In this document: one piece after another, positions 1 through 64,000 of the stretch
Layout: each line of letters begins with the position of its first letter
Position numbering within the stretch: the stretch's first letter is position 1
Assembly (NCBI RefSeq): GCF_000015865.1
Contig: NC_009012.1
Location: forward strand, 2,039,081 to 2,103,080
Length of the DNA stretch: 64,000 nucleotides
Reading direction: 5' to 3'
Origin: Acetivibrio thermocellus ATCC 27405
GTDB lineage: Bacteria > Bacillota > Clostridia > Acetivibrionales > Acetivibrionaceae
Made by a program: the position numbers and the translations under genes
Notes under the pieces: model-generated
Database searches by the model: none
What the model was told of the DNA's origin: nothing
What the model saw: the letters and a program-made list of their open reading frames with translations, nothing else

Positions 1-124
1 TTGCCTGCTTTATAAGACTTTGTATTAGCAAATCATCATCATTACCATCTACTCTTAAATGCTGTTTTGCTTCTTCTAAAGTTATGGGTTCAACTATTGG
101 TGGATTTATTATTTTGATTGCCAT
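1..124 (-). CDS. Phage head-tail connector protein, N-terminal part (partial)
   Basis: The first 41 codons are present and the gene runs off the left edge. It starts at an ATG read from 124, after a GGGGTG ribosome site. The peptide opens MAIKIINPPIVEPITLEEAK and continues with a run of acidic residues and LLIQSLIKQA. The ITLEEAK...LRVD pattern is typical of gp6-like (HK97-type) head-tail connectors, which join the portal ring to the tail and usually follow the capsid gene, as here. The family call rests on this short stretch and on position. Confidence 0.7.
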   Translation of the reverse strand, partial: MAIKIINPPIVEPITLEEAKQHLRVDGNDDDLLIQSLIKQA

Positions 125-165
125 CTTATCACCCCAAAAGAAAAGGAGCACTAAGGCTCCTTGAT

Positions 166-606
166 TTAACTGCTGTATCTGCTGTCTATAATAACATCTG
201 CACTTGCAAAATTAGCTGCTTGAGAACTTGCCCCGATTTTAATTCCGATACAAGTAAATCCTTCATTTATATCAAGCTTTGCAGGATCTATTTGAAAAAC
301 AATCTGCTTATTTCCTGCTGTTTCTTCTACTGTATATCCTGCTCCATCTGTTTTTAATAAAGTATCTGCAGTCGTATTCTCATTTGCCCATACTGGTACA
401 CTGCTGATTAATGCCTTTGAATCTGTTCCTTGTGTATCTTTTGCCTGATATATGGATATTTGTGTTTCATGAGCTGCTGCTTGAGTAAGATTTACAATTA
501 CTACAGCATTTACTGCATTTTTTAAATTTACATATCTGCTTTCTATACCTTCATTTGTTGTCTTTGGTGAAATGATCTGTATTACTTTATATTTTTCAAT
601 AAACAT
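166..606 (-). CDS. Small phage head-associated protein, function unknown
   Basis: A 146-residue protein with a good AGGAGG site before its ATG. It is rich in beta-prone segments and alanine/threonine and has no catalytic motif or membrane segment. It sits directly after the major capsid gene and before the head-tail connector. This is the usual position of capsid decoration or head-fibre proteins in HK97-type siphophages, and that is the best guess from context. I do not recognise the family by sequence, so decoration protein is inference only. Confidence 0.6.
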   Translation of the reverse strand: MFIEKYKVIQIISPKTTNEGIESRYVNLKNAVNAVVIVNLTQAAAHETQISIYQAKDTQGTDSKALISSVPVWANENTTADTLLKTDGAGYTVEETAGNKQIVFQIDPAKLDINEGFTCIGIKIGASSQAANFASADVIIDSRYSS

Positions 607-618
607 AATTTTTACCTC

Positions 619-1902
619 CTACCTATCTGCTAAAGTTACAAAAGGACTTAGTGGATTTGCACCCTTGTAAGGCATAATTGGCTTATTCTTATAAGGCATT
701 CCATTGAACTTATAGATGAATCTGAATACCTGCTCATCATATAAAAATCTTACATGGATAGATACATCAGAAGTTAAACCTTTTTTATCTATTCCAATAT
801 ACTGGGTTGGGTCAGCTAAAATAATATCTCCCTTTTTACCAAGAGGTGAACACTGCTCTATTGGAATTATTGGTCTATTAAGTAAGGTACTGTACTGTGA
901 TGCTGCAGCTCCACCGGAAGGCATAAACACAGGTGCTCCACCAGCTCCAATATTAAGAGCCATAGTGTAAAGCTGTGGTTCTATCTCTTGATTTATATAC
1001 CATACTGCATTTGCTCTAAGTCTTGCAGGCATTGAACTCCACATTTTAAGTATATTTTCATACTTAATTGTTCCTGCTCCTTGATCTTTTTCCTTGGGTA
1101 CTGTAACTAATGCATCAGAGTTTAATATTCCAAGGGGCATTCCAACACCAGTACCATTAATGATTGCATCATCTATTTTAAAACTCATTTCATCTGCATA
1201 AGCTTGCCTTACTATAGCTTCAAGTGCTGTAGTATCTTGTAAAAGGTCATCGGTTACATAGCAAAGTGCTAAAAGCTTTTGAAGTGACATTTCAATTTCC
1301 CTAAACTTTGGCTTGCTTTGAGCTGCTGTTTCTGCTTCAGCTACCCAGTAAGCCTGTACACCTCCCCATCTTGAGCCATTGGCTCTGCTGTTTTCATCAA
1401 TTCCAAGCGCCCTAAGTCTATTGGTATTAGCCCCTATTGGTATCATTCTTATTCTGTTTGCCACCTGACTTTGTGCCATCATGGATTCAAATAAGTCATT
1501 TATAAACTCATTTTCTAGTAAAAATCCTCCTTCTGAAGCTATGCTTTCATTAAGTCCTGTTGCTGAGTTCTGATAAGTTAATCTGTTGTCCATTCTTCCT
1601 CCGGGAGATGAAGCCTTTGCAACGGCACTTAAAAATTCTCCCATGCACTTCCACTTCTTTTCATTGTGATTCTTTGGCTGAGCATATATTGGTTCATTCA
1701 CTGGCGTCTTAGCCTGTTTTTCTCTTTCTGCATTTAATGCATCAATTTCTTTTTGTGCCTCAATTTTAGCTTTTAAAGCCTTAATTTCAGAAAGCTTTGC
1801 ATTAATTTCATCAGCTGTAGCCTCCTCTTTATTTATAAGGTTTTTAGATTCTGTTTCTAAATTTGATAACTGAGCTAATAATTCTTTCATTTTTTCTGAC
1901 AT
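619..1902 (-). CDS. HK97-family major capsid protein
   Basis: A 427-residue capsid subunit. The first ~75 residues are a charged, lysine/glutamate-rich coiled coil, as in the HK97 delta domain that scaffolds the prohead and is then removed by the head protease. From about residue 110 the sequence has the HK97-fold signature: NESIASEGGFLLENEFINDL, the E-loop region, then long alpha/beta segments ending in a conserved IYKFNGMPYKNKPI stretch. The ATG at 1902 lies eight bases after GGAAGG, so it is preferred over the ATG two codons upstream. Encoded just after the ClpP-type protease. Confidence 0.9.
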   Translation of the reverse strand: MSEKMKELLAQLSNLETESKNLINKEEATADEINAKLSEIKALKAKIEAQKEIDALNAEREKQAKTPVNEPIYAQPKNHNEKKWKCMGEFLSAVAKASSPGGRMDNRLTYQNSATGLNESIASEGGFLLENEFINDLFESMMAQSQVANRIRMIPIGANTNRLRALGIDENSRANGSRWGGVQAYWVAEAETAAQSKPKFREIEMSLQKLLALCYVTDDLLQDTTALEAIVRQAYADEMSFKIDDAIINGTGVGMPLGILNSDALVTVPKEKDQGAGTIKYENILKMWSSMPARLRANAVWYINQEIEPQLYTMALNIGAGGAPVFMPSGGAAASQYSTLLNRPIIPIEQCSPLGKKGDIILADPTQYIGIDKKGLTSDVSIHVRFLYDEQVFRFIYKFNGMPYKNKPIMPYKGANPLSPFVTLADR

Positions 1903-1935
1903 ATACATTACCTTCCTTTCAAAATAATAAAAGCC

Positions 1936-2679
1936 CTAAAGTTCACACTCTAAGGCAAGTTTTGCTTTTAATAATTTTATTTTTTCTTCATCTTTATAGG
2001 TTTCTTTAAACCTTTGATTATACTGTTTTATAAAATCTCTAGTCCTGTTATTAACACTATTTTGAATAGCAAACCTGCTGAACATAAAAGAATTTTCCAA
2101 TGGCTCTTCTTTATTCTTTTCATAAAGCATTCCATCTGCAAATCCTTCAGCTACAGCTTTTTTTGCACTCATCCAAGTTTCCTCATCCATCATCTGAGAT
2201 ATTTTTGCTCTTGATTTGCCTGTTTTAAGCTGATAGGCATTAATTATAGTTTCCTTTACTTCATCTAGCACATCAGCTCCATGCCTTAAATCCTTAGCTT
2301 CACCTTGAAAAGTTCCCCAGGGGTTGTGTAGCATTATTATTGATGTTGGAGACATAAGTATTTCATCTCCTGCCATAGCTATAACTGAAGCTGCTGAAAT
2401 TGCCACACCATCAATTTTTACTTTAACCTTTCCCTTGTGTTCCTTTAAACCTGTGTAAATTCTTGAAGCTGCATAGACATCCCCTCCATAGGAATTGATC
2501 CAAACATTTATGTCTTTGCCTTTATATTTATTTAGTTCTGACATAAAACCCTTTGGAGTTACATTGTCATTTCCAAATAGCATCGACCAAAAATCATCGT
2601 CCATGACAATGTCACCATCAATTCTAAGCTCTATCTCCTCCTCATTTTCTTCGCTGTTTTTAAAATTCCAAAACGGCAT
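1936..2679 (-). CDS. ClpP-like prohead maturation protease
   Basis: A 247-residue serine peptidase of the phage ClpP/S14 group. The core shows INSYGGDVYAA (about residues 61-71), the nucleophile region GVAISAASVI with Ser95, and MLHNPW with the likely catalytic His118, followed by the long helix expected before the catalytic Asp. Such proteins cleave the capsid delta domain during head maturation. The gene lies between portal and capsid, as in HK97-type phages, and overlaps nothing. The ATG at 2679 is eight bases after GGAAG, so the upstream in-frame ATG is probably not used. Confidence 0.88.
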   Translation of the reverse strand: MPFWNFKNSEENEEEIELRIDGDIVMDDDFWSMLFGNDNVTPKGFMSELNKYKGKDINVWINSYGGDVYAASRIYTGLKEHKGKVKVKIDGVAISAASVIAMAGDEILMSPTSIIMLHNPWGTFQGEAKDLRHGADVLDEVKETIINAYQLKTGKSRAKISQMMDEETWMSAKKAVAEGFADGMLYEKNKEEPLENSFMFSRFAIQNSVNNRTRDFIKQYNQRFKETYKDEEKIKLLKAKLALECEL

Positions 2680-2683
2680 TTTA

Positions 2684-3943
2684 TCACTTCCTTTCATTAA
2701 TCATATTAAATATTTCTTCCCTTAGTGCTTTAAGCTGCTCTTCCTGTTTTCCTGCTTCGCTCATATTGAGAGGTTCGAGATATCTGTCACCGTTATCAAT
2801 AGGATTCATATTTTCAAGCCTTCTAATATCATTAACAGAAAGCCATCCCCACTGTCTTCCTTGTGCATAGGCTTCATATCTTGATTTAATATCTCCACGG
2901 AGTAGTCCACTGATATTAAATTCAAAATATCTGTTTTTTCTTCTTGATTCTTTTGATAAAAGCTGAAGATTTAAATTTTCTTCCCATTTTTTAAACCACG
3001 GCAGCATAGTGTAAACAATAAACTCTAAGCTCTGATGTTCAATATTGTTATTTGTGGATCTTGTTAAATCCTGCACCAGATGAAGTGGTACTCTGAAAAT
3101 TCTGCACACATCTTCAATTCTGAATCTCTTGGATTCTAAAAACTGTGCATCTGTAAGCTTCATGGTTATTTCCTTAAACTGACCGCCGCCTTCAAGAATC
3201 ATTGGAACTCCTGCATTAGAAAGTCCTGTGTAGTTCTTCTTAATATCCTTTTTAAGCCTTTGAAATGCTTCATCTGAAAGCTCGTTAGGATACTGAAAAA
3301 TACCGCTGGTTGAAGCCCTGTTATGATAAAAATTTCTTTCAAAGGTGTCCTGAGATAATCCAATATCAATAGTAAGTGCCGCATAACTAAGAGGTGTTAT
3401 TCCTATATACCCGTCTAAAGTGAGTCCCGGAATATGAAATATTTCATCTCTTGTTTTAGGTTCTTGCTTTCCATCAATATAATAAAGAAGCCTTCCTGTA
3501 GATTTATCTATATCAATTCTTACTCTGTCCCATGCTATTGGTCTAAGTTCTAAAAGCTCTCCATGCATATTAAAAACCTTTTGTGCTATAAAGTTTCCCC
3601 CAAGGTTTATATTTGTCATACCAAACTCTTTAAACTGCACTGGTGTCATTTCTGCATTTGGTGCATAATGAAGTACACCATATTCAGCAGTATCTGTAAC
3701 CTGCCTTCTGTTTCCTTTATCATCTTTTTCATAAAGCATTATAGGACAGCTTGCCAAGGTTTCAGAAAGGACTCTATTGCAGGCAAAAACTGCAGAAAAA
3801 CTCATAGCCGCTGCTGTATCTATTTTAAAATTATCTTTTACAACTTCTTCACCATTTAAAAAATCCTCCGAATATTTCTGAAGGACTTCAAACAAGGCAT
3901 TCTGGGGCGTTAAAAATAACTTCACTCTATCTTTTAGTTTCAA
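2684..3943 (-). CDS. HK97-family phage portal protein
   Basis: A 419-residue portal, the dodecameric ring through which DNA enters the head. Family features include the N-terminal helix, the ASCPIMLYEKDD segment, GLTLDGYIGITPLSYA and the RSTNNNIEHQSLEF block near residues 290-305. It starts at TTG, seven bases after a strong AGGAGG. It lies between large terminase and protease with tiny gaps, so it belongs to the late packaging/head operon. Length is normal for the family. Confidence 0.9.
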   Translation of the reverse strand: MKLKDRVKLFLTPQNALFEVLQKYSEDFLNGEEVVKDNFKIDTAAAMSFSAVFACNRVLSETLASCPIMLYEKDDKGNRRQVTDTAEYGVLHYAPNAEMTPVQFKEFGMTNINLGGNFIAQKVFNMHGELLELRPIAWDRVRIDIDKSTGRLLYYIDGKQEPKTRDEIFHIPGLTLDGYIGITPLSYAALTIDIGLSQDTFERNFYHNRASTSGIFQYPNELSDEAFQRLKKDIKKNYTGLSNAGVPMILEGGGQFKEITMKLTDAQFLESKRFRIEDVCRIFRVPLHLVQDLTRSTNNNIEHQSLEFIVYTMLPWFKKWEENLNLQLLSKESRRKNRYFEFNISGLLRGDIKSRYEAYAQGRQWGWLSVNDIRRLENMNPIDNGDRYLEPLNMSEAGKQEEQLKALREEIFNMINERK

Positions 3944-3954
3944 AGCACCACCTC

Positions 3955-6504
3955 CTAATCAAGAAAACTTCTCATTCCTCTTTTTTCATAGACACTTTCT
4001 TTATTTTCATGTCTTATGGATCTATCAAGTGCCATAATAAGTGCTACAGCACCATCTATCTTTTCAGTAGACTTTTCTTTATCAGGCTTTATATTGCCTG
4101 CAGGATCAGTTTTTACATAAATATTATCCATCATCCACCTTAAAACAGGATGTCCTCCATGGGCTATTTTCTTTTCAAGAGTAATTTTCATAAGCTCCTT
4201 TGTAGGAGGAGACATATCCTTATACCCCTGCCCAAAAGGTACAACTGTAAAACCCATTCCCTCCAGGTTCTGTACCATCTGCACAGCACCCCATCTGTCA
4301 AAGGCAATTTCTTTTATGTTGTATTTTTTCCCAAGCTCTTCAATAAAGGTTTCTATATAGCCATAATGAACTACATTTCCTTCAGTAGTTTTTAAGTATC
4401 CCTGCTTTTTCCAAATATCATAAGGTACATGATCTCGTCTTACTCTTAAATTTAAATTATCCTCTGGTATCCAAAAGTGAGGAAGAACAATATATTTTTC
4501 ATCTGATGTTCTTGGAGGAAATACTAAAACAAAGGCTGTGATATCTGTGGTACTTGAAAGGTCAAGTCCCCCATAACACTCTCTTCCTTTTAAACTATCT
4601 ATATCAACTTTAAAAGCACACTCATCCCACTTGTCCATCTGCATCCATCTTGTGGACTGCTTCACCCATTGATTTAATCTAAGCTGACGGAATATATTTT
4701 CTTCAGCAGGATTTTCTTTTGCACTGTTAAAGGCATTTCTCACTTTTTCTATATCTATGGTATGCCCAAGAGAAGGGTTTGCTTTATACCAGTTTTTCTC
4801 TAATGTCCAATCGTCATTGTCATCTATTCCATAAATAACAGGATAAAATGTTGGATCGATTTTTCTTCCTTCTAATATATCTACTGCCTTTTGATGTACT
4901 TCATAGCATATAGAATTTCTATCTGTTCCGGCTGTGGTTATAAGAAAAAACAGCGGCTGCAATCTTGCATCACCACTTCCTTTAGTCATAACATCATATA
5001 AATCCCTGTTAGGCTGAGCATGAAGTTCATCCATTACAACTCCATGAACATTAAGTCCATGTTTTGAATAAGCTTCAGCAGATAATACCTGATAAAAGCT
5101 GTTTGTAGGCTTATATATCAATCTTTTTACAGAAAGAACAGGTTTAATTCTTTTCTTAAGAGCAGGACACTGTTCTACCATTTCAACAGCTACATCAAAA
5201 ACGATAGAAGCCTGTTGTCTGTCTGCAGCACAGCCGTAAACTTCAGCTCCCCATTCTCCATCTCCGCAGGTCATATAAAGAGCAACTGCAGCAGCAAGCT
5301 CGCTATTATGTGTAGGAATCATGGATTTACCTGCTAAATATAATCTTGATGGGCTGTCAACCTGAATACATCTCATTTTTGTCTTTCCTGTTTTTTCAAT
5401 AGACTTTATATAATGAAAATGTGATCTTGTTTTAATATTTCTTTCTCTGCCTCTTTTAAGCTTTCTATCTAATCCTGATACTTCTAAGTCATTAAAAGCA
5501 GTAAACTTTATTAAATAACATATTTCACCTGTTTCAATTCCATATCTAGCTGATGGAGCTGTTTTTAACGTATTCTTTATTCCCAATGACCATAATAAAT
5601 CCTGAACATCCTTGGCAAGTTCAAAAAGAATTGTCACATATATTGCCTGGCTTTTAGCAGTGCTTACACATCCATCAGAATCTATTAACCCTTGTAATAA
5701 TCTTTTTCTTTGCTGAGCTGATGCTCTTAAATATTCAATAGGTATCCTTTTTTCCCTAAAGTTTTTAACTAATATACTTTTAAGTTCTTTATATACTAAA
5801 ATATCGCTGTTACCCTCCTGCTTATATCTATTATGAAGTTTATATGGTATATTTTTAATAACTTCGTCAACATCATCTCTCATTACAGTTATTTCAGGCT
5901 TTACAGCATTACCATTTCCTATCCAGTACCCAAATAGATACGGATCTATAGGAAGTTTATTTTCAGGCAAAATAAAAGCATCCGCTATTGGGATGCGAAA
6001 TAATGCTCTATTTTCTTTACTTTTAGTTTTAAACTGCTTTTGATACATTTCTCCTGTTGTTAATAGTTTTTCTCTTCTGCCATTATTAGTAACTTGAACC
6101 TTCCATAGATGCCTTTCTCCAGCTACTATACTTGTTCCATCTCTAAAATTTATTTTATATGCCTGCTCCGTATCATCAATTTCACTTATTGCAACAACAT
6201 TACAAGGTCTTCCCTTTTCATCAATTACCTTATCTCCTGCTTTTATTTCCCCCATTGTAGTCCATCCATCAGGTGTTGGAATCGGAGTATCAAGGGCTAA
6301 CTGTTTTCCATTTTTCTTAGGAATTTCAACATAAGCAGTATTATACTGCCTGTATCCATTTTCTTTTACTGTTCCGAATATATCCCTTATAATTTTATCC
6401 TGCCAAGGCAGAAGATCAAAAGGAACACCACGCCACTGACCCTTTGTATGCTTTAAGCAGTTAATAAAGTTTACGGCATGCTGTGCTTTTGCTTCATCAT
6501 ACAC
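3955..6504 (-). CDS. terL: Phage terminase large subunit precursor, interrupted by an intein
   Basis: An 849-residue precursor; removing the 333-residue intein (5305-6303) leaves a 516-residue packaging motor. The ATPase P-loop reads PKKNGK before the intein and SELAAA after it, so the intein splits the Walker A between Lys and Ser. The extein continues with GVVMDELHA (Walker B with catalytic Glu) and the nuclease-domain motif YGGLDLSSTTDITAF. The protein should cut and pump phage DNA using the small subunit and portal. The chosen GTG at 6504 is eight bases after AAAGGAGG inside terS; an ATG at 6555 lacks such a site. The intein must splice for ATPase function. Confidence 0.9.
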   Translation of the reverse strand: MYDEAKAQHAVNFINCLKHTKGQWRGVPFDLLPWQDKIIRDIFGTVKENGYRQYNTAYVEIPKKNGKQLALDTPIPTPDGWTTMGEIKAGDKVIDEKGRPCNVVAISEIDDTEQAYKINFRDGTSIVAGERHLWKVQVTNNGRREKLLTTGEMYQKQFKTKSKENRALFRIPIADAFILPENKLPIDPYLFGYWIGNGNAVKPEITVMRDDVDEVIKNIPYKLHNRYKQEGNSDILVYKELKSILVKNFREKRIPIEYLRASAQQRKRLLQGLIDSDGCVSTAKSQAIYVTILFELAKDVQDLLWSLGIKNTLKTAPSARYGIETGEICYLIKFTAFNDLEVSGLDRKLKRGRERNIKTRSHFHYIKSIEKTGKTKMRCIQVDSPSRLYLAGKSMIPTHNSELAAAVALYMTCGDGEWGAEVYGCAADRQQASIVFDVAVEMVEQCPALKKRIKPVLSVKRLIYKPTNSFYQVLSAEAYSKHGLNVHGVVMDELHAQPNRDLYDVMTKGSGDARLQPLFFLITTAGTDRNSICYEVHQKAVDILEGRKIDPTFYPVIYGIDDNDDWTLEKNWYKANPSLGHTIDIEKVRNAFNSAKENPAEENIFRQLRLNQWVKQSTRWMQMDKWDECAFKVDIDSLKGRECYGGLDLSSTTDITAFVLVFPPRTSDEKYIVLPHFWIPEDNLNLRVRRDHVPYDIWKKQGYLKTTEGNVVHYGYIETFIEELGKKYNIKEIAFDRWGAVQMVQNLEGMGFTVVPFGQGYKDMSPPTKELMKITLEKKIAHGGHPVLRWMMDNIYVKTDPAGNIKPDKEKSTEKIDGAVALIMALDRSIRHENKESVYEKRGMRSFLD
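5305..6303 (-). mobile_element. Class 3-type intein with LAGLIDADG endonuclease domain
   Basis: A 333-residue intein, Gln1 to Asn333, followed by Ser+1. It begins QLALDTPIPTPDGW, without the usual Cys1/Ser1 nucleophile. Block B has His65 with Trp67 two residues on; block F has Cys312 (MRCIQVDS); the end is PTHN with Thr331, His332 and Asn333. This Trp-Cys-Thr set is the signature of class 3 inteins, in which the block F Cys starts splicing. A two-motif homing endonuclease lies between: FGYWIGNG (residues ~125-131) and LLQGLIDSDG (~203-211). The first motif carries Asn where Asp is expected. Boundaries come from the intact P-loop regained on removal. Confidence 0.92.
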
Positions 6505-6979
6505 TCTTACTGCCTCCTTTATAAAGTATAAGTTCCATTGGATCTTCTTCATCATTTATATTGTCAGTGACTATTCTGCTTCTTGCTGATGGAGTAAGTC
6601 CAAACTGTTCGCAGAATCTGTTCATGATTTTAAGGTAGGTTTGAGCGATAGATACCTGTGGCACCTGCTGCCAGTATCCCGATGGTGTTTTTACAATAGT
6701 TCCATGTTTAGTTATAAATTCTTCTGCTTCCTTCCACCTTGCATAGGCTTGACAATATCCTGCAAAGGCTGCCATATCTATTTCTGTAAGTATTCCCATT
6801 GCCTCAAGCTGCTTTGACATTCTCCTCCACTCTTTTTTAGCTTCAGCATCAAGCCAGCCTGGACATTTAGGTGCTTTTTTCTCAGGTTTTGGTTCATCTT
6901 CATTAAGTGGTCTTTTCCCTGGATTTCCTTCAAGTATTTTTAATGCTGTTGGTTTTGGTTTTCTTCCCCTTTGAGCCAT
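6497..6979 (-). CDS. terS: Phage terminase small subunit, P27 family
   Basis: A 160-residue protein that recognises the packaging site and loads the large subunit. The N-terminus is the typical P27 opening RGRKPKPTALKILEGNPGKR with a proline/lysine-rich linker, followed by PGWLDAEAKKEWRRM and the helical DMAAFAGYCQAYARWKEAE. The ATG at 6979 follows GGAGG at good distance. Its last codons overlap the start of terL by eight bases, giving translational coupling. Confidence 0.9.
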   Translation of the reverse strand: MAQRGRKPKPTALKILEGNPGKRPLNEDEPKPEKKAPKCPGWLDAEAKKEWRRMSKQLEAMGILTEIDMAAFAGYCQAYARWKEAEEFITKHGTIVKTPSGYWQQVPQVSIAQTYLKIMNRFCEQFGLTPSARSRIVTDNINDEEDPMELILYKGGSKSV

Positions 6980-7037
6980 AGGTATCACCTCCTCTTTTGG
7001 CTAACTAAAAAGAGCCTACAATCGTAGACCCTTAAAC

Positions 7038-7253
7038 TTATTTTCTTTTTCCTTTTATACCCTTGTAGTTGTAATTCCCTTTCTTAACTTCTTCATATTC
7101 AGCTTCTACAGCTTCTTTATAATCACTACGTTTCCTTTCCTTTTCCTTGCAGCTTAAGCAAATGCAATCCTCATTATACATTGACATTATTCTACCCTCT
7201 TTTAAGCTTTCTCCACAGCGATCACAGGTTTTCTGAGTAAAAAATTTATCCAT
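7038..7253 (-). CDS. Small zinc-binding protein
   Basis: A 71-residue protein with two CxxC pairs (CDRCG near residue 10 and CLSCK near residue 32), which should bind one zinc, and a very basic tail. Its start overlaps the end of the amidoligase-like gene by eight bases, so the two are cotranslated. Small CxxC proteins of this sort are common in phage accessory regions. I do not recognise a specific family. Confidence 0.6.
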   Translation of the reverse strand: MDKFFTQKTCDRCGESLKEGRIMSMYNEDCICLSCKEKERKRSDYKEAVEAEYEEVKKGNYNYKGIKGKRK

Positions 7254-7998
7254 TTATTTCAGCACTTCCTTCCTGTTGTAATTTTCTAAAAGCACAACTG
7301 CCTTCAAGATTTGAAAGAAGTGTTTTCCTTATATCTTTATACCTACTTCCATTCATGCCAAGGCGAATGAGCCAAGTTCTGAATGCATATTTAGGGTTAT
7401 CCTCCTGAGCCTGCTTAAAAGAGGTGTGTTTTAATTTTTGTGCGTTCACATTTATTAAAGATGCAAGTTCTATAAATGCGGATATTTTTTCATGGCTTAA
7501 GGTTTCACCTAATAGCTTAAAGGTAAAAGTTCCTTTCTCAAAATCAAAGGATATGCCTTTGCAACCATCAGTTCCAACTTCAGTAATAGCATTTTGAAAT
7601 TCTTCTAAAGTTTCTGTTCTCTTTAAATTCAAATTCTTTATAAAGGTTTCCTCAATAAAAGGTTCTTTTAATTCGAAGGTTTTAACAATTAGCTGCTGTT
7701 TACTGTAAAGCATATTTAAAATATTTATTAGCGTTTTTCCCGTATGCTCTCCTAATGGAATTTCTAAATTAAAACTATCAATAGTTGTATCCTCTATTTT
7801 TTCTTCAGAATCCTCTCCCTTTAAAATTTCGTTAAGTGTAACAACCCTACCTTGCGAAGTTATAATGGTTCCCTGCCTATCTATTGTGTAGATTTCCTTT
7901 TCCGTTTTAATTTCATAGGCAAAGCTTGGTGCTCCAAGATACTTTGCTTGAGAACCTAAGGCTTCACTTAAAATTTTAACTATTTCTTTTCTATCCAT
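7246..7998 (-). CDS. Amidoligase-like paralogue lacking catalytic motifs
   Basis: A 250-residue protein of the kind often labelled virulence-related. It aligns by eye along its length with the amidoligase at 9118-10041: the C-terminal NPKYAFRTWLIRLGMNG matches NPKFAMRTWLNRIGFIG, and TLINILNMLYSKQQL matches SIRNFINIIYSRNDL. It lacks the N-terminal strand with the ExE pair and the HxH motif, so it is probably not catalytic. The ATG at 7998 is seven bases after GGGAGG, downstream of its own promoter. A partner or regulator of the active enzyme is a plausible role; this is inference. Confidence 0.65.
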   Translation of the reverse strand: MDRKEIVKILSEALGSQAKYLGAPSFAYEIKTEKEIYTIDRQGTIITSQGRVVTLNEILKGEDSEEKIEDTTIDSFNLEIPLGEHTGKTLINILNMLYSKQQLIVKTFELKEPFIEETFIKNLNLKRTETLEEFQNAITEVGTDGCKGISFDFEKGTFTFKLLGETLSHEKISAFIELASLINVNAQKLKHTSFKQAQEDNPKYAFRTWLIRLGMNGSRYKDIRKTLLSNLEGSCAFRKLQQEGSAEING

Positions 7999-8029
7999 CT
8001 TCATTCCTCCCTGTGTTTTGGTAGTTACA

Positions 8030-8058
8030 TATATCACTCTAAACACAGTTAATAGCAA
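8030..8058 (-). promoter_or_regulatory. Sigma-A promoter, copy 1 of three repeated promoters
   Basis: The -35 is TTGCTA (8053-8058), the spacer 17 bases, and the -10 GATATA (8030-8035). The spacer ends in GTTTAGAGT, shared with the promoters at 8457-8485 and 10082-10110. It drives the amidoligase-like paralogue, whose leader is about 25 bases. Confidence 0.65.
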
Positions 8059-8111
8059 GTACTTTGTATAAATATTTTAAGAAGAAAACAGGCCCTTCAG
8101 TCTGCTTCTGT

Positions 8112-8423
8112 CTAATTTTCAATCGCTGTGTACCTTGGGTAGGTGTAGCCTTCTGAATCTACTAAAATGCTTTTCTTTGTTTTTGTGTTCCTAACCCTTA
8201 TGCATCTTAGCTCTCCTTTTTCGTTGCAACCACCATCTTCTTTGGTTATCCAAGGCTGGTCTTTGCAGAAGTCTTTTGCAAATTCTTTAAATTCCTCATC
8301 TCTTAGTTCAATTTCTTTTGTAACTTCGTAGGCTGTTCCTTTTACTCCATCCTTCTTAGCTTCTTTTGTAAGTTCTTTAAGTTCCTTTAAATTTAAAACC
8401 TTTCTTCCAAATAATGCTATCAT
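8112..8423 (-). CDS. Conserved small protein of the amidoligase cassette, unknown function
   Basis: A 103-residue, highly charged soluble protein without signal peptide or membrane segment. GGAGG lies seven bases before the ATG. It has its own copy of the repeated promoter just upstream. I recall similar short proteins in clostridial mobile elements beside amidoligase genes but cannot name a function. The lysine/glutamate-rich first half suggests helices and the second half suggests beta hairpins (RCIRVRNTKTKKSILVDSEG). Confidence 0.6.
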   Translation of the reverse strand: MIALFGRKVLNLKELKELTKEAKKDGVKGTAYEVTKEIELRDEEFKEFAKDFCKDQPWITKEDGGCNEKGELRCIRVRNTKTKKSILVDSEGYTYPRYTAIEN

Positions 8424-8456
8424 TCTAAAACCTCCAAGTGTGTTTTTGTTATACTA

Positions 8457-8485
8457 TATATCACTCTAAAACACACATATATCAA
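8457..8485 (-). promoter_or_regulatory. Sigma-A promoter, copy 2 of three repeated promoters
   Basis: The -35 is TTGATA (8480-8485), the spacer 17 bases ending GTTTTAGAGT, and the -10 GATATA (8457-8462). It drives the 103-residue gene. The downstream leader shares the CAAAAACACA element with the promoter at 10082. Confidence 0.65.
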
Positions 8486-8493
8486 GCTAATTC

Positions 8494-8973
8494 TTAAAGT
8501 TTATATCTATTATTTTTGCTTATAGCTTCAGCACTTACTTTCAATGCTTCTTCAATAAAACCTATATCAAAACCTGAAGATGTATATCCTTCTTTAACTA
8601 TTCTTAGATACCTTTCACTTGGAAGGTTTAAGTTAATCCTATCTTTTATTTTATTGGTCATGATGTACACCATAGCAGTTACTATTTCTCCACTTTCAAG
8701 CTCCACCTCTAAATCTTTTTTATAATAAAAGTTTGGGAAACCTTCGTAAATGTCTAAAGCTTTCTCATCTTTAGGTTTAACCTCCCAAACAAGTACTGGT
8801 ACCTTTCCACCCTTAAAAGGTTCAATAGTAGCATAAGCATTATTAGGTACTCCTTTAAAAAGCAACCTAAAATCCTTTAACTCCCCCTTGCCATAAACCC
8901 TAGCCGTAGGACATCTTTTTTCCATCTGCTGAAGATTTAAGTTTGAACCATAAGCAATATACAATCTTTTCAT
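8494..8973 (-). CDS. Gamma-glutamylcyclotransferase (AIG2/GGCT-like)
   Basis: A 159-residue enzyme of the AIG2/GGCT fold, which releases gamma-glutamyl groups as 5-oxoproline. The substrate-binding signature YGSN is at residues 8-11 and the expected catalytic Glu is Glu77 in DIYEGFPNFYY. Length is typical. Its ATG overlaps the stop of a small upstream frame as ATGA. Iyer and co-workers noted that such cyclotransferases accompany glutamine-synthetase-fold amidoligases, which fits the gene at 9118. The natural substrate here is unknown. Confidence 0.85.
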   Translation of the reverse strand: MKRLYIAYGSNLNLQQMEKRCPTARVYGKGELKDFRLLFKGVPNNAYATIEPFKGGKVPVLVWEVKPKDEKALDIYEGFPNFYYKKDLEVELESGEIVTAMVYIMTNKIKDRINLNLPSERYLRIVKEGYTSSGFDIGFIEEALKVSAEAISKNNRYKL

Positions 8974-9101
8974 CTATCAATCCACCCTTTCTGAAAGCTT
9001 CTAATTGGGCCACAGTTCCCCTGTATTGCCTTAAGTTTAATTCCTAGCCCATTAGTTCCTTCTACTACCCTAAGGGCGGTAATTCCGCCCTGTGGCTTTA
9101 T
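8970..9101 (-). CDS. Small coupled open frame with no normal start codon
   Basis: An open frame of 43-47 codons between the amidoligase and the cyclotransferase. It reads like a real protein (GGITALRVVEGTNGLGIKLK and then GNCGPIRSFQKGWIDR) and its TGA overlaps the cyclotransferase ATG (ATGA). There is no ATG, GTG or TTG in the frame. An ATA at 9099-9101 sits eight bases after AGGCGG and could be a mutated ATG. It may be a decayed gene or use a rare start. Upstream it is closed by TAG at 9114-9116. Confidence 0.4.
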   Translation of the reverse strand: MKPQGGITALRVVEGTNGLGIKLKAIQGNCGPIRSFQKGWIDR

Positions 9102-9117
9102 GAAGCCAGCCGCCTAT

Positions 9118-10041
9118 CTATGCGGCTCTCTGAAATCTCCAAGCTGCTGAGCCTTGAAGGTGCTTTATAAGGTGTTCTCTGCAGTTTTTGAATTCTTCAC
9201 CTATAAAGCCTATTCTGTTAAGCCAGGTCCTCATTGCAAACTTTGGATTTTCAACCTGTGGCTTTTTACTGCTTGCACTCTTTTGAGTAAGGGCTTGATG
9301 GTTAAGTGCCAAGGCTAAAACTATATTTGACCTAATAACTCCTGCGTGCATGGTTCCATTAAAACCTCTAAGTTCAACTGTTCCTGTTCCGTTGAAAAAG
9401 CTGTGTAGGTTTAAGAAGTGGTATCTGCTTTCATGGTAATGCCTTTCTCTATTTGAACCGTATCCCTCGTACCAAATATCCTCAATCTGCTTCATGGTAG
9501 TAGGCTTTTTCTTGTTTATCCTTTCCACCAAATCTGCATCCATCTTTTTGCAGTATCTCATTCTTTCTCTCTCAATCTGAAGGCTTTCATAAAGCAGGTC
9601 ATTTCTTGAGTAGATTATGTTTATAAAGTTTCTAATACTTCTTGGTGTATGGTCAGCTCCATCAAGGTGTATGTGAATCCCTGTGCAGTTTTGCTTTTCT
9701 GAAAAGGCTCCTGCTTTTCTAAGCTTTCTTACTATCTCCTGCAAAGTTTCTATGTCTTCTTTGTAGGTAAGTATTGGACTTACTAGTTCTACACTATACT
9801 CTTTTGTAGCTGCTACCTTCTCGTCATTTACTTTCTTTTGGGTGTAAATACTTCCGTCATACATAAGCTTCCATACTCTTCCGTCTGCTGCTGTTACCTT
9901 ATAGGTATCATAATAATCATTTTCTCTTTTTATACTTCCTCTTAAAACTTCTGCAACAACCTTTGCGGCCTTGTTTCTTGTAACTCCTGTCATTTCAATT
10001 TCAATTCCAAATCTTGCTTTTAAAAAATCTGTGTTTTGCAT
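9118..10041 (-). CDS. Amidoligase, glutamine-synthetase fold
   Basis: A 307-residue enzyme of the phage/bacterial amidoligase family (COOH-NH2 ligases related to glutamine synthetase). Motifs: FGIEIEMTG with Glu14 and Glu16, VELVSP with Glu85, GIHIHLDGA with His123 and His125, and GTVELRGFNGT near residue 245, all expected to hold metal, ATP and substrate. Family members are predicted to make amide bonds on peptides or small amines. The ATG at 10041 follows a GGGG site and its own promoter. With the neighbouring cyclotransferase it could form an add/remove pair for glutamyl-type tags. Confidence 0.85.
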   Translation of the reverse strand: MQNTDFLKARFGIEIEMTGVTRNKAAKVVAEVLRGSIKRENDYYDTYKVTAADGRVWKLMYDGSIYTQKKVNDEKVAATKEYSVELVSPILTYKEDIETLQEIVRKLRKAGAFSEKQNCTGIHIHLDGADHTPRSIRNFINIIYSRNDLLYESLQIERERMRYCKKMDADLVERINKKKPTTMKQIEDIWYEGYGSNRERHYHESRYHFLNLHSFFNGTGTVELRGFNGTMHAGVIRSNIVLALALNHQALTQKSASSKKPQVENPKFAMRTWLNRIGFIGEEFKNCREHLIKHLQGSAAWRFQRAA

Positions 10042-10081
10042 TTTTGTTTCCCCTTTCTTAGTGTGTTTTTGGTCATGTACA

Positions 10082-10110
10082 TATATCACTCTAAAGGGGA
10101 GTAATAGCAA
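10082..10110 (-). promoter_or_regulatory. Sigma-A promoter, copy 3 of three repeated promoters
   Basis: The -35 is TTGCTA (10105-10110), the spacer 17 bases ending CTTTAGAGT, and the -10 GATATA (10082-10087). It drives the amidoligase. Sequence identity with the other two copies covers the spacer end and the -10, so a shared DNA-binding regulator is likely. Confidence 0.65.
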
Positions 10111-10140
10111 GTATATTATCAAAGATTATTAACACTATTT

Positions 10141-11592
10141 TTATTTAATAGATTGTGCTACTGCAAAAGCTACATTTACAGTTACTGCATTACCTGCCTG
10201 CTTATATAGCTGAGCATCTGAATTTACAGCCCTTGCTTTTTCAAATAATTCATCTGGGAAGCCTTGAAGTCTGAAGCATTCCTTTGGTGTAAGCCTTCTA
10301 ATACGGTAATTTTTGTCCAATGTAGCCATTTGGCATCCTGTATCTAAAGTATTTGATATACCTTTTCCAACCCTGCCTCTTCTTGTTTTTGAATTAGGTA
10401 CTGAAATATTTATGCTGTCTCCAATCTCAGCTTCAGCATAGCCTTTTTTTGTGGCTTCTTTAACTGCAACTCCATGTCTGTCCTGACTTGTTAAAGTAAA
10501 CATTGGTTCATCTGCATTTTTAAATCTCCTTCCATTCTGACGTTTATTTTCTCTTTCAGGAGTTATAACAGCCCTTGCTTCAAGAACAGCATTTTGTGTT
10601 TGATTTCTGTTTAGTCCTCGCCAATCACTGGCACTGATTGTATGTGCTATTTTTATTTCATCAAGAATACCATCATTTCTATTAAACTCAATTGGAACAC
10701 TCTCTAAAACTCCGCTATTCATTGCAGTTCTATTAACCACTCCTGCTGTATAACGTGATGTAATACATCTTGATGTATCTGTGAGCTTTGGCTTTGTGTA
10801 AGACTGGTCTATAAAAATTTTGCTTCCTTCGCCCTTATTAGTTGTAACTGCTGGAGCAATTCCTTCTGATGAATAAACATTTCCATTCATACCTTTGCCG
10901 CTTGGATTTATATTTCCTACGCAGTAAAGACCAGTCTTTGCTCCTCCACCTCCACCACAACCTGTAAGTGTGCAAGCTACTCCTTCTGCATCATAAACTC
11001 GCTCACCTTGACAGCCGCCTATAATCTGCTTAAGAGCTGCTGTGTTTTCTCCTCTGACAGGTAGTATTTCTCGTCTGCCTCTGCTTCTAAGATTTGCAGT
11101 AATGAACACACGCTCTCTGTTTTGGGGTACTCCGAAATCTTTAGAGTTAAGCACCTGCCAGAAAGCATCATACCCTGCTTCATCCAGCTCAGAGAGAACG
11201 GCTGCAAAGTCCCATCCGTTATTAATTGACAGCAGGTTTTTAACGTTCTCAATAAGAAGGTATGAGGGTTTATCTTTTTCTTCTTTGCCTTTGATAAGGT
11301 CAATAATTCTAAAATATAAGCCGCTTCTTTTTCCTCTGATTCCTCGCTGTTTTCCTGCAACTGAGATGTCTTGACATGGGAATCCAAAACACCAGATGTC
11401 TGCATATGGGATATCTTCGCTTTTAAGTTTTGTAACGTCATCTGCATACCACTCTCCTTCCGTATCAAACATTGCTCTATAGCTTTTAACTGCAAATTTA
11501 TCTTTTTCACAAAATCCTATACATTTATGTCCTGCAAGTTCTAACCCCAATCGAAAGCCGCCTATTCCTGCAAAGAAATCAAGGAAGGTCAT
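10141..11592 (-). CDS. Phage DNA (cytosine-5) methyltransferase
   Basis: A 483-residue m5C methyltransferase. Motif I is FLDFFAGIGGF at the N-terminus, motif IV GFPCQD carries the catalytic Cys, motif VI is IENVKN, and motif VIII is VPQNRERVFI. A long variable target-recognition region (about residues 190-420) precedes the terminal FRLQGFPDE and QAGNAVTVNVA motifs. The ATG at 11592 lies one base after the stop of the upstream gene. It probably protects phage DNA from host restriction. A second open frame runs through the motif VIII region (see findings). Confidence 0.9.
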   Translation of the reverse strand: MTFLDFFAGIGGFRLGLELAGHKCIGFCEKDKFAVKSYRAMFDTEGEWYADDVTKLKSEDIPYADIWCFGFPCQDISVAGKQRGIRGKRSGLYFRIIDLIKGKEEKDKPSYLLIENVKNLLSINNGWDFAAVLSELDEAGYDAFWQVLNSKDFGVPQNRERVFITANLRSRGRREILPVRGENTAALKQIIGGCQGERVYDAEGVACTLTGCGGGGGAKTGLYCVGNINPSGKGMNGNVYSSEGIAPAVTTNKGEGSKIFIDQSYTKPKLTDTSRCITSRYTAGVVNRTAMNSGVLESVPIEFNRNDGILDEIKIAHTISASDWRGLNRNQTQNAVLEARAVITPERENKRQNGRRFKNADEPMFTLTSQDRHGVAVKEATKKGYAEAEIGDSINISVPNSKTRRGRVGKGISNTLDTGCQMATLDKNYRIRRLTPKECFRLQGFPDELFEKARAVNSDAQLYKQAGNAVTVNVAFAVAQSIK

Positions 11593-11593
11593 A

Positions 11594-12829
11594 TTAATCA
11601 CAACCTTCCTTTTTTATATCAGCATATTTAATTTTAACTCCATCTCTAACTAAAAATACTTCTTCATCTGTACCAACCTGCTCTATATATCTTTTTACAA
11701 TAACATCCGCATACTTTTCATCAAGCTCTATGGTATAGCAGATTCTATTAGTCTGCTCACAGGCAATCAAAGTAGAACCACTGCCGCCAAAAGGGTCAAG
11801 AACAATACAATTGCTCATGCTGCTGTTTTGAATTGGATAAGCACAAAGAGCTACTGGCTTCATTGTTGGATGGAGAGCATTCTTAGATGGTCTGTCAAAG
11901 CTCCATATAGTACTTTGTTTTCTATCAGAGTACCAATTATGCCTGCCTTCCTTCTTCCAACCAAAGAGTACAGGTTCATGTTTCCACTGATAAGGACTTC
12001 TGCCCAGTACCAAGCTTTGCTTTGCCCAGATACAAACTCCGGATAAATAAAATCCAACAGCTTTAAAAGCCTTTCTAAAGTTTAATCCTTCTGTATCTGC
12101 ATGGAATACATAAATTGAAGCATCTTTCTCCATAGCATCATACATATTAGTGAACGCCTTATAAAGGAAATTATAAAACTCCTCATCTTTAAGGTTATCA
12201 TTTTGAATCTTTCCGGCTTTTGCTTCATATGCAACATTGTAGGGAGGGTCTGTAACCACTAAATTAGCTTTTTTACCATCCATTAAAGCCTCATATGTTT
12301 CAGCTTTAGTACTATCCCCGCAAATAAGCCTGTGCCTTCCAAGCAGCCACAAATCTCCCTGCTTTGAAATTACAGGTTCTTTTAAAGCATCTTCAACATC
12401 AAAATCATCTTCTTTTATTTCCTTGTCATGAACATTGCTAAACAGTTCTTCTATCTCCGGCGGTTCAAAACCTGTAAAGGAAACATCATAATCTATACTC
12501 TGCAAATCCTTAATAAGCTCAGCAAGAAGTGCTTCATTCCACTCTCCGCTTATTTTATTAAGTGCCACATTCAAAGCCTTTTCTTTTGTTTTATCTATAT
12601 CAATAACAACACAATCAACTTCTGTATAGCCTAAGCTTTTTAAAACCTTCCATCTTTGATGACCGCCAATAATTGTAAGGTCTGAATTTACAATAATGGG
12701 ATCTACATATCCAAATTCAGTTAAACTGTTTTTTATCTTTTCATATTCCTTATCACCCGGCTTTAAATCTTTTCTCGGATTATATTTAGCAGGTATAAGG
12801 CTGTCTATTTTTAACTTCCTAAACTGCAT
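11594..12829 (-). CDS. ParB-domain DNA methyltransferase (N4/N6)
   Basis: A 411-residue fusion common in phages. Residues ~5-100 are a ParB/Srx-like domain (NPRKDL, YVDPIIVNSDLTIIGGHQRW). The rest is an amino-methyltransferase with DPPYN as the catalytic motif near residue 195 and the SAM-binding motif LDPFGGSGSTLIA near the C-terminus. It methylates adenine N6 or cytosine N4; the sequence does not settle which. The ATG at 12829 is eight bases after GGGGAGG. Sits in the late operon with the m5C enzyme. Confidence 0.88.
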   Translation of the reverse strand: MQFRKLKIDSLIPAKYNPRKDLKPGDKEYEKIKNSLTEFGYVDPIIVNSDLTIIGGHQRWKVLKSLGYTEVDCVVIDIDKTKEKALNVALNKISGEWNEALLAELIKDLQSIDYDVSFTGFEPPEIEELFSNVHDKEIKEDDFDVEDALKEPVISKQGDLWLLGRHRLICGDSTKAETYEALMDGKKANLVVTDPPYNVAYEAKAGKIQNDNLKDEEFYNFLYKAFTNMYDAMEKDASIYVFHADTEGLNFRKAFKAVGFYLSGVCIWAKQSLVLGRSPYQWKHEPVLFGWKKEGRHNWYSDRKQSTIWSFDRPSKNALHPTMKPVALCAYPIQNSSMSNCIVLDPFGGSGSTLIACEQTNRICYTIELDEKYADVIVKRYIEQVGTDEEVFLVRDGVKIKYADIKKEGCD

Positions 12830-12833
12830 CTTC

Positions 12834-13259
12834 TTAAACCTCCCCAAACCTTGATTTTATATAGCAGCTGTGACTGCAGTATTTTCTGTTTTTATTTCCA
12901 TAAGAGCTGAACTCTTTCTGGCAATAGACACAGGTATATTTATAAACAGCTGTATCCTTTTTGTTTCTTTTATCTTGATTGTTTTTCCACCAGATTCTCC
13001 TGCATTCTTCAGAGCAGAATTTCCTTGTTCTCCCTTTTCCCTTTTGTTTTAATTTCTTACCACAGTGAAGGCATACAAGATTCTGCTTTTTCATCTCTTC
13101 AATGTTTAAACTTACTACAGAAACATCACCGCAAAGACCATTCCTTTTACAGTAGCTTTTTACTGAATCTCTTGATAAACCAAGAACTACAGCTATCGCT
13201 TTATATCCCAGTCCTTTAAGTCTTAACTCATGAATCTGCTGTTTTTCAACTTCAGTCAA
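12834..13259 (-). CDS. Helix-turn-helix and zinc-finger DNA-binding protein
   Basis: A 141-residue protein. Residues ~1-40 form a sigma-like helix-turn-helix (LKGLGYKAIAVVLGLSRDSV). Two Cys-rich zinc modules follow: CLHCGKKL...FCSEECRR and CVYCQKEF...YCSHSC. It starts at TTG 13259. Such proteins are frequent beside HNH/terminase genes of clostridial phages and probably bind phage DNA. Its stop lies between the Shine-Dalgarno and the ATG of the methyltransferase gene, so translation is coupled. Confidence 0.7.
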   Translation of the reverse strand: MTEVEKQQIHELRLKGLGYKAIAVVLGLSRDSVKSYCKRNGLCGDVSVVSLNIEEMKKQNLVCLHCGKKLKQKGKGRTRKFCSEECRRIWWKNNQDKRNKKDTAVYKYTCVYCQKEFSSYGNKNRKYCSHSCYIKSRFGEV

Positions 13260-13379
13260 TTCCTTTATGCCTCCTTTCCTTTTGCGATGAGATTAATGTA
13301 AAATCTTAAAAAAATGCCTTAAAAACACTTAAAAATCACTGTTTAAACTTGATTTTTGAATAGTTTTTATATAAACATC

Positions 13380-13422
13380 AAAAGCCTATAAATCCTTGTA
13401 TTTTTAAGGTTCACAGGCTTTT
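13380..13422 (-). terminator. Inverted repeat, weak terminator candidate
   Basis: AAAAGCCT pairs with AGGCTTTT, with a smaller CCTT/AAGG stem inside. It lies downstream of the HNH gene and the candidate cos region. The flanking A and T runs are short, so termination on either strand would be weak. Confidence 0.35.
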
Positions 13423-13510
13423 ATCTTCTGATTTTTTATAGATACTTATCTGCAAAATATAAAATAGCTTGATTGCTGATTTTCCAATGGTTACAGTTGA
13501 TTTTTTATGA

Positions 13511-13610
13511 AATATATGCTACCCCCCTTATCAAATTCTGCGAAATTTCGTGCGAAGGGAGCCGCCCGACGTAGGGGGTTCAAGTGGTGAGGATAATGAT
13601 GCCCCCTACC
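13511..13610. other. Candidate cos/packaging site region
   Basis: A GC-rich island in a gene-free 410-base gap. It holds ACCCCCC near 13512, GCGAAATTTCG near 13540, the GC block GGGAGCCGCCCGACG, and a perfect 8-base inverted repeat GTAGGGGG (13571-13578) / CCCCCTAC (13602-13609). It adjoins the HNH gene, and cos phages with P27/HK97 terminases carry cos beside the HNH gene. The cut position cannot be read from sequence. Confidence 0.35.
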
Positions 13611-13623
13611 CTTTGTTGAAGAA

Positions 13624-13669
13624 TTATCAACAGATTGTCCACAGGTTATTAACATATCATTGTTGATAA
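13624..13669. repeat. Cluster of four DnaA-box-like 9-mers
   Basis: TTATCAACA (13624), TTGTCCACA (13635) and TTATTAACA (13646) lie exactly 11 bases apart in one orientation, and TGTTGATAA (13661) is the inverted form. They resemble the DnaA box TTATCCACA. They lie between the HNH stop and the candidate cos island. IHF-like or DnaA binding near cos is one reading. Confidence 0.45.
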
Positions 13670-13671
13670 CT

Positions 13672-14052
13672 TTAATAAGAATAGACTCGTCCTTTCCTTC
13701 CCCATCTGCCGTCTTCCTTAGCAGTCTTTCTATCATGACAGCTTTTGCATAAACTCTGCCAATTGCTCTCATCCCAGAACAACCTTTCATCACCTTGATG
13801 TGGTTTAATATGATCCACTACAGTTGCAGCAGTAACAATACCTTTTCTTTTACACTCTTCACACAGTGGGTGTTTATGCAGAAACTGTTTCCTAAGTCTT
13901 CTCCACCTGCTACTGTTATAAAGGTATCCATAGGGTCTGCAGTTTTTATTGTAGGTTTTATTTATTTCCTTTTGATGTTTCTCACAGTATCTGTCGCAGG
14001 TAAGTTCAGGACAGCCAGGATAACTGCAGGGTCGTTTAGGTTTTACTGGCAT
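13672..14052 (-). CDS. HNH endonuclease of the packaging module
   Basis: A 126-residue HNH nuclease. The N-terminal CSYPGCPELTCDRYC and later CEECKRKG and LCKSCH bind zinc. The HNH core is VVDHIKPHQGD...WDESNWQSLCKSCHDRKT with His, Asn and His in order. In HK97-type phages the HNH protein helps terminase cut cos. Chosen start is ATG 14052, ten bases after GGGAGG. It is first in the late block, below the candidate activated promoter at 14141-14197. Confidence 0.88.
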   Translation of the reverse strand: MPVKPKRPCSYPGCPELTCDRYCEKHQKEINKTYNKNCRPYGYLYNSSRWRRLRKQFLHKHPLCEECKRKGIVTAATVVDHIKPHQGDERLFWDESNWQSLCKSCHDRKTAKEDGRWGRKGRVYSY

Positions 14053-14088
14053 ATATATCAGTCCTCCCAAGTTATGTTTTTACATATG

Positions 14089-14116
14089 AAAACCACCACA
14101 GTTTTTCTGTGATGGC
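14089..14116 (-). terminator. Hairpin before the HNH gene, weak terminator
   Basis: Stem CCATCACAG / CTGTGGTGG with loop AAAAA, followed on the minus strand by only four T. It lies in the leader between the late-promoter candidate and the HNH start, so it could be an antitermination or attenuation point. Confidence 0.35.
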
Positions 14117-14140
14117 TTCATCTGTTTTTTCACTTCGTCT

Positions 14141-14197
14141 ATTATAATACTACTGCGGATACAAGGGTGTCTTTCAATGTCTTTTAGTGTCCTCTTT
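14141..14197 (-). promoter_or_regulatory. Candidate activated late promoter with phased repeats
   Basis: A TATAAT -10 (14141-14146) has no -35 at the right distance (CACCCT). Instead three 10-base units beginning TGTC on the plus strand (14168, 14178, 14188) abut the -35 position. Exact 10-base phasing upstream of a promoter lacking a -35 suggests activator binding. The upstream late regulator (14547-14951) is the obvious candidate activator. Confidence 0.45.
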
Positions 14198-14232
14198 AAT
14201 AGATATCTAAATTCTTTTTTCCTAATTATAAT

Positions 14233-14478
14233 TTAATCAGATTTTAATACTCTCTTTCTATCACATTTACTCTCATCTTTTGTTTTTATTCTAAAAATTT
14301 CCGTTTTTAAAATAGTTTTTTTAATTTTTTTACAATCAGAACAGATATAATTATAATTTGGTACATAGTTACATGACATTACTTCTGTACCACAAAATAT
14401 ACATCTAGGGTAGTATCTAGCTTGTTTACCTTTTTGTTCAATCCTAATCCCGTCTAACAAAGCTTCTTTATAACTCAT
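14233..14478 (-). CDS. Small zinc-finger protein
   Basis: An 81-residue protein with CIFCG (~residue 27) and CSDCK (~residue 47), one zinc site, and a lysine-rich tail. The ATG at 14478 is nine bases after GGAGG. The gene lies between two copies of an exact 33-base direct repeat; one copy encodes its last residues, and the other lies just beyond its promoter side. Function unknown. Confidence 0.6.
   Translation of the reverse strand: MSYKEALLDGIRIEQKGKQARYYPRCIFCGTEVMSCNYVPNYNYICSDCKKIKKTILKTEIFRIKTKDESKCDRKRVLKSD
14247..14279. repeat. 33-base direct repeat, copy 1
   Basis: Exact copy of the sequence at 14516-14548, beginning ATACTCTCTTTCTATCACAT. It lies inside the end of the zinc-finger gene. 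Confidence 0.8.
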
Positions 14479-14515
14479 CTTTCTAATCCTCCAATTATAA
14501 TATAAACACATTTTG

Positions 14516-14548
14516 ATACTCTCTTTCTATCACATTTACTCTCATCTT
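14516..14548. repeat. 33-base direct repeat, copy 2
   Basis: Exact copy of 14247-14279, 269 bases away. It reaches the stop codon of the late regulator gene. Recombination between the copies would delete the zinc-finger gene. Confidence 0.8.
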
Positions 14549-14951
14549 ATGAAATATTTATTTCTTTTAAAGCTTTATCATGAATACGAAATATATGCTG
14601 TAAACTGTATCCCATATCAACAGCAATCTGTTCCCATGTCTTAAAACAGAGATATCTAAGTTCCAATAGAGTCTGATATTCTGTATTATCTATTTTTCTA
14701 ATAACTGAAACAAACTCCCTTTTTAAATCCACAAGAATATCAATATCTCTATTTATTTCATTTTCTAAATCAACTATCTTAGCTATTATATCCTCCATAG
14801 AATGCACATTACGAGTTCCACTAGGTGGTGTATCGCTTAAAGTAGATGTTGCCTTTGTAGCTAATGCCCTTAAGGAAATAATCTGCTCTAACTTACTATT
14901 AATTCTTTGGTCTATATGATAAGCCTGTGATAAATATTCTTTGGCTGTCAT
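14547..14951 (-). CDS. Phage late transcription regulator, DUF1492/ArpU-like
   Basis: A 134-residue, mostly helical protein. The N-terminal two thirds is a coiled coil; the C-terminus is a sigma-region-4-like helix-turn-helix (LLELRYLCFKTWEQIAVDMG, then HIFRIHDKALKEI). Such proteins switch on late genes in phages of Firmicutes. Its position, last of the early block and just before the HNH-terminase operon, fits. Its ATG is two bases after the stop of the next gene upstream. Confidence 0.75.
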   Translation of the reverse strand: MTAKEYLSQAYHIDQRINSKLEQIISLRALATKATSTLSDTPPSGTRNVHSMEDIIAKIVDLENEINRDIDILVDLKREFVSVIRKIDNTEYQTLLELRYLCFKTWEQIAVDMGYSLQHIFRIHDKALKEINIS

Positions 14952-14952
14952 G

Positions 14953-15255
14953 CTAAATCTCCTCCTTTAGCCAAGGCATTTTATTGTCATAATAGGACTC
15001 TGCAATATGCATTTGTGTACCTTTATCTAAGGATTTAATCCTTTTAAAAGTTAGCTTCTTTTCCTGCTGAAGCTGCTGCTTAGTTTTATAAAAACTACAA
15101 CTTAGGTCATCACATTTTCTAACATTTAGCACACTGCACTTACCTTTTCTTAAGGCAAAACAACTATTTATTGTTTTTTTCTTTTTTAATTCCTTTATTC
15201 CATTCCCAACAGCCTTTGCAGCTGTAGGATCTGAGTATGCTTGTCTATCGCTCAT
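14953..15255 (-). CDS. Small phage protein with four cysteines, unknown
   Basis: A 100-residue basic protein with Cys at CFAL, CSVLNVRKCDDLSC and thus a possible metal site. It has a strong GGGGG site and is coupled to the following regulator gene. I do not recognise a family. Confidence 0.6.
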   Translation of the reverse strand: MSDRQAYSDPTAAKAVGNGIKELKKKKTINSCFALRKGKCSVLNVRKCDDLSCSFYKTKQQLQQEKKLTFKRIKSLDKGTQMHIAESYYDNKMPWLKEEI

Positions 15256-15285
15256 TTACAATTCCCCCTTACTTAGGGAGTACAT

Positions 15286-15452
15286 GATACCTAGTTATAT
15301 ATATATATTTCTTTTTTATATAGTAATATTTTTATATATACTATATCTTATTATATAAAGGGTATATACATCTTGGACATCTTGTACCCCATTGATTTTA
15401 CTACGTTACAATCTTGTACTTATGTTGAACTCATATAGAACCCATCTTGTAC
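15286..15452. other. Candidate prophage replication origin: iterons plus AT-rich DNA
   Basis: Four 9-mers, ATCTTGGAC (15370) and ATCTTGTAC (15379, 15411, 15444), lie at intervals of 9, 32 and 33 bases. They border an 80-base almost pure A/T tract (about 15290-15366). The block directly follows the primase-helicase gene. Iterons beside an easily melted tract near the initiator gene are the usual layout of a phage origin. No open frame is apparent here. Confidence 0.4.
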
Positions 15453-17327
15453 TTACATTTTCACAAATATCCTATATTTCTTCCCATCAATTTTTTTATC
15501 TATAGTTTTATAACCGAACCTCTTGGTAATCTGTCTTGAAAATTCTATATGACTAAGTGGCTGCAGATTATTATTTAAACAAAACTCCAAATAATTCTTA
15601 TAGACATTTTTCGTTGGCTCATTTTCTACTTTTGTTTCATATTCTTCATAGAATTCAATAATTGGATTGTTGGTCTTCTCATATTCTTTAAGCTCATGCT
15701 CCACTTGTATGGATTTTGTGAACTTTTTATTTTGTAGGATTCTTTTAAGCCCCTTTAAACCCAGTAAAATCAAATATTCCATGGACTCTTTTGTCCTTAA
15801 TTCATATTTAATATCTGGTCTGAAATCAGGATCATCTGCTGTAAACTTTGCCTTAAACGGAATTATAAGAAGTCTTCTTTGGACAGCTCCTGTTTTATCC
15901 TTAACCCTTGGAACATTATTGGCTGAAAATAAAAGCTTGGAGTAATTATTAAAATCAAAAGGGTCTTTGCCTTTCCTCTCTGCATTAACTCTATCCCCTG
16001 TAACAAGCTTCTTAAACATTGAAGGCTCTGCAATAAATTCATCTCCAATATCGTCACCAATATTTGCAAGCTTTCCAAATAATTCTGCTGTTTTAAATCG
16101 CTCTCCCAACTCCTTTAAATCAAGAGCTGCAATATTAGAAATACCTATAAGTGTAGTTACCATATCCAAAAATGTTGATTTCCCATTTTGTTTTTCACCA
16201 GTTAAAATGAAAGCTTTTCCAATTTCATTTCTTCTATAAAATGTGTATCCTATAAGTTCTTCAAGCACACTTCTAATTTCAGCATCATTGCAGCTGATTT
16301 TATCTAAGGTTTTATCTGCTAATTCAAAATAAGCATTTGGGTTATAATCCCACGGAATTCTGTTAGTGATGATAAAATCTGGAGAATGTTCTGTAAAAGA
16401 ATCATCTATTATGTTATAAATTCCATTGTTAAATGCTATGCGATTATAATCTTCAAAGCTTGGAATAACGTTATTAGTAATAAGTTCTAGGTAATTTATA
16501 GTTTCATTCCTCTTTGCTTTATTAAGCTCTGGTAAATGTTTAATCATAACTGATTCAATTTCCAAAGTACTATTTTTATAAATTCCGTCCTTATAAACAT
16601 GGAGCTGGTTATTAATTTTAATAATGTGCTCTTCATCCCTTATAAATCTTGCAAACTGGTCATGTAAGAATTTTGACTTTTGATAAAACAAAGGTTTTAA
16701 AAATGCTTCATCTCGAAGTATTGTATCTATTTCTCTTTGTTCTAATGGTTCTTTTAAAATATATTTGTTTATGATATTTATAATGTTTTTAATACTATCC
16801 TTACTAAAACCTTCTGATTGAAGGGTTAATATATAATTGAATAATGCTTGATTTCTTCCATCTCCTTCTTTCATATTTAGAAAATCCGGTGCTGTTTTTA
16901 ATGGTCTTAGCCATTCTGGAAGATAGTCAACTTCTTCTGTTTTGTTTAACCATCTTCTTGTTACCCCATTCACTCTCAATGGCACAATACAATTCTTTGA
17001 GCCAAGTCCTATGTCAATTGTTACTCCTAAAGGAGTCTTTGTCTTGATTTTTCTTGTTTTTAAATCTGTGTTTTTAAAATAAAAATGCATCCCTCTATCT
17101 GTCTTTAATATGCAACATTTAATATCTAAATCTGTTATTATGTTTTTTACAACATTTGCTTCTTCTATTGAATCAAAATCTATTTGAATAATATCATCTT
17201 GTAAAACTGCACCGTAATCTTTGCCTGTTTTTCTTATATAGTCATAACAATAAAATTTATTTCTGTCCTTATATCCCTCTAAAGGTTTTTTTCCTTTTAA
17301 AGGAATGTATCCTTTGAAAATATCCAT
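15453..17327 (-). CDS. Primase-helicase (AEP primase N-terminus, D5/P4-type SF3 helicase)
   Basis: A 624-residue replication initiator. Residues ~35-130 have primase-polymerase motifs (IQIDFDS, the metal-binding DxD, and GMHFYF). The centre is a D5-N-like region, and the SF3 helicase follows with the Walker A GEKQNGKST and the Walker B region KLANIGDDIGDEF, and an arginine-finger area QRRLLIIPF. It would prime and unwind DNA at the phage origin. The ATG at 17327 follows GGCGGGTG; an upstream in-frame ATG at 17417 has no such site. Confidence 0.88.
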   Translation of the reverse strand: MDIFKGYIPLKGKKPLEGYKDRNKFYCYDYIRKTGKDYGAVLQDDIIQIDFDSIEEANVVKNIITDLDIKCCILKTDRGMHFYFKNTDLKTRKIKTKTPLGVTIDIGLGSKNCIVPLRVNGVTRRWLNKTEEVDYLPEWLRPLKTAPDFLNMKEGDGRNQALFNYILTLQSEGFSKDSIKNIINIINKYILKEPLEQREIDTILRDEAFLKPLFYQKSKFLHDQFARFIRDEEHIIKINNQLHVYKDGIYKNSTLEIESVMIKHLPELNKAKRNETINYLELITNNVIPSFEDYNRIAFNNGIYNIIDDSFTEHSPDFIITNRIPWDYNPNAYFELADKTLDKISCNDAEIRSVLEELIGYTFYRRNEIGKAFILTGEKQNGKSTFLDMVTTLIGISNIAALDLKELGERFKTAELFGKLANIGDDIGDEFIAEPSMFKKLVTGDRVNAERKGKDPFDFNNYSKLLFSANNVPRVKDKTGAVQRRLLIIPFKAKFTADDPDFRPDIKYELRTKESMEYLILLGLKGLKRILQNKKFTKSIQVEHELKEYEKTNNPIIEFYEEYETKVENEPTKNVYKNYLEFCLNNNLQPLSHIEFSRQITKRFGYKTIDKKIDGKKYRIFVKM

Positions 17328-17527
17328 GGTGTTTTCACCCGCCTTTTGGTAAGAATTATATAGTAAAAAGGATGTTTTTTTGCCCATTTTCATATACTTT
17401 TTGGGTTGTTTAATCATAAAATTTATATGTTTATTCCCAAAAGTCGCTTTAAAAATCTTAATATTACCCTTAAATTGCTTTGAAATTTAACCTTTTTGAT
17501 TAATATTTCCCAAATTCCTATAATTTT

Positions 17528-19219
17528 TTATCTGATTTCACCAACAAAATCTTCAATTCTTTTCTTTGCTAAATTTATATACCACTCTTTATCAAGGCGT
17601 CTTGGTACTCTTTTGCCTATAACACTGTCATTTACTATAAAACATCTTTCCGGAGTATTTGCTATTTTTTCAACTCTGCCATTAGGCTTTACTTTAAATA
17701 CACCTTTATCCTCCTCATTCTTTGATGCAAAAACTCTTAAAGTTTTTTCTGCTAATGGTTTGTCCCCATAAAGAGCATGAGAATATTTATAAGTAAGCTT
17801 TACAACCTTTTGAAACATTAAAAGCTCCTTACATTCCGTTATAGTTTTTTCAACTGGAAAACCTTCTATAAAATATTTCTTTAAAGCTAAGTTTATTATA
17901 GGCAGATCATTATCAATACTATTTAGTTCCTTAACATAGGCCCCTTTAGATTTAAAACTGCCGTCTTCTTTAATAATGATGTAGTTATTTACATCCTTTT
18001 GATATATTTTTTTAAAGATTTCAAAATCAAGCTTCATATAAGTCCTATCTTCCCACTCTCTGCAGATTTCTTTAATTTTATCTAAATCTGATTTCCTATT
18101 TATTTTTCCTATTAAACCATCAGTATTGGACTGAATTAAAGTCCAATGCGGTTCCAGCCTTTCTATTAAATCTAAAAGTAAAAGCTGTCCTGCTACACAT
18201 ACATTATTAGCCTGTCTTGGGTCATAGAGGTTATTGTATTTGTATTTCATAGCACCATAGGTACTATTTAGAACAATTTTATAAGGTTGCTGCATTGGGT
18301 TCTTTTCAGCTTTTAATCTTATACGTTCTTTATAAATCTCTTTATATAAATTAGAATCTTCCACATTCCTTGATAAATAGCCATACTCTATCATCAGTGT
18401 TGGATAAAATGAAATTACATCTACATTTAAAAGAATTCCTTCACCTATATATTTTTCTTTTGCACCATGAAGTCCACCCCATGCAAATACATGCGGGACA
18501 CCACTTATATTTATTTCTAATGATTTATCATAACTGTGATTACTTGAATTTTTGTACCAATCAAGAACCTCATTATATTTATTTATTTTTAAATTACTTG
18601 GTATGTCCAAATCAAACTCATCAGAGCGATTTATTTTATTTGCTTTTAAAATAACTGCTGCAAGCTGAGCCTTTGTTTTACTTATATATTTAAGCGGCAG
18701 TTTAAAAGCTTTAAGTAAAGCTATATGACTATCAAATTCCTCTTTACGATGTAAAAATATTTCTATAGTCTGCTCAACATCATGGGTACAGTATTTTACT
18801 ACTTCCTCTAATTCTTCTTCTGTTAACTTTCTATCTATTGAAAAGCTTACAGTGCTTTCTCTTATGTCATTTCCCATAAATCCTTCTAGTTCTTTTAAAC
18901 CGTGAGTTGTTGTCATAATATCAAATTCATAAAGTTGAATTTTTTGAAATAGCGAGCTGTACTGCCAGCCTTGATTTTTTTCTGCTATAATGAAACTGGA
19001 GATACTATATGGGTCAAAACCACAAAGGATACCTTTTAAAATATACTGATCATAATGATGGCTGTTATAGCCAATCCAGATATGTTCTTTATGTTCTTCA
19101 TAAAATGATGCTAATTTCTTAGCATCATTTATAAAGACATATTTTTGATGATTAATAGGGTCTATTACGACGAAGAGCCAATCTTGCAGGAAAACCTCTG
19201 CGTCAAAGAATAAAATCAT
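17528..19219 (-). CDS. Phage DNA polymerase, family B type
   Basis: A 563-residue polymerase. Exonuclease motifs are FFDAEVF (Asp6, Glu8), YNSHHYDQ (residues 51-58) and YCTHD (143-147). Polymerase motif A is VDVISFYP, motif B is KIVLNSTYGAMK and motif C is SNTDG. In motif C the first Asp of the usual DTD is Asn, a form I recall from other clostridial phages. It is shorter than cellular family B enzymes and lacks extra domains. Replicates the phage with the neighbouring primase-helicase. Confidence 0.88.
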   Translation of the reverse strand: MILFFDAEVFLQDWLFVVIDPINHQKYVFINDAKKLASFYEEHKEHIWIGYNSHHYDQYILKGILCGFDPYSISSFIIAEKNQGWQYSSLFQKIQLYEFDIMTTTHGLKELEGFMGNDIRESTVSFSIDRKLTEEELEEVVKYCTHDVEQTIEIFLHRKEEFDSHIALLKAFKLPLKYISKTKAQLAAVILKANKINRSDEFDLDIPSNLKINKYNEVLDWYKNSSNHSYDKSLEINISGVPHVFAWGGLHGAKEKYIGEGILLNVDVISFYPTLMIEYGYLSRNVEDSNLYKEIYKERIRLKAEKNPMQQPYKIVLNSTYGAMKYKYNNLYDPRQANNVCVAGQLLLLDLIERLEPHWTLIQSNTDGLIGKINRKSDLDKIKEICREWEDRTYMKLDFEIFKKIYQKDVNNYIIIKEDGSFKSKGAYVKELNSIDNDLPIINLALKKYFIEGFPVEKTITECKELLMFQKVVKLTYKYSHALYGDKPLAEKTLRVFASKNEEDKGVFKVKPNGRVEKIANTPERCFIVNDSVIGKRVPRRLDKEWYINLAKKRIEDFVGEIR

Positions 19220-19221
19220 AC

Positions 19222-19680
19222 CTATTCAACCTCAAAAACCTCAGTAATTTTAAAGGTCTTAAATCCTTTGTTGGTTTCCCCATACTCTACTGCATATTCT
19301 AAATTGCCGTCAATTGCTTCATGAATATCAAGTATTAAATCGTAGTATTGTGAAAAACTTTCAAACTCTACTTCTATTCCAGCTTCAAGAGATCTTAAAA
19401 ATTCATTAGCGTTATGAAGCCCAAAAGCTGTGTTTATAACTTGGTTCATAAACAATATGGAATTTTGATATTCACCAGATAAGATTTTCATCCAGCAGGA
19501 TAACATAGGTTTACCTGTCTTTGATTCTACAAGTTCCATTTTTTCAATTTTTACCTCATATGTTCCAAGGGGTACATCTTTGTATTGACCTTCTCCTGTT
19601 CCTACATTTTTTAAGTCTTCCTTTAAACCCTTAATATCAAATTCCTTATCAAACTTTGCAAATAAATTTTTTGTTGCCAT
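19222..19680 (-). CDS. DUF669 family phage protein, probable ssDNA-binding accessory
   Basis: A 152-residue protein with the DUF669 pattern: LKEDLKNVGTGEGQYKDVP, then GTYEVKIEKMEL and KPMLSCWMKIL. The family is found beside phage recombination and replication genes and is thought to bind DNA. It lies two bases from the polymerase gene and is preceded by the Sak4-like fusion. Biochemical role is inference. Confidence 0.8.
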   Translation of the reverse strand: MATKNLFAKFDKEFDIKGLKEDLKNVGTGEGQYKDVPLGTYEVKIEKMELVESKTGKPMLSCWMKILSGEYQNSILFMNQVINTAFGLHNANEFLRSLEAGIEVEFESFSQYYDLILDIHEAIDGNLEYAVEYGETNKGFKTFKITEVFEVE

Positions 19681-19698
19681 AATTATCTCCTCCTATTT

Positions 19699-21291
19699 TT
19701 ATTTTCTAGAGCGTCTGCTCTTTTTTACTGATTCTTCTTTAACTTCAGATGTTTCTAATACAGTTGTATTATCTACTGCTGCTGTATTATCAGAAGTATC
19801 TGTTTCTGATTTAGAATAAGTTTTTACACCTTCCTGAGCATCTTCTAAAGCTTTCATAAACTCACCCTTATCAAGCTCTACTTTTGGAACTTTAAAATTG
19901 AATCTGCCACCGCCGAAGATATTTTCTTTCTTTTCAAGCTGCAAGTATCTTTCTTCTCCATCCATAAAGGCTCTTACAGTTAAATCTACTGTTCCTGCTA
20001 AAACATTAGCTATTTTTTCATTAATATTAGGTTTTATGGTTGTAAGCTTAGCTCCATTTTTTAGTGTTATTTCTGTAGTTACTTCCTTAGAAATATAAAT
20101 TATTTGATATCCTAAATTCTTAAGTCTTTTTATGGCTGATAAATATTCAGTTCTAACCATATCCCATCCTTTACCAAAACCTGCATCCTGCTCATGGTCT
20201 ATTCCTAACTTGTTATACATATAAAGCCTGCAGTGTTCATATAAGTCCTCAACTAAATCAATGCACACTCTTTTGAAAGTGTTATCTTTCTTTTCAAGCT
20301 CTGTAATAACATCTAAAAATACTTCCCAAGCCATTTTGACTTTTTTAAGTCTTCCTTCAAAAGTTACTTCATCAGCTATTTTTATAACTGGACTTGTTGT
20401 GTTATCTGTGTTTCCATCAGTATTTAAGAATAATAAATCATCGAACTGATCAACAAAAGTTGATTTTCCAACGTAACTGTCGGCATATATCCACATGTCC
20501 GGATACCTGTCTATTTGAAGTTCTCTCCTAACATTTTCTGGTAATAACATATCTGTTTGTCCTCCTTCACAATAATTTTGATATTCACACCAATCACAAA
20601 GTCTTGATGGTGTTTTTTCATATTCTTTTTCATTAATAATTTCCCGGCATCTTAGCTTAAATTCTTGAACCTTAGTCTCATCATATGGAATTTGAATCAC
20701 CTTAACTTCCATAGCTTCTAAAGTTTTATGAAGCCTTTTTCTAAACTGATATAAATCCTCAGTTTTCCTTTGCCTTATAGCTGTTTTAGGAATAAAAATA
20801 AATCCTATTTCTGATACCTTAAATCCAAGTTTTTCTAAGTAATACCTATATAAGTGCAGCTGTTTTGACTCCAGATAATGCTCTATATTATTGCTGTATT
20901 TAAAATCATAAATGCTAAGACTTCCATCCTGTGTTTGGATAATAAAGTCTACAAATCCTATAAATTCTGGAAAATCAATTTTAAACTCATATTTTTCTGT
21001 CGGCTCTTTATTATGAAGCATTGTATTTATTACAATCTGAGCCTTTTTCACTAATGATGTAAGCTTAATAACTTCATTTACATGAGCATCAGTAATAACT
21101 GGATACTGATTATAATAATATTGCTCCATTGCCTCTATACCTTTCTCAATCCCAAGATGTAATGCTGAACCTGCAATTAAAGCATTATCTGCTGCCGGTG
21201 AAGGTATTGTCCTTACTTTGTCTTTATATCGCAGTTTGAATTGGTACTTGCACTTTTCAAAGCACTCAACTCTGCTGTGGGAAAATTGCAC
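19699..21291 (-). CDS. Cas4/RecB-like nuclease fused to Sak4-like recombination ATPase
   Basis: A 530-residue two-domain protein. Residues 1-250 are a PD-(D/E)XK nuclease with Cas4-type iron-sulphur cysteines: Cys14 region CFEKCKYQF and the C-terminal CDWCEYQNYC; GFVDFII and IYDFKYS hold catalytic residues. Residues ~265-480 are an ATPase with Walker A ADSYVGKSTF and Walker B RVCIDLVE, as in Sak4-type single-strand annealing/recombinase proteins. A low-complexity Thr/Lys tail ends it. Resection and annealing in one chain would serve phage recombination. GTG start after AGGAGG. Confidence 0.8.
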   Translation of the reverse strand: MQFSHSRVECFEKCKYQFKLRYKDKVRTIPSPAADNALIAGSALHLGIEKGIEAMEQYYYNQYPVITDAHVNEVIKLTSLVKKAQIVINTMLHNKEPTEKYEFKIDFPEFIGFVDFIIQTQDGSLSIYDFKYSNNIEHYLESKQLHLYRYYLEKLGFKVSEIGFIFIPKTAIRQRKTEDLYQFRKRLHKTLEAMEVKVIQIPYDETKVQEFKLRCREIINEKEYEKTPSRLCDWCEYQNYCEGGQTDMLLPENVRRELQIDRYPDMWIYADSYVGKSTFVDQFDDLLFLNTDGNTDNTTSPVIKIADEVTFEGRLKKVKMAWEVFLDVITELEKKDNTFKRVCIDLVEDLYEHCRLYMYNKLGIDHEQDAGFGKGWDMVRTEYLSAIKRLKNLGYQIIYISKEVTTEITLKNGAKLTTIKPNINEKIANVLAGTVDLTVRAFMDGEERYLQLEKKENIFGGGRFNFKVPKVELDKGEFMKALEDAQEGVKTYSKSETDTSDNTAAVDNTTVLETSEVKEESVKKSRRSRK

Positions 21292-21578
21292 GCTAGCACC
21301 TCCTCTATGAGTTTTTTAAATTCTTCAAATCCTGAAGGATATAAAATTATTCCAATGCCTCCTGCTTCATTTATATTTTTTATATTCATTTTTTGAAGTT
21401 CTGTTGGTTTTCCTTTTTCTGCTTTCAGCTCAATGGCTACAAAAACTCCATTTATACAACAGATTAAATCTGGAATACCGCTTCTTTGAAATCCACCACC
21501 AAAAACTTTAAAATACCATGTTTTTGAGAGTGTTTTTAAGTATTTTATAACTTTAGTTTGAAACTGTTTTTCTGTCAT
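21213..21578 (-). CDS. VRR-NUC domain nuclease
   Basis: A 121-residue stand-alone VRR-NUC nuclease. The core SGIPDLICCINGVFVAIELK holds the Asp and the ExK catalytic pair, followed by PTELQKMNI and a helical end. Common in phage replication modules next to SNF2-type helicases, where it may process branched DNA. Its end overlaps the next gene by 79 bases and its start touches the helicase stop. Confidence 0.85.
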   Translation of the reverse strand: MTEKQFQTKVIKYLKTLSKTWYFKVFGGGFQRSGIPDLICCINGVFVAIELKAEKGKPTELQKMNIKNINEAGGIGIILYPSGFEEFKKLIEEVLACNFPTAELSALKSASTNSNCDIKTK

Positions 21579-22832
21579 AACATCTCCTTTTCAAACAGCT
21601 CCACAGTAAAATCCCGCCTTTGTTTTAATACTTCAAGTATCTTTTCTTCTATGCTGTTTTCTGTAATAAGATAGTAGTAAAAGCAAGTCCTATTTTGCCC
21701 TATCCTGTGTATTCTCTTTTTTGACTGCATCCAAAATTCACTAGATAGTGGAAGGCTGAAATAAATAATTCTATTTGCCTTTTGCAAATTAACTCCAGAT
21801 GCCCCTGCTTGGTACTGAACCAATGTAATACTGTTTGACTTATTTTCATAATTTTCAAGGTCTGTTCCGTCTCCATTAATATAGGAAATGGGTCTATCTA
21901 TCTTAAAACAGATGTTTTTTATAATCTCAAACTCTCTTTTAAAATTGTAGAAGATAACAAATCTATCATTACTGGATTCAAAGATATCTTTTAGCACCTG
22001 ATGTTTATTTGAGTTGTAAATAGATGTTAACTGCCTTAGATACAATAACTTTGTAAGTGCTGTATCTCCTGCTAAAGTTTCACCATCAATTGTAATAACT
22101 CTGTCTTTTTTAAACTTTTTATATTCCTTTGAGTTCTCGATTGTTACAACCTGTTCAATCTGCTCCGGCAGGTCAAATACTTCTTCTGTTTTCATAAATA
22201 CTGCACCATAGGATTTTAGTTTTTCCTTTAACCTATCAACATTTTTATAGCCTTTTACAACTGGAATTTTAAATCCTCCAACATCAATCTTTTCTGTTAT
22301 TGTGTAGTGATTATAAAAGGAGCTTTTACTAATATTCCATCCAAGAAGTCTAAGCTGTGACCACAGCTCCTCATATTTTCCACCTGTAGGAGTACCAGAG
22401 AGAAGAATTATATTTGCAGGATTAAGGCTTAAAATAAATTTTGCCCTGTTGGATGTTTCATTTTTAATATACTGCGATTCATCAAGTATTAATGTAAAAT
22501 CCTTTAGCTTTTGTAATTGCTTCCTTCGCCATACCAAATCATAATTAATAATAATTACACTATTTTGCGGTATGCTCTCTATAGATTGATTCTTGAAAAT
22601 TATAATTTGTAAGTTATAGTAATCTTTAAAATGTTCTTCCCAATCTTTAATTTTGGACTTTTGGCAGATTAGAAGATTATAAGGTGCATTTAATTGTTTC
22701 ATTTTTTCTGAACCTAAAAATGTCTTACCTAATCCCAATAGGTCACATGTCAAGATAATAGGCTACCTTTGACTTATCCATTGTCTCCTCCAACACATGC
22801 TGCTGATGTTTAAATAGCTTTATCTCTGACAT
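21575..22832 (-). pseudogene. SNF2-type phage helicase, frameshifted near the P-loop
   Basis: The true start is ATG 22832 after GGGAGG: 29 codons (MSEIKLFKHQQHVLEE...VAYYLDM) end at TGA 22743. The rest of the helicase continues in another frame from about 22753 with LLGLGKTF (Walker A), LDESQYI (Walker B), LSGTPTGG and the C-terminal HRIGQNRT. Similar phage helicases read YYLDMGLGKT without a break, so about ten extra bases (TGACCTATTG) appear inserted at the ATP site. Either the gene is inactive or recoding/internal initiation is used. Confidence 0.75.
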
Positions 22833-22861
22833 AAAAACCACCTCCCTTCCAGTAACAGCTG

Positions 22862-23626
22862 CTAAATTTCAAATTTGTATCCATACTGATTCATGATTTG
22901 ATCAATAAACTCTAATGATTCAGGAAGCCACACATTTGTCTTTATTTTCATTCCATTTTTCAAGGTATCAGTAATAACCTGACAGTATTTTGTATGACTG
23001 TATTCAGCTGTCATAACGTAGTATGGATTACGACCATAGAAGTTGTTATCAACTTTTTTAATTACACCTGCATCCTGCATTATTCTGTTAAACTCCTGTG
23101 CCGTTATTCCATAATACATACCAATATCTGAAGCTCTAAGCATTTCATTTAAACGCTGAAGATTTCTAAATAATTCTAGTTTCTTATCCTGTTCTTCAAT
23201 CTTTTCTGTAAGCTTTTGTATCTTTTTTCTTTCTTCTTTTAGTGCCTGAAGTGTTTTTATCATTGTATCTGGGTTATTTAGCATTTCTTCTATTACCTTA
23301 TCCGTTGCATAAATTCCGTGTTTTCTTATAGAAGGTAAAACTTCATCAAAAACCCATCGTTCAAAACGTTCTGCTTTAGGTAATTTTGATTTAACAATTA
23401 ATCTATAAAGATCTCCTTCTGGTATAAACTTTATTTCCTGTTCACCACCACTTGTAAGGACTCGGTGTTTCACCGACCCCTTTGTATGCCTATTAATTGC
23501 ATCATAAGGATCTGAATATCCAAGTATCCTTGCACAATCAGTTGCTGGAAAATATTCTTTTCCGTCAATTACTAAAATGTTCAATTCACCAAATTCTGTG
23601 TTTTTAAAAACTTGTAATTCATTCAT
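22862..23626 (-). CDS. Phage antirepressor, Bro-N and KilAC domains
   Basis: A 254-residue protein. Residues ~1-105 are a Bro-N domain (FPATDCARILGYSDPYDAIN and the VFDEVLPSIRKHG end). A coiled coil follows (~120-155), then a KilAC-type C-terminal domain (MYYGITAQEFNRIM). Such proteins counter the repressor to start lytic growth. ATG after GGGAGGG. Position ahead of the replication genes fits an early regulator. Confidence 0.85.
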   Translation of the reverse strand: MNELQVFKNTEFGELNILVIDGKEYFPATDCARILGYSDPYDAINRHTKGSVKHRVLTSGGEQEIKFIPEGDLYRLIVKSKLPKAERFERWVFDEVLPSIRKHGIYATDKVIEEMLNNPDTMIKTLQALKEERKKIQKLTEKIEEQDKKLELFRNLQRLNEMLRASDIGMYYGITAQEFNRIMQDAGVIKKVDNNFYGRNPYYVMTAEYSHTKYCQVITDTLKNGMKIKTNVWLPESLEFIDQIMNQYGYKFEI

Positions 23627-23641
23627 ACCTTTTTCCCTCCC

Positions 23642-23893
23642 TTATATTTTTTTAGCATCTTCAAAAATATCAGCATAATCTTCAAGTTTAACTTCAATTA
23701 GCTTTTCTGCACCATATTTTCTTAATAGTGCTTTAATTTCTGTTATCTTACCTTTTTTCATTTTCTCTGTTAGTACCATGCTTATATCTTGAATGCTTAT
23801 TTGATCATTCATTGTATGGTTCTTTGCTTTTGCTCGATATTCTGCTGCAAGTCTTTCTAGTTCTTCTGCAAGAACTAAATTTATATCAGTCAT
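23642..23893 (-). CDS. Small helical phage protein, unknown
   Basis: An 83-residue, mostly helical acidic protein. The ATG at 23893 lies nine bases after GGAGG. Similar small proteins in clostridial phages have carried the misleading label rRNA biogenesis protein rrp5; nothing here supports that. Sits in the early operon between an HTH gene and the antirepressor. Confidence 0.55.
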   Translation of the reverse strand: MTDINLVLAEELERLAAEYRAKAKNHTMNDQISIQDISMVLTEKMKKGKITEIKALLRKYGAEKLIEVKLEDYADIFEDAKKI

Positions 23894-23913
23894 AAATTCC
23901 ACCTCCTTCACCC

Positions 23914-24237
23914 TTATGCTTTTAGAGCAAAGTCTTTGATAATGCTATTCATTACTGCAAGGTCGTCACCTGACAGCAGGATACTTAATCTTTTTAATAA
24001 TTCCAATTGTTCAGGTTTTAAATATTTTTGATTTAACTTATAACCATCTGTAATCTTGATACCTCCACCATGTCGTCCTCGAATAGTTTCTATGGGGTAA
24101 GAAAGCGATAGGATATCAATATCATTTTTAATGGTTCTAATACTAACCCCAAACTCATTTGCTAAGTTAGCCATTGTGTCTTGCCTTCTATGACATAATC
24201 TTTCTATGATTTCTATGCGTCTTTCATTTGGTCCCAT
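23914..24237 (-). CDS. DeoR-like helix-turn-helix regulator
   Basis: A 107-residue protein with an N-terminal HTH_11-type winged helix (LCHRRQDTMANLANEFGVSI, RTIKNDIDILS, then the wing ETIRGRHGGGIKI). The C-terminal ~40 residues are helical and have no ligand domain. It opens the early operon after the terminator at 24336. Probably an early phage transcription regulator. Confidence 0.8.
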   Translation of the reverse strand: MGPNERRIEIIERLCHRRQDTMANLANEFGVSIRTIKNDIDILSLSYPIETIRGRHGGGIKITDGYKLNQKYLKPEQLELLKRLSILLSGDDLAVMNSIIKDFALKA

Positions 24238-24335
24238 CGCTTTCTCACCCCCTTTCCTTTGCTCTGTGATTTAAGAATAAAAGTTAAATATGCAGACTTT
24301 TTGCTTATTTAAAAAAATTTTAGTTCCTGCAGCAA

Positions 24336-24409
24336 TAAAAAATAGCCGGAGAAATGCTATGTGCTAAGGAACAATCCTTAAATGCACATTTACATTTCAA
24401 TCCGGCTAT
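24336..24409 (-). terminator. Long hairpin terminator
   Basis: A 68-base imperfect hairpin: outer stem ATAGCCGGA (24342-24350) / TCCGGCTAT (24401-24409), middle AAATG/CATTT, inner TGTGC...GCACA and TAAGGA/TCCTTA. On the minus strand it is followed by TTTTTT, so it should end transcripts coming from the gene at 24456. It is longer than most terminators. Confidence 0.65.
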
Positions 24410-24455
24410 CTAAGCAGCTCACAAGGGATTGAATTTTATTTGATTTTTATATTAT

Positions 24456-24683
24456 TTAAGATGCTTCTTCTCTTTTCTTTTTATAAATAGACTTACAGAC
24501 TTCTTTAATTCGTACCATTGTCGTCTTATCTACATATGGACTTATAACAGAACTAATATCAATTAAAACAGGTTCCTTATGCTCTCTGCATTTTATTGAT
24601 ATTAAGAAAGAATCTTCTTCAATAAGAATTTTAAATAATAGCTTTTTATGTTTTCCTTTGTCTCTCACTTCTTCTAATACCAT
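24456..24683 (-). CDS. Small basic phage protein, unknown
   Basis: A 75-residue protein. The start ATG 24683 lies six bases after GGAGG, which favours it over upstream in-frame ATGs with no site. It is charged, with no motif I recognise. It is followed by the long terminator and preceded by candidate operator repeats, so it forms its own short transcript. Confidence 0.5.
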   Translation of the reverse strand: MVLEEVRDKGKHKKLLFKILIEEDSFLISIKCREHKEPVLIDISSVISPYVDKTTMVRIKEVCKSIYKKKREEAS

Positions 24684-24720
24684 AGGCACCTCCATCTTTT
24701 TCTCTAATCGTGTCATGTCA

Positions 24721-24880
24721 GCTTTTAAGCGAACATATAGCTTAAAAAAATTTTGTCTTAGTTTTATAACTTGTATGCATTTAGTCATTAACATAATGCA
24801 AGAGTAAAATTGATACATTTGTTTTATGCACGCTTACATGTGAACATATTGTTTCAAAATAACAACACGAGCTATAGCTC
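24721..24880. promoter_or_regulatory. Candidate operator region of the lysogeny block
   Basis: Two 18-base repeats, GCTTTTAAGCGAACATAT (24721-24738) and GCTTACATGTGAACATAT (24832-24849), match at 14 positions. A perfect 12-base palindrome GAGCTATAGCTC lies at 24869-24880. They sit between the first ImmA gene and the small gene at 24456. Binding by the XRE repressor (26003-26383) is likely but unproven. Confidence 0.4.
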
Positions 24881-24892
24881 CTGCTGTCATCT

Positions 24893-25603
24893 TTATATTG
24901 AAATTCCCAAAGTATTTAATCTTATTCCAGCAGCCTGTTTTGATACTTGAAACACAGATGCTAATTCATCAATTATTAATTCTCTAATAATTTCCGGACT
25001 TAATCCTCTCCACAAAAAATCGTTTATTCTTTTTCCTGCTTTATATCTTCCTCTTAACTCTTCTGCCTTTATTCTAAACATTTCTGCTGGCATTAGGATT
25101 GCTGCTGCTATGTTATCAGCCTGCCACTCTATCCACTCATCTGCTGTTTTAGGCTTGTATGCTTTTTGTTTAGGACATCTACAGGCTTTTGCCATAGCTT
25201 TATCTTTATATGACAGGGTCATAAATCTTAATTGATGCTTGTCCCAATGAACCATTTCATGGGTAACAGTAAACCTTTCTCTGCCTCTATTTGCTATTTC
25301 AGAAAGATCGCTTTCAACTAGAAGAGTTCCTTTTTTATATTGTCTTACAATATTTTGCTGAGTATCCTTATCATAAAGTTCCACACATCCATCAGAAAAT
25401 ATCATCATCCCTAAAGTATCACAGTTTCTATCGATATTTACATAGTCTATTTCAAGTCCCATTTTAAGCTCTGCAATATCTTCTACTGGTATTGCCATTG
25501 GTTCTTTCAAACCTTGTGGATAGTATTTTTGCAAAAATTTAGCTGCTTCTTTATCTATATCCCCTTTTCTGATGATGGGAACTAAATCATTATTCAAATT
25601 CAT
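24893..25603 (-). CDS. ImmA/IrrE-type metallopeptidase
   Basis: A 236-residue protein with the zinc motif HEMVH (His115, Glu116, His119) and the downstream DEWIEWQADNIAAAILMP third-ligand region. The C-terminal ~50 residues look like a helical region for DNA or partner binding. ImmA proteins cleave phage or ICE repressors after DNA damage. Third gene after the XRE repressor, in one operon, which makes that repressor the likely target. Confidence 0.85.
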   Translation of the reverse strand: MNLNNDLVPIIRKGDIDKEAAKFLQKYYPQGLKEPMAIPVEDIAELKMGLEIDYVNIDRNCDTLGMMIFSDGCVELYDKDTQQNIVRQYKKGTLLVESDLSEIANRGRERFTVTHEMVHWDKHQLRFMTLSYKDKAMAKACRCPKQKAYKPKTADEWIEWQADNIAAAILMPAEMFRIKAEELRGRYKAGKRINDFLWRGLSPEIIRELIIDELASVFQVSKQAAGIRLNTLGISI

Positions 25604-25619
25604 TATTACCCCATCCCCT

Positions 25620-25988
25620 TTATTTATTGTAAGCTTCTATGTCATTTATAACAAAATCACTTAATGAAGCATTATCTAATACTGCACTGCAGCTTAATTT
25701 AAACCATTGGCGTATTGACTCTGAAATATTTTCTTTAGCAAAATAATCCCCTATTTCTATATCGCAATTAACAAGTATATCAAAACTTACTTCTTCATCA
25801 TCTTGCTTGATGTTATTGACCCTTAGTATTTCTATATTATCCAATGTAGCTTCTAAAACTTCTATTACATCTCTAGCTCTTAATGTTAAGTCATACTCAG
25901 AATAGTTATTCATTATTTCATCTTCTAAAGTATCAAAAATTTGTTGGTAAAATTGTTCTTCTATCATACCTTTAAAATAATCATTCAT
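25620..25988 (-). CDS. Acidic phage protein, unknown
   Basis: A 122-residue acidic protein (many Asp/Glu), strong GGGAGGGGG site. It lies between repressor and ImmA genes with gaps of about 15 bases, so it belongs to the same operon. No motif recognised; a role in repressor control is only suggested by location. Confidence 0.55.
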   Translation of the reverse strand: MNDYFKGMIEEQFYQQIFDTLEDEIMNNYSEYDLTLRARDVIEVLEATLDNIEILRVNNIKQDDEEVSFDILVNCDIEIGDYFAKENISESIRQWFKLSCSAVLDNASLSDFVINDIEAYNK

Positions 25989-26002
25989 GAGTATCCCCCT
26001 CC

Positions 26003-26383
26003 CTACTCTTTCTCATCTAAGGCTTTAATAAATTCAATCCAAGCCTTTTCTGTAATATCACTTTTCCCCTCACTTTCGATTTTACGTGCTTTTCTAAGGG
26101 CAGTTCTAGCCAAACCACTTTCTTTTATATAATCAGGTAAGTCCATAGGGATTTCATCCCTATCTTCAGATGCTATATCAATCATATAATCTGTTTCTTC
26201 TGGTGTTAGTCCTAATATTTTTGCTATTTCCTCAATCTTATTGATATTAGGTGGATTTCTTCTCCCTTTTTCAATATCACTCCAATAAGCTGGAGAGATA
26301 TCTAACAGCTCTGCCATCTTTCTTAAACTTATTTCCTTTTGTTTTCTTTTTTCTGCAATAAAATCCCCAAACTTACTACTCAT
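26003..26383 (-). CDS. XRE-family phage repressor
   Basis: A 126-residue protein. Residues ~8-62 form a Cro/C1-type helix-turn-helix (SLRKMAELLDISPAYWSDIE, KGRRNPP). The acidic C-terminal half is helical, and lacks a LexA-type peptidase, which agrees with control by ImmA peptidases. The ATG at 26383 is eight bases after GGAGG. Best candidate for the lysogenic repressor. Confidence 0.85.
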   Translation of the reverse strand: MSSKFGDFIAEKRKQKEISLRKMAELLDISPAYWSDIEKGRRNPPNINKIEEIAKILGLTPEETDYMIDIASEDRDEIPMDLPDYIKESGLARTALRKARKIESEGKSDITEKAWIEFIKALDEKE

Positions 26384-26439
26384 AATATACACCTCCTTTC
26401 ACTGTCAGCATTATTTATTTAAAATTGAGTTTTGAACAC

Positions 26440-27264
26440 TTAAATAATAGAAAACTGCTTATATTCCTGTTTTTCCTTAATGAAATTCAAATTTTTAAGT
26501 CTTATCCTTGCAGCTGTTAAAGATACGTCAAATATATCTGCAATTTCACGACTTAAGACATCTGCCCATAAATCTTTTTCAAAATCAGTTCCCATTTCAT
26601 AACACATTCCCACCATACCTGCTGACTTAAATTTAGCTGTTACATATCTGGTAAAGATTTTCTTAGGCATTAATAATGCTGAAGCCATATAATCCGCCTG
26701 CCATTCAATCCAATCATCATCAGTTACAAGCTGCCTTTTCCCTGCACTTTCAATATCGATTGTACGGCATTTTATCACTGGCTCATTTGGGATAGCACTA
26801 TCAAATAATGTCATCTGCATTTTATTAATTGTGTAAATATGTCTGTGTAAAAGCCAATGTGCTATCTCGTGTGCATGAGTAAAGCGGCCTCTTCTTAATT
26901 GATCTTCATTCAGAAGACTATTGTCTATTAATATAGTCCCTTCATTTACTGGTATTCTTTTCGCTTTATTATTATCTGCATCATATACAGGAATATAACA
27001 ATCATTAAATACTGTCATTCCTAATATGGATTGATTATGTGTCAAATCTTGATAATCCATTTCCAATCCAGCATAACATTCTGAAAAATGCTCTACATCT
27101 AAACTGCAAGGCTCTTGAAGGACCTTTGAGTTATAATCCTGTAAAACTCTTTCTGCTAAATCATCTATCTCTACTCTTTTAAGAATAGGTGTACCATTAT
27201 TTTTAGTTTTAAAATCTAATTGAATCAATCTACCATCCCTCTCATAAATGCATGTATGCTTCAT
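26440..27264 (-). CDS. Second ImmA/IrrE-type metallopeptidase
   Basis: A 274-residue protein with HEIAH (His132, Glu133, His136) and DDWIEWQADYMASALLMPK. The C-terminal ILSREIADIFDVSLTAARIR helix region parallels that of the first ImmA protein, so the two are paralogues. No Shine-Dalgarno precedes ATG 27264, and a strong promoter ends only a few bases upstream, so the mRNA may be leaderless. Confidence 0.85.
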   Translation of the reverse strand: MKHTCIYERDGRLIQLDFKTKNNGTPILKRVEIDDLAERVLQDYNSKVLQEPCSLDVEHFSECYAGLEMDYQDLTHNQSILGMTVFNDCYIPVYDADNNKAKRIPVNEGTILIDNSLLNEDQLRRGRFTHAHEIAHWLLHRHIYTINKMQMTLFDSAIPNEPVIKCRTIDIESAGKRQLVTDDDWIEWQADYMASALLMPKKIFTRYVTAKFKSAGMVGMCYEMGTDFEKDLWADVLSREIADIFDVSLTAARIRLKNLNFIKEKQEYKQFSII

Positions 27265-27274
27265 TGCTAACACT

Positions 27275-27304
27275 ATTATAATATGGCATATTATTCCTTG
27301 TCAA
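27275..27304 (-). promoter_or_regulatory. Strong sigma-A promoter of the lysogeny operon
   Basis: TTGACA (27299-27304) and TATAAT (27275-27280), both perfect consensus, with an 18-base spacer. Expected start of transcription is near 27267, about four bases before the ATG of the second ImmA gene. Confidence 0.8.
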
Positions 27305-27340
27305 GAAATAAACATACAAAAACCGAAAAATAAGACAATT

Positions 27341-27529
27341 TTATTGAGATATCTTACTTTTCGTACATAACTTTTTCAATTCTTCTCTAATATTTTTGCT
27401 AGTGCCATAACAATACCTTTCAATTGCTTCTTTAATATTAAGAAATATTCCTTGAACCTTGCCAAACTGTGATACATTTTCAAAGATAGCTTTACATTTT
27501 ATTAAACAAAGGTAGACTCCAACAAAATT
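27341..27529 (-). pseudogene. In-frame coding-like remnant after the vsr stop
   Basis: Directly after the vsr TAG the same frame stays open for 62 codons to TAA at 27341. It reads like a protein C-terminus (CKAIFENVSQFGKVQGIFLN, IKEAIERYCYGTSKNIREEL). There is no start codon in it. It is either a remnant of another gene or a read-through extension of Vsr. No family recognised. Confidence 0.35.
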
Positions 27530-27946
27530 CTAACTTTTAGTATTCAGTACCTCTATTATTTTATTTACGCAGCCATCCAAATCTTTGATAATCTGCTTAG
27601 ACCAGAACCTCAGTACAATCCATCCTTCTTCTTCAAGCTTCCTTGTTACTTCTAAATCTCTTTCCATATTTCTTTTTATCTTTTTATTCCAGTATTCTTT
27701 ATTTGTACCTGCAACATCTGTATTCTCCTTATAATTGTATCCATGCCAAAACTCTCCATCACAAAATACAGCAACTTTTTTAACCACAAATACAACATCA
27801 GGCTTTCCAATTAATTTCCTATAATTTTTTCTATAACGATAACCTCTGCTCCACAGTGCTTTTCTTAGAATACATTCACTCTTACTGTCTTTATTTTTTA
27901 TTGCTCTCATATTTTTTCTTCTTTGTTCTGGAGTTAAATTATCCAC
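27530..27946 (-). CDS. vsr: Very short patch repair endonuclease
   Basis: A 138-residue Vsr nuclease, which nicks T:G mismatches formed when 5-methylcytosine deaminates. Family motifs: RRKNMRAIKNKDSKSE at the start, GKPDVVF with the catalytic Asp, VAVFCDGEFWHG, then EEEGWIVLRFW. The GTG at 27946 is eight bases after GAGG. It accompanies the m5C methyltransferase at 30150, as usual for Vsr genes. Confidence 0.9.
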   Translation of the reverse strand: MDNLTPEQRRKNMRAIKNKDSKSECILRKALWSRGYRYRKNYRKLIGKPDVVFVVKKVAVFCDGEFWHGYNYKENTDVAGTNKEYWNKKIKRNMERDLEVTRKLEEEGWIVLRFWSKQIIKDLDGCVNKIIEVLNTKS

Positions 27947-28050
27947 TATTTTCACCTCAAATTTATTAGATAAAAACTGACTTGTTTAATTAATGCTAAT
28001 TTTAATTTACCATTTTTTGTACACTATGCTTACATTTAAATCTATTCTGC

Positions 28051-28079
28051 TTGTACTAATACCATTTTTTTAATATAAT
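28051..28079 (+). promoter_or_regulatory. Sigma-A promoter of the opposite-strand gene
   Basis: TTGTAC (28051-28056), 17-base spacer, TATAAT (28074-28079). It gives a leader of about 25 bases before GTG 28112. Confidence 0.7.
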
Positions 28080-28111
28080 GTATTATATGAGTAATAAAGG
28101 GGTTGATGCTA

Positions 28112-28513
28112 GTGGCCATTGCTGGAAACAGTTATACAATACAATTAAAGCCTTCTCATCTTGGTTGGGGAGATTATCGGTATACAAATACGAGAGATAT
28201 TATCTACGGAGAAGGATATATTCCTTTACCCAAACCATATGCTAAAGCATTTAATATATTTAACTCGAATTATTCTGCTACAGGCCTGGGATATAATTTA
28301 TTTCGTGCTTCATCTGTTGATGGTTTTTTAAATAACGTAACGCTTCTGGCCCAAGGTTCTTCAACTGCTGGAGATATATATGCTAAACAATTTTCTGTAC
28401 ATGGTAATCTTAAGATGATTGGGGCATGGTATGCGAGTCAAAATGCAACAACTAACAATTTAGTAAGAGTTACTTGGACATCCCCAACAGATATTCTTCT
28501 TGAAATAATTTAA
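28112..28513 (+). CDS. Opposite-strand protein in the restriction island, unknown
   Basis: A 133-residue protein, the only convincing plus-strand gene of the prophage. GTG 28112 is nine bases after AAGGGG. The sequence is rich in aromatic and beta-prone segments (YGEGYIPLPKPYAKAFNIF, GNLKMIGAWYAS, VRVTWTSPTDILLEI). It recalls beta-barrel modules attached to restriction enzymes (B3-like DNA-binding domains), but that is a weak impression. It has its own promoter and a shared terminator, so it is an independent cargo gene between vsr and the nuclease. Confidence 0.6.
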   Translation: MAIAGNSYTIQLKPSHLGWGDYRYTNTRDIIYGEGYIPLPKPYAKAFNIFNSNYSATGLGYNLFRASSVDGFLNNVTLLAQGSSTAGDIYAKQFSVHGNLKMIGAWYASQNATTNNLVRVTWTSPTDILLEII

Positions 28514-28517
28514 TTTA

Positions 28518-28556
28518 AAATCCACTTTGATAAATTATCTGTCAAAGTGGATTTTT
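28518..28556. terminator. Bidirectional terminator
   Basis: Stem AATCCACTTTGA / TCAAAGTGGATT with flanking A and T runs on both sides. It can stop the plus-strand gene at 28112 and the minus-strand nuclease gene at 28584. Confidence 0.85.
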
Positions 28557-28583
28557 GCTTTTGTTCATATTCTTATAATTCGG

Positions 28584-30137
28584 TTATAAATCAGATAACA
28601 ATATCTGCCTATTAACAGAAAATATATCTCTAATGTTTTTATGTGTATAATGCTTGGACTCGTATGATTCAACAAGTTTAATCATATTAGATACACTCAT
28701 TGCTGAACCAGAAACACCAGTAGCATTAACAATATCTATAATTTGAGAATTAATGTTCTTTCCAAAGCCACCTGCAATATATGAAAAAAAGGCAAGCGGA
28801 TCACTAGAATTACTATAACGATTTAAATTTCCTATATAATTGTGAACCATTCTATTATGATGGTCATTGCTAATTGTATATTTACTGTATGCCTTATTAT
28901 CTATAATAGCCTGATATCCATCTTTATCAGATAAAATTAAAACATCAGGCGTAAGGCCTATAGGTCCTACATGTTTTGCTTCAAAACCAAAAACATTTTG
29001 AAATAATTGCACAGTTGCTTTTTCAAAGTCTGAAGCCTCATCTCTCCCTTTAAAAGCCATTTCAAAGTACTCTGTCATAAATGCACCAACAGACCCTCTT
29101 GGATACAGTTTCAAAAGGGTTTCTTCTACCAGCTTGTCCTCAAAACCTGTCTGCTCAGAAATTTTATCTATAAGATCTGTCGTTATTTTGGTTATCGGCT
29201 GTTTTAAAGATTCAACAATATATGCTTTTTTAATCTTCTGTTCAGCAATAATTTTAGCTGTAATAGTCTTAGTTTCTGTAAGATTTCTAGTATCTTTCTT
29301 GTGCTTAGGGTCAAGGCCGTATTTTCTTTGAAAATATTCATGTTGTTCAGGTCGATCAATAAAAGGCGGTGAAACAGATAAAATCTGCTGAACTTCTAAT
29401 CGTTTATCTTCAAGAATACGTACTTCACCATTATCTCTTTTTACAAGCTGTGTATATTCTAACCAGTTTACAATAGTATTTGCTAAATCCATTAAATGCC
29501 TATATGGATGTTCAAGATTGATATCACCTTTTGAAGATTTATATTTATCAAAAAAATCTTCTTCATGAATCATATCGCCGCTTTGTCTGAATTCTAAAAT
29601 TTTACCTACAATATATCTATAACATTTATCTGTTTCATTTTCTGCCTTCGTAACTATAATTTTTGCAATTTCCTCTTCTGTCAAATATTCTATCTCTGGA
29701 TCATTTAATAGTCTCAATAAAAATCTAAATGGTCTGATTTTAAATCTTGGGGCGACTTGAACTCCTCTGCTCAATGAAAAAGAAGATGGAAACTGATATT
29801 TTAAAATTTGGTTTTTCAAAACTTCAACAGGAGAGTCACCTGCCATTATGGCTTCACCTGCTAATGTTAACTTTATCTTTCCTGTTGATTCCTGTGTGAA
29901 TATCAACCCTAAGCTTGTAAGCCATGCCTTATATGTTCGTGCTCCTCCGCCTGTCTGATCTCTGCGTTCCCCTTTACGCTTTAAACCTGCCTGCTCTAAG
30001 GCATCTTCAAAAGATAAATGAGACTCTCTCTGTCCCTGCCATTCTTGATCTAATGATAATTCAGCAAATGCTGATAATACTTCAGGAACAGAATTTAATT
30101 TTCGCTTTGGTCTTGTTACCCACCAGTAATTTAACAA
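28584..30137 (-). CDS. Type II restriction endonuclease, FokI/AlwI-like nuclease domain
   Basis: A 517-residue protein. The N-terminal ~250 residues look like winged-helix DNA-recognition modules (QTGGGARTYKAWLTSLGLIF). The C-terminus has a PD-(D/E)XK core like the FokI cleavage domain: TPDVLILSDKDGYQAIIDNK with Asp and the DxK pair, followed by a helix with HHNRMVHNYI. It starts at TTG, eight bases after AGGGGG, 13 bases from the methyltransferase stop. The recognition site cannot be read from sequence. Confidence 0.75.
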   Translation of the reverse strand: MLNYWWVTRPKRKLNSVPEVLSAFAELSLDQEWQGQRESHLSFEDALEQAGLKRKGERRDQTGGGARTYKAWLTSLGLIFTQESTGKIKLTLAGEAIMAGDSPVEVLKNQILKYQFPSSFSLSRGVQVAPRFKIRPFRFLLRLLNDPEIEYLTEEEIAKIIVTKAENETDKCYRYIVGKILEFRQSGDMIHEEDFFDKYKSSKGDINLEHPYRHLMDLANTIVNWLEYTQLVKRDNGEVRILEDKRLEVQQILSVSPPFIDRPEQHEYFQRKYGLDPKHKKDTRNLTETKTITAKIIAEQKIKKAYIVESLKQPITKITTDLIDKISEQTGFEDKLVEETLLKLYPRGSVGAFMTEYFEMAFKGRDEASDFEKATVQLFQNVFGFEAKHVGPIGLTPDVLILSDKDGYQAIIDNKAYSKYTISNDHHNRMVHNYIGNLNRYSNSSDPLAFFSYIAGGFGKNINSQIIDIVNATGVSGSAMSVSNMIKLVESYESKHYTHKNIRDIFSVNRQILLSDL

Positions 30138-30149
30138 ACCTGCTACCCC

Positions 30150-31202
30150 CTATTCATTAACATTACATGGAACATTTTCATATTCAATACCTGCAAATGT
30201 TCTTAATACAGCTTCAAATATTATCTTTGCTCCTTTAGCTGGGACTGCCATCCCTATCTGCCTTCTTACACTTTCCTTTGAACCCTTAAATAAATAATCA
30301 TCTGGAAATGTCTGCAGTCTTGCTCTTTCCCTATTAGTTAATGCTCTTGGCTCAGCATAATGATATATATGAGTTCCACCGCCGCCTGAACCTGTTACTG
30401 TATAGGCTGGTCTATTAGGATCTAATCTTTTATATATTTGACTTATCTTTGCCCCTTTAACATTCAATCGAAGATGCTCAGGTAAATCTGCCGTGAAAGC
30501 ATTTTCTCCAGGTCTTATATATTTTAATCTCTCTGTTACTATTGCTGATTGTCTTGTCAATTCATTATTCGGTGCATCTTTCGGAATTGGTGGTACTTCT
30601 AATGCTGTTCTACAGGTATTATCTAAGTCTTTATACGGAACCGGAGAAGGAACTTTAAATTCATACGGTAAATCTTTTCTAATACCTATAATAATTATTC
30701 TATGACGTGCCTGCGGTATACCATATTCTTCAAACTTATATAAATGAGGATATAATCTATATCCAGCCTCTCCTAAATCATTAAGTATCTTTTTAAACGC
30801 TCCACCATCATTTGCCGACTTTAAACCGCCTACATTTTCAGCAAGAAACCACATTGGTTTGAACTTTTTCAATACTTTTACCCCATAAGTGTACAATGGT
30901 CCATATTCTCCATTAAATCCTTTTTGTTCGCCTACAACCGAAAAGTCATTGCATGGAAAACCAAATGCAAGGGCATCTATGGGTTGCAAAGAATCTATGT
31001 TCAACTTCCTTACATCCTGACATATAACCGATTCAGGATTATCCGGACATATATTGTGTATGTAAGTATCACAAGTATCTCTGTCATAGTCATTTGCCCA
31101 TTTATGAATTATTCTATATTCCTTATTTTCTATTTCTGCTGTTTTTGCTCCATAAGCCAGCCCTCCAGGACCACAAAACAGTTCTCCTAATTCAAATTTC
31201 AT
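30150..31202 (-). CDS. DNA (cytosine-5) methyltransferase of the restriction system
   Basis: A 350-residue m5C methyltransferase. Motif I is ELFCGPGGLAYG, motif IV GFPCND with the catalytic Cys, motif VI AENVGG, motif VIII QARHRIIIIG, and the C-terminal motifs ARLQTFPDDY and QIGMAVPAKGA. It is unlike the phage m5C enzyme at 10141, so the two have separate origins. It should protect the host from the nuclease at 28584; the linked Vsr repairs its deamination products. Confidence 0.92.
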   Translation of the reverse strand: MKFELGELFCGPGGLAYGAKTAEIENKEYRIIHKWANDYDRDTCDTYIHNICPDNPESVICQDVRKLNIDSLQPIDALAFGFPCNDFSVVGEQKGFNGEYGPLYTYGVKVLKKFKPMWFLAENVGGLKSANDGGAFKKILNDLGEAGYRLYPHLYKFEEYGIPQARHRIIIIGIRKDLPYEFKVPSPVPYKDLDNTCRTALEVPPIPKDAPNNELTRQSAIVTERLKYIRPGENAFTADLPEHLRLNVKGAKISQIYKRLDPNRPAYTVTGSGGGGTHIYHYAEPRALTNRERARLQTFPDDYLFKGSKESVRRQIGMAVPAKGAKIIFEAVLRTFAGIEYENVPCNVNE

Positions 31203-31220
31203 TTAAAATCCCTCTCTTGT

Positions 31221-31430
31221 CTATACTTTTTCACCATTTGTTAGTATAAAGTTTCTCTCAAATTTTGCTTCAACAGCTTCTGCTATTTGTTCTAATTCTG
31301 CTATTGTAAAACTTTCTCTTTTTAGTTTTGAATTAAGATTTTGAGGAGATTTTCCTAACCTCCTTGCTAATTCTGCTACACTGATATTACTTCTAACGCA
31401 CAGTACCTTAATTTGTTCTGAAATTTTCAT
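31221..31430 (-). CDS. XRE-family controller-type regulator of the restriction operon
   Basis: A 69-residue single-domain helix-turn-helix protein (ISVAELARRLGKSPQNLNSK), about the size of restriction-modification C proteins. It is the first gene of the operon ahead of methyltransferase and nuclease. The ATG at 31430 is six bases after GGGTGG. An inverted repeat covering the promoter is a ready operator for feedback control. Confidence 0.75.
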   Translation of the reverse strand: MKISEQIKVLCVRSNISVAELARRLGKSPQNLNSKLKRESFTIAELEQIAEAVEAKFERNFILTNGEKV

Positions 31431-31465
31431 CTTTCCCACCCCATAATAAGTGAAAATCTTCTCTA

Positions 31466-31494
31466 AGTATAAACGTTTTATTTTATACTGTCAA
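31466..31494 (-). promoter_or_regulatory. Promoter and inverted-repeat operator of the restriction operon
   Basis: TTGACA (31489-31494), 17-base spacer, TATACT (31466-31471). Inside it AGTATAAA (31466-31473) and TTTATACT (31482-31489) form a perfect 8-base inverted repeat with an 8-base gap, covering the -10 and reaching the -35. A repressor dimer here would block RNA polymerase. Confidence 0.7.
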
Positions 31495-31682
31495 TTATTT
31501 TGTTTAGCAACACATGAATGAAATTAAATTTATGCATTAATACAACAAAAAAGCACATAGCCTTCCATTCTTGTTGATATAAAGTGTATTTTGTTCATGC
31601 AATTTCATAAATCTTGCATACTCTCATACCTTCACCAACTCCCCCTCATATTTCTATCTCTCAATTTATATTTGCCAAAAAG

Positions 31683-31720
31683 TGCACCCCCGGGGGTTCA
31701 AATCCCCTCAAAACCTTAGT
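31683..31720 (+). other. tRNA T-arm-like sequence, probable prophage attachment site
   Basis: GGGGGTTCAAATCCCCT (31692-31708) has the T-stem, the invariant TTCAAAT loop and pairing of a tRNA T-arm, but no tRNA precedes it and no CCA follows. It lies where the prophage stops and the host rlmD terminator begins. Phages often integrate at tRNA 3' ends and leave such a fragment. The rest of 31495-31680 is AT-rich and holds nothing I can name. Confidence 0.4.
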
Positions 31721-31744
31721 CTACGGAAACATAAAACACACATG

Positions 31745-31766
31745 AAAAAAAGGGGCAAATTGCCCC
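31745..31766 (-). terminator. rlmD terminator
   Basis: GGGGCAA/TTGCCCC stem followed on the minus strand by seven T, 18 bases after the rlmD stop. Confidence 0.85.
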
Positions 31767-31783
31767 AAGCCTTTGATTTCAAG

Positions 31784-33145
31784 CTATTTCTTCTCTATCA
31801 ACGCAACGCACTCCACGTGATACGTCCACGGGAACATGTCCACAGGTTGAACCTCCCGAACCTCAAACCCGCCTTCCGCCAAGTACTTCAAATCCCTTGC
31901 CAGTGTCGCCGGATTGCAGGACACATAAACAATCCTCTCCGGCTTCATATCCACCAAAGTCTTCAGCACTGCCTCATCGCATCCCTTCCTTGGAGGGTCA
32001 ACCACCACAACATCCGCGCGCACGCCCTTTTCATACATCTCGGGTATTACCTTTTCCGCTTCTCCAACTATAAACTCCGCATTTTCCACTCCGTTAACCT
32101 TGGCATTTTCCCACGCATCCTTCACTGCCGCCTCAACAACTTCAACACCATAAATCCTTTTCGCCTTCTTTGACAAAAACAGCGAAATAGTGCCTATACC
32201 GCAATACAAATCAAAAACAGTCTCCTTGCCTGTAAGCTGCGCATAATCCAACGCCTTTCGATACAGCACTTCCGTTTGAACAGGATTCACCTGAAAAAAA
32301 GACAGCGGCGATATATTAAACTTAAACTCTCCTATATAATCAGTAATGGTATCCCTTCCATAGACGACTATATTCTCATCACCCAAAATAACATTGGTCC
32401 TCTTTGTATTAACATTCAAAACAACACTCTTTATCTCCGGAATCTCTTTTACCAGCCTGTCCACCAGCTTTTTCTGACTGGGGATGTTTCTTCCGTTAAT
32501 GACCAGAACCACCATTACCTCGCCGGTCTTAAACCCCACACGGGTCATAATGTGCCGGACCAAGCCTTCTCCGGTAATTTCATCATATGTACTTATATTG
32601 TTTTTCTCTATATACTCCTTGACAACAGCCCTTACCCTGTCACTTACAGAATGCTGAATGGTACAGGTGGCACAGTCAATAATCTCATGCGATCTTTTTG
32701 CGTAAAATCCCGCCCTGATTCCATCCTTATACCTTCCTATCGGATATTGGGCTTTGTTCCTATAGTTTACCGGCTGCTCCATCCCAACGGTATCATGTAC
32801 CACGACATTCTCCAGCCCGCCGATTCTTCTGATGCTTTCCCTTACAACGTTGGTCTTGAATCTAAGACTTGCTTCATAATTCATGTGCTGAAGACTGCAT
32901 CCTCCACACCTTTTGTACGAAGGGCAAAAAGGCTCCGTCCTGTCGGAGGAAGGCTCCAAAACTTGAAGGAGTTTGCCAATGGCATAACTCTTTTTCACCT
33001 TTATAATCTTTATCTCCACCTTTTCCCCTTCAACCGGGCCGTCCACAAAAACCGTGAAATTGTCTATCCTTCCGACTCCCTGCCCTTCATGGGTCATTCC
33101 GGTAATGTCAATAGTATAAACCTCATTTTTCTTTACCAAATCCAA
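31784..33145 (-). CDS. rlmD: 23S rRNA (uracil-5-)-methyltransferase, RumA/RlmCD type
   Basis: A 453-residue RNA m5U methyltransferase. Residues ~1-60 are a TRAM RNA-binding domain. Iron-sulphur cysteines are in CPSYKRCGGCSLQH and later CATC. The SAM domain has DLYCGIGTISLFL, VVVDPPRKGCD and the catalytic-Cys motif YVSCNPATLARDL. It starts at TTG, eight bases after AGGCGG. Orthologues modify U747/U1939 of 23S rRNA; which one cannot be told here. First host gene to the right of the prophage. Confidence 0.9.
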   Translation of the reverse strand: MDLVKKNEVYTIDITGMTHEGQGVGRIDNFTVFVDGPVEGEKVEIKIIKVKKSYAIGKLLQVLEPSSDRTEPFCPSYKRCGGCSLQHMNYEASLRFKTNVVRESIRRIGGLENVVVHDTVGMEQPVNYRNKAQYPIGRYKDGIRAGFYAKRSHEIIDCATCTIQHSVSDRVRAVVKEYIEKNNISTYDEITGEGLVRHIMTRVGFKTGEVMVVLVINGRNIPSQKKLVDRLVKEIPEIKSVVLNVNTKRTNVILGDENIVVYGRDTITDYIGEFKFNISPLSFFQVNPVQTEVLYRKALDYAQLTGKETVFDLYCGIGTISLFLSKKAKRIYGVEVVEAAVKDAWENAKVNGVENAEFIVGEAEKVIPEMYEKGVRADVVVVDPPRKGCDEAVLKTLVDMKPERIVYVSCNPATLARDLKYLAEGGFEVREVQPVDMFPWTYHVECVALIEKK

Positions 33146-33349
33146 AGCTTATACCGCCTTTCATGTGTTTCCCGTCTGTTATATAAAACGTTATGTACAT
33201 TACATAAAATCAAAATAAAGCATAATATTAAAACCCTATAAAAATCCCAAAACATCTTCCTTAAATCCAACGTTTATTATACACAACTTTACTCCCAAGT
33301 TAAACAACCAATCTCCAAAACAACTTAAATCCCCACAGGAATTTACGGC

Positions 33350-33373
33350 AAAAAAAAAGCCCTGTTGAGGGAC
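33350..33373 (-). terminator. Terminator of the btuFCD operon
   Basis: A short CCCT/AGGG stem followed by nine T on the minus strand, about 80 bases after the btuD stop. The rest of the 33146-33452 gap shows nothing further. Confidence 0.55.
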
Positions 33374-33452
33374 AAGAATTTGAATCAGTTCTCCTTAATT
33401 AATTATTACCACATATTTCTATTGTTTATACCTTCCATTCCAAAATTTTTCA

Positions 33453-34253
33453 TCATGCTCCCTGCCTTTTCAAAGGCAAGATATAAGGCCTGCTGCCGTC
33501 CATCCCTTCAATTATGAAAGGCTTTACACCATATACCTTGTTTACGGTCTCTTCCGTAAGAACCTTTTGCGGCTCTCCCTGCGCAATAACCTTTCCATCC
33601 TTGAGCATTATCAAATGGTCGCAGTACATAGAGGCAAAATTCAAATCATGCAGGACCGCAATAATTGTTTTTCCCTCCCGGGCCATTTTTCCCACAAGTT
33701 CCAAAATCTCTATCTGGTGCTGAATGTCAAGGTGGGAAATCGGCTCATCCAGAAGCACTATATCGGTCTCCTGCACCAAGGCCCGGGCAATGAAAACTCT
33801 CTGCCTCTCTCCTCCGCTTATCTCATTAATCCGCCTGTCTTTAAGGTGCCACACATTTGAAGCAATCATGGCCTTTTTGGCAATCTCCCAATCTTTGGCG
33901 CTTTCAGTCTGAAACCTCTTTATATAAGGGTATCTTCCCATAAGCACAACATCCATAACCGGATAATCACAGGCAATACCGGTGCTTTGATAGAGGCATG
34001 CAATTTTTTTCGAAAGCTCCCTCGCCTTCATTCTGCTGATATCTTCACCGTTAACATATATTGCGCCTTTTTGCGGTCGAAGAGCTCTTGCCATGCTCTT
34101 TAAAAGCGTGGTTTTCCCTGACCCGTTTGGGCCAAGAATCCCGTAAAACCTGCCTTTCTCCATCTGCAAGGATATGCCCTTTAGCACATTTAAATCTCCA
34201 AAGGATACTTCTATATCCCTTACCTCAATTGAATATGCCTTGCCCTGCCTCAA
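33453..34253 (-). CDS. btuD: Vitamin B12 ABC transporter, ATP-binding protein
   Basis: A 266-residue ATPase of the FecE/BtuD group. Walker A GPNGSGKTT near residue 40, Q-loop region LYQSTGIACDYP, signature SGGERQR, Walker B IVLLDEP and the H-loop VLHDLN. It powers import with BtuC and BtuF. Starts at TTG just before the btuC stop. The cobalamin riboswitch upstream of the operon is what makes B12 rather than iron siderophore the likely substrate. Confidence 0.88.
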   Translation of the reverse strand: MRQGKAYSIEVRDIEVSFGDLNVLKGISLQMEKGRFYGILGPNGSGKTTLLKSMARALRPQKGAIYVNGEDISRMKARELSKKIACLYQSTGIACDYPVMDVVLMGRYPYIKRFQTESAKDWEIAKKAMIASNVWHLKDRRINEISGGERQRVFIARALVQETDIVLLDEPISHLDIQHQIEILELVGKMAREGKTIIAVLHDLNFASMYCDHLIMLKDGKVIAQGEPQKVLTEETVNKVYGVKPFIIEGMDGSRPYILPLKRQGA

Positions 34254-35300
34254 TCAAACCACCTTCTTCTTGTTTCTTATCAAAACCGAAATAAAATACG
34301 GGGCACCAAACATTGATGTCAGCACGCCCACTGGAATTTCCGCCGTGGGAATCCTGGATATTGTGTCACACAGTACCAGAAACATTCCCCCTCCTATTGC
34401 CGAAAAGGGAAGAACCACCCTGTTGTCCGAACGGGATATCAGTCTTACCGTATGCGGAACAATCAGTCCCACAAAACCAATAACGCCGCTTACCGCCACA
34501 CAGGCCGCAACAACAACCGAGCAAACTACAAGCAGCAGCTTTTTTACCTTCTCCACCTCAACACCAAGACTTCTTGCCTCATCCTCTCCGACGGCAATTA
34601 TGTTAAGCTCCCTGGCAAAAACGCAAACAACAACTATGCCTGCCACAACCAGGGGAGCAAGTATCAGCACCTGCCTCCAGGAGGTAAAGGCTATGCTTCC
34701 CATCATCCAATATGTAATATTTGACACTTTGTCACGATTCAAAACCATCAATACCGACATAACGGAAGATGCAAAAAAGCTGACCGCCACCCCGGCAAGC
34801 AAAAGATGGGTGTTGGACAGTTTGACTCCGGTTTTTGCTATGTTAAAAACGATAAAAACCGTAAGAAGCGCAAAAACAAAAGCAACTGCCGTAATAATGC
34901 CAAACCCTCCAACCACCTTGTCGGTTCCCATCACAATAGCAATCGAAGCTCCCAGGGCCGCTCCCGCCGATACTCCCAAAACATAAGGGTCGGCCATGGG
35001 ATTTGCAAACATTCCCTGGTACGTTGCTCCAACCGCTGAAAGACCCGCCCCTATGATTGCGGCGGCAATAACTCTGGGAAGCCTTATGTTGAGCACTATA
35101 AGCTCATGGGTCCTGCTTATTTCTCCTGCCGGCACAAATCTTCCGGCAAAAGGTATCCTGCGAACCAAAATACGCAGAGCGTCAAATATTGATATATTGG
35201 CAGCACCCACTGTCGCCGAAAACAGCACCAGAAAAAATAAAAGCAAAATTCCAGAAATCAAGGCAAACCTGTATCTATACTTTTTATCCCCAAACGTCAT
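34254..35300 (-). CDS. btuC: Vitamin B12 ABC transporter, permease
   Basis: A 348-residue membrane protein of the FecCD/BtuC family with about ten hydrophobic helices. Family signatures include GAGLSAVGATYQGMFANPMADPY in two parts (ending PYVLGVSAGAALGAS) and GVIGFVGLIVPH before the last helices. Ends against btuD and starts 15 bases after btuF. Substrate assignment comes from the riboswitch. Confidence 0.88.
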   Translation of the reverse strand: MTFGDKKYRYRFALISGILLLFFLVLFSATVGAANISIFDALRILVRRIPFAGRFVPAGEISRTHELIVLNIRLPRVIAAAIIGAGLSAVGATYQGMFANPMADPYVLGVSAGAALGASIAIVMGTDKVVGGFGIITAVAFVFALLTVFIVFNIAKTGVKLSNTHLLLAGVAVSFFASSVMSVLMVLNRDKVSNITYWMMGSIAFTSWRQVLILAPLVVAGIVVVCVFARELNIIAVGEDEARSLGVEVEKVKKLLLVVCSVVVAACVAVSGVIGFVGLIVPHTVRLISRSDNRVVLPFSAIGGGMFLVLCDTISRIPTAEIPVGVLTSMFGAPYFISVLIRNKKKVV

Positions 35301-35315
35301 CTATATTTCTCCGTT

Positions 35316-36272
35316 TCATTTAAAAACTTCAGGATGAATTATTTTAGCAAGTTCCAAAACCCCGTCGGCAATTCTCGGCCCCTGCCTGTCCAGCATATTG
35401 TTGTCTATCTCAAAAAGCTTTCCGTTTTTTACCGCGGAAAGTTCCTTGTATCCGTCGGTATTTTTTATTCCTTCTTTTGTATCATAATATTTTGAGCATA
35501 TAAGTATGTCAGGATCCTTTTCAAGGAGGCTTTCTATGTTGTATTTCCAGCCTTCCACATCATCCGCCGCGTTCTTTCCTCCAGCCATCCCAATCATGCG
35601 GCTGATAAATGTGTCCCTTCCTGCGGTATAATCCCCAAACTCGCCATAGCCAAGAACATAATAAACACTGGGCTTTTCAAGGCCGTCGACCTTGCTCTTT
35701 ACAAACTCTATTTTTTCCTTCATTTCCGTCACAACATTCTTTGCCTCTTCCCGGGCGTTCAGCAAAAGACCAATCTTTTCGATCATGTTGTAGACACCTT
35801 CAAAGTCCTTCTCGGCCTGAAAGATAGCCACCTTGATATTGGCCTCCTCAAGCTTTTGCAGCATCTCTTTCGTAAAGATGGAAGATGCTATAACCACATC
35901 CGGCTGAAGTTCAACTATCTTTTCCACATTCGGCTGGTCTATATTTCCTATTGACTCGATGTTCTTCGCCTCTTCCGGATAATCGCAAAAATCCGTCCGT
36001 CCCACCAGCTTGTCCTGCTTGCCCAACGCAAAAATTATCTCCGTTATGTTGGGGGCAACTGAGACTATCCTTTCAGGTTCTTTGTCCAGGTTGACTTCCC
36101 TGTCATAGGAATCCTTCAAAGTTACACTGTATCCGTTATTATTATCACCGGCCCCATCAGTTGGCCCGTTTTTATTGTTTTTATTGCATGAAGAAAAAGC
36201 AAAAATCAAAATTAACGCCGTTAACAGCGGCAGTATCTTTCTTTTTAAAATCATACTCCTTTTATTCCTCAT
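35316..36272 (-). CDS. btuF: Vitamin B12-binding lipoprotein
   Basis: A 318-residue substrate-binding lipoprotein. Signal peptide with lipobox FSSC (Cys about residue 29), then an Asn-rich linker and a BtuF/FhuD-type domain: PERIVSVAPNITEIIFALG, VGRTDFCDYPEEA, and DVVIASS. First gene after the cobalamin riboswitch, so expression should fall when B12 is plentiful. ATG 36272 is eight bases after GGGAG. Confidence 0.87.
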   Translation of the reverse strand: MRNKRSMILKRKILPLLTALILIFAFSSCNKNNKNGPTDGAGDNNNGYSVTLKDSYDREVNLDKEPERIVSVAPNITEIIFALGKQDKLVGRTDFCDYPEEAKNIESIGNIDQPNVEKIVELQPDVVIASSIFTKEMLQKLEEANIKVAIFQAEKDFEGVYNMIEKIGLLLNAREEAKNVVTEMKEKIEFVKSKVDGLEKPSVYYVLGYGEFGDYTAGRDTFISRMIGMAGGKNAADDVEGWKYNIESLLEKDPDILICSKYYDTKEGIKNTDGYKELSAVKNGKLFEIDNNMLDRQGPRIADGVLELAKIIHPEVFK

Positions 36273-36395
36273 ACGTTACTCTCCCTTCAAAAATAAAACG
36301 AGATTACAATAAAACGAAATTATAAAAGGATAACAGTACCATTTATAAAAGGTCACTTATAAAAGGATTTGAAACATCATAAAGTATCATAAAAT

Positions 36396-36439
36396 CACAA
36401 AAAATTAAGCCTCCTAACCTACGCAGAGATTAAGAGGCT
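36396..36439 (-). terminator. Riboswitch-controlled terminator of btuFCD
   Basis: Stem AGCCTCTTAA... / ...TTAGGAGGCT followed by AATTTTTTG on the minus strand. It lies between the cobalamin riboswitch and btuF, so it is the expression platform that stops transcription when ligand is bound. Confidence 0.8.
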
Positions 36440-36501
36440 GCTGTTCGTTGCAGTTACGCAAATCATACACCTCCCCTATCGCTCGTAGAGTTTCCGGTGT
36501 T

Positions 36502-36665
36502 GTCTGCAGGCAGGTCTTCTGACTTAGGTTCATCAACTCTTCATGCCTTCCCAGTCTCCCAGTGGCAATAATCTGAAGAGTCTCCCCATCACAGCGGCGG
36601 GACCGTGCAGGAATCTCACCTGCTTCCCTTTTAATCGGCATAAAAATATGCACGAACCTGCAAAC
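36502..36665 (-). promoter_or_regulatory. Cobalamin riboswitch
   Basis: The closing stem is GTTTGCAGG (36657-36665) with CCTGCAGAC (36502-36510). Between them, on the minus strand, are the conserved AAAGGGAAGCAGGTG, GGTCCCGCCGCTGTGA, the GCCACTGGGAGACTGGGAAGG block, and AGTCAGAAGACCTGCC, the hallmarks of the B12 aptamer. It senses adenosylcobalamin or related forms and controls btuFCD through the terminator at 36396. Confidence 0.95.
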
Positions 36666-36688
36666 CACTATATTCAATTTTCTAAAAT

Positions 36689-36717
36689 ATTCTATCACAA
36701 ATAATTTTTGAGGTCAA
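36689..36717 (-). promoter_or_regulatory. Promoter of the btuFCD operon
   Basis: TTGACC (36712-36717), 17-base spacer, TAGAAT (36689-36694). Transcription would begin about 15 bases before the riboswitch closing stem. Confidence 0.8.
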
Positions 36718-36772
36718 TATCCCTGTTGCAATTTTTACCATTATTTTCTGCCATTTTTTTGCAAAAACTCAA

Positions 36773-37939
36773 TTACTCTACCTTTGTTCCGCATTCGGAA
36801 CAGAATTTTGTTCCCGGTGAAAGCTTCGCACCGCAGTTGTTGCACACTACCTCCTGCTTTTCTCCGCATTCAGGACAGAACTTTGCTCCTTTGCTGATCT
36901 CATGATTGCATTTAATACACCTGTCCTTCTCTTCCACAAGAGACTTGCCGCAGTTTGGACAGAATTTTGTCCCGGCGGGCACACCGGTTTTACACGAAGG
37001 ACACACCACACTCTGCTGCGGAGGCTGCACCTGAGGCTGTGGCTGAGGCTGATAGTATTGGGGATTCTGCTGAAAACCTCCGCCAAAAACCTGTCCCATT
37101 ATATTGCCTATCGCAGCTCCGGCTCCCATTCCGGCACCCATGCTTGCAAAAGAGCCACCCCCCTGGTTTGACGCGGCTGAGTTCATTGCGTCGAGAGCTC
37201 TCTTTTTGGCGTAAGTGTCCATACCGCCCATCAAATTTATCTGTGCGCCTTCCTGGTAAGCTTTTCTGAGCTCTTCCGGAAGAATCAGCGATTCAATCGT
37301 AAATTCAACCAGTTCAAGCCCAAGAGCTTCAAATTTGCTCTTTGCATGCACCTTAACCATTTCGGCAAACTCAGGCATGTTGCTCTGCATCTCAAAGAAG
37401 GACTTTTTGGATTCTGCAACCGTATCTTTAAGGTACGTCATAATATATGACCTTAAAGTCCTGGTCAAATCCTGAGTTGCCATGGTACCCCTTGTTCCTG
37501 ACACGTCTTTTAAGAATTTTACCGGGTCTGACACTCTGAAGGCATATGTTCCCCTTGCTCCGACCTCAATTGGGCCGAACATAGGATCCAACATCGGAAG
37601 GGGTGACTGGGTACCCCAAGTCTGTTCGGTAAACAGTCTGGTGTTTATAAAATACACTTCTGCTTTAAAAGGTGAATTAAATCCGTACTTCCATGATTTC
37701 AGCTTTGTCAGAATCGGCAAGTTTTCAGTCGTAAGTTCGTATCTTCCAGGTTCAAAAACGTCCGCCAACTGACCTTCGTTTATGAATATAGCCACCTGCG
37801 ATTCTCTCACAGTTAGCTGGGCTCCCATTTTTATTTCCTTGTTTGCTACAGGAAAGCGGTAAACTATGGTATCTGCAGAAGAATCCGTCCATTCGATAAC
37901 TTCAATGAATTGTCCTTTGATAAAGTTTATCAAACCCAT
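36773..37939 (-). CDS. SPFH-domain protein with C-terminal zinc ribbons
   Basis: A 388-residue protein. Residues ~1-260 form an SPFH (stomatin/flotillin-like) domain of the YdjI/virion-core type (MGLINFIKGQFIEVIEW opening, TESLILPEELRKAYQEGAQ end). A Gly/Gln/Pro-rich linker follows, then three zinc ribbons (CPSCKTGVPAGTKFCPNCG, CIKCNHEISKGAKFCPECG, CNNCGAKLSPGTKFCSECG). Such proteins organise membrane-associated assemblies; the exact role is unknown. The ATG at 37939 follows GGGGTG. Confidence 0.85.
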   Translation of the reverse strand: MGLINFIKGQFIEVIEWTDSSADTIVYRFPVANKEIKMGAQLTVRESQVAIFINEGQLADVFEPGRYELTTENLPILTKLKSWKYGFNSPFKAEVYFINTRLFTEQTWGTQSPLPMLDPMFGPIEVGARGTYAFRVSDPVKFLKDVSGTRGTMATQDLTRTLRSYIMTYLKDTVAESKKSFFEMQSNMPEFAEMVKVHAKSKFEALGLELVEFTIESLILPEELRKAYQEGAQINLMGGMDTYAKKRALDAMNSAASNQGGGSFASMGAGMGAGAAIGNIMGQVFGGGFQQNPQYYQPQPQPQVQPPQQSVVCPSCKTGVPAGTKFCPNCGKSLVEEKDRCIKCNHEISKGAKFCPECGEKQEVVCNNCGAKLSPGTKFCSECGTKVE

Positions 37940-38231
37940 TTTAAACACCCCTTTTAACAAGTTTTAATGAGCAAACAGCCTCTACACTTCCGTAAATTAT
38001 CTTTTTTCTCAAAAAAGCAATAAAAACAGAAAAAAAACAATTAATTTTAGTCATATTCTATTTTACCATATACTTTTCACAATTCAAATCTTTTTGTAAA
38101 TAATTAGAGTGTGGGGCATTTTCTGATTCGTTATAACAATGCGAATTTTTGTATATAATATTGAAGAATATGTATTTTCAGATTTTTATATCAAATTAAT
38201 AAATACAATTTTATATTATTTTAAACCCGCT

Positions 38232-38259
38232 TTGACTTTAATTTTTTCAATGATATAAT
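38232..38259 (+). promoter_or_regulatory. Promoter of the M23 peptidase-bactofilin operon
   Basis: TTGACT (38232-38237), 16-base spacer, TATAAT (38254-38259). The remaining part of the divergent gap 37940-38231 is AT-rich with no other feature I can support. Confidence 0.65.
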
Positions 38260-38320
38260 AAATAAGGTTACATTGTAAAAATAAATTAATAAAAAATAAA
38301 AAGAACAAAAGGCGGTTGTT

Positions 38321-39250
38321 ATGAAAAAATCAAGCCAGAGAAAAGAAAGTAAATATTTGTCAATAGTTGTTATACCTCACAATACAGATGAGATAAAGGT
38401 ATTTAAAATCTCTTCTGTAAAGTACAAGTTGATGGCTCTCGGTGCAATTCTGCTGACCATGTTTATATGCTCCGGGATTTTGATTACATATTTGATATAC
38501 GAAAACCGTGTGTTAAATGAAGACAGAAAAAAGGTTATTGCCGTCAACAACCAGCAAATGAACTTGATTACCGAGAGAGAGGAAATCATTCAGTCCTATA
38601 TCAGGAAAGTTGAAGAGCAGGACAAGCTAATCAAAAATTTCACAACTCTCTACAGGGATATGACCGCAAAATACATCGACGGCAGCATGGAAAACGTTAC
38701 AGCTTCAAGATCCGGTCTTAGAGATGATCGTGCCTTTATAAACGATATAAACAAACTCAAAGGCATTTTAGACAAACTCGAAGAAATTAACGGTGATGAC
38801 GCTGATATTCTTAGCAGTTTAAGCGAAACCCAATCCAAGCTGAAACAATACATAGACTCCATTCCGACTCTCTGGCCGGCTTCCGGAAGAATCAGTTCTC
38901 GTTTCGGAACCCGCTCGGATCCTTTTAACTTCTCCCAGAAAGTACATGAAGGCATCGATATTGCAGCAGACTATGGTACAACAATATTGGCTTCAGCCAC
39001 TGGAAAAGTTACTCTTTCAGACTGGTACGGCAATTACGGCAAATGTGTCATTATCGACCACGGGTACGGTCTTAGCACACTTTACGGCCATTGCCAGACA
39101 CTTCTGGTCAAAGAGGGACAAACTGTCAAAAAGGGAGATAAAATAGCGACGGTCGGCAGCACCGGAAGAAGCACAGGTCCCCATCTGCATTTTGAAGTAA
39201 GACTCAACGGTGTTCCTGTAGACCCGCTTCAGTATCTGGACAACAAATAG
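38321..39250 (+). CDS. Membrane-anchored M23 peptidoglycan endopeptidase
   Basis: A 309-residue protein. One membrane helix (~residues 37-60), a coiled coil (~65-150) and a C-terminal LytM/M23 domain with zinc motif HEGIDIAADYG, later SDWYGNYGKCVIIDHGYG and HLHFEVRLNG. All canonical ligands (His, Asp, HxH) are present. Cuts cell-wall peptide cross-links at the outer membrane face. It shares a promoter with the bactofilin gene that follows after 36 bases. Confidence 0.9.
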   Translation: MKKSSQRKESKYLSIVVIPHNTDEIKVFKISSVKYKLMALGAILLTMFICSGILITYLIYENRVLNEDRKKVIAVNNQQMNLITEREEIIQSYIRKVEEQDKLIKNFTTLYRDMTAKYIDGSMENVTASRSGLRDDRAFINDINKLKGILDKLEEINGDDADILSSLSETQSKLKQYIDSIPTLWPASGRISSRFGTRSDPFNFSQKVHEGIDIAADYGTTILASATGKVTLSDWYGNYGKCVIIDHGYGLSTLYGHCQTLLVKEGQTVKKGDKIATVGSTGRSTGPHLHFEVRLNGVPVDPLQYLDNK

Positions 39251-39286
39251 GGAATCAAATGACAAGTTGTCAAAGGGAGGTTAAGC

Positions 39287-39724
39287 ATGTTTAATAAAAA
39301 AGAGAATTCAAGCCCGGATGTTTTTGACACGCTTATAGGAGTAAATACCTTTTTGGAAGGCAATATCGAGACGGAAGGAACCGTCAGAATCGACGGAAAG
39401 ATTAAGGGGAACGTTAAAGTAAAAGGTGATGTCTACATAGGCAAAGATGCCAATATTAACGGAAATATATCTGCCAACAATGTTTACATGTCAGGCAGAG
39501 TTGACGGAAATATTGAAGCCAAGGGAGTACTGAGGATACTGTCAACTGCCCAGCTTTACGGAGATATACTGGTTCAAAGCCTCATATCCGATGAAGGCAG
39601 TATATTTGAAGGAAACTGCAAAATGGTGTCCGCTTCAAATGCGCAAAATTCAGACGGCAGTGTTTCAAAAAACAATAAAAACGTTAAAGACAAAGATGGT
39701 GACAAATCCCATACTTCTGCATAA
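39287..39724 (+). CDS. Bactofilin
   Basis: A 145-residue polymer-forming protein (DUF583). Residues ~15-115 are right-handed beta-helix repeats (ETEGTVRIDGKIKGNVKVKG, IGKDANINGNISANNVYMSG). N- and C-terminal tails are charged and disordered. Bactofilins form filaments at the membrane that position cell-wall enzymes; pairing with an M23 peptidase gene, as here, is a recurrent arrangement. Confidence 0.92.
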   Translation: MFNKKENSSPDVFDTLIGVNTFLEGNIETEGTVRIDGKIKGNVKVKGDVYIGKDANINGNISANNVYMSGRVDGNIEAKGVLRILSTAQLYGDILVQSLISDEGSIFEGNCKMVSASNAQNSDGSVSKNNKNVKDKDGDKSHTSA

Positions 39725-39803
39725 TATGCCTCGATAAATGTACAGGATTAAATTTCAAAAATGAATTTGCAAAAGAAGAACATAAAACTTGGAAATTACA
39801 CAG

Positions 39804-39840
39804 GTCAGGTGAAGCCATGTTTTCATCTGACTTTATTTTG
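39804..39840 (+). terminator. Terminator after the bactofilin gene
   Basis: Stem GTCAGGTGAA / TTCATCTGAC followed by TTTATTTT, 80 bases after the stop. It lies between convergent genes. Confidence 0.65.
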
Positions 39841-39856
39841 CTTTGCCCGGCCGTTG

Positions 39857-40528
39857 TCACTTACCGCCGTCCCTGTCTATGTAAAACTCCGGAACATCGC
39901 CGATAATTACTGTTTCAGCCACAGGTATTCTTGTCGTTATTTCTGTTTTTTTATCCGTAAACGGCACTACAATTCCAACAGTGGTTTTTACCTCGAGGTA
40001 TATTCTGTGTCTTGTCTGATTGATTCCCGCACTGACAAATTCCGATTCAAAGTCTGTTTCCACACTGCCCGTGGGAATCACCCTGACATTGATTTTCGGT
40101 CCTCCGGCAGCAAATAAAGATTTCCCGAATACCGCCCCCAAAGGAATTGATATTTTCTCTTCAGAAAGCTCCAAAAGCTTTTTTTGAATGTCAAGAGACA
40201 AATCGGCATATATTCTGTTGAGCTTTACAATATCTGTTTGTATGGAATCTATTCTGTCATTTTCGTCTCTGTTGATTATTACAATCTCATCATAATTTAT
40301 ATTTTCATGAAAGCTTTCGTTTACTGCTTTGCTTACCACATGATTTATTATGGATTTTGTCCTATATTCGGATATTTGAAGAATGCTTCGTCTCAGCCTG
40401 CTTTCAGCAAAAATTATAACAAGCGCGAGGGAAATAATGATTATTGCAATTATTATGTACGTTTTAATTTTTGCCCTGTTTCTTTTAAAATACCAAAGTC
40501 TCCGGTAATGTTTGGCTTTTCTTCTCAT
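39857..40528 (-). CDS. yunB: Sporulation protein YunB
   Basis: A 223-residue protein with one N-terminal membrane helix (~residues 24-45) and an external domain. Family features: NHVVSKAVNE, IPLGAVFGKSLFAAGGPKI, VRVIPTGSVETDFESEF and AGINQTRHRIYLEV. In Bacillus it is a mother-cell sporulation gene. Strong AAGGAGG before ATG 40528. Supports a spore-forming host. Confidence 0.9.
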   Translation of the reverse strand: MRRKAKHYRRLWYFKRNRAKIKTYIIIAIIIISLALVIIFAESRLRRSILQISEYRTKSIINHVVSKAVNESFHENINYDEIVIINRDENDRIDSIQTDIVKLNRIYADLSLDIQKKLLELSEEKISIPLGAVFGKSLFAAGGPKINVRVIPTGSVETDFESEFVSAGINQTRHRIYLEVKTTVGIVVPFTDKKTEITTRIPVAETVIIGDVPEFYIDRDGGK

Positions 40529-40742
40529 AAAAAAACCCTCCTTTACCTATTTTATGCCCAAAGCTTGTACTCGGTGAGTGTCTGTTATCCAAATAAATTG
40601 CAAAGAATTTTTATCACTTATCATTTTTGTGTTATAATGTAATAAGTTTAGACCAGAATTTAATTAATAAAGAGATTTAAAAGAAAACAAATGGAATACC
40701 GGCAAACAATATTTTCTTTTGCAAAGAAGGAGAGGAACTTTC

Positions 40743-43217
40743 ATGAACTCGAGAACGGAAACTGCTTCAAGGAGAACTCAAAAAAGTTCAAAAAAGAAGC
40801 GGACCAATAAAACTGGTAGAATAATATTGTCGATCTTCAGGGTCATCGTCTTTTTTGCCGTCGTCTTTTCGGTTATCATCGGAGGTATACTGGCAGGTAT
40901 GACGTTGGCTTATGTTGCAACTACAGAAGACCTCACTGCCGAGCAGCTGGTGCTTACAGGGTTCACCACCCGTGTGTATGACTGCAACGGCAACGAGATT
41001 ATGGCTCTACAAGGGGACAAAAACAGGGAAATGGTTGACTTTAAAGATATACCACAGGACTTAAAAGACGCTTTCGTTGCAATTGAAGATAAACGTTTTT
41101 ACAAGCATCCCGGCATAGATGTGAAAAGAATAGCAGGAGCGGTAATAAATTTCTTCAAGCCCGGAGCATCATCTTACGGCGGTAGTACCATTACCCAGCA
41201 GGTAATAAAAAACCTTACCGGCAATGACGAAAGGTCGGTCAAAAGAAAGATTCAGGAATGGAAACTCGCCTTAAGTCTTGAGCGCAATCTCAGCAAAGAC
41301 CAGATACTGGAACTTTATTTAAATCTCATATATATGGGACAGAACTGCTATGGAGTTCAGGCTGCCGCACAAACTTATTTCAACAAGGACGTAAGCGAAC
41401 TCACCCTTGCTGAATGCGCTTCTCTTGCCGGAATCACGAATTTGCCCGGCAAATATGATCCTTTTACCGAAAAAGGGAGAGAAAACAATATCAAGCGCCA
41501 GAGAATCATATTAAAAGAAATGCTGGATCAGGGATATATAACCGAAGCTGAATACCAGAAGGCCATAAATGAAGAACTGAAATTCGCCGAATCAAACAAG
41601 CGTACAGCGGAAAACGCCAGCAATCAGCCCTACTTTATAGATCAGGTTGTAAAAGACGTAAAAAGGGATCTTATGGCACAGGGTTATTCGGAAGAAGTGG
41701 CCATAAGAATGATTTATAACGGTGGACTCCAAATATATACCACAATGGATCCTGATATTCAAAAAGCAATGGACGAAGTGTTTACGGATGAAAAATATTT
41801 CACAAAAGTAAACAAAAAGACAAGCCAGACTCCCCAGGCAGCCATGGTAATAATGGACCCCAACGGTTATGTCAGAGCCCTGTACGGAGGCTCTGGGGAA
41901 AAAATAGGCGCACCTCTTAACAGGGCATCGGATCCCCAGGTGCAGAGGCAGCCGGGTTCGACTTTCAAACCTATTGCCATTTACGGGCCTGCCATAAATG
42001 AAAGAAGAATAACCGCTGCAACAATCGTAGACGACGTTCCCGTGTATATGCTGGGAGTGGACAAAGGTGCATATCCCAACAATTTTGACTACTCATACGC
42101 CGGACTTACCACCATCCGCAACGCCATAAAAAGGTCCGTAAACGTAGTGGCCGCCAAAGTATGGCAGGATATTTTAGGCCCTGATTTGTCTTTAGAATAT
42201 CTTGACAAAGTTAATTTAAACAGGGACAATGAAAGATACCTGTCGCTGGCTCTGGGTGGACTTAACCAAGGTGTAAACCCCCTTCAAATGGCAGCGGCAT
42301 ATGTGCCTTTCGTCAGCAAAGGTATATATTATGAACCGATGACCTATACAAAAGTTTTGGATATGAAAGGCAATGTCATTCTGGAAAAGAAGCCAAAAAG
42401 CACCATCGTCTATGACGAGACTGCCGCATATGTTATGGTTGACATGCTGAAAAGCGTGGTAAGTGAATCAGGTGGAACTGCCGTCGGACTTGGTCAGCTG
42501 CAAAACGGGAAAATGCCCACAGCGGGTAAGACCGGTACCACCAGCCAGAACTTTGACAAATGGTTCGTAGGCTTTTCTCCTTATTACGTTGGAGCTGTCT
42601 GGTACGGTTATGACTACAATGTCAGCATCTCAAGCGCTGAATCAAACAGGGCGCTGCAAATATGGCATGATGTTATGGAAAAAGTACACGAGAAATTGGA
42701 GCCGATTCCGTTTGCTGAACCCGAAGGCATTGTCAGAAAGAGAATATGCATCTACTCCGGGAAAATTGCGACAGATTTGTGTGCCAGTGATCCAAGGGGT
42801 TCCGCAGTCAGAACTGAACTGTTTATCAAAGGTACGGAGCCTTCCGATGATAATTTATGCGACGTCCACGTCAAAGCACGGGTTTGCAAGGACAGTACCG
42901 ACGCCAACGGCAAATCTCTGCTTGCCGGTGAATACTGTCCTGAAAGTTCAGTGGAAGAAAAGGTGTTTATAAGGCGTCCGGTTCCTTATGTGCCGGTCAA
43001 GCCCGGCGAAAAAGCACCTGCTGATTTGATATATGAACTTCCGGAAGGAGAGTACTGCAATGTCCACGGTCCCGCAGAAGTGCCGGATTTGGAGGATATT
43101 GTCGACGACATTCCGGATATCCCCAATGAGAATTCTTCCAACCGAAATCCATGGATCGACTTTTTCGATGAACTTGACCAGACATTCCCGCGAATATTCA
43201 GGCGGGATGACAGATAA
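40743..43217 (+). CDS. Class A penicillin-binding protein (PBP1A type)
   Basis: An 824-residue bifunctional enzyme. Basic cytoplasmic tail, one membrane helix (~32-55), then a GT51 glycosyltransferase (EDKRFYKHPGID, GGSTITQQVIKN) and a transpeptidase with RQPGSTFKP (nucleophile Ser, SxxK), SVN and AGKTGTTS. The C-terminus is Pro/Asp-rich with extra Cys residues. Polymerises and cross-links peptidoglycan. ATG 40743 follows GGAGAGG. The following terminator makes it a single-gene unit. Confidence 0.93.
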   Translation: MNSRTETASRRTQKSSKKKRTNKTGRIILSIFRVIVFFAVVFSVIIGGILAGMTLAYVATTEDLTAEQLVLTGFTTRVYDCNGNEIMALQGDKNREMVDFKDIPQDLKDAFVAIEDKRFYKHPGIDVKRIAGAVINFFKPGASSYGGSTITQQVIKNLTGNDERSVKRKIQEWKLALSLERNLSKDQILELYLNLIYMGQNCYGVQAAAQTYFNKDVSELTLAECASLAGITNLPGKYDPFTEKGRENNIKRQRIILKEMLDQGYITEAEYQKAINEELKFAESNKRTAENASNQPYFIDQVVKDVKRDLMAQGYSEEVAIRMIYNGGLQIYTTMDPDIQKAMDEVFTDEKYFTKVNKKTSQTPQAAMVIMDPNGYVRALYGGSGEKIGAPLNRASDPQVQRQPGSTFKPIAIYGPAINERRITAATIVDDVPVYMLGVDKGAYPNNFDYSYAGLTTIRNAIKRSVNVVAAKVWQDILGPDLSLEYLDKVNLNRDNERYLSLALGGLNQGVNPLQMAAAYVPFVSKGIYYEPMTYTKVLDMKGNVILEKKPKSTIVYDETAAYVMVDMLKSVVSESGGTAVGLGQLQNGKMPTAGKTGTTSQNFDKWFVGFSPYYVGAVWYGYDYNVSISSAESNRALQIWHDVMEKVHEKLEPIPFAEPEGIVRKRICIYSGKIATDLCASDPRGSAVRTELFIKGTEPSDDNLCDVHVKARVCKDSTDANGKSLLAGEYCPESSVEEKVFIRRPVPYVPVKPGEKAPADLIYELPEGEYCNVHGPAEVPDLEDIVDDIPDIPNENSSNRNPWIDFFDELDQTFPRIFRRDDR

Positions 43218-43251
43218 GAAACAACCATAAAAAATGAATAAACCCAATTGT

Positions 43252-43286
43252 AAAAAGCTCTGGATTTAAAGTGTCCAGAGCTTTTT
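43252..43286 (+). terminator. Terminator of the penicillin-binding protein gene
   Basis: Stem AAAAGCTCTGGA / TCCAGAGCTTTT with a short loop and T run, 35 bases after the stop. The rest of the gap to 43487 holds only short AT-rich repeats. Confidence 0.9.
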
Positions 43287-43487
43287 GGCATTCACTTATT
43301 ATTTCATTCACTTATTATTTTACTTATTATTTTTTATTTGCTTCATATCCTCTATTTATTTTGGTATCCATAGTCTGCTTGCCATCTCATAAGTTTATCT
43401 CATAAGTTTATTTGCATTCCATTAGCCAGTTGCATTTTCTTGTTATTAACCTCTTGAAATCCCGCTATTCATACCTCAGAAAGCTCG

Positions 43488-44696
43488 CTATTCATACCTG
43501 AGAGATTCTATAGGATCCAGGTCAGCCGCTTTCTTTGCAGGATACACACCAAATACGAGACCCAATACCACCGACCCTAAAAATACCCCGATAATTACAG
43601 GAACATCAATCACCGGCGGAATTTGAATAGCCTGAGAAATTATATTGCCTCCCAAAACTCCAAGAAATATTCCTATACTGCCGCTTATTCCCGTCATAAT
43701 AATTGATTCTGTGATAAACTGAAAAATTATGTCCTTTTTCTGGGCTCCCAATGCCTTCCTGATGCCTATTTCCCTTATTCTTTCCGTCACGGAAACAAGC
43801 AATATGTTTATAATACCTATACCTCCGACTATGAGGGTAATAATTGCAATGACCAAAAGCACCGCCGATACAACACCGATTATACTTGAAAGTATTTCCT
43901 GAGAATCCTGTGTACTGTATGTCATATATATGTCTTTCTTACCTTTGCTCATCTCCAAAGCCCTTACTATTCTGTTCCCGACTTCCTTATAGTCTACTTC
44001 CTTGTCCAGCGCAACAAGAATACTGTCTAAAGCTTCATTATTGTAATACATTTGCTGAACCGTGGTAATGGGCATATATATTTGAGTCGGAAAGTTTTCA
44101 TTGTCCAATAAATTTGCCATGGCGTCATTAATAGCTTTTGCAACCCCAATCACCTTTACCTTATAGTTCCCGGAAGGCGCTTTAAATTGCAGGACTTCAC
44201 CTACTATGTCCAGCCTGTTGAAATATCTTTTTGCAAAGTATTCATCAACAACTACAACCTTCTGTCTCGAAGATATGTCAAAATCAGTGAAAAATCTTCC
44301 CGCAGCCATCTCCATAGGCGTAATGTCCTTGTACTGGGCCGTGGTTCCATACACCAAAGCACTTCTTGTTTTTGTATCAATTCGCAGTGTTCCCCTATGC
44401 TGAATATAAGTTGTAACATTTTTTATTTCCGGCGCAGCCCTTTTCACTGTTTCAATATCCTTAAGATACAGCATCTCATCACTGTCGACATTCATATTTT
44501 TGTAGCCTACGGTAAGCACATTGGCACCGATTTTTTCAAATTGGCTGTTAATATACTCTTCAGTGGCATTTCCAATCGCCATTATGGTAATAATCGAAAA
44601 CACACCCATGACAATTCCCAGCATGGTAAGAATGGATCTCAGCTTGTTTGCTTTAAGGCTGTCCAGCGCCTGTCTGATACTTTCAAGAAAGCTCAT
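43488..44696 (-). CDS. MacB-type ABC transporter permease
   Basis: A 402-residue permease with one N-terminal membrane helix, a MacB periplasmic-core-type external domain (~residues 45-270) and three C-terminal helices of the FtsX family (GGIGIINILLVSVTERIREI, GIRKALGA). It works with the ATPase at 45977 and the fusion protein at 44715. The ATP domain is a separate gene, as in Gram-positive exporters. ATG 44696 follows GAGG. Confidence 0.88.
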   Translation of the reverse strand: MSFLESIRQALDSLKANKLRSILTMLGIVMGVFSIITIMAIGNATEEYINSQFEKIGANVLTVGYKNMNVDSDEMLYLKDIETVKRAAPEIKNVTTYIQHRGTLRIDTKTRSALVYGTTAQYKDITPMEMAAGRFFTDFDISSRQKVVVVDEYFAKRYFNRLDIVGEVLQFKAPSGNYKVKVIGVAKAINDAMANLLDNENFPTQIYMPITTVQQMYYNNEALDSILVALDKEVDYKEVGNRIVRALEMSKGKKDIYMTYSTQDSQEILSSIIGVVSAVLLVIAIITLIVGGIGIINILLVSVTERIREIGIRKALGAQKKDIIFQFITESIIMTGISGSIGIFLGVLGGNIISQAIQIPPVIDVPVIIGVFLGSVVLGLVFGVYPAKKAADLDPIESLRYE

Positions 44697-44714
44697 TTTA
44701 GCACCTCTTTTCAA

Positions 44715-45980
44715 CTATTCAATTATCCTGACTTTAGATCCATCCTTGTGGAACGACTGTGGATCATCGACAACAATATCTCCTTCCGCAAGCCCTTCCA
44801 ACACCTCGGCAGTCATGTCGGAGATAATACCAAGCTTTACATTTCGCTGCATAAGGACACCTTTCTCTTTGTCCACCAGCAGCACATATTCGTTTCCGTC
44901 CTTGTCAGTCTTTAAGACTCCCATGGGCACCACAACTACATCTTTTTTCTCATCGGTTAATATTTCACAATCGACACTAAGTCCCGGTTTCAGGTTCAAA
45001 GCAGTATTGTCTATCGATATGTCCACTTCAATTACAACTTCTTCGCCCGAGGCTGTCATATTTGTTTTTGCAACCGGTGAAATACTTTCCACCACTCCGA
45101 AAACCTCGACATCTTCCCTGATGGCATCTCCGGTGATTCTGACTTTCTGTCCCACTTTTACATCTTTTATATTGTATTCGTTTACCATGGCCTTTACCTT
45201 TAGCTTGTCAAGATTGACAATCCTGAAGGCAGGCTGCATATTGCTTGTATAAGCTCCCTCCTGAATATTTATCTCGGTAACAATCCCGTCAAACGGGCAA
45301 AACATTGATTCCTTTGTCTTTTGAATTTTCTTCTCAAGGTCGCTTATACTAAGTATAAGGGCGTTGAGGTTCTCTTTTTTTACCTTTTGGTCCACGTCTT
45401 TGCTTTCTACGGCGGCATTATAGGCAACTGTTGCATTCTCCAGCGCGGTTCTTGCATCTCTTACGGCATTTTCAGCCATATCCAGTTCACTTTTTGATAT
45501 TGCCTGTGCTTCAAAAAGTTTTTTGCTGTCCTCGTATTTCTTTTCAGCGTCGCTTAAAGCCTGCTCCGCGCTTTTTACCGCCGACTCGGCCCTTTTTATC
45601 TCGGCATCAACCGTCGGAGAGTTCTGAGAAAGCTCCTGAACTTTTTTGTTTATTTTAAGCTTTTCAAGCTCCGTTTCCATATCCTCAATATCGAACTCCA
45701 CAAGCTGTTGTCCCTTTGACACCTTTTGGTATTTTTCAACCAAAAGCTTCTTAACCTTTACAGGATTGTCTATATAGACATCATAGGAATCAACTTCCTC
45801 AATTTTTCCCGAAGCCGAAACCGACGAAGATATGCTGCCCTTCCCGATTTCGACGGTTTTTACACTGTAAACGGTACTGCTGCTAAACACCTGCTCCATA
45901 TTGCCGCTCAAAAGATAGGTTAACCCTACAAGTCCTCCAAGAACTGCTATTACTATTATAATTTTCACAACTTTCTTCAT
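44715..45980 (-). CDS. MacA/HlyD-type membrane fusion protein
   Basis: A 421-residue adaptor: one N-terminal membrane helix, a split biotinyl-lipoyl domain ([16 protein letters not shown], later [18 protein letters not shown]), a long coiled-coil hairpin (~100-215) and beta-barrel domains. Its ATG overlaps the ATPase stop by four bases. In Gram-negatives MacA links MacB to TolC; two TolC-like genes lie upstream here. Confidence 0.88.
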
Positions 45981-46717
45981 GTCGCCGCCTCCATTTCCAT
46001 ACGTAATCTTCTCATGACCTCTTTTGCATCAAGAGGCTTTTGCACTGTCACATCGCTTTTCAAATGTCCATCCCTGAAGGTTACAATCCGCTTTGTATGC
46101 TGTGCAATATCCGGCTCATGGGTAACCAGGATTATTGTAACCCCCTCCCGGTTCAACTCCTGAAACAGGTCCATGATTTCTTCTCCCGAGTAGCTGTCAA
46201 GGTTTCCTGTGGGCTCATCCGCCAGAATAATCGCAGGATCGTTCACCAGCGCCCTTGCTATGGCCACCCTCTGTTTTTGACCTCCTGACATCTCGTTGGG
46301 TTTGTGGTTCATTCTGTCTTTTAGCCCCACTCTTTCCAATGCCATTTCCGCTCTTCTTTTTCTTTCCTTTGCGTTAACTTTGGCGTATATCATCGGAAGT
46401 TCAACATTTCGAAGAGCGGTCATTCTCGGAAGAAGATTGAATGACTGAAATACAAAGCCTATCTTTAAATTTCTGATCCTGGCAAGCTCCACGTCATTAA
46501 GATTGGATACGTCCATTCCGTCAAGTATGTATTTGCCTGATGTTGCCCTGTCAAGACACCCCAGGATATTCATAAGGGTTGACTTGCCGGAGCCCGAGGG
46601 ACCCATAATTGACACAAATTCCCCCCGCTCCACAGAGAGATTAACTTTATTCAGCGCTCTGACTTCAATCTTTCCGTTTTTGTATACCTTGTTCACATCT
46701 TTAACTTCGATAATCAT
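45977..46717 (-). CDS. MacB/LolD-type ABC transporter ATPase
   Basis: A 246-residue ATPase: Walker [10 protein letters not shown] (~residue 40), Q-loop [12 protein letters not shown], signature SGGQKQR, Walker [13 protein letters not shown] and H-loop VTHEPDIA. The [13 protein letters not shown] form is typical of MacB/LolD ATPases. It starts the compact three-gene exporter unit. Confidence 0.9.
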
Positions 46718-46931
46718 ATCAATATCACAGCCTTTTACGATAGTAATTTATGCCAAATCTAACATATACAGATAAACACCCTTTTGGGTGCTTAACAACA
46801 ATAAAAATTTTGATTTAATGAAAACTTTACTCCATTATAAAAATATTATATAAAATATACAAACTATATAAAATACAAACTATATAAACCATTCGTACAA
46901 ATCGTTTTAAATAATCATTTATAACAAACAT

Positions 46932-48020
46932 TTAATTGTACAACGCTTCAAATTCAGCCTTTAAAACATTAAAATCACGAATCGCTGAAAACATCTGATA
47001 CTGTGCGTCCAGATATTTTTCCTTTTGACTTAGAACCTCTTCCTTGCTTACGAGGCCGTTTTTAAACTTAAGCTCCACATTTTCAAGCTTCTTTTTCTGA
47101 ATATTTTCCCACTTGGAAGCAAGTTCCACATTGTCCTTCGCCGTAAGCAAATCATTGTATTTGTTTCTGATTTCCACTTCCAGATTTATTTTTGCATCTT
47201 CCAGTTCCACTTTCGCCAGCTCAAGATTTGTCTTGTTTTCATTATATATTGAATTGCTGTCGGTATAATACCTTTCCGTAATCTCCATGATCTTTTCTTT
47301 TGCTTTAAGGTCTTCAGCTTTCTTATATATATCTATGTTTTTTTCAATAGCGTCTTTAATAACTTTTTCAAGATTTACATCCTTCCACTTTGCCAGTGTA
47401 AGTTTTTCATCAACTTTTAAATCCTTGTCGTCAAGTTCAAGACTCAACAGTCTTTTAAGTTCAAGCTCCGCTGTCTTAAGACTTTTTTCAACTCTCTGCA
47501 CATCAATCTTTTTGGCATCCAAAGCATATTTTGCGTCATTGAGGTCATTTTCGGTAATCTTTCCCTCTTTGTATCTGGCCTCAGCCATGGAGTATTTTTC
47601 ACTCAGGATGTCCAGCTTTGCTTTTTCCGTATCAAGCTCCTTTTCAACAAGCAGCTTGTCAAGAGCCGCTTTGTAGACATCCAGTTTCAAATCGTCAATA
47701 TTCTTTTCTTTGACTCTTTTGGCATACTCAAGATTTGCCTCCGCTTCAAGGGGGGAAACTTCCTTCTTTATATCATTATTGTACCTTTCACTTTTCGTGC
47801 CGGCCGGGGCCAGAAACTCCGCATCTTCTTTTGCATCTTCAAGGGCGCTTTCTTTCGTCTTTATTTCCAAATCATCAAGAACAGCCTGTTTGCTGTTTTC
47901 GACAGCATATTTTTGAAAACCTTCTATACTAAGTATGAGATTTTTTCCCGCTGCCAGAACCGTTGTAACGGTAAACAGCAAAGGCACAGTCAAAAACAAA
48001 GCCAAAATCCTCTTCTTCAT
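46932..48020 (-). CDS. TolC-like coiled-coil protein 2
   Basis: A 362-residue secreted protein with an N-terminal signal peptide (ends near AAG, residue ~24) and almost entirely long heptad-type helices, with the repeated TolC pattern YxxGxI/LV(S/T)xxxLxxA (RYKEGKITENDLNDAKYAL and KFKNGLVSKEEVLSQKEKYL). It shares an operon with a second such gene and the MacAB genes. In a cell without an outer membrane the channel role is unclear. Confidence 0.75.
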   Translation of the reverse strand: MKKRILALFLTVPLLFTVTTVLAAGKNLILSIEGFQKYAVENSKQAVLDDLEIKTKESALEDAKEDAEFLAPAGTKSERYNNDIKKEVSPLEAEANLEYAKRVKEKNIDDLKLDVYKAALDKLLVEKELDTEKAKLDILSEKYSMAEARYKEGKITENDLNDAKYALDAKKIDVQRVEKSLKTAELELKRLLSLELDDKDLKVDEKLTLAKWKDVNLEKVIKDAIEKNIDIYKKAEDLKAKEKIMEITERYYTDSNSIYNENKTNLELAKVELEDAKINLEVEIRNKYNDLLTAKDNVELASKWENIQKKKLENVELKFKNGLVSKEEVLSQKEKYLDAQYQMFSAIRDFNVLKAEFEALYN

Positions 48021-48034
48021 GCACACCACCCTTT

Positions 48035-49186
48035 CTAATACGCCGGACCCAAGCCCGCCGCCTCTTCAAGCTTCATTTTTTTCGTATTATAGTTGTAAAC
48101 CGTAAGATTAACTCCGTTTTGCAATTCCTCGATTGCAAGCTCCATTTCTTCAATTACCGTTTCAGGTATGAAACCCTGCTCATACCGGGCTTTAAGTCTT
48201 TCAAAATTCCTTTTTTGCATATTCAACGTTGCCATCAAATTATCCATGTTGTCTTTTTCTTTTATTACATCTATGTACGCAGACTTTATGTTGTTTTCAA
48301 CATCATACCTGGCTTTCTCAAGCTTGACTTTCAAAGTCTCTATTTCCAGCAAAACATCTTCATACTCTTTGCGTATGTCAGGATATATATCCTTTGCCCT
48401 GCCTATTTCAAGGATCTCCAAATGCTTTTCTTTTGTCTTTATCTCCTCCGCTACGGAAATTATCTCAAGCCTGTTCTCCAATGCCGCCTCGGTATAATAT
48501 TCCAAAGGTTTTACCACAAGATTTCTTGTATATTCGGAAAATAATACTTTATCATAGGCCGTGTCAATTGGCACACCTATGTAGGAGTTTATGCTCCTTT
48601 GCATGTTCTCCCGGCTTCTTTTATATTTTTCAACATCTTTTTTTGCTTTCAGGTAATCATACTCCGCTTCTTCAAGTTCAATCCCTGAAATCAGCCCTTT
48701 TTCAGCTTTAAGTTTTGCGGCATTGTATTTCTTTTCCTGAAGCTCGAGCTTCTCCAAACTCAGCCGATAATCCATGTCGGATTTCATAAATCCGAGGTAC
48801 AAATCCCGAAGCCCCAGTGAAAGTGCCTTTTCGGTAACAATCCTGCCGTTGTCGGCCATTCTCCAGTAATATCTCATCTGAAGGGGCAGAAGTTCAGCCT
48901 GTTTGGTCAGAAGCACCTGTATATTCGGAGGATAAACATAATAGTATTTTCCCATAGGAGTATCTATGACAGTCATCTCCGTCTCAATTCCCCGGGTACG
49001 CTGCACCACACCGTTGTACTGATAAAAGGCTTTCCTTTCCGACAGCTTCTGCTTTGCCACGGCCCTGCTGTTTTTCAGCATGACTTCTTTTGCCGTGTCA
49101 TAGGACAGCCTGCTGTCATTAGCCGCATAGGCCTGCATGAAAGCTAACATAAAAATAATGATTATTGCGGACAGGACTTTTTTCAA
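48035..49186 (-). CDS. TolC-like coiled-coil protein 1
   Basis: A 383-residue secreted protein (signal peptide MKKVLSAIIIIFMLAFMQAYA) with TolC-type helical repeats (KAEKGLISGIELEEAEYDYL and RYEQGFIPETVIEEMELAIE). Starts at TTG after GGAGGG. Fourteen bases separate it from its paralogue. A pair of subunits forming a mixed tube or a cell-wall-spanning scaffold for the MacAB exporter is possible. Confidence 0.75.
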   Translation of the reverse strand: MKKVLSAIIIIFMLAFMQAYAANDSRLSYDTAKEVMLKNSRAVAKQKLSERKAFYQYNGVVQRTRGIETEMTVIDTPMGKYYYVYPPNIQVLLTKQAELLPLQMRYYWRMADNGRIVTEKALSLGLRDLYLGFMKSDMDYRLSLEKLELQEKKYNAAKLKAEKGLISGIELEEAEYDYLKAKKDVEKYKRSRENMQRSINSYIGVPIDTAYDKVLFSEYTRNLVVKPLEYYTEAALENRLEIISVAEEIKTKEKHLEILEIGRAKDIYPDIRKEYEDVLLEIETLKVKLEKARYDVENNIKSAYIDVIKEKDNMDNLMATLNMQKRNFERLKARYEQGFIPETVIEEMELAIEELQNGVNLTVYNYNTKKMKLEEAAGLGPAY

Positions 49187-49253
49187 ACTGCACCCTCCTT
49201 TCGTAAACTTTAAAAGTTCTTATCCCTCCCCATAAGAAATACGAATTTCTATA

Positions 49254-50087
49254 TCAAGAGTCTGATTTTTGGGCCAGGAAAAGTGAACCCACTTCCTTGC
49301 CTGCCAAAATGTCATAAACAATATTCGGATTATCACCGTTGGCAAGAACCATGTTTATACCTGCCAAAGTGGCAATCTTTGCAGCGGAAAGCTTGGTAAC
49401 CATGCCCCCGGTGCCCCTTGAGCTTCCAACTCCTCCCGCACATTTCTCAAGCTCAGGTGTTATTTTCTCAATCACCGAAATAAGTTTTGAACACTCATTG
49501 GCTCTCGGGTCACAGTCATAAAATCCGTCAATATCCGATAAAATTATCAACAAATCCGCATTAACCAAAGTCGCAACGATTGCCGACAACGTGTCGTTGT
49601 CCCCAAACACGTGGTTTGTTTCGGATTCTATTTCATCAACGGCCACCGAGTCGTTTTCATTAACTATAGGAATTATTCTCATTTCAAGCAAAGTCTCAAA
49701 AGTGTTTATTACATTGGTCTTACCCGTGGGATTTTCAACCACGTCACGGGTTAAAAGAATCTGTCCCACTGTATGACCGTATTCCAAGAACAATTTACTG
49801 TACATATACATAAGTTCGCACTGACCTACGGCGGCAACGGCTTGCTTGTCTTTCAACTCTTTCGGCCTTGAACCCAGTTTCAGCTTGCTGACGCCGACAC
49901 CTATTGCTCCGGACGTAACCAATACCACATCTTTGCCCTGGTTCATAAGGTCCGATATAACCCTTACTAGTTTTTCCATCCTTGCAAGATTCATTTCACC
50001 GTTCTCATATGTAAGAGTCGAAGTACCTACTTTTATTACTATTCTTTTGGAATCAGACAAATACTTTCTTAAATTTGAACTTTCCAT
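49254..50087 (-). CDS. proB: Glutamate 5-kinase
   Basis: A 277-residue amino-acid kinase, first step of proline synthesis. Motifs: VIKVGTSTL (ATP-binding Lys), VTSGAIGVGVSKL, NENDSVAVDEI and VGSSRGTGGMVTKLSAAKIA. It ends after the kinase domain and lacks the C-terminal PUA domain of the E. coli enzyme, a known short form. No proA lies next to it. Confidence 0.92.
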   Translation of the reverse strand: MESSNLRKYLSDSKRIVIKVGTSTLTYENGEMNLARMEKLVRVISDLMNQGKDVVLVTSGAIGVGVSKLKLGSRPKELKDKQAVAAVGQCELMYMYSKLFLEYGHTVGQILLTRDVVENPTGKTNVINTFETLLEMRIIPIVNENDSVAVDEIESETNHVFGDNDTLSAIVATLVNADLLIILSDIDGFYDCDPRANECSKLISVIEKITPELEKCAGGVGSSRGTGGMVTKLSAAKIATLAGINMVLANGDNPNIVYDILAGKEVGSLFLAQKSDS

Positions 50088-50264
50088 ACAACTTTCACCT
50101 TATCTCCCCTGTTTCATGTTTATTGATAATGTGTTTTTTCAAAAATTTTAGCATAAGATATAGAATCAACAATACCATTATACGACTTCCGGCCTAAAAA
50201 TTCAAAACCTAAAAGCAATAAATTAAAAATTAATTTAATCCTGTATACCGGTACAGGTGTATAT

Positions 50265-50296
50265 AAAAAAGCCGCCCGGCTCAAGGCAGCTTTTTT
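50265..50296 (-). terminator. Terminator of the GGGtGRT operon
   Basis: Stem AAAGCTGCC / GGGCGGCTTT flanked by A and T runs, about 35 bases after the GGGtGRT stop on the minus strand. Confidence 0.8.
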
Positions 50297-50330
50297 ATAT
50301 AAATTGTAAATCCGGAAATTACCGAAAAAA

Positions 50331-51332
50331 TTACTGTTTGCTTGCTTCCTCAACAGCAACTGCAACGGCAACGGTAGCCCCAACCATCGGGTTGTTGCCC
50401 ATTCCGATAAGTCCCATCATTTCAACATGGGCAGGAACAGAAGATGAACCTGCAAACTGGGCATCGCCATGCATTCTTCCCATTGAGTCGGTAAGTCCGT
50501 ATGAAGCAGGACCTGCAGCCATATTGTCAGGATGCAGTGTTCTTCCCGTACCTCCTCCGGATGCAACGGAGAAATACTTCTTGCCGTTTTCATAAGCCCA
50601 CTTCTTGTATGTACCTGCAACAAGGTGCTGGAATCTTGTAGGATTGGTTGAGTTACCCGTAATGGAAACGTCAACGCTCTCTTTTATCATTATGGCAACG
50701 CCTTCATTTACATCATCGGCACCGTAAACTTTAACCTTTGCCTTTTCTCCGTTGGAGAAGGCTTTTTCCTGTATAACCTTAAGTTCACCGGTGCTGTAAT
50801 CATATTCAGTCTGCACATATGTAAATCCGTTTATTCTTGAAATTATGTAAGCGGCATCTTTGCCAAGACCGTTCAATATAACCTTCAAAGGTTCTTTTCT
50901 GACTTTGTTGGCTGTCTTTGCTATACCTATGGCACCTTCCGCAGCCGCGAAAGACTCATGTCCTGCGAGGAAGCAGAAACATTTTGTCTCTTCTCTCAAA
51001 AGCATTGCTCCAAGGTTTCCGTGACCCAAACCAACCTTTCTGCTGTCGGCAACGGACCCCGGAATACAGAAAGCCTGCAATCCTATTCCTATTGCTTCCG
51101 CAGCTTCAGCAGCAGTCTTCACACCTTTCTTCAGTGCCACCGCGCAGCCCAATGTATATGCCCATACAGCATTTTCAAAAGCTATCGGCTGAACACCTTT
51201 TACTATCTTTTCAACATCAATACCTTTGCTAAGGCACAATTCCCTAACCTCTTCAAGGCTGTTAAATCCGTATTCTGCCATGCATTTGTTTATTTGAGCT
51301 ATTCTTCTTTCATAACCTTCAAATCTAATCAC
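50331..51332 (-). CDS. GGGtGRT family protein, uncharacterised
   Basis: A 333-residue protein that carries the name-giving motif GGGTGRTLHPDNMAAGPASY near residue 255. Other conserved parts are GLGHGNLGAMLL, FCFLAGHESFAAAEGAIG and a glycine-rich C-terminus. No membrane helix. The family is widespread in anaerobes and, to my knowledge, has no established function. GTG start after AGAGAGG. It follows the NifU-like gene by 30 bases, a conserved pairing. Confidence 0.9.
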   Translation of the reverse strand: MIRFEGYERRIAQINKCMAEYGFNSLEEVRELCLSKGIDVEKIVKGVQPIAFENAVWAYTLGCAVALKKGVKTAAEAAEAIGIGLQAFCIPGSVADSRKVGLGHGNLGAMLLREETKCFCFLAGHESFAAAEGAIGIAKTANKVRKEPLKVILNGLGKDAAYIISRINGFTYVQTEYDYSTGELKVIQEKAFSNGEKAKVKVYGADDVNEGVAIMIKESVDVSITGNSTNPTRFQHLVAGTYKKWAYENGKKYFSVASGGGTGRTLHPDNMAAGPASYGLTDSMGRMHGDAQFAGSSSVPAHVEMMGLIGMGNNPMVGATVAVAVAVEEASKQ

Positions 51333-51362
51333 GTAAATTCACCTCTCTTTTCTATTGATCAA

Positions 51363-52055
51363 TTACTCTTTTCTCGGGTCGATTATTTTTACAGCTTCAT
51401 CAAATCTTCCGTATGTTCCTATGTTTTTCTCATAGGCTTCTTTCGGATCCACACCGTTTCTTATGGCTTCCATCATCTTTCCGAGATGAACAAATTTATA
51501 TCCGATAACTTCATTGTTTTCATCAAGACCGATGTTTAAAACATATCCTTCGGCCATTTCAAGATATCTTACACCTTTATCCTTTGTTCCAAACATTGTA
51601 CCAACCTGGGAACGCAATCCTTTTCCAAGGTCTTCAAGACTTGCTCCTATAGGAAGTCCGTTCTCGGAAAACGCAGTCTGGGTTCTTCCGTATACAAGCT
51701 GCTTGAATATCTCTCTCATTGCAACGTTTATAGCGTCACAAACAAGGTCGGTATTTAAAGCCTCAAGTATGGTCTTGCCTCCCAATATTTCAGCAGCCAT
51801 TGCAGCTGAGTGAGTCATTCCGGAGCAACCCAAAGTCTCAACCAGGGCTTCCTCGATAATACCGTTTTTAACGTTCAATGTAAGTTTGCAGCAACCCTGC
51901 TGTGGCGCGCACCAGCCCACACCATGGGACAGACCGGAGATATCTTTTATTTCCTTCGCTTTTACCCATTTTCCTTCTTCAGGGATTGGTGCGGGTCCAT
52001 GATTCGGTCCTTTTTTAACACAAATCATATTTTCAACTTCGTGTGAATAGTTCAT
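51363..52055 (-). CDS. NifU-like iron-sulphur scaffold protein paired with GGGtGRT
   Basis: A 230-residue protein with an IscU/NifU-like core (TLNVKNGIIEEALVETLGCSG, LGGKTILEAL) and extra N-terminal cysteines (CAPQQGCCKL). The Cys set could hold an iron-sulphur cluster. The C-terminal extension (~130-230) is specific to this pairing. Cotranscribed with the GGGtGRT gene; joint role in cluster handling is inference. Confidence 0.82.
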   Translation of the reverse strand: MNYSHEVENMICVKKGPNHGPAPIPEEGKWVKAKEIKDISGLSHGVGWCAPQQGCCKLTLNVKNGIIEEALVETLGCSGMTHSAAMAAEILGGKTILEALNTDLVCDAINVAMREIFKQLVYGRTQTAFSENGLPIGASLEDLGKGLRSQVGTMFGTKDKGVRYLEMAEGYVLNIGLDENNEVIGYKFVHLGKMMEAIRNGVDPKEAYEKNIGTYGRFDEAVKIIDPRKE

Positions 52056-52310
52056 TAATCTTTGTCCCCCTTTACTCTAACCTTACTATAAATTCATTTG
52101 TAAACCATTCTGCAAAAATTACAGCATACATTATATCATATAAAAGCGATGCTGCAATAAGTTTAACGTACTATATTACATAAAAAATTGAACATGAACG
52201 GATTAATAATACAGCCGGTTTCAGTTATGTCAATTTTTTCTTGTACAAGTAACCAAAAGAGCAAGTTTTACATAATATGAAATTAGAAATTTGAAGGATG
52301 GGGAGCAGAT

Positions 52311-52703
52311 ATGACCAAATACGAAAAACTTGAAATCATCACAAACGGAATAAATGCCGCCAACAAAATAAGGACTCTGCAAAGCTCTGTCTCAAATCAA
52401 AGGGCGGATGATCCCAATAATGTTGATCAAGTTGGACTCATCAGCCAGATGCTTGGCATACTTACCCAGTATTCGCCAAATACCCACAGAAAAAAACTGC
52501 TTAATGAAAATTTGAACAAAACCCGGATGTACAGCGAAGTATACAGAGGACTCAAGCATGAAATAAGGGATATAAAATCCCAGAACAAAATACATAAAAA
52601 TGACATCATCAAAACCCTACATATATTACAACCTGTAGTTAACAGACGCAGCCAGACTTTAATCGAAAAAATATTGAAAATTCAGGAGATATTAGACTCC
52701 TGA
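52311..52703 (+). CDS. Conserved hypothetical helical protein
   Basis: A 130-residue, mostly helical basic protein with a good GGGGAG site. No motif, signal peptide or membrane helix. Stands alone and converges with the next gene, overlapping it by 12 bases at the stops. I do not recognise it. Confidence 0.65.
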   Translation: MTKYEKLEIITNGINAANKIRTLQSSVSNQRADDPNNVDQVGLISQMLGILTQYSPNTHRKKLLNENLNKTRMYSEVYRGLKHEIRDIKSQNKIHKNDIIKTLHILQPVVNRRSQTLIEKILKIQEILDS

Positions 52704-53042
52704 TTTTCTGAAAAACCGTTTACCTCTTAAGCTATAGTATCCCCCTATACGAATTTTATCATAATTGAGTTCAGTTAAACCCCGAACCCCTTTTTCCACA
52801 GGGGTTCTTCTTCTCTTTACCCATATAACCTGCTCCGTCTGAGGCTTTTTTCCCGGTTCAAAGAAAGTGTGCATGACAAGCAAGGCATTGCCGATGGTAG
52901 TGCTGTATTTGCTCCGGCTTTCCATAACCTCTTCCTTGTCACTCAAGCACAGAACAACAAGACTTATAAAGCCAAATATCACGGCTAAAATTCCTGTAAT
53001 TAAAAAAGCTTTTATCATTTGCAACAAAAACAAATCTCCCAC
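52692..53042 (-). CDS. Small membrane protein, unknown
   Basis: A 116-residue protein with one strong N-terminal membrane helix (ITGILAVIFGFISLVVLCL, ~residues 12-33) and a basic soluble tail (VKRRRTPVEKG). GTG 53042 is six bases after GGAGG; an ATG at 53063 has no site. No family recognised. Confidence 0.6.
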   Translation of the reverse strand: MGDLFLLQMIKAFLITGILAVIFGFISLVVLCLSDKEEVMESRSKYSTTIGNALLVMHTFFEPGKKPQTEQVIWVKRRRTPVEKGVRGLTELNYDKIRIGGYYSLRGKRFFRKSGV

Positions 53043-53283
53043 ATCGTACCTCCAAAACCGCATTAAAAAGCAAAAATATTTTATTTATTCAACAATATTA
53101 TATCATATTATTGTATAATATTATTATGCCATTGAACTTCGTTCTTGCTTTTTTGTTCCCAGCAGTTTAAATTATGTGTAAAATAGTTTGTATAAGTATA
53201 TAATATAATTTAATCAGCTACAGACAATATAAACAAACTTTAAATTTACAAACATAAACAAACAAGTAAAGGAGTGGAGAAAC

Positions 53284-53838
53284 ATGGCAGTAAAAAACGC
53301 AATGACCGCTGATTTCTTAAGATCCGCATACGGCGGTGAAAGTATGGCTCACATGAGATATCTTCATTGGGGAGACCTTGCGGAAAAGGATGGTTTTCCA
53401 AACATAGCAAAACTGTTTAGAGCCATAGCTTATGCCGAACAAGTTCATGCAGGCAATCACTTCAATGAATTGAAAGACCAAAAAGGAGATTATACAGTAA
53501 CAGCCGGAGCGGTTTTTGGCATCGGAACCGTGGTTGAAAACCTTCAGGGAGCTATAAACGGTGAGCTTCATGAAGTTGAGCAAATGTATCCCGTATATCT
53601 GGAAGCGGCAAAATTCCAGGATGAAAAAGGAGCTCAGCGCAGTTTCCACTTTGCACTGGAAGCTGAAAAGATTCACGCTCAATTGTTCTCGGACGCACAA
53701 AAAGCGGCAAAAGAGGGAAAAGACATGCAGCTTGAAGCAGTATACATCTGCCCTGTTTGCGGACATACAGTCCTTGACAATGCTCCGGACAAATGCCCTG
53801 TTTGCGGCGCAAAAAAAGAAATGTATAAAAAATTCTAA
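53284..53838 (+). CDS. rbr: Rubrerythrin
   Basis: A 184-residue protein. Residues ~1-140 form the ferritin-like diiron domain (GESMAHMRYLHWGDLAEKDG, YAEQVHAGNHFNEL, LEAEKIHAQLF) and the end is a rubredoxin domain with CPVCGH...CPVCGAKK. It reduces hydrogen peroxide in anaerobes. Strong AAAGGAG site before ATG. The tRNA-Pro gene follows after 61 bases. Confidence 0.95.
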   Translation: MAVKNAMTADFLRSAYGGESMAHMRYLHWGDLAEKDGFPNIAKLFRAIAYAEQVHAGNHFNELKDQKGDYTVTAGAVFGIGTVVENLQGAINGELHEVEQMYPVYLEAAKFQDEKGAQRSFHFALEAEKIHAQLFSDAQKAAKEGKDMQLEAVYICPVCGHTVLDNAPDKCPVCGAKKEMYKKF

Positions 53839-53880
53839 AAAACTTTTAAAATTCCCTATTGCAAATTAAGTAATTTGGTG

Positions 53881-53987
<107 letters not shown>

Positions 53988-54141
53988 TCTTTTTTTATTC
54001 CTCTATATATCATTAACCCATATTATTATTCCACTTTCTGAATTTTATGTTGAAATTTTATGCTATGATTTTTATTTTTCGGTATTTTTCAATTTTCGTG
54101 CTGTAATTTCCGATTTTCGCATTTTTTAATTTTCGTATTAC

Positions 54142-54930
54142 CTAATCCAGTATTATGTCAAATACTATTGATTTCACCACGGCAAAATATTCTCTTATAT
54201 ATGAATTAACAAGTACAACGGGATTTGTCGGCGCAGTAATTCCATAGGGCGTAAAACCGTTATGCCGTGCAAGAATTTTTGCCCTGAACATATGGAAGTC
54301 ATTGGTGACAATCATTATTCTGTAGTCGCTTCTTCCTGTAAGCTGTTTTAAAACTTCCGCGGTATATTTCATGTTTTCATTTGTGCTGGTTGCCCTGTCT
54401 TCCATAATAATTCTGTCTTCGTCAATTCCGTGGCTTACCAGGTATCTTTTCATTGCCTCAGCCTCAGTTAAATCCTCACCGGGACCCTGTCCACCTGTCA
54501 CAACCACCTTTAACTCAGGGTTGGCCCTAAGATATTCCACACCCTTGTCCAGCCGGTATTGAAAAGTGGGAGTTATCCGGTCGCCTTTTAATCCGGCTCC
54601 CAGAATAACCAGATAATCGACCTCCACATTTTTGTCGGTGTCAGATGATGCGAAAATCAAGCCCAGTATCAATACAAAGGAGCCTGCAAAAGCAATTAAG
54701 GCGCCAAAAAACAGCCTCCTTAAAATCGTATTTTTGATCCGAAGCATATCTCCTTTGCCTGAAAGCCTCACTGACGCCACAAAGGTAAGAACTATTCCCG
54801 CAACAAGCGGAAACAAAATTCCAAAATTAATTACCGTGCCAATAGCCATTAACATCAAAAAATCCAATATTCCCAAGACCCCTATGATGAGCATTAAAAC
54901 ATCAAAAATCTTTACAACCTTTTGTTTCAT
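54142..54930 (-). CDS. YdcF/SanA-family membrane protein (DUF218)
   Basis: A 262-residue protein with three N-terminal membrane helices (within residues ~5-100) and a DUF218 domain: LVILGAGLKGDRITPTFQYR, VVVTGGQGPGEDLTEAEAM, ATSTNENMKYTAEVL and VTNDFHMFRA. The family is linked to envelope integrity and possible nucleotide or SAM binding; the reaction is unknown. ATG 54930 follows AGGGGGAG. Confidence 0.85.
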   Translation of the reverse strand: MKQKVVKIFDVLMLIIGVLGILDFLMLMAIGTVINFGILFPLVAGIVLTFVASVRLSGKGDMLRIKNTILRRLFFGALIAFAGSFVLILGLIFASSDTDKNVEVDYLVILGAGLKGDRITPTFQYRLDKGVEYLRANPELKVVVTGGQGPGEDLTEAEAMKRYLVSHGIDEDRIIMEDRATSTNENMKYTAEVLKQLTGRSDYRIMIVTNDFHMFRAKILARHNGFTPYGITAPTNPVVLVNSYIREYFAVVKSIVFDIILD

Positions 54931-55084
54931 TTTTCTCCCCCTGATACAATCTGACATCAATTTCTATTATATATAAAATAACGGCAAGGCACGATGCAGG
55001 TGAAAGCCTGGAACAAGCTTATGGACAACATCTTACCATAAGTATAAAATCATATTTTCTTGCATATACTATTTTTTTCACATT

Positions 55085-57529
55085 TTAATCAGAATTCTTC
55101 TTTGCATCCTTTGCATCCTTTGCTTCCTTTTCATCCTTGCCAAATCCGGCAACCGTTCTTGCATATTTTTTAAGTTTCTCATATACAAGATAGTTTATTG
55201 TTCCCTCAGGATAAGTTCCGTCTTCTCTCTTTTCCCCTGCTTTCATTCCTGTAAGTATTTCAATTCCCTCATCTATGGTTTTTACGGCATATATATGGAA
55301 CTTGCCTTCTTTCACCGCTTCAATAACCTCATCGTTCAAAGCAAGATTTCTTACATTCTGGTAAGGAATAATTACTCCATGCTTGCCGTTAAGTCCACGG
55401 GCTTTGCAAAGCTCGAAGAATCCTTCTATTTTCTCATTAACCCCGCCAATAGGTTGAATTTCTCCTTTCTGGTTAACCGAACCCGTTACCGCAATGCTCT
55501 GTTTTATGGGAACCTCCGCCAGGCTTGACAGAATCGCATAGAGCTCCGCGCTTGATGCACTGTCGCCGTCAACTCCGCTGTACAGCTGTTCGAAGCACAG
55601 GCTTGCAGTCAGAGACAGCGGTATATCCTGGGCATATTTTTGACCAATGTACCCGCTCAATATCAGAACCCCTTTTGTATGGGATGTCCCGCTCATTTCA
55701 ACTTCTCTTTCAATATTTACTATTCCTTTTTCACCCATAAAGGTGTTTGCGGTTATCCTCGTGGGCTTTCCGAAGCAATAGTCTCCAATATCAAGTACGG
55801 TAAGGCCGTTTATCTGTCCCACTGCCTCGCCTTCGGTATCCAAAATTATAATACCGTCCTTCAAAAGCTCCAAAAGCTTTTTATCATACTTGTTTGACCT
55901 GTATATCTTCTCCTGAATCGCTTTATTTACATGCTCCGCTTTGACCAGACTGCTTCCGTCGATTTGAGCCCATGCCGCAGATTCACAAAGTATCTCAACA
56001 ATATCATTAAACCTGGTGGAAAGCTTGTTCTGATCGCCGACCAGGCGCGAACTGTACTCAACCACCTTTGCCACCCCGGTCCTGTCAAAATGCGGGGCGT
56101 TCTCCCTTCTGCAGAATGAGCTTATAAACTGCGCCAGTTTCAAGGTATTGTCTTCGTTTCTGTCCATCTCTTCGTCAAAATCCACTTTTATTTTAAAGAG
56201 CTTTTTGAAATCCTCATCATATTCATAAAGCAGCTGGTGCAAAAACTCGTTTCCCACCAAAATCACTTTGACCTGCAAAGGTATGGGCTCGGGCTTTAAT
56301 GTCGACACTGCCACAAGTCCCATTTGCTCCTTCATATTCTCAATGGTTATCTGGCGGGTTTTCAGTGCCCTTTTTAGAGCTTCCCAGGATTGGACATTGC
56401 TAAGTACATCCTTTGCCTGGAGTATCAGATAACCTCCGTTTGCCTGATGGAACAATCCCGGTTTTATCATTGTAAAATCAGTTATCATTGTTCCAAATTC
56501 GTTTTCATATTCCACTCTTCCAATAAGATTGTAATATGTAGGATTGAAATCGACTATGACAGGAGCTCCTTCAAGACCGGAATTGTCCACCAAAAGATTT
56601 ACTTTATATTTGTCTACAGGCGAGCCTTCATTACCTTTAAGCCAGGGCATAATGAGCTGTTGTTCTTCAGAATACTCTTCCTCCCTGAAATCATCAAGAT
56701 TTTGAAGAATATCTTCCTGAACCTGTTCCAAATATTTAACCACTTCTTTGTAATCCTTGTACTTTTCTTTGAGGTCATTTATCTGCATGCCTACGGCAAA
56801 CAAGGCAATTTTATTCTCCCATTCAGCAACCCTTTCTTCCGCTTCCCTTTCAATATTTTTTATCTTTCTGATTATTTCCAAAGTCTCAAGCTGAACTATA
56901 TTTGATCTTTCCGTTATTTCCTGCTTAATCTTTTCATCAAGTTGCCCGTATTCCTCCTCCGTTATTGTCTTGCCTTCAATTACCGGAAGAAAGTATATTC
57001 CTGCGTTTGTTGTCCTGACTTTGAAGCCTTGTTTTTCAGCATCCCTGTTTAATATTTCCATAAGTTCGGCCTTTTTTCCCTGATATTCATTTGCAATGGC
57101 CGCCCTTTCTCTTTCATAGTCCTCACTTTCAAAAGCCCTGCTGATTTCCTGCTGAAGTACTTTTATAAATTCCTCCATGTCCTTTTTAAACACTTTGCCA
57201 AGTCCTGCAGGCAGATTTATCGCTTTAGGCTGATTCGGATTCTCAAAATTATATACATAGCACCAGTCATCCGGAGTCTTGCAATTTTTAGCTATTTTCT
57301 TAATATAATTTACAGCGTAACTAGTTTTGCCGGTTCCGGTCATACCACTCATAAAAATATTGTAACCGCGGGTATTGATTTTAAGTCCGAATGTCATGGC
57401 ACGCACAGCACGTTCCTGACCTATAATTCCTTCAAGGGGTTCCAACTCTGAAGTGTCATTAAACTTGAAAGAATTAGGATCACATTCCTTCCTTAACATA
57501 CCGGCAGGCAACCCACTAATTTGCGGCAT
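55085..57529 (-). CDS. Lon-like ATP-dependent protease
   Basis: An 814-residue protease. AAA module with Walker A GMTGTGKT (~residue 60) and a long coiled-coil insertion (~110-290); Walker B area GGYLILQAKDV. The C-terminal Lon protease domain has the catalytic Ser in GDSASSAELYAIL and Lys in PIGGVNEKIEGFFELC. It has no LAN substrate domain, so it is the AAA_32/LonB-like type rather than classical Lon. The acidic/lysine tail repeats EAKDAKDAK. ATG 57529 follows GGGGG. Confidence 0.9.
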   Translation of the reverse strand: MPQISGLPAGMLRKECDPNSFKFNDTSELEPLEGIIGQERAVRAMTFGLKINTRGYNIFMSGMTGTGKTSYAVNYIKKIAKNCKTPDDWCYVYNFENPNQPKAINLPAGLGKVFKKDMEEFIKVLQQEISRAFESEDYERERAAIANEYQGKKAELMEILNRDAEKQGFKVRTTNAGIYFLPVIEGKTITEEEYGQLDEKIKQEITERSNIVQLETLEIIRKIKNIEREAEERVAEWENKIALFAVGMQINDLKEKYKDYKEVVKYLEQVQEDILQNLDDFREEEYSEEQQLIMPWLKGNEGSPVDKYKVNLLVDNSGLEGAPVIVDFNPTYYNLIGRVEYENEFGTMITDFTMIKPGLFHQANGGYLILQAKDVLSNVQSWEALKRALKTRQITIENMKEQMGLVAVSTLKPEPIPLQVKVILVGNEFLHQLLYEYDEDFKKLFKIKVDFDEEMDRNEDNTLKLAQFISSFCRRENAPHFDRTGVAKVVEYSSRLVGDQNKLSTRFNDIVEILCESAAWAQIDGSSLVKAEHVNKAIQEKIYRSNKYDKKLLELLKDGIIILDTEGEAVGQINGLTVLDIGDYCFGKPTRITANTFMGEKGIVNIEREVEMSGTSHTKGVLILSGYIGQKYAQDIPLSLTASLCFEQLYSGVDGDSASSAELYAILSSLAEVPIKQSIAVTGSVNQKGEIQPIGGVNEKIEGFFELCKARGLNGKHGVIIPYQNVRNLALNDEVIEAVKEGKFHIYAVKTIDEGIEILTGMKAGEKREDGTYPEGTINYLVYEKLKKYARTVAGFGKDEKEAKDAKDAKKNSD

Positions 57530-57810
57530 ACACTTTCCCCCTTTAAACCAGCTATTTTGAAAAACATATGGCAAGACTTCTATTAATATTAAATTATTCA
57601 ATGTAATAAACAGTGGAATTTGATTTTGAAACGACTAATATTTCAAATATAGACCATCGTCACTTTATTTTGACTTCATACATACTAAAACCGATTTTTA
57701 TAACATTATCCTTTACGCATTATATTCTATTATGACATGACAAAATCCTCTTTGATTTTATAATTTTAATTTTTTAATTTACATAACAAGATATATTAAT
57801 ATTTGTAAAT

Positions 57811-58269
57811 TTATAGTATATCTTCTTTCCACATTATAATTGCATCCTCACCATTATCCGCATAATAGCCTTTTCTTAAGCCCATTTCCTTAAAGCCATA
57901 TTTACAATACAATGCCTGGGCCGCCAGATTGCTTTTTCTGACCTCCAGAGTCATTTTCACAATTCCTCGTTCTTTGGCAATATCAACCAGTTTCTCCACC
58001 AGTCTGCTGCCAATTCCATTCTGTCTGTATTCCGGATGCACCGCTATGTTTGTAATATGACCTTCATCAAAAATTTTCCACATTCCGGCATAGCCAATGG
58101 CTTTACCGTTCACCTTTGCCGTTATATATATCGCCATTCTGTTGTTCAGAACTTCCTCAATAAGCGCATTTTTGGACCATGGAATTGTAAAACTCAGCTT
58201 TTCCACGACCATCACGTCATCAATATCTTCAAGAGTCATATATGATATTTCAACATCATCCAAACCCAT
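57811..58269 (-). CDS. rimI: Ribosomal protein S18 alanine N-acetyltransferase type GNAT enzyme
   Basis: A 152-residue GNAT acetyltransferase: LSFTIPWSKNALIEEV, HITNIAVHPEYRQNGIGSRL with the acetyl-CoA loop, and KSNLAAQALYCKYGF. Position right after tsaB matches RimI in Firmicutes. ATG 58269 follows AGGTGG overlapping the end of tsaB region. Confidence 0.9.
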   Translation of the reverse strand: MGLDDVEISYMTLEDIDDVMVVEKLSFTIPWSKNALIEEVLNNRMAIYITAKVNGKAIGYAGMWKIFDEGHITNIAVHPEYRQNGIGSRLVEKLVDIAKERGIVKMTLEVRKSNLAAQALYCKYGFKEMGLRKGYYADNGEDAIIMWKEDIL

Positions 58270-58280
58270 CTTTTCCCACC

Positions 58281-58991
58281 TTAACAGTCCTTGCAAAGCT
58301 TTTTCTCATATTCTCTTTCAGCCTGGGACTTTCTAAGATAGAAAGGCACCATGTCAAAACAGCTTTCCAGTTCATTGTTCATTGCTTTTAAATAAGCAAG
58401 ACGGGCAACCGATGAAGCCCTCTGAAGAAGAAGGTTTCCCGGAGCAATTTTACAGTCGTCTCCAAGCTCCTGTGTAAAATATTCTTCATGCATTTTTGCA
58501 GCATCCCCGGCAAAAATGACTTTTTTGCCCATGTCCTTTATAAGCTGTACCAATTCGGACACCGGTATCCCCATATAATCCGTAATCCTCTTCTGCCCGT
58601 TCTCATCCCAATCGTAAAGTGCGGTATACACCTGGTTGTTTCTTGCATCCATGACCGGGCATATTGTAAAACTGTTCATCGGAATATTATATGCTATTGC
58701 ATCCAATGTCGGCACACTTACGACAGGTTTTCCCGTCGCATAGGCCATGGCCTTTACGGTGGTAACCCCGATTCTCAGTCCCGTAAAAGAGCCCGGACCT
58801 GTGGAGGCCGCAAAAACATCTATGTCTTTCGGCGCCAGTTCCAATGAGGCAAGAACCTCCCTGATCATCGCTACAAGCTGCTGGGAATGGGTTTTTCTGT
58901 GGTTTAGCATATATTCCGCAAGAAGCCTGTCATCCTCCATCACCGCAACGGCAGCAACCAGCGCCGATGTATCCAAAGCCAGTATTTTCAT
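58281..58991 (-). CDS. tsaB: tRNA threonylcarbamoyladenosine synthesis protein TsaB
   Basis: A 236-residue ASKHA-fold protein: MKILALDTSALVAAVAV, HSQQLVAMI, ASTGPGSFTGLRIGV and VMDARNNQVYTALY. It joins TsaD and TsaE to make the t6A base of ANN-decoding tRNAs. Overlaps tsaE by four bases. Confidence 0.94.
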   Translation of the reverse strand: MKILALDTSALVAAVAVMEDDRLLAEYMLNHRKTHSQQLVAMIREVLASLELAPKDIDVFAASTGPGSFTGLRIGVTTVKAMAYATGKPVVSVPTLDAIAYNIPMNSFTICPVMDARNNQVYTALYDWDENGQKRITDYMGIPVSELVQLIKDMGKKVIFAGDAAKMHEEYFTQELGDDCKIAPGNLLLQRASSVARLAYLKAMNNELESCFDMVPFYLRKSQAEREYEKKLCKDC

Positions 58992-59473
58992 TTTTGTCTC
59001 TCATCTCCCAAAACAAGCTTTTCCTCGTATTCCCGATACCTCTCACCGTTGAACTCCACGCGGATTATCCTTTCATCCACTCCGTTTTTAAGGTCTTTTT
59101 CTATCGTAATCCAAATATTTTCATCGGGCAGTATGCTTTTTATAAGGTCCGCCCACTCAATCACCACTATCCCGTCACCGTAGAGATATTCCTCAAATCC
59201 GATTTCAAACATTTCTTCCGGGTCGGAAATCCTGTAAACATCAAAGTGGTAAAGGGATATGTCTCCTTTTTCGTATTCGTTAACAATGGTAAAGGTCGGA
59301 CTTGTTATATATTCATCAATTCCCAAAGCAGAGGCAATACCGTTTGTAAGTACCGTCTTTCCCGTACCCAAATCTCCGGTTATGCAAACAATATCACCCT
59401 TCTTTAGCAGTACACCAAGTTTCTTTCCAAATTCAATTGTATCCTCTTGTGAACAGGTTCTAATCTCTTTCAT
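58988..59473 (-). CDS. tsaE: tRNA threonylcarbamoyladenosine synthesis ATPase TsaE
   Basis: A 161-residue P-loop protein: Walker A GDLGTGKT, then SPTFTIVNEYE, HFDVYRISDPEE and VIEWADLI. ATPase of the t6A complex. ATG 59473 lies inside the end of the amidohydrolase gene, giving a 14-base overlap. Confidence 0.94.
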   Translation of the reverse strand: MKEIRTCSQEDTIEFGKKLGVLLKKGDIVCITGDLGTGKTVLTNGIASALGIDEYITSPTFTIVNEYEKGDISLYHFDVYRISDPEEMFEIGFEEYLYGDGIVVIEWADLIKSILPDENIWITIEKDLKNGVDERIIRVEFNGERYREYEEKLVLGDERQK

Positions 59474-60662
59474 GTTTCTTCCTCTCGTAAACAACCTTTC
59501 CGTTAATAATGGTTGTGGAAACTTTAGACCTTATGTCAAAGGGATGACCGTCATAGATGGCAATGTCCGCATCCTTCCCCACTTCTATGCTTCCCACCCG
59601 GTCGGCTATTCCTGTAAGTTCGGCGGCATTTATGGTAACTGCCCTGAGGGCCTCCATTTCGTCCATACCCTCTCTTACCGCCATAGCCGCACACAGTATC
59701 AAATACTGTATCGGAGTACATGGATGGTCCGTCATTATGGCCACCTTGACTCCCGCCTTCGCCAAAATTCCAGGTGTTTTCAAACTGAGGTTCCGAAGCT
59801 CCACTTTTGACCTGTCGGTAAGTGACGACCCCACAATTGCCGAAACTCCTTCCTCTGCAAGAATGTCCTTTATAAGATGGCCTTCGGTGCAATGCTCTAT
59901 TGTAAGCCTTAGCCCAAATTCCTTTGCTATCCTTATGGCGGTAAGGATGTCATCCGCCCTGTGCGCATGTGCTTTTATCGGAATTTCCCTGTTTAAAACC
60001 TTCAGCAGAGCTTCCATTTTCATATCATATTCCGGTTTGTCGTTTTCTTCCGGATTTTTGTTGTACTCATCCATCAATTCCTTGTACTCTTTGGCTTTCA
60101 TCAGGTTTTCCCTGAGAATGGCCGCAGTGGCCATACGGGTTGTAGGCGCCGTTTTTCTTTCATTGTACACTGTCTTTGGGTTTTCTCCAAAGGCCACTTT
60201 CATGGCTACAGGGTCTTTTACCACCATTTCCTCTATTCGTCTTCCGTAAGTTTTCAAGGCAACAAACTGTCCACCTATCACATTGGCGCTCCCCGGCCCT
60301 GTAACCACGGTGGTAACTCCGTTTTCCCGCGCCTCCTCAAATGCTCGGTCCAAATAATACACCGCATCTATAGCCCTAAGATGAGGAGTAACAGGATCTG
60401 TTGCTTCATTGCCGTCATCCCCTTCAAAGCCAACGGAATCTTCCCACATTCCCACATGACAGTGCGCATCAATAAGCCCAGGAAGTATGTATTTATTCTT
60501 TGCATCAATAACTTCCAAATCACCGGAATTCAAAACTTCCTGATTAAATGCGGCAGGATATTCTCCCACTTCAACTATTTTCCCCGCATCAATCAAAATA
60601 TATCCGTTTTCATAATTTACTCCGGCCATGGTTAAAATTTTACCGTTTCTTATCAGCAGCAT
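59460..60662 (-). CDS. Amidohydrolase, imidazolonepropionase-like
   Basis: A 400-residue TIM-barrel metal hydrolase. N-terminal beta sandwich, then LPGLIDAHCHVGM (metal-binding HxH), the KAHAHRADD and TIEHCTEG segments with further His ligands, and MTDHPCTP with the catalytic Asp. Ends with GKDADIAIYDGHPFD. Substrate unknown. First of a compact run with tsaE, tsaB and rimI. ATG 60662 follows GGAGGG. Confidence 0.88.
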   Translation of the reverse strand: MLLIRNGKILTMAGVNYENGYILIDAGKIVEVGEYPAAFNQEVLNSGDLEVIDAKNKYILPGLIDAHCHVGMWEDSVGFEGDDGNEATDPVTPHLRAIDAVYYLDRAFEEARENGVTTVVTGPGSANVIGGQFVALKTYGRRIEEMVVKDPVAMKVAFGENPKTVYNERKTAPTTRMATAAILRENLMKAKEYKELMDEYNKNPEENDKPEYDMKMEALLKVLNREIPIKAHAHRADDILTAIRIAKEFGLRLTIEHCTEGHLIKDILAEEGVSAIVGSSLTDRSKVELRNLSLKTPGILAKAGVKVAIMTDHPCTPIQYLILCAAMAVREGMDEMEALRAVTINAAELTGIADRVGSIEVGKDADIAIYDGHPFDIRSKVSTTIINGKVVYERKKHERD

Positions 60663-60957
60663 ATTGCCCTCCAAAAATCTTGTTTTGTATGGTTTATATA
60701 AACTGCATCTTAAGTTTCATACAGTTCATTTTTCAGAATATTTTATTTTATTATTTTATTATATTGCTGCTGTAATTACAATAGTGTAAGATGTGAGCTA
60801 AGATGAGTACTTTTGATAGGTATTTTTTTCGGTGTGAGGTTTCTTATGGGCTGTCAGAAGTAAATTTGCCAATTATCATTGTCAGTTACAATTGTCAATT
60901 ATCACTGCCAATTATCCGGCAGCATCAAATCTTTCGAATTATCCGACAACAAACAAA

Positions 60958-61917
60958 TCAGTTAGCCGCGAAAGTAACAGAACACTTTTCACCCTTTTCA
61001 TTTGTATAGTTTACAATAATACCATTATCAGTAGCCTGTATAACTCCGTCATATTTGTAATTTTTCTGATTGTTCAGGGTATAAGTAAAGCATGCCTTAT
61101 CCTCTTTCAGTCCAATTACCGTTCCGTTTAAAACAGCTTCAGTGCCTTCTGATGATTGAACTGCCAAATCCACAGAATACTCAAAACCTTGTTTTTCAAT
61201 TTTTAAAAAATAATTCTGAGGTTCTTTGGATTTTATATACGCAGGATCATCTTCTGTTTTTTCAGTATCCGAAGTGCCGGATACCGCAATTTTTTCAAGC
61301 GCAGTTTCAATAGCAGCGGGAACGTATTCTTCTCCTGTCGATGAAATTGTTATTTTTTTGGTTTTACCGTCCCAGTCCACCTTTAAATTCATCTGCTCCG
61401 CAACAAATCTTATAGGAATCATTGTTCTCCCATTTTTAATAACCGGAGCTTGATCTATAGGTACCTCAGTCATTTCAACATACTCACCGATTATGTAATT
61501 GTCGCATATTTCGGCAACATTGCTGCCTATTTTCAATTTTATGTACTTGTATGTATTCCATGACCTGAAATATTCCACTGATGTACCTGTGGTTTCATCA
61601 ACTTCAGATTCATCTATGGTATTCATATCAACCTTGTTTAAAATCCTGACTGTTTTTTCTTCATCATCCCATGTAACGGAATATCCCATAGATTCTGATA
61701 TAAACCTTATGGGAACCAATGTCCTGCCGCTGCTTTCGTCGATATATGGAGCAGCATCCAAAGTTACGCTTTCGTTATTAACCGTTGCAACAGTATTATT
61801 TACCTGGAGCACAATCGTTTTTCCCTGATTCTGTGCAAACACACCGACCGGTGCAATGACACTTACCGCAATTAATAAAATCGACACAAGCAGACTAACA
61901 AAACCTTTTGAATTCAT
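60958..61917 (-). CDS. Secreted protein with two copper-amine-oxidase-type stalk domains
   Basis: A 319-residue exported protein. Signal peptide (~residues 1-29), then two stalk domains: AAPYIDESSGRTLVPIRFIS with ESMGYSVTWDDEEKTV, and PVIKNGRTMIPIRFVAEQMN with KVDWDGKTKKITI. The C-terminal ~100 residues are beta-rich and unassigned. These domains are common on the surface of clostridia, without amine oxidase activity. ATG 61917 follows AGGGAGGG. Confidence 0.85.
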   Translation of the reverse strand: MNSKGFVSLLVSILLIAVSVIAPVGVFAQNQGKTIVLQVNNTVATVNNESVTLDAAPYIDESSGRTLVPIRFISESMGYSVTWDDEEKTVRILNKVDMNTIDESEVDETTGTSVEYFRSWNTYKYIKLKIGSNVAEICDNYIIGEYVEMTEVPIDQAPVIKNGRTMIPIRFVAEQMNLKVDWDGKTKKITISSTGEEYVPAAIETALEKIAVSGTSDTEKTEDDPAYIKSKEPQNYFLKIEKQGFEYSVDLAVQSSEGTEAVLNGTVIGLKEDKACFTYTLNNQKNYKYDGVIQATDNGIIVNYTNEKGEKCSVTFAAN

Positions 61918-61995
61918 AGTATCCCTCCCTACAAGCGTTGTTGTAACCAACTGACAGCCCAAAAAAACCTGTTCATATTAACAGAGTTATTTCCT

Positions 61996-62024
61996 ATAAT
62001 ATCGGTTAATCCTACAAATGTCAA
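61996..62024 (-). promoter_or_regulatory. Promoter of the stalk-domain gene
   Basis: TTGACA (62019-62024), 17-base spacer, TATTAT (61996-62001). Leader about 70 bases. Confidence 0.8.
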
Positions 62025-62114
62025 CAATGTAAATCTGCTGTTTAAGCTAAGACATTATTGTCTTTTGGCTTGAAATAAAAGGTTTTTACCTACTTCATTA
62101 TTTATTTCATTTTA

Positions 62115-62144
62115 TTGACAAATGTCCGATTTTTGTAGTATTAT
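62115..62144 (+). promoter_or_regulatory. Orphan plus-strand promoter
   Basis: TTGACA (62115-62120), 18-base spacer, TATTAT (62139-62144). It points into 62150-62590, where no plus-strand protein gene is visible. Confidence 0.5.
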
Positions 62145-62300
62145 TATAGTAAATTTACACTTAATATATTTTTATGTAAATTGTTGTAAGTTTTTGTGAA
62201 ATCGACAAATTTAACAGTGAGATTTAGTTTTCTCTGCGGCTGATAAAATGATTTATATTGAAATGACATATTTTATAACTTTAGTTTATCAAAAAATATA

Positions 62301-62366
62301 GCCGGCCATGGATTAAGCTTTAGCCGGGAAACGTACAGGTCACCGTTAATTTGAGCGTGCTTTTTT
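62301..62366 (+). other. Structured GC-rich block ending in a T run, possible small RNA
   Basis: In an AT-rich 600-base gap, CCGGC (62302-62306) can pair with GCCGG (62323-62327), and the block ends with GCGTGC and six T. With the promoter at 62115 it could be the end of a non-coding transcript. No known RNA family recognised. The remaining sequence 62145-62300 and 62367-62590 is AT-rich with nothing else supportable. Confidence 0.25.
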
Positions 62367-62592
62367 CCCCCTTGATTTAGTTTTTTTATTATTTTTTATT
62401 TACTGATTTTGTGCCCTTAGAGATTATCATTTTTTAAATTCCGCTTTTCAAAACTTTATTGTCGCTTAACATTCCGGTTGTTTTACAGGTGAATTTTAAC
62501 AAAATAATATATGAATTTAAAATATTTGGCATCAACTGGTTGCACCAAACCAGGCGATTCGTAACACAAAAAAAACAGTATTAGCCTATTAT

Positions 62593-62976
62593 TTATTCTG
62601 TTAAAATAACCTCTCTGCAAATTACCGTCAACCAAGGAGTTGAATAATCAGTGGTAAAAATCTCAACTTGCTTTCCCTTGCCTTCTGATAAATAATCAGA
62701 TTCTTTTCCTTTAAACAATATAATTGTAAAGTAACTGTCTGTATTGACTAAGTTACTGTCTAATGCAAGTTGATTTGTAATATGAAAATTAGCTTTTATG
62801 CAATTTTTAAAGATAAGCTTCAATATTCTTGTGGTATCTCTTCCCTCCTGAACATCCCAGTAATAATCAACCGAAACTATCAAATCTAACTTATTTTCTG
62901 ACCACTTAACAGAAGTAATAATACTATCTGTAAAATCATACTTTTCAAGTATTTCATTTAAATTATTTGCCAACAT
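62593..62976 (-). CDS. Hypothetical protein
   Basis: A 127-residue acidic, beta-prone protein (WSENKLDLIVSVDYYWD). ATG 62976 follows AGGTG. Its size and pattern resemble immunity-type proteins of polymorphic toxin loci, but no toxin gene is seen here. No family recognised. Confidence 0.55.
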   Translation of the reverse strand: MLANNLNEILEKYDFTDSIITSVKWSENKLDLIVSVDYYWDVQEGRDTTRILKLIFKNCIKANFHITNQLALDSNLVNTDSYFTIILFKGKESDYLSEGKGKQVEIFTTDYSTPWLTVICREVILTE

Positions 62977-63056
62977 CTTATTCACCTACTTTCAAAATAA
63001 AAGTGTGTTAATGAAAGCACGGTGTATCTTCACCTGGTTGTGCATGTATTCTTACT

Positions 63057-63590
63057 TTACTTTTTCTCCTTCACACTACCAAAACGTTGATGCTTAACGT
63101 GCTTAAATATTATTTCTGCGGCTTCTTTGGCAGAAATATTGCTTACATCAATTTTACACGTATCCATTTGAAAGTAATTTTTTAATCTTGATACACTTCT
63201 ATCAATAACATCTTCAGTCCTTATTCCCATTTTTATATCCTTTGCGATTCGTGAGATTAATGCTTGTTCTGTACATACGAGAGAAAACTTATACAATTTA
63301 TAATCATGTCTTTTTAACCTGGACAGCACATTGTCAATAATACTTTGCTCATGCATTACCCAACAAAAAATAATATTTTCATACACTGAGCATGAAAGAA
63401 AATTATTTATGAGATAACTAATATTATCAATTACCATATTTTTTGTCTCATCATTCACAATAAAAGGAGACATGTCCCAACACCAATCACCGTCCAGAAA
63501 AACACAATTTGATAAAAGTTTTTGCAATTCTCTGCTTGTTGCTGTTTTCCCTACGCCCATGGTTCCATTTATAAAAATCAGATTTTTCAT
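63057..63590 (-). CDS. P-loop nucleotide kinase-like protein
   Basis: A 177-residue P-loop protein: Walker A INGTMGVGKTATSREL at residues ~7-20, FLDGDWCW as the DGD motif, and a lid-like region with RIAKDI and RSVSRL. It resembles small-molecule kinases (AAA_18/chloramphenicol phosphotransferase-like). Substrate unknown. ATG 63590 follows GGAGAG. Stand-alone in an AT-rich accessory region. Confidence 0.7.
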   Translation of the reverse strand: MKNLIFINGTMGVGKTATSRELQKLLSNCVFLDGDWCWDMSPFIVNDETKNMVIDNISYLINNFLSCSVYENIIFCWVMHEQSIIDNVLSRLKRHDYKLYKFSLVCTEQALISRIAKDIKMGIRTEDVIDRSVSRLKNYFQMDTCKIDVSNISAKEAAEIIFKHVKHQRFGSVKEKK

Positions 63591-63780
63591 TTTCTACTCT
63601 CCAATGTCTAAAACTTAAATCAGCACAGAATTTCCTTTTATTCCTCTCACCGCAATCACATATCCAATCTCCGGTATCGCCCACCTCATCAGATTTTAAA
63701 TTAAAAAGGGCACTGCTCCCAAAATTTATTCCATTTTGAAATAGCCCCTTGCAATTTATATCAACATATATTGATTGCAT
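63487..63780 (-). CDS. Doubtful small open frame with a zinc-ribbon-like piece
   Basis: A 97-codon frame from ATG 63780 with a poor ribosome site. Its first 55 residues include WICDCGERNKRKFCAD, like half of a zinc ribbon at the end of SPFH-type proteins, then it overlaps the kinase gene in another frame and looks random. Perhaps a truncated gene remnant. From 63781 to 64000 I see only AT-rich DNA. Confidence 0.3.
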   Translation of the reverse strand: MQSIYVDINCKGLFQNGINFGSSALFNLKSDEVGDTGDWICDCGERNKRKFCADLSFRHWRVENEKSDFYKWNHGRRENSNKQRIAKTFIKLCFSGR

Positions 63781-64000
63781 TATACAGTCTCACTTTCTAT
63801 TCTAATTGTTCATAAAATTAATAAGATCTTCAAGATTATTATAAATTATAGAAACCTTCTATTTAAACGTTTTTCACCACTGATGGCTTAATATGTGGTC
63901 GATATAAGTGTAATTACAACGAATACTCAAAAAAGTTAAAAAATAATATAAAATTATTTAGATTTTACTTTTTTAATAATAGTTTTAATGATAGTTGTAA

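Follow-up and report, generated by a model that had tools for sequence, protein, structure and literature searches.

A promoter-like module with a spacer complementary to the Shine-Dalgarno region recurs before accessory genes of Bacillota phages

In the leaders of the phage T4 genes e, soc, 49, I-TevI and segB, and of mobE from phage Aeh1, read-through transcripts hide the Shine-Dalgarno sequence (SD) in a helix, and a promoter of the gene's own, located in or just past the 5′ strand of that helix, provides a transcript that escapes (PMC3014915, PMC2988022). These T4-type leaders use the TATAAATA late promoter and the phage sigma factor gp55, and they are found gene by gene in one phage group. 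In Tn10/IS10 and in IS200 an RNA structure that covers the SD, and that the gene's own transcript cannot form, protects a mobile gene against transcription entering from outside; such protection from external promoters was reportedly described for Tn10/IS10 by Davis et al. in 1985 and for IS200 by Beuzon et al. in 1999. The start-associated sequences of cluster K mycobacteriophages are a short repeated motif adjoining the SD of many genes, for which, to our knowledge, no -35/-10-like layout has been described.

The locus described here lies in a stretch of 64,000 nucleotides of the Acetivibrio thermocellus ATCC 27405 chromosome, analysed as a whole (the window), and we consider it probable that each of its three sites is a portable promoter-leader module in which the promoter spacer doubles as an SD-hiding hairpin arm. 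It would resemble the T4-type leaders in keeping the SD hidden in read-through RNA and free in the gene's own transcript, and both arrangements serve accessory genes inside other operons. Unlike them, it joins a -35 to AGAGTGAT in a two-part module whose layout hardly varies and which is found before many unrelated genes in Bacillota phages. Read-through shielding would also be shared with Tn10/IS10 and IS200, and the module likewise precedes serine recombinase genes; however, the IS10 arm derives from the end of the element, whereas here the spacer of the promoter supplies the arm, and phage accessory genes are also among those behind the module. The start-associated sequences are alike as a repeated pre-gene motif near the SD but differ in sequence and host phylum. 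The phage cassette of amidoligase and gamma-glutamyl cyclotransferase genes (PF12224, PF06094) is the cargo behind the window copies and not the regulatory module itself, whose relatives carry other cargo (Nmad4, DUF7698, DUF7678, recombinases). A literature search for the motif letters returned nothing related, as judged by title and abstract, and the module was not found in Rfam, so a near-uniform module of such design before many unrelated accessory genes of Bacillota phages appears to be new as far as these searches reach.

The preliminary description of this DNA had reported three near-identical sites composed of TTGMTA, a spacer of exactly 17 nt and GATATA, with common elements at the spacer end and downstream, each ahead of one gene of the cassette. 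All of this was reproduced at the positions given there, with the three copies on the minus strand (Table 1). The 14-mer TTTAGAGTGATATA is common to the three copies and has no mismatch-free match elsewhere in the window or in the whole 3.84 Mb genome, a AAAACACA-type stretch lies downstream in each, and each copy stands 26-40 nt ahead of the start codon of a cassette gene. Across the genome, the pattern TTGMTA-N17-GATATA with TTTAGAGT has exactly three occurrences, all of them in the window. When up to three mismatches were allowed in the two-box pattern, 13 matches were obtained versus 2 for a reversed control; the three exact ones were the window copies and the next best had two mismatches. 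A weight matrix built from 220 relatives gave the three copies 46-60 bits, while none of 30 random windows scored above -7. The earlier placement of the sites inside the late operon had to be abandoned: two DNA methyltransferase genes lie on one side of the cassette and the terminase genes on the other, which places it outside the morphogenesis operon.

Table 1. Module copies, predicted hairpin arms and associated genes (positions within the window)
Feature	Position	Strand	Basis
Module copy 1: -35 TTGCTA 10110-10105, spacer 17 nt 10104-10088, -10 GATATA 10087-10082	10082..10110	-	pattern + matrix
Copy 1, 5′ hairpin arm TCCCCTTT, within promoter spacer	10093..10100	-	folding + family test
Copy 1, 3′ hairpin arm AAAGGGGA, = SD of amidoligase gene	10049..10056	-	folding
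Amidoligase gene (PF12224) downstream of copy 1	9118..10041	-	
Module copy 2: -35 TTGATA 8485-8480, spacer 8479-8463, -10 GATATA 8462-8457	8457..8485	-	pattern + matrix
Copy 2, 5′ arm GTGTGTTTT	8468..8476	-	sequence; perfect 9-bp run
Copy 2, 3′ arm AAAACACAC, immediately ahead of SD; SD itself barely affected	8438..8446	-	folding
DUF6329-like gene downstream of copy 2	8112..8423	-	
Module copy 3: -35 TTGCTA 8058-8053, spacer 8052-8036, -10 GATATA 8035-8030	8030..8058	-	pattern + matrix
Copy 3, 5′ arm CTGTGTTT	8041..8048	-	folding
Copy 3, 3′ arm AAACACAG, extends into SD GGGAGG	8011..8018	-	folding
Amidoligase C-terminus-like gene (phrog_2443) downstream of copy 3	7246..7998	-	
Gamma-glutamyl cyclotransferase gene (PF06094), cassette member without own module	8494..8973	-	
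DUF1492 protein, Sigma70_r4-like end, candidate late activator of window phage	14547-14951	-	

Searched for in related prophages, the motif proved to be part of a large family spread over Bacillota phages and prophages, and it recurs in hundreds of bacterial viruses. Its consensus is AAWTNAC-TTGCTATT-N6-CTTTAGAGTGATNNATR...ACCAAAA...SD-ATG; 220 non-redundant copies gave AAWTNAC-TTGCTATT-N6-CTTTA-GAGTGATATATGTA..ACCAAAA, in which the boxes belonged to the selection and the AAWTNAC block and ACCAAAA did not. With the -10 left free, the core took the form AGAGTGATNNAT or, one base shorter, AGAGCGAATAT and AGAGCGTTAAT. The same block stands upstream of nearly all amidoligase relatives that were fetched by protein alone. 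Viral and GTDB contigs were scanned by exact match, and among the matches listed a -35-like hexamer was found at its fixed place in 105 of 119 GTDB contig matches; exact matches in six non-Bacillota genomes (L330, L335, L342, L354, L361, L374) were without a -35 and were taken as chance. Carriers include Streptococcus Javan105, Erysipelothrix phi1605 and several Ca. Heliusvirales, and the order DNA methyltransferase genes, module, terminase genes was the same as in the window in all three phage records examined. Ca. Heliusviridae/Heliusvirales are defined by shared capsid, portal, Clp protease, terminase, DNA polymerase I, helicase and nuclease genes (PMC9226167); the window phage carries capsid, portal, Clp protease, helicase and nuclease genes, together with a polymerase-like gene that has no Pfam match. 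The cargo downstream of the module comprises amidoligases, the amidoligase C-terminus-like family, Nmad4, DUF7698, DUF7678, DUF6329, serine recombinases and many small proteins of no known function.

The upstream hexamer sits exactly 12 nt ahead of AGAGTG. In a set of 204 copies chosen by AGAGTGATATATGTAYR alone, with the upstream sequence ignored, TTGCTA was matched at five or six of its six positions at precisely this distance in 174, and several of the remaining copies had TTGACT, TTGACA or TGGACT at the identical position. A larger set contained TTGCTA 268 times, its alternatives TTGATA and TGGATA 49 and 14 times, and TTGACT 67 times, the last count being partly selected for. Both the rigid spacing and the replacement by sigma-A-like hexamers indicate a -35 box. 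Compared with a sigma-A -35 (near TTGACA, at 16-18 nt), the hexamer mostly agrees at 4-5 of six positions at its fixed place (TTGACT at five); compared with a sigma-A -10 (near TATAAT, with A at 2 and T at 6), GATATA at 17 nt agrees at three of six. Given this poor -10 match, and since a standard sigma-70 scan called none of the three window sites, we do not class the module as an ordinary sigma-A promoter. The conservation of AGAGTGAT goes far beyond what a sigma-A -10 would need, and this, together with the sigma-70 scan miss, makes it possible that one putative regulator reads the spacer/-10 element, as the preliminary description had suggested.

A feature absent from that description is a hairpin between the spacer and the SD. 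The spacer is variable and unconserved in the family and is complementary to the SD region of the same gene. Native spacer-SD partners paired better than swapped ones (p=8e-10 for 217 copies; p=6e-16 for 298 copies), a comparison from which shared base composition is not fully removed; they also paired better than shuffled spacers (p=9e-19), a test that does remove the composition effect and in which the region upstream of the -35, taken as a control, gave no signal (p=0.95). Perfect complementary runs of at least 8 made up 13.8% of native pairs versus 1.9% of swapped ones, and the 3′ arm in strong cases typically lies ~5-18 nt before the start codon. The hairpin also accounts for the CAAAACACA element shared by the copies at 8485 and 8058, as there it is the 3′ arm. 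These pairings bear on a reading in which the sites are promoter and operator only, with a phage activator, repressor or sigma-like factor (e.g., DUF1492/Sigma70_r4) reading AGAGTGAT and the SD complementarity being incidental. The core that is more conserved than a sigma-A -10, the sites missed by the sigma-70 scan, and the DUF1492 protein encoded by the window phage are all in keeping with it, but the specificity of the complementarity for native pairs makes it rather unlikely. DUF1492 is a candidate, but as a universal regulator it was set aside: it was found in 15 of the 25 records carrying fetched loci, a sample that includes fragments and some chance loci.

Both arms change together among close relatives. 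In L021 CTCGTTTAG goes with CTAAACGAG and in L310 CTTGTTTAG with CTAAACAAG, while in L015 and others CTCGTTTAG faces CTAAATGAG, a G-U intermediate. In a second amidoligase cassette of the same genome (L088), TCCCCTCAAA is located upstream and TTTGAGGGGA over the SD of an amidoligase C-terminus-like gene. Conservation of the module, its fixed spacing, the spacer-SD complementarity and the covariation were all obtained by computation. RNAalifold on MAFFT alignments of the leaders returned no consensus stem, because the 3′ arm shifts relative to the conserved blocks, and the native-versus-swapped and shuffle tests were used instead. A second hairpin, GTACATACC/SD, gave a weaker signal (p=1e-4, native versus swapped) in some copies only and was not adopted.

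A long, strongly conserved core, a covarying stem on or adjoining the SD, and a position in the operon shortly after the upstream gene would also suit a cis-acting RNA (riboswitch, protein-binding leader or thermosensor) whose transcription always comes from upstream, and in which TTGCTAT, AGAGTGAT and ACCAAAA would be the conserved RNA parts and the arm the expression platform. We regard this as unlikely. The Rfam 15 covariance models matched nothing between 7200 and 10400, at either the gathering or a permissive threshold (E<=5), RNAalifold gave no convincing sign of additional pairing within the conserved blocks, and the upstream block is a -35-like hexamer that keeps rigid spacing and alternates with TTGACT/TTGACA/TGGATA. 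Very unlikely, in our judgement, is a role as boundary or linker sequence for the exchange of accessory genes by homologous recombination. Modules do border small genes that can be exchanged, a phage often having several of them, and in L019 (~4940-5000) the likeness to other leaders starts within the module, whereas the sequence ahead of it is unrelated and lacks a -35, owing either to recombination at this point or to a join made in assembly; nevertheless, a linker would have no need to keep promoter spacing or covarying arms fitted to the SD of each gene.

To return to the promoter-leader module, the gene upstream of it is co-directional in 294 of 344 cases, and the -35 follows its stop codon at a median distance of 38 nt, which leads one to expect read-through RNA. 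As the 5′ arm has the -35 box on one side and the -10 box on the other, a transcript started anywhere after the -10 would lack it. Folding of the window sequences, in which the own transcript was RNA begun after the -10, predicted an unpaired probability for the SD of the amidoligase gene of 0.07 in read-through RNA vs 0.76 in the own transcript, and of 0.25 vs 0.77 for the gene at 7998. For the gene at 8423 the values were 0.59 and 0.66; the SD-covering helix is weak there, and the 9-bp stem of the copy at 8485 brings little predicted occlusion. Over 298 copies the mean was 0.47 in read-through RNA, 0.69 in the own transcript and 0.54 with a shuffled spacer, and for the family as a whole the spacer-SD pairing (p=6e-16 vs swapped) speaks for an SD-covering helix in read-through RNA.

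In the mechanism we propose, the -35 (TTGCTA/TTGATA; TTGACT in relatives) and the core AGAGTGATNNAT would start a short transcript just ahead of the SD, with the spacer between them serving as the 5′ hairpin arm and the SD region as the 3′ arm. RNA reading through from upstream genes would hold both arms and hide the SD, while RNA initiated at the module would lack the 5′ arm, expose the SD and allow translation, so that each accessory gene would follow the schedule of its own promoter, independently of the host operon. Promoter activity and the translational block are what we infer, as is the form of RNA polymerase or regulator used. The model is weakened by the poor sigma-A match of the -10, by SD hiding not being predicted for every copy and by the conserved ACCAAAA stretch, which falls outside it. 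The earlier idea that the cassette is transcribed apart from its neighbours gains from the fixed -35 position before the same and other genes in hundreds of phages, and the SD-pairing arm further argues that read-through mRNA is meant to stay untranslated. That this transcription may take place in the lysogen, as was also suggested there, is a hypothesis. A bolder and distinctly more tentative proposal is a new promoter class of Bacillota mobile elements, in which a dedicated phage or host factor would read AGAGTGATNNAT and a spacer co-evolved with the SD would make the module a standard plug-in unit insulating accessory genes. If true, the module would account for the way in which accessory genes within the lytic operons of temperate phages, in gut Clostridia and other Bacillota, can follow a timing of their own, and the textbook mechanism of T4 and IS10 would widen from isolated cases to a widespread standard part. 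Its sequence would also serve as a signature by which such genes (amidoligases, DNA-modification-associated domains, small unknowns, recombinases) can be found, and the module is a ready test case for mapping start sites and identifying the factor that reads the core.

Several further observations were made in passing. Another prophage of the same genome carries a variant (TTGACT, GATGTA) at G000:C1:2024736-2024766 on the minus strand (L447, near 6067), between a lysis amidase gene and a large serine recombinase gene, with 9-bp arms CTTCTATCA/TGATAGAAG that reach the SD of the recombinase. Three near-identical GAGTGATGAATG variants in repeated gene blocks (G000:C1:2364591, 3366745, 3387064; L445, L446) precede a 100-aa ribbon-helix-helix-like protein adjoining a transposase that is IS110-like by eye. 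The leaders of L207, L306 and L433-L435 contain another hairpin further downstream (e.g., TGCAAG/CTTGCA, CTACGG/CCGTAG), which would persist in the module's own transcript. In the window, the large terminase reading frame (3955-6555) appears, from its translation read by eye, to contain an intein, and the terminase of Erysipelothrix phage phi1605 is annotated as intein-containing. Outside the prophage, a cobalamin riboswitch (RF00174, 116.9 bits; 36492-36676, minus strand) lies upstream of an apparent B12-type ABC transporter operon. The window positions 27530-31202 (minus strand), judged by eye, are probably a restriction-modification locus, as they encode a Vsr-like endonuclease and a cytosine methyltransferase along with a large unknown protein.
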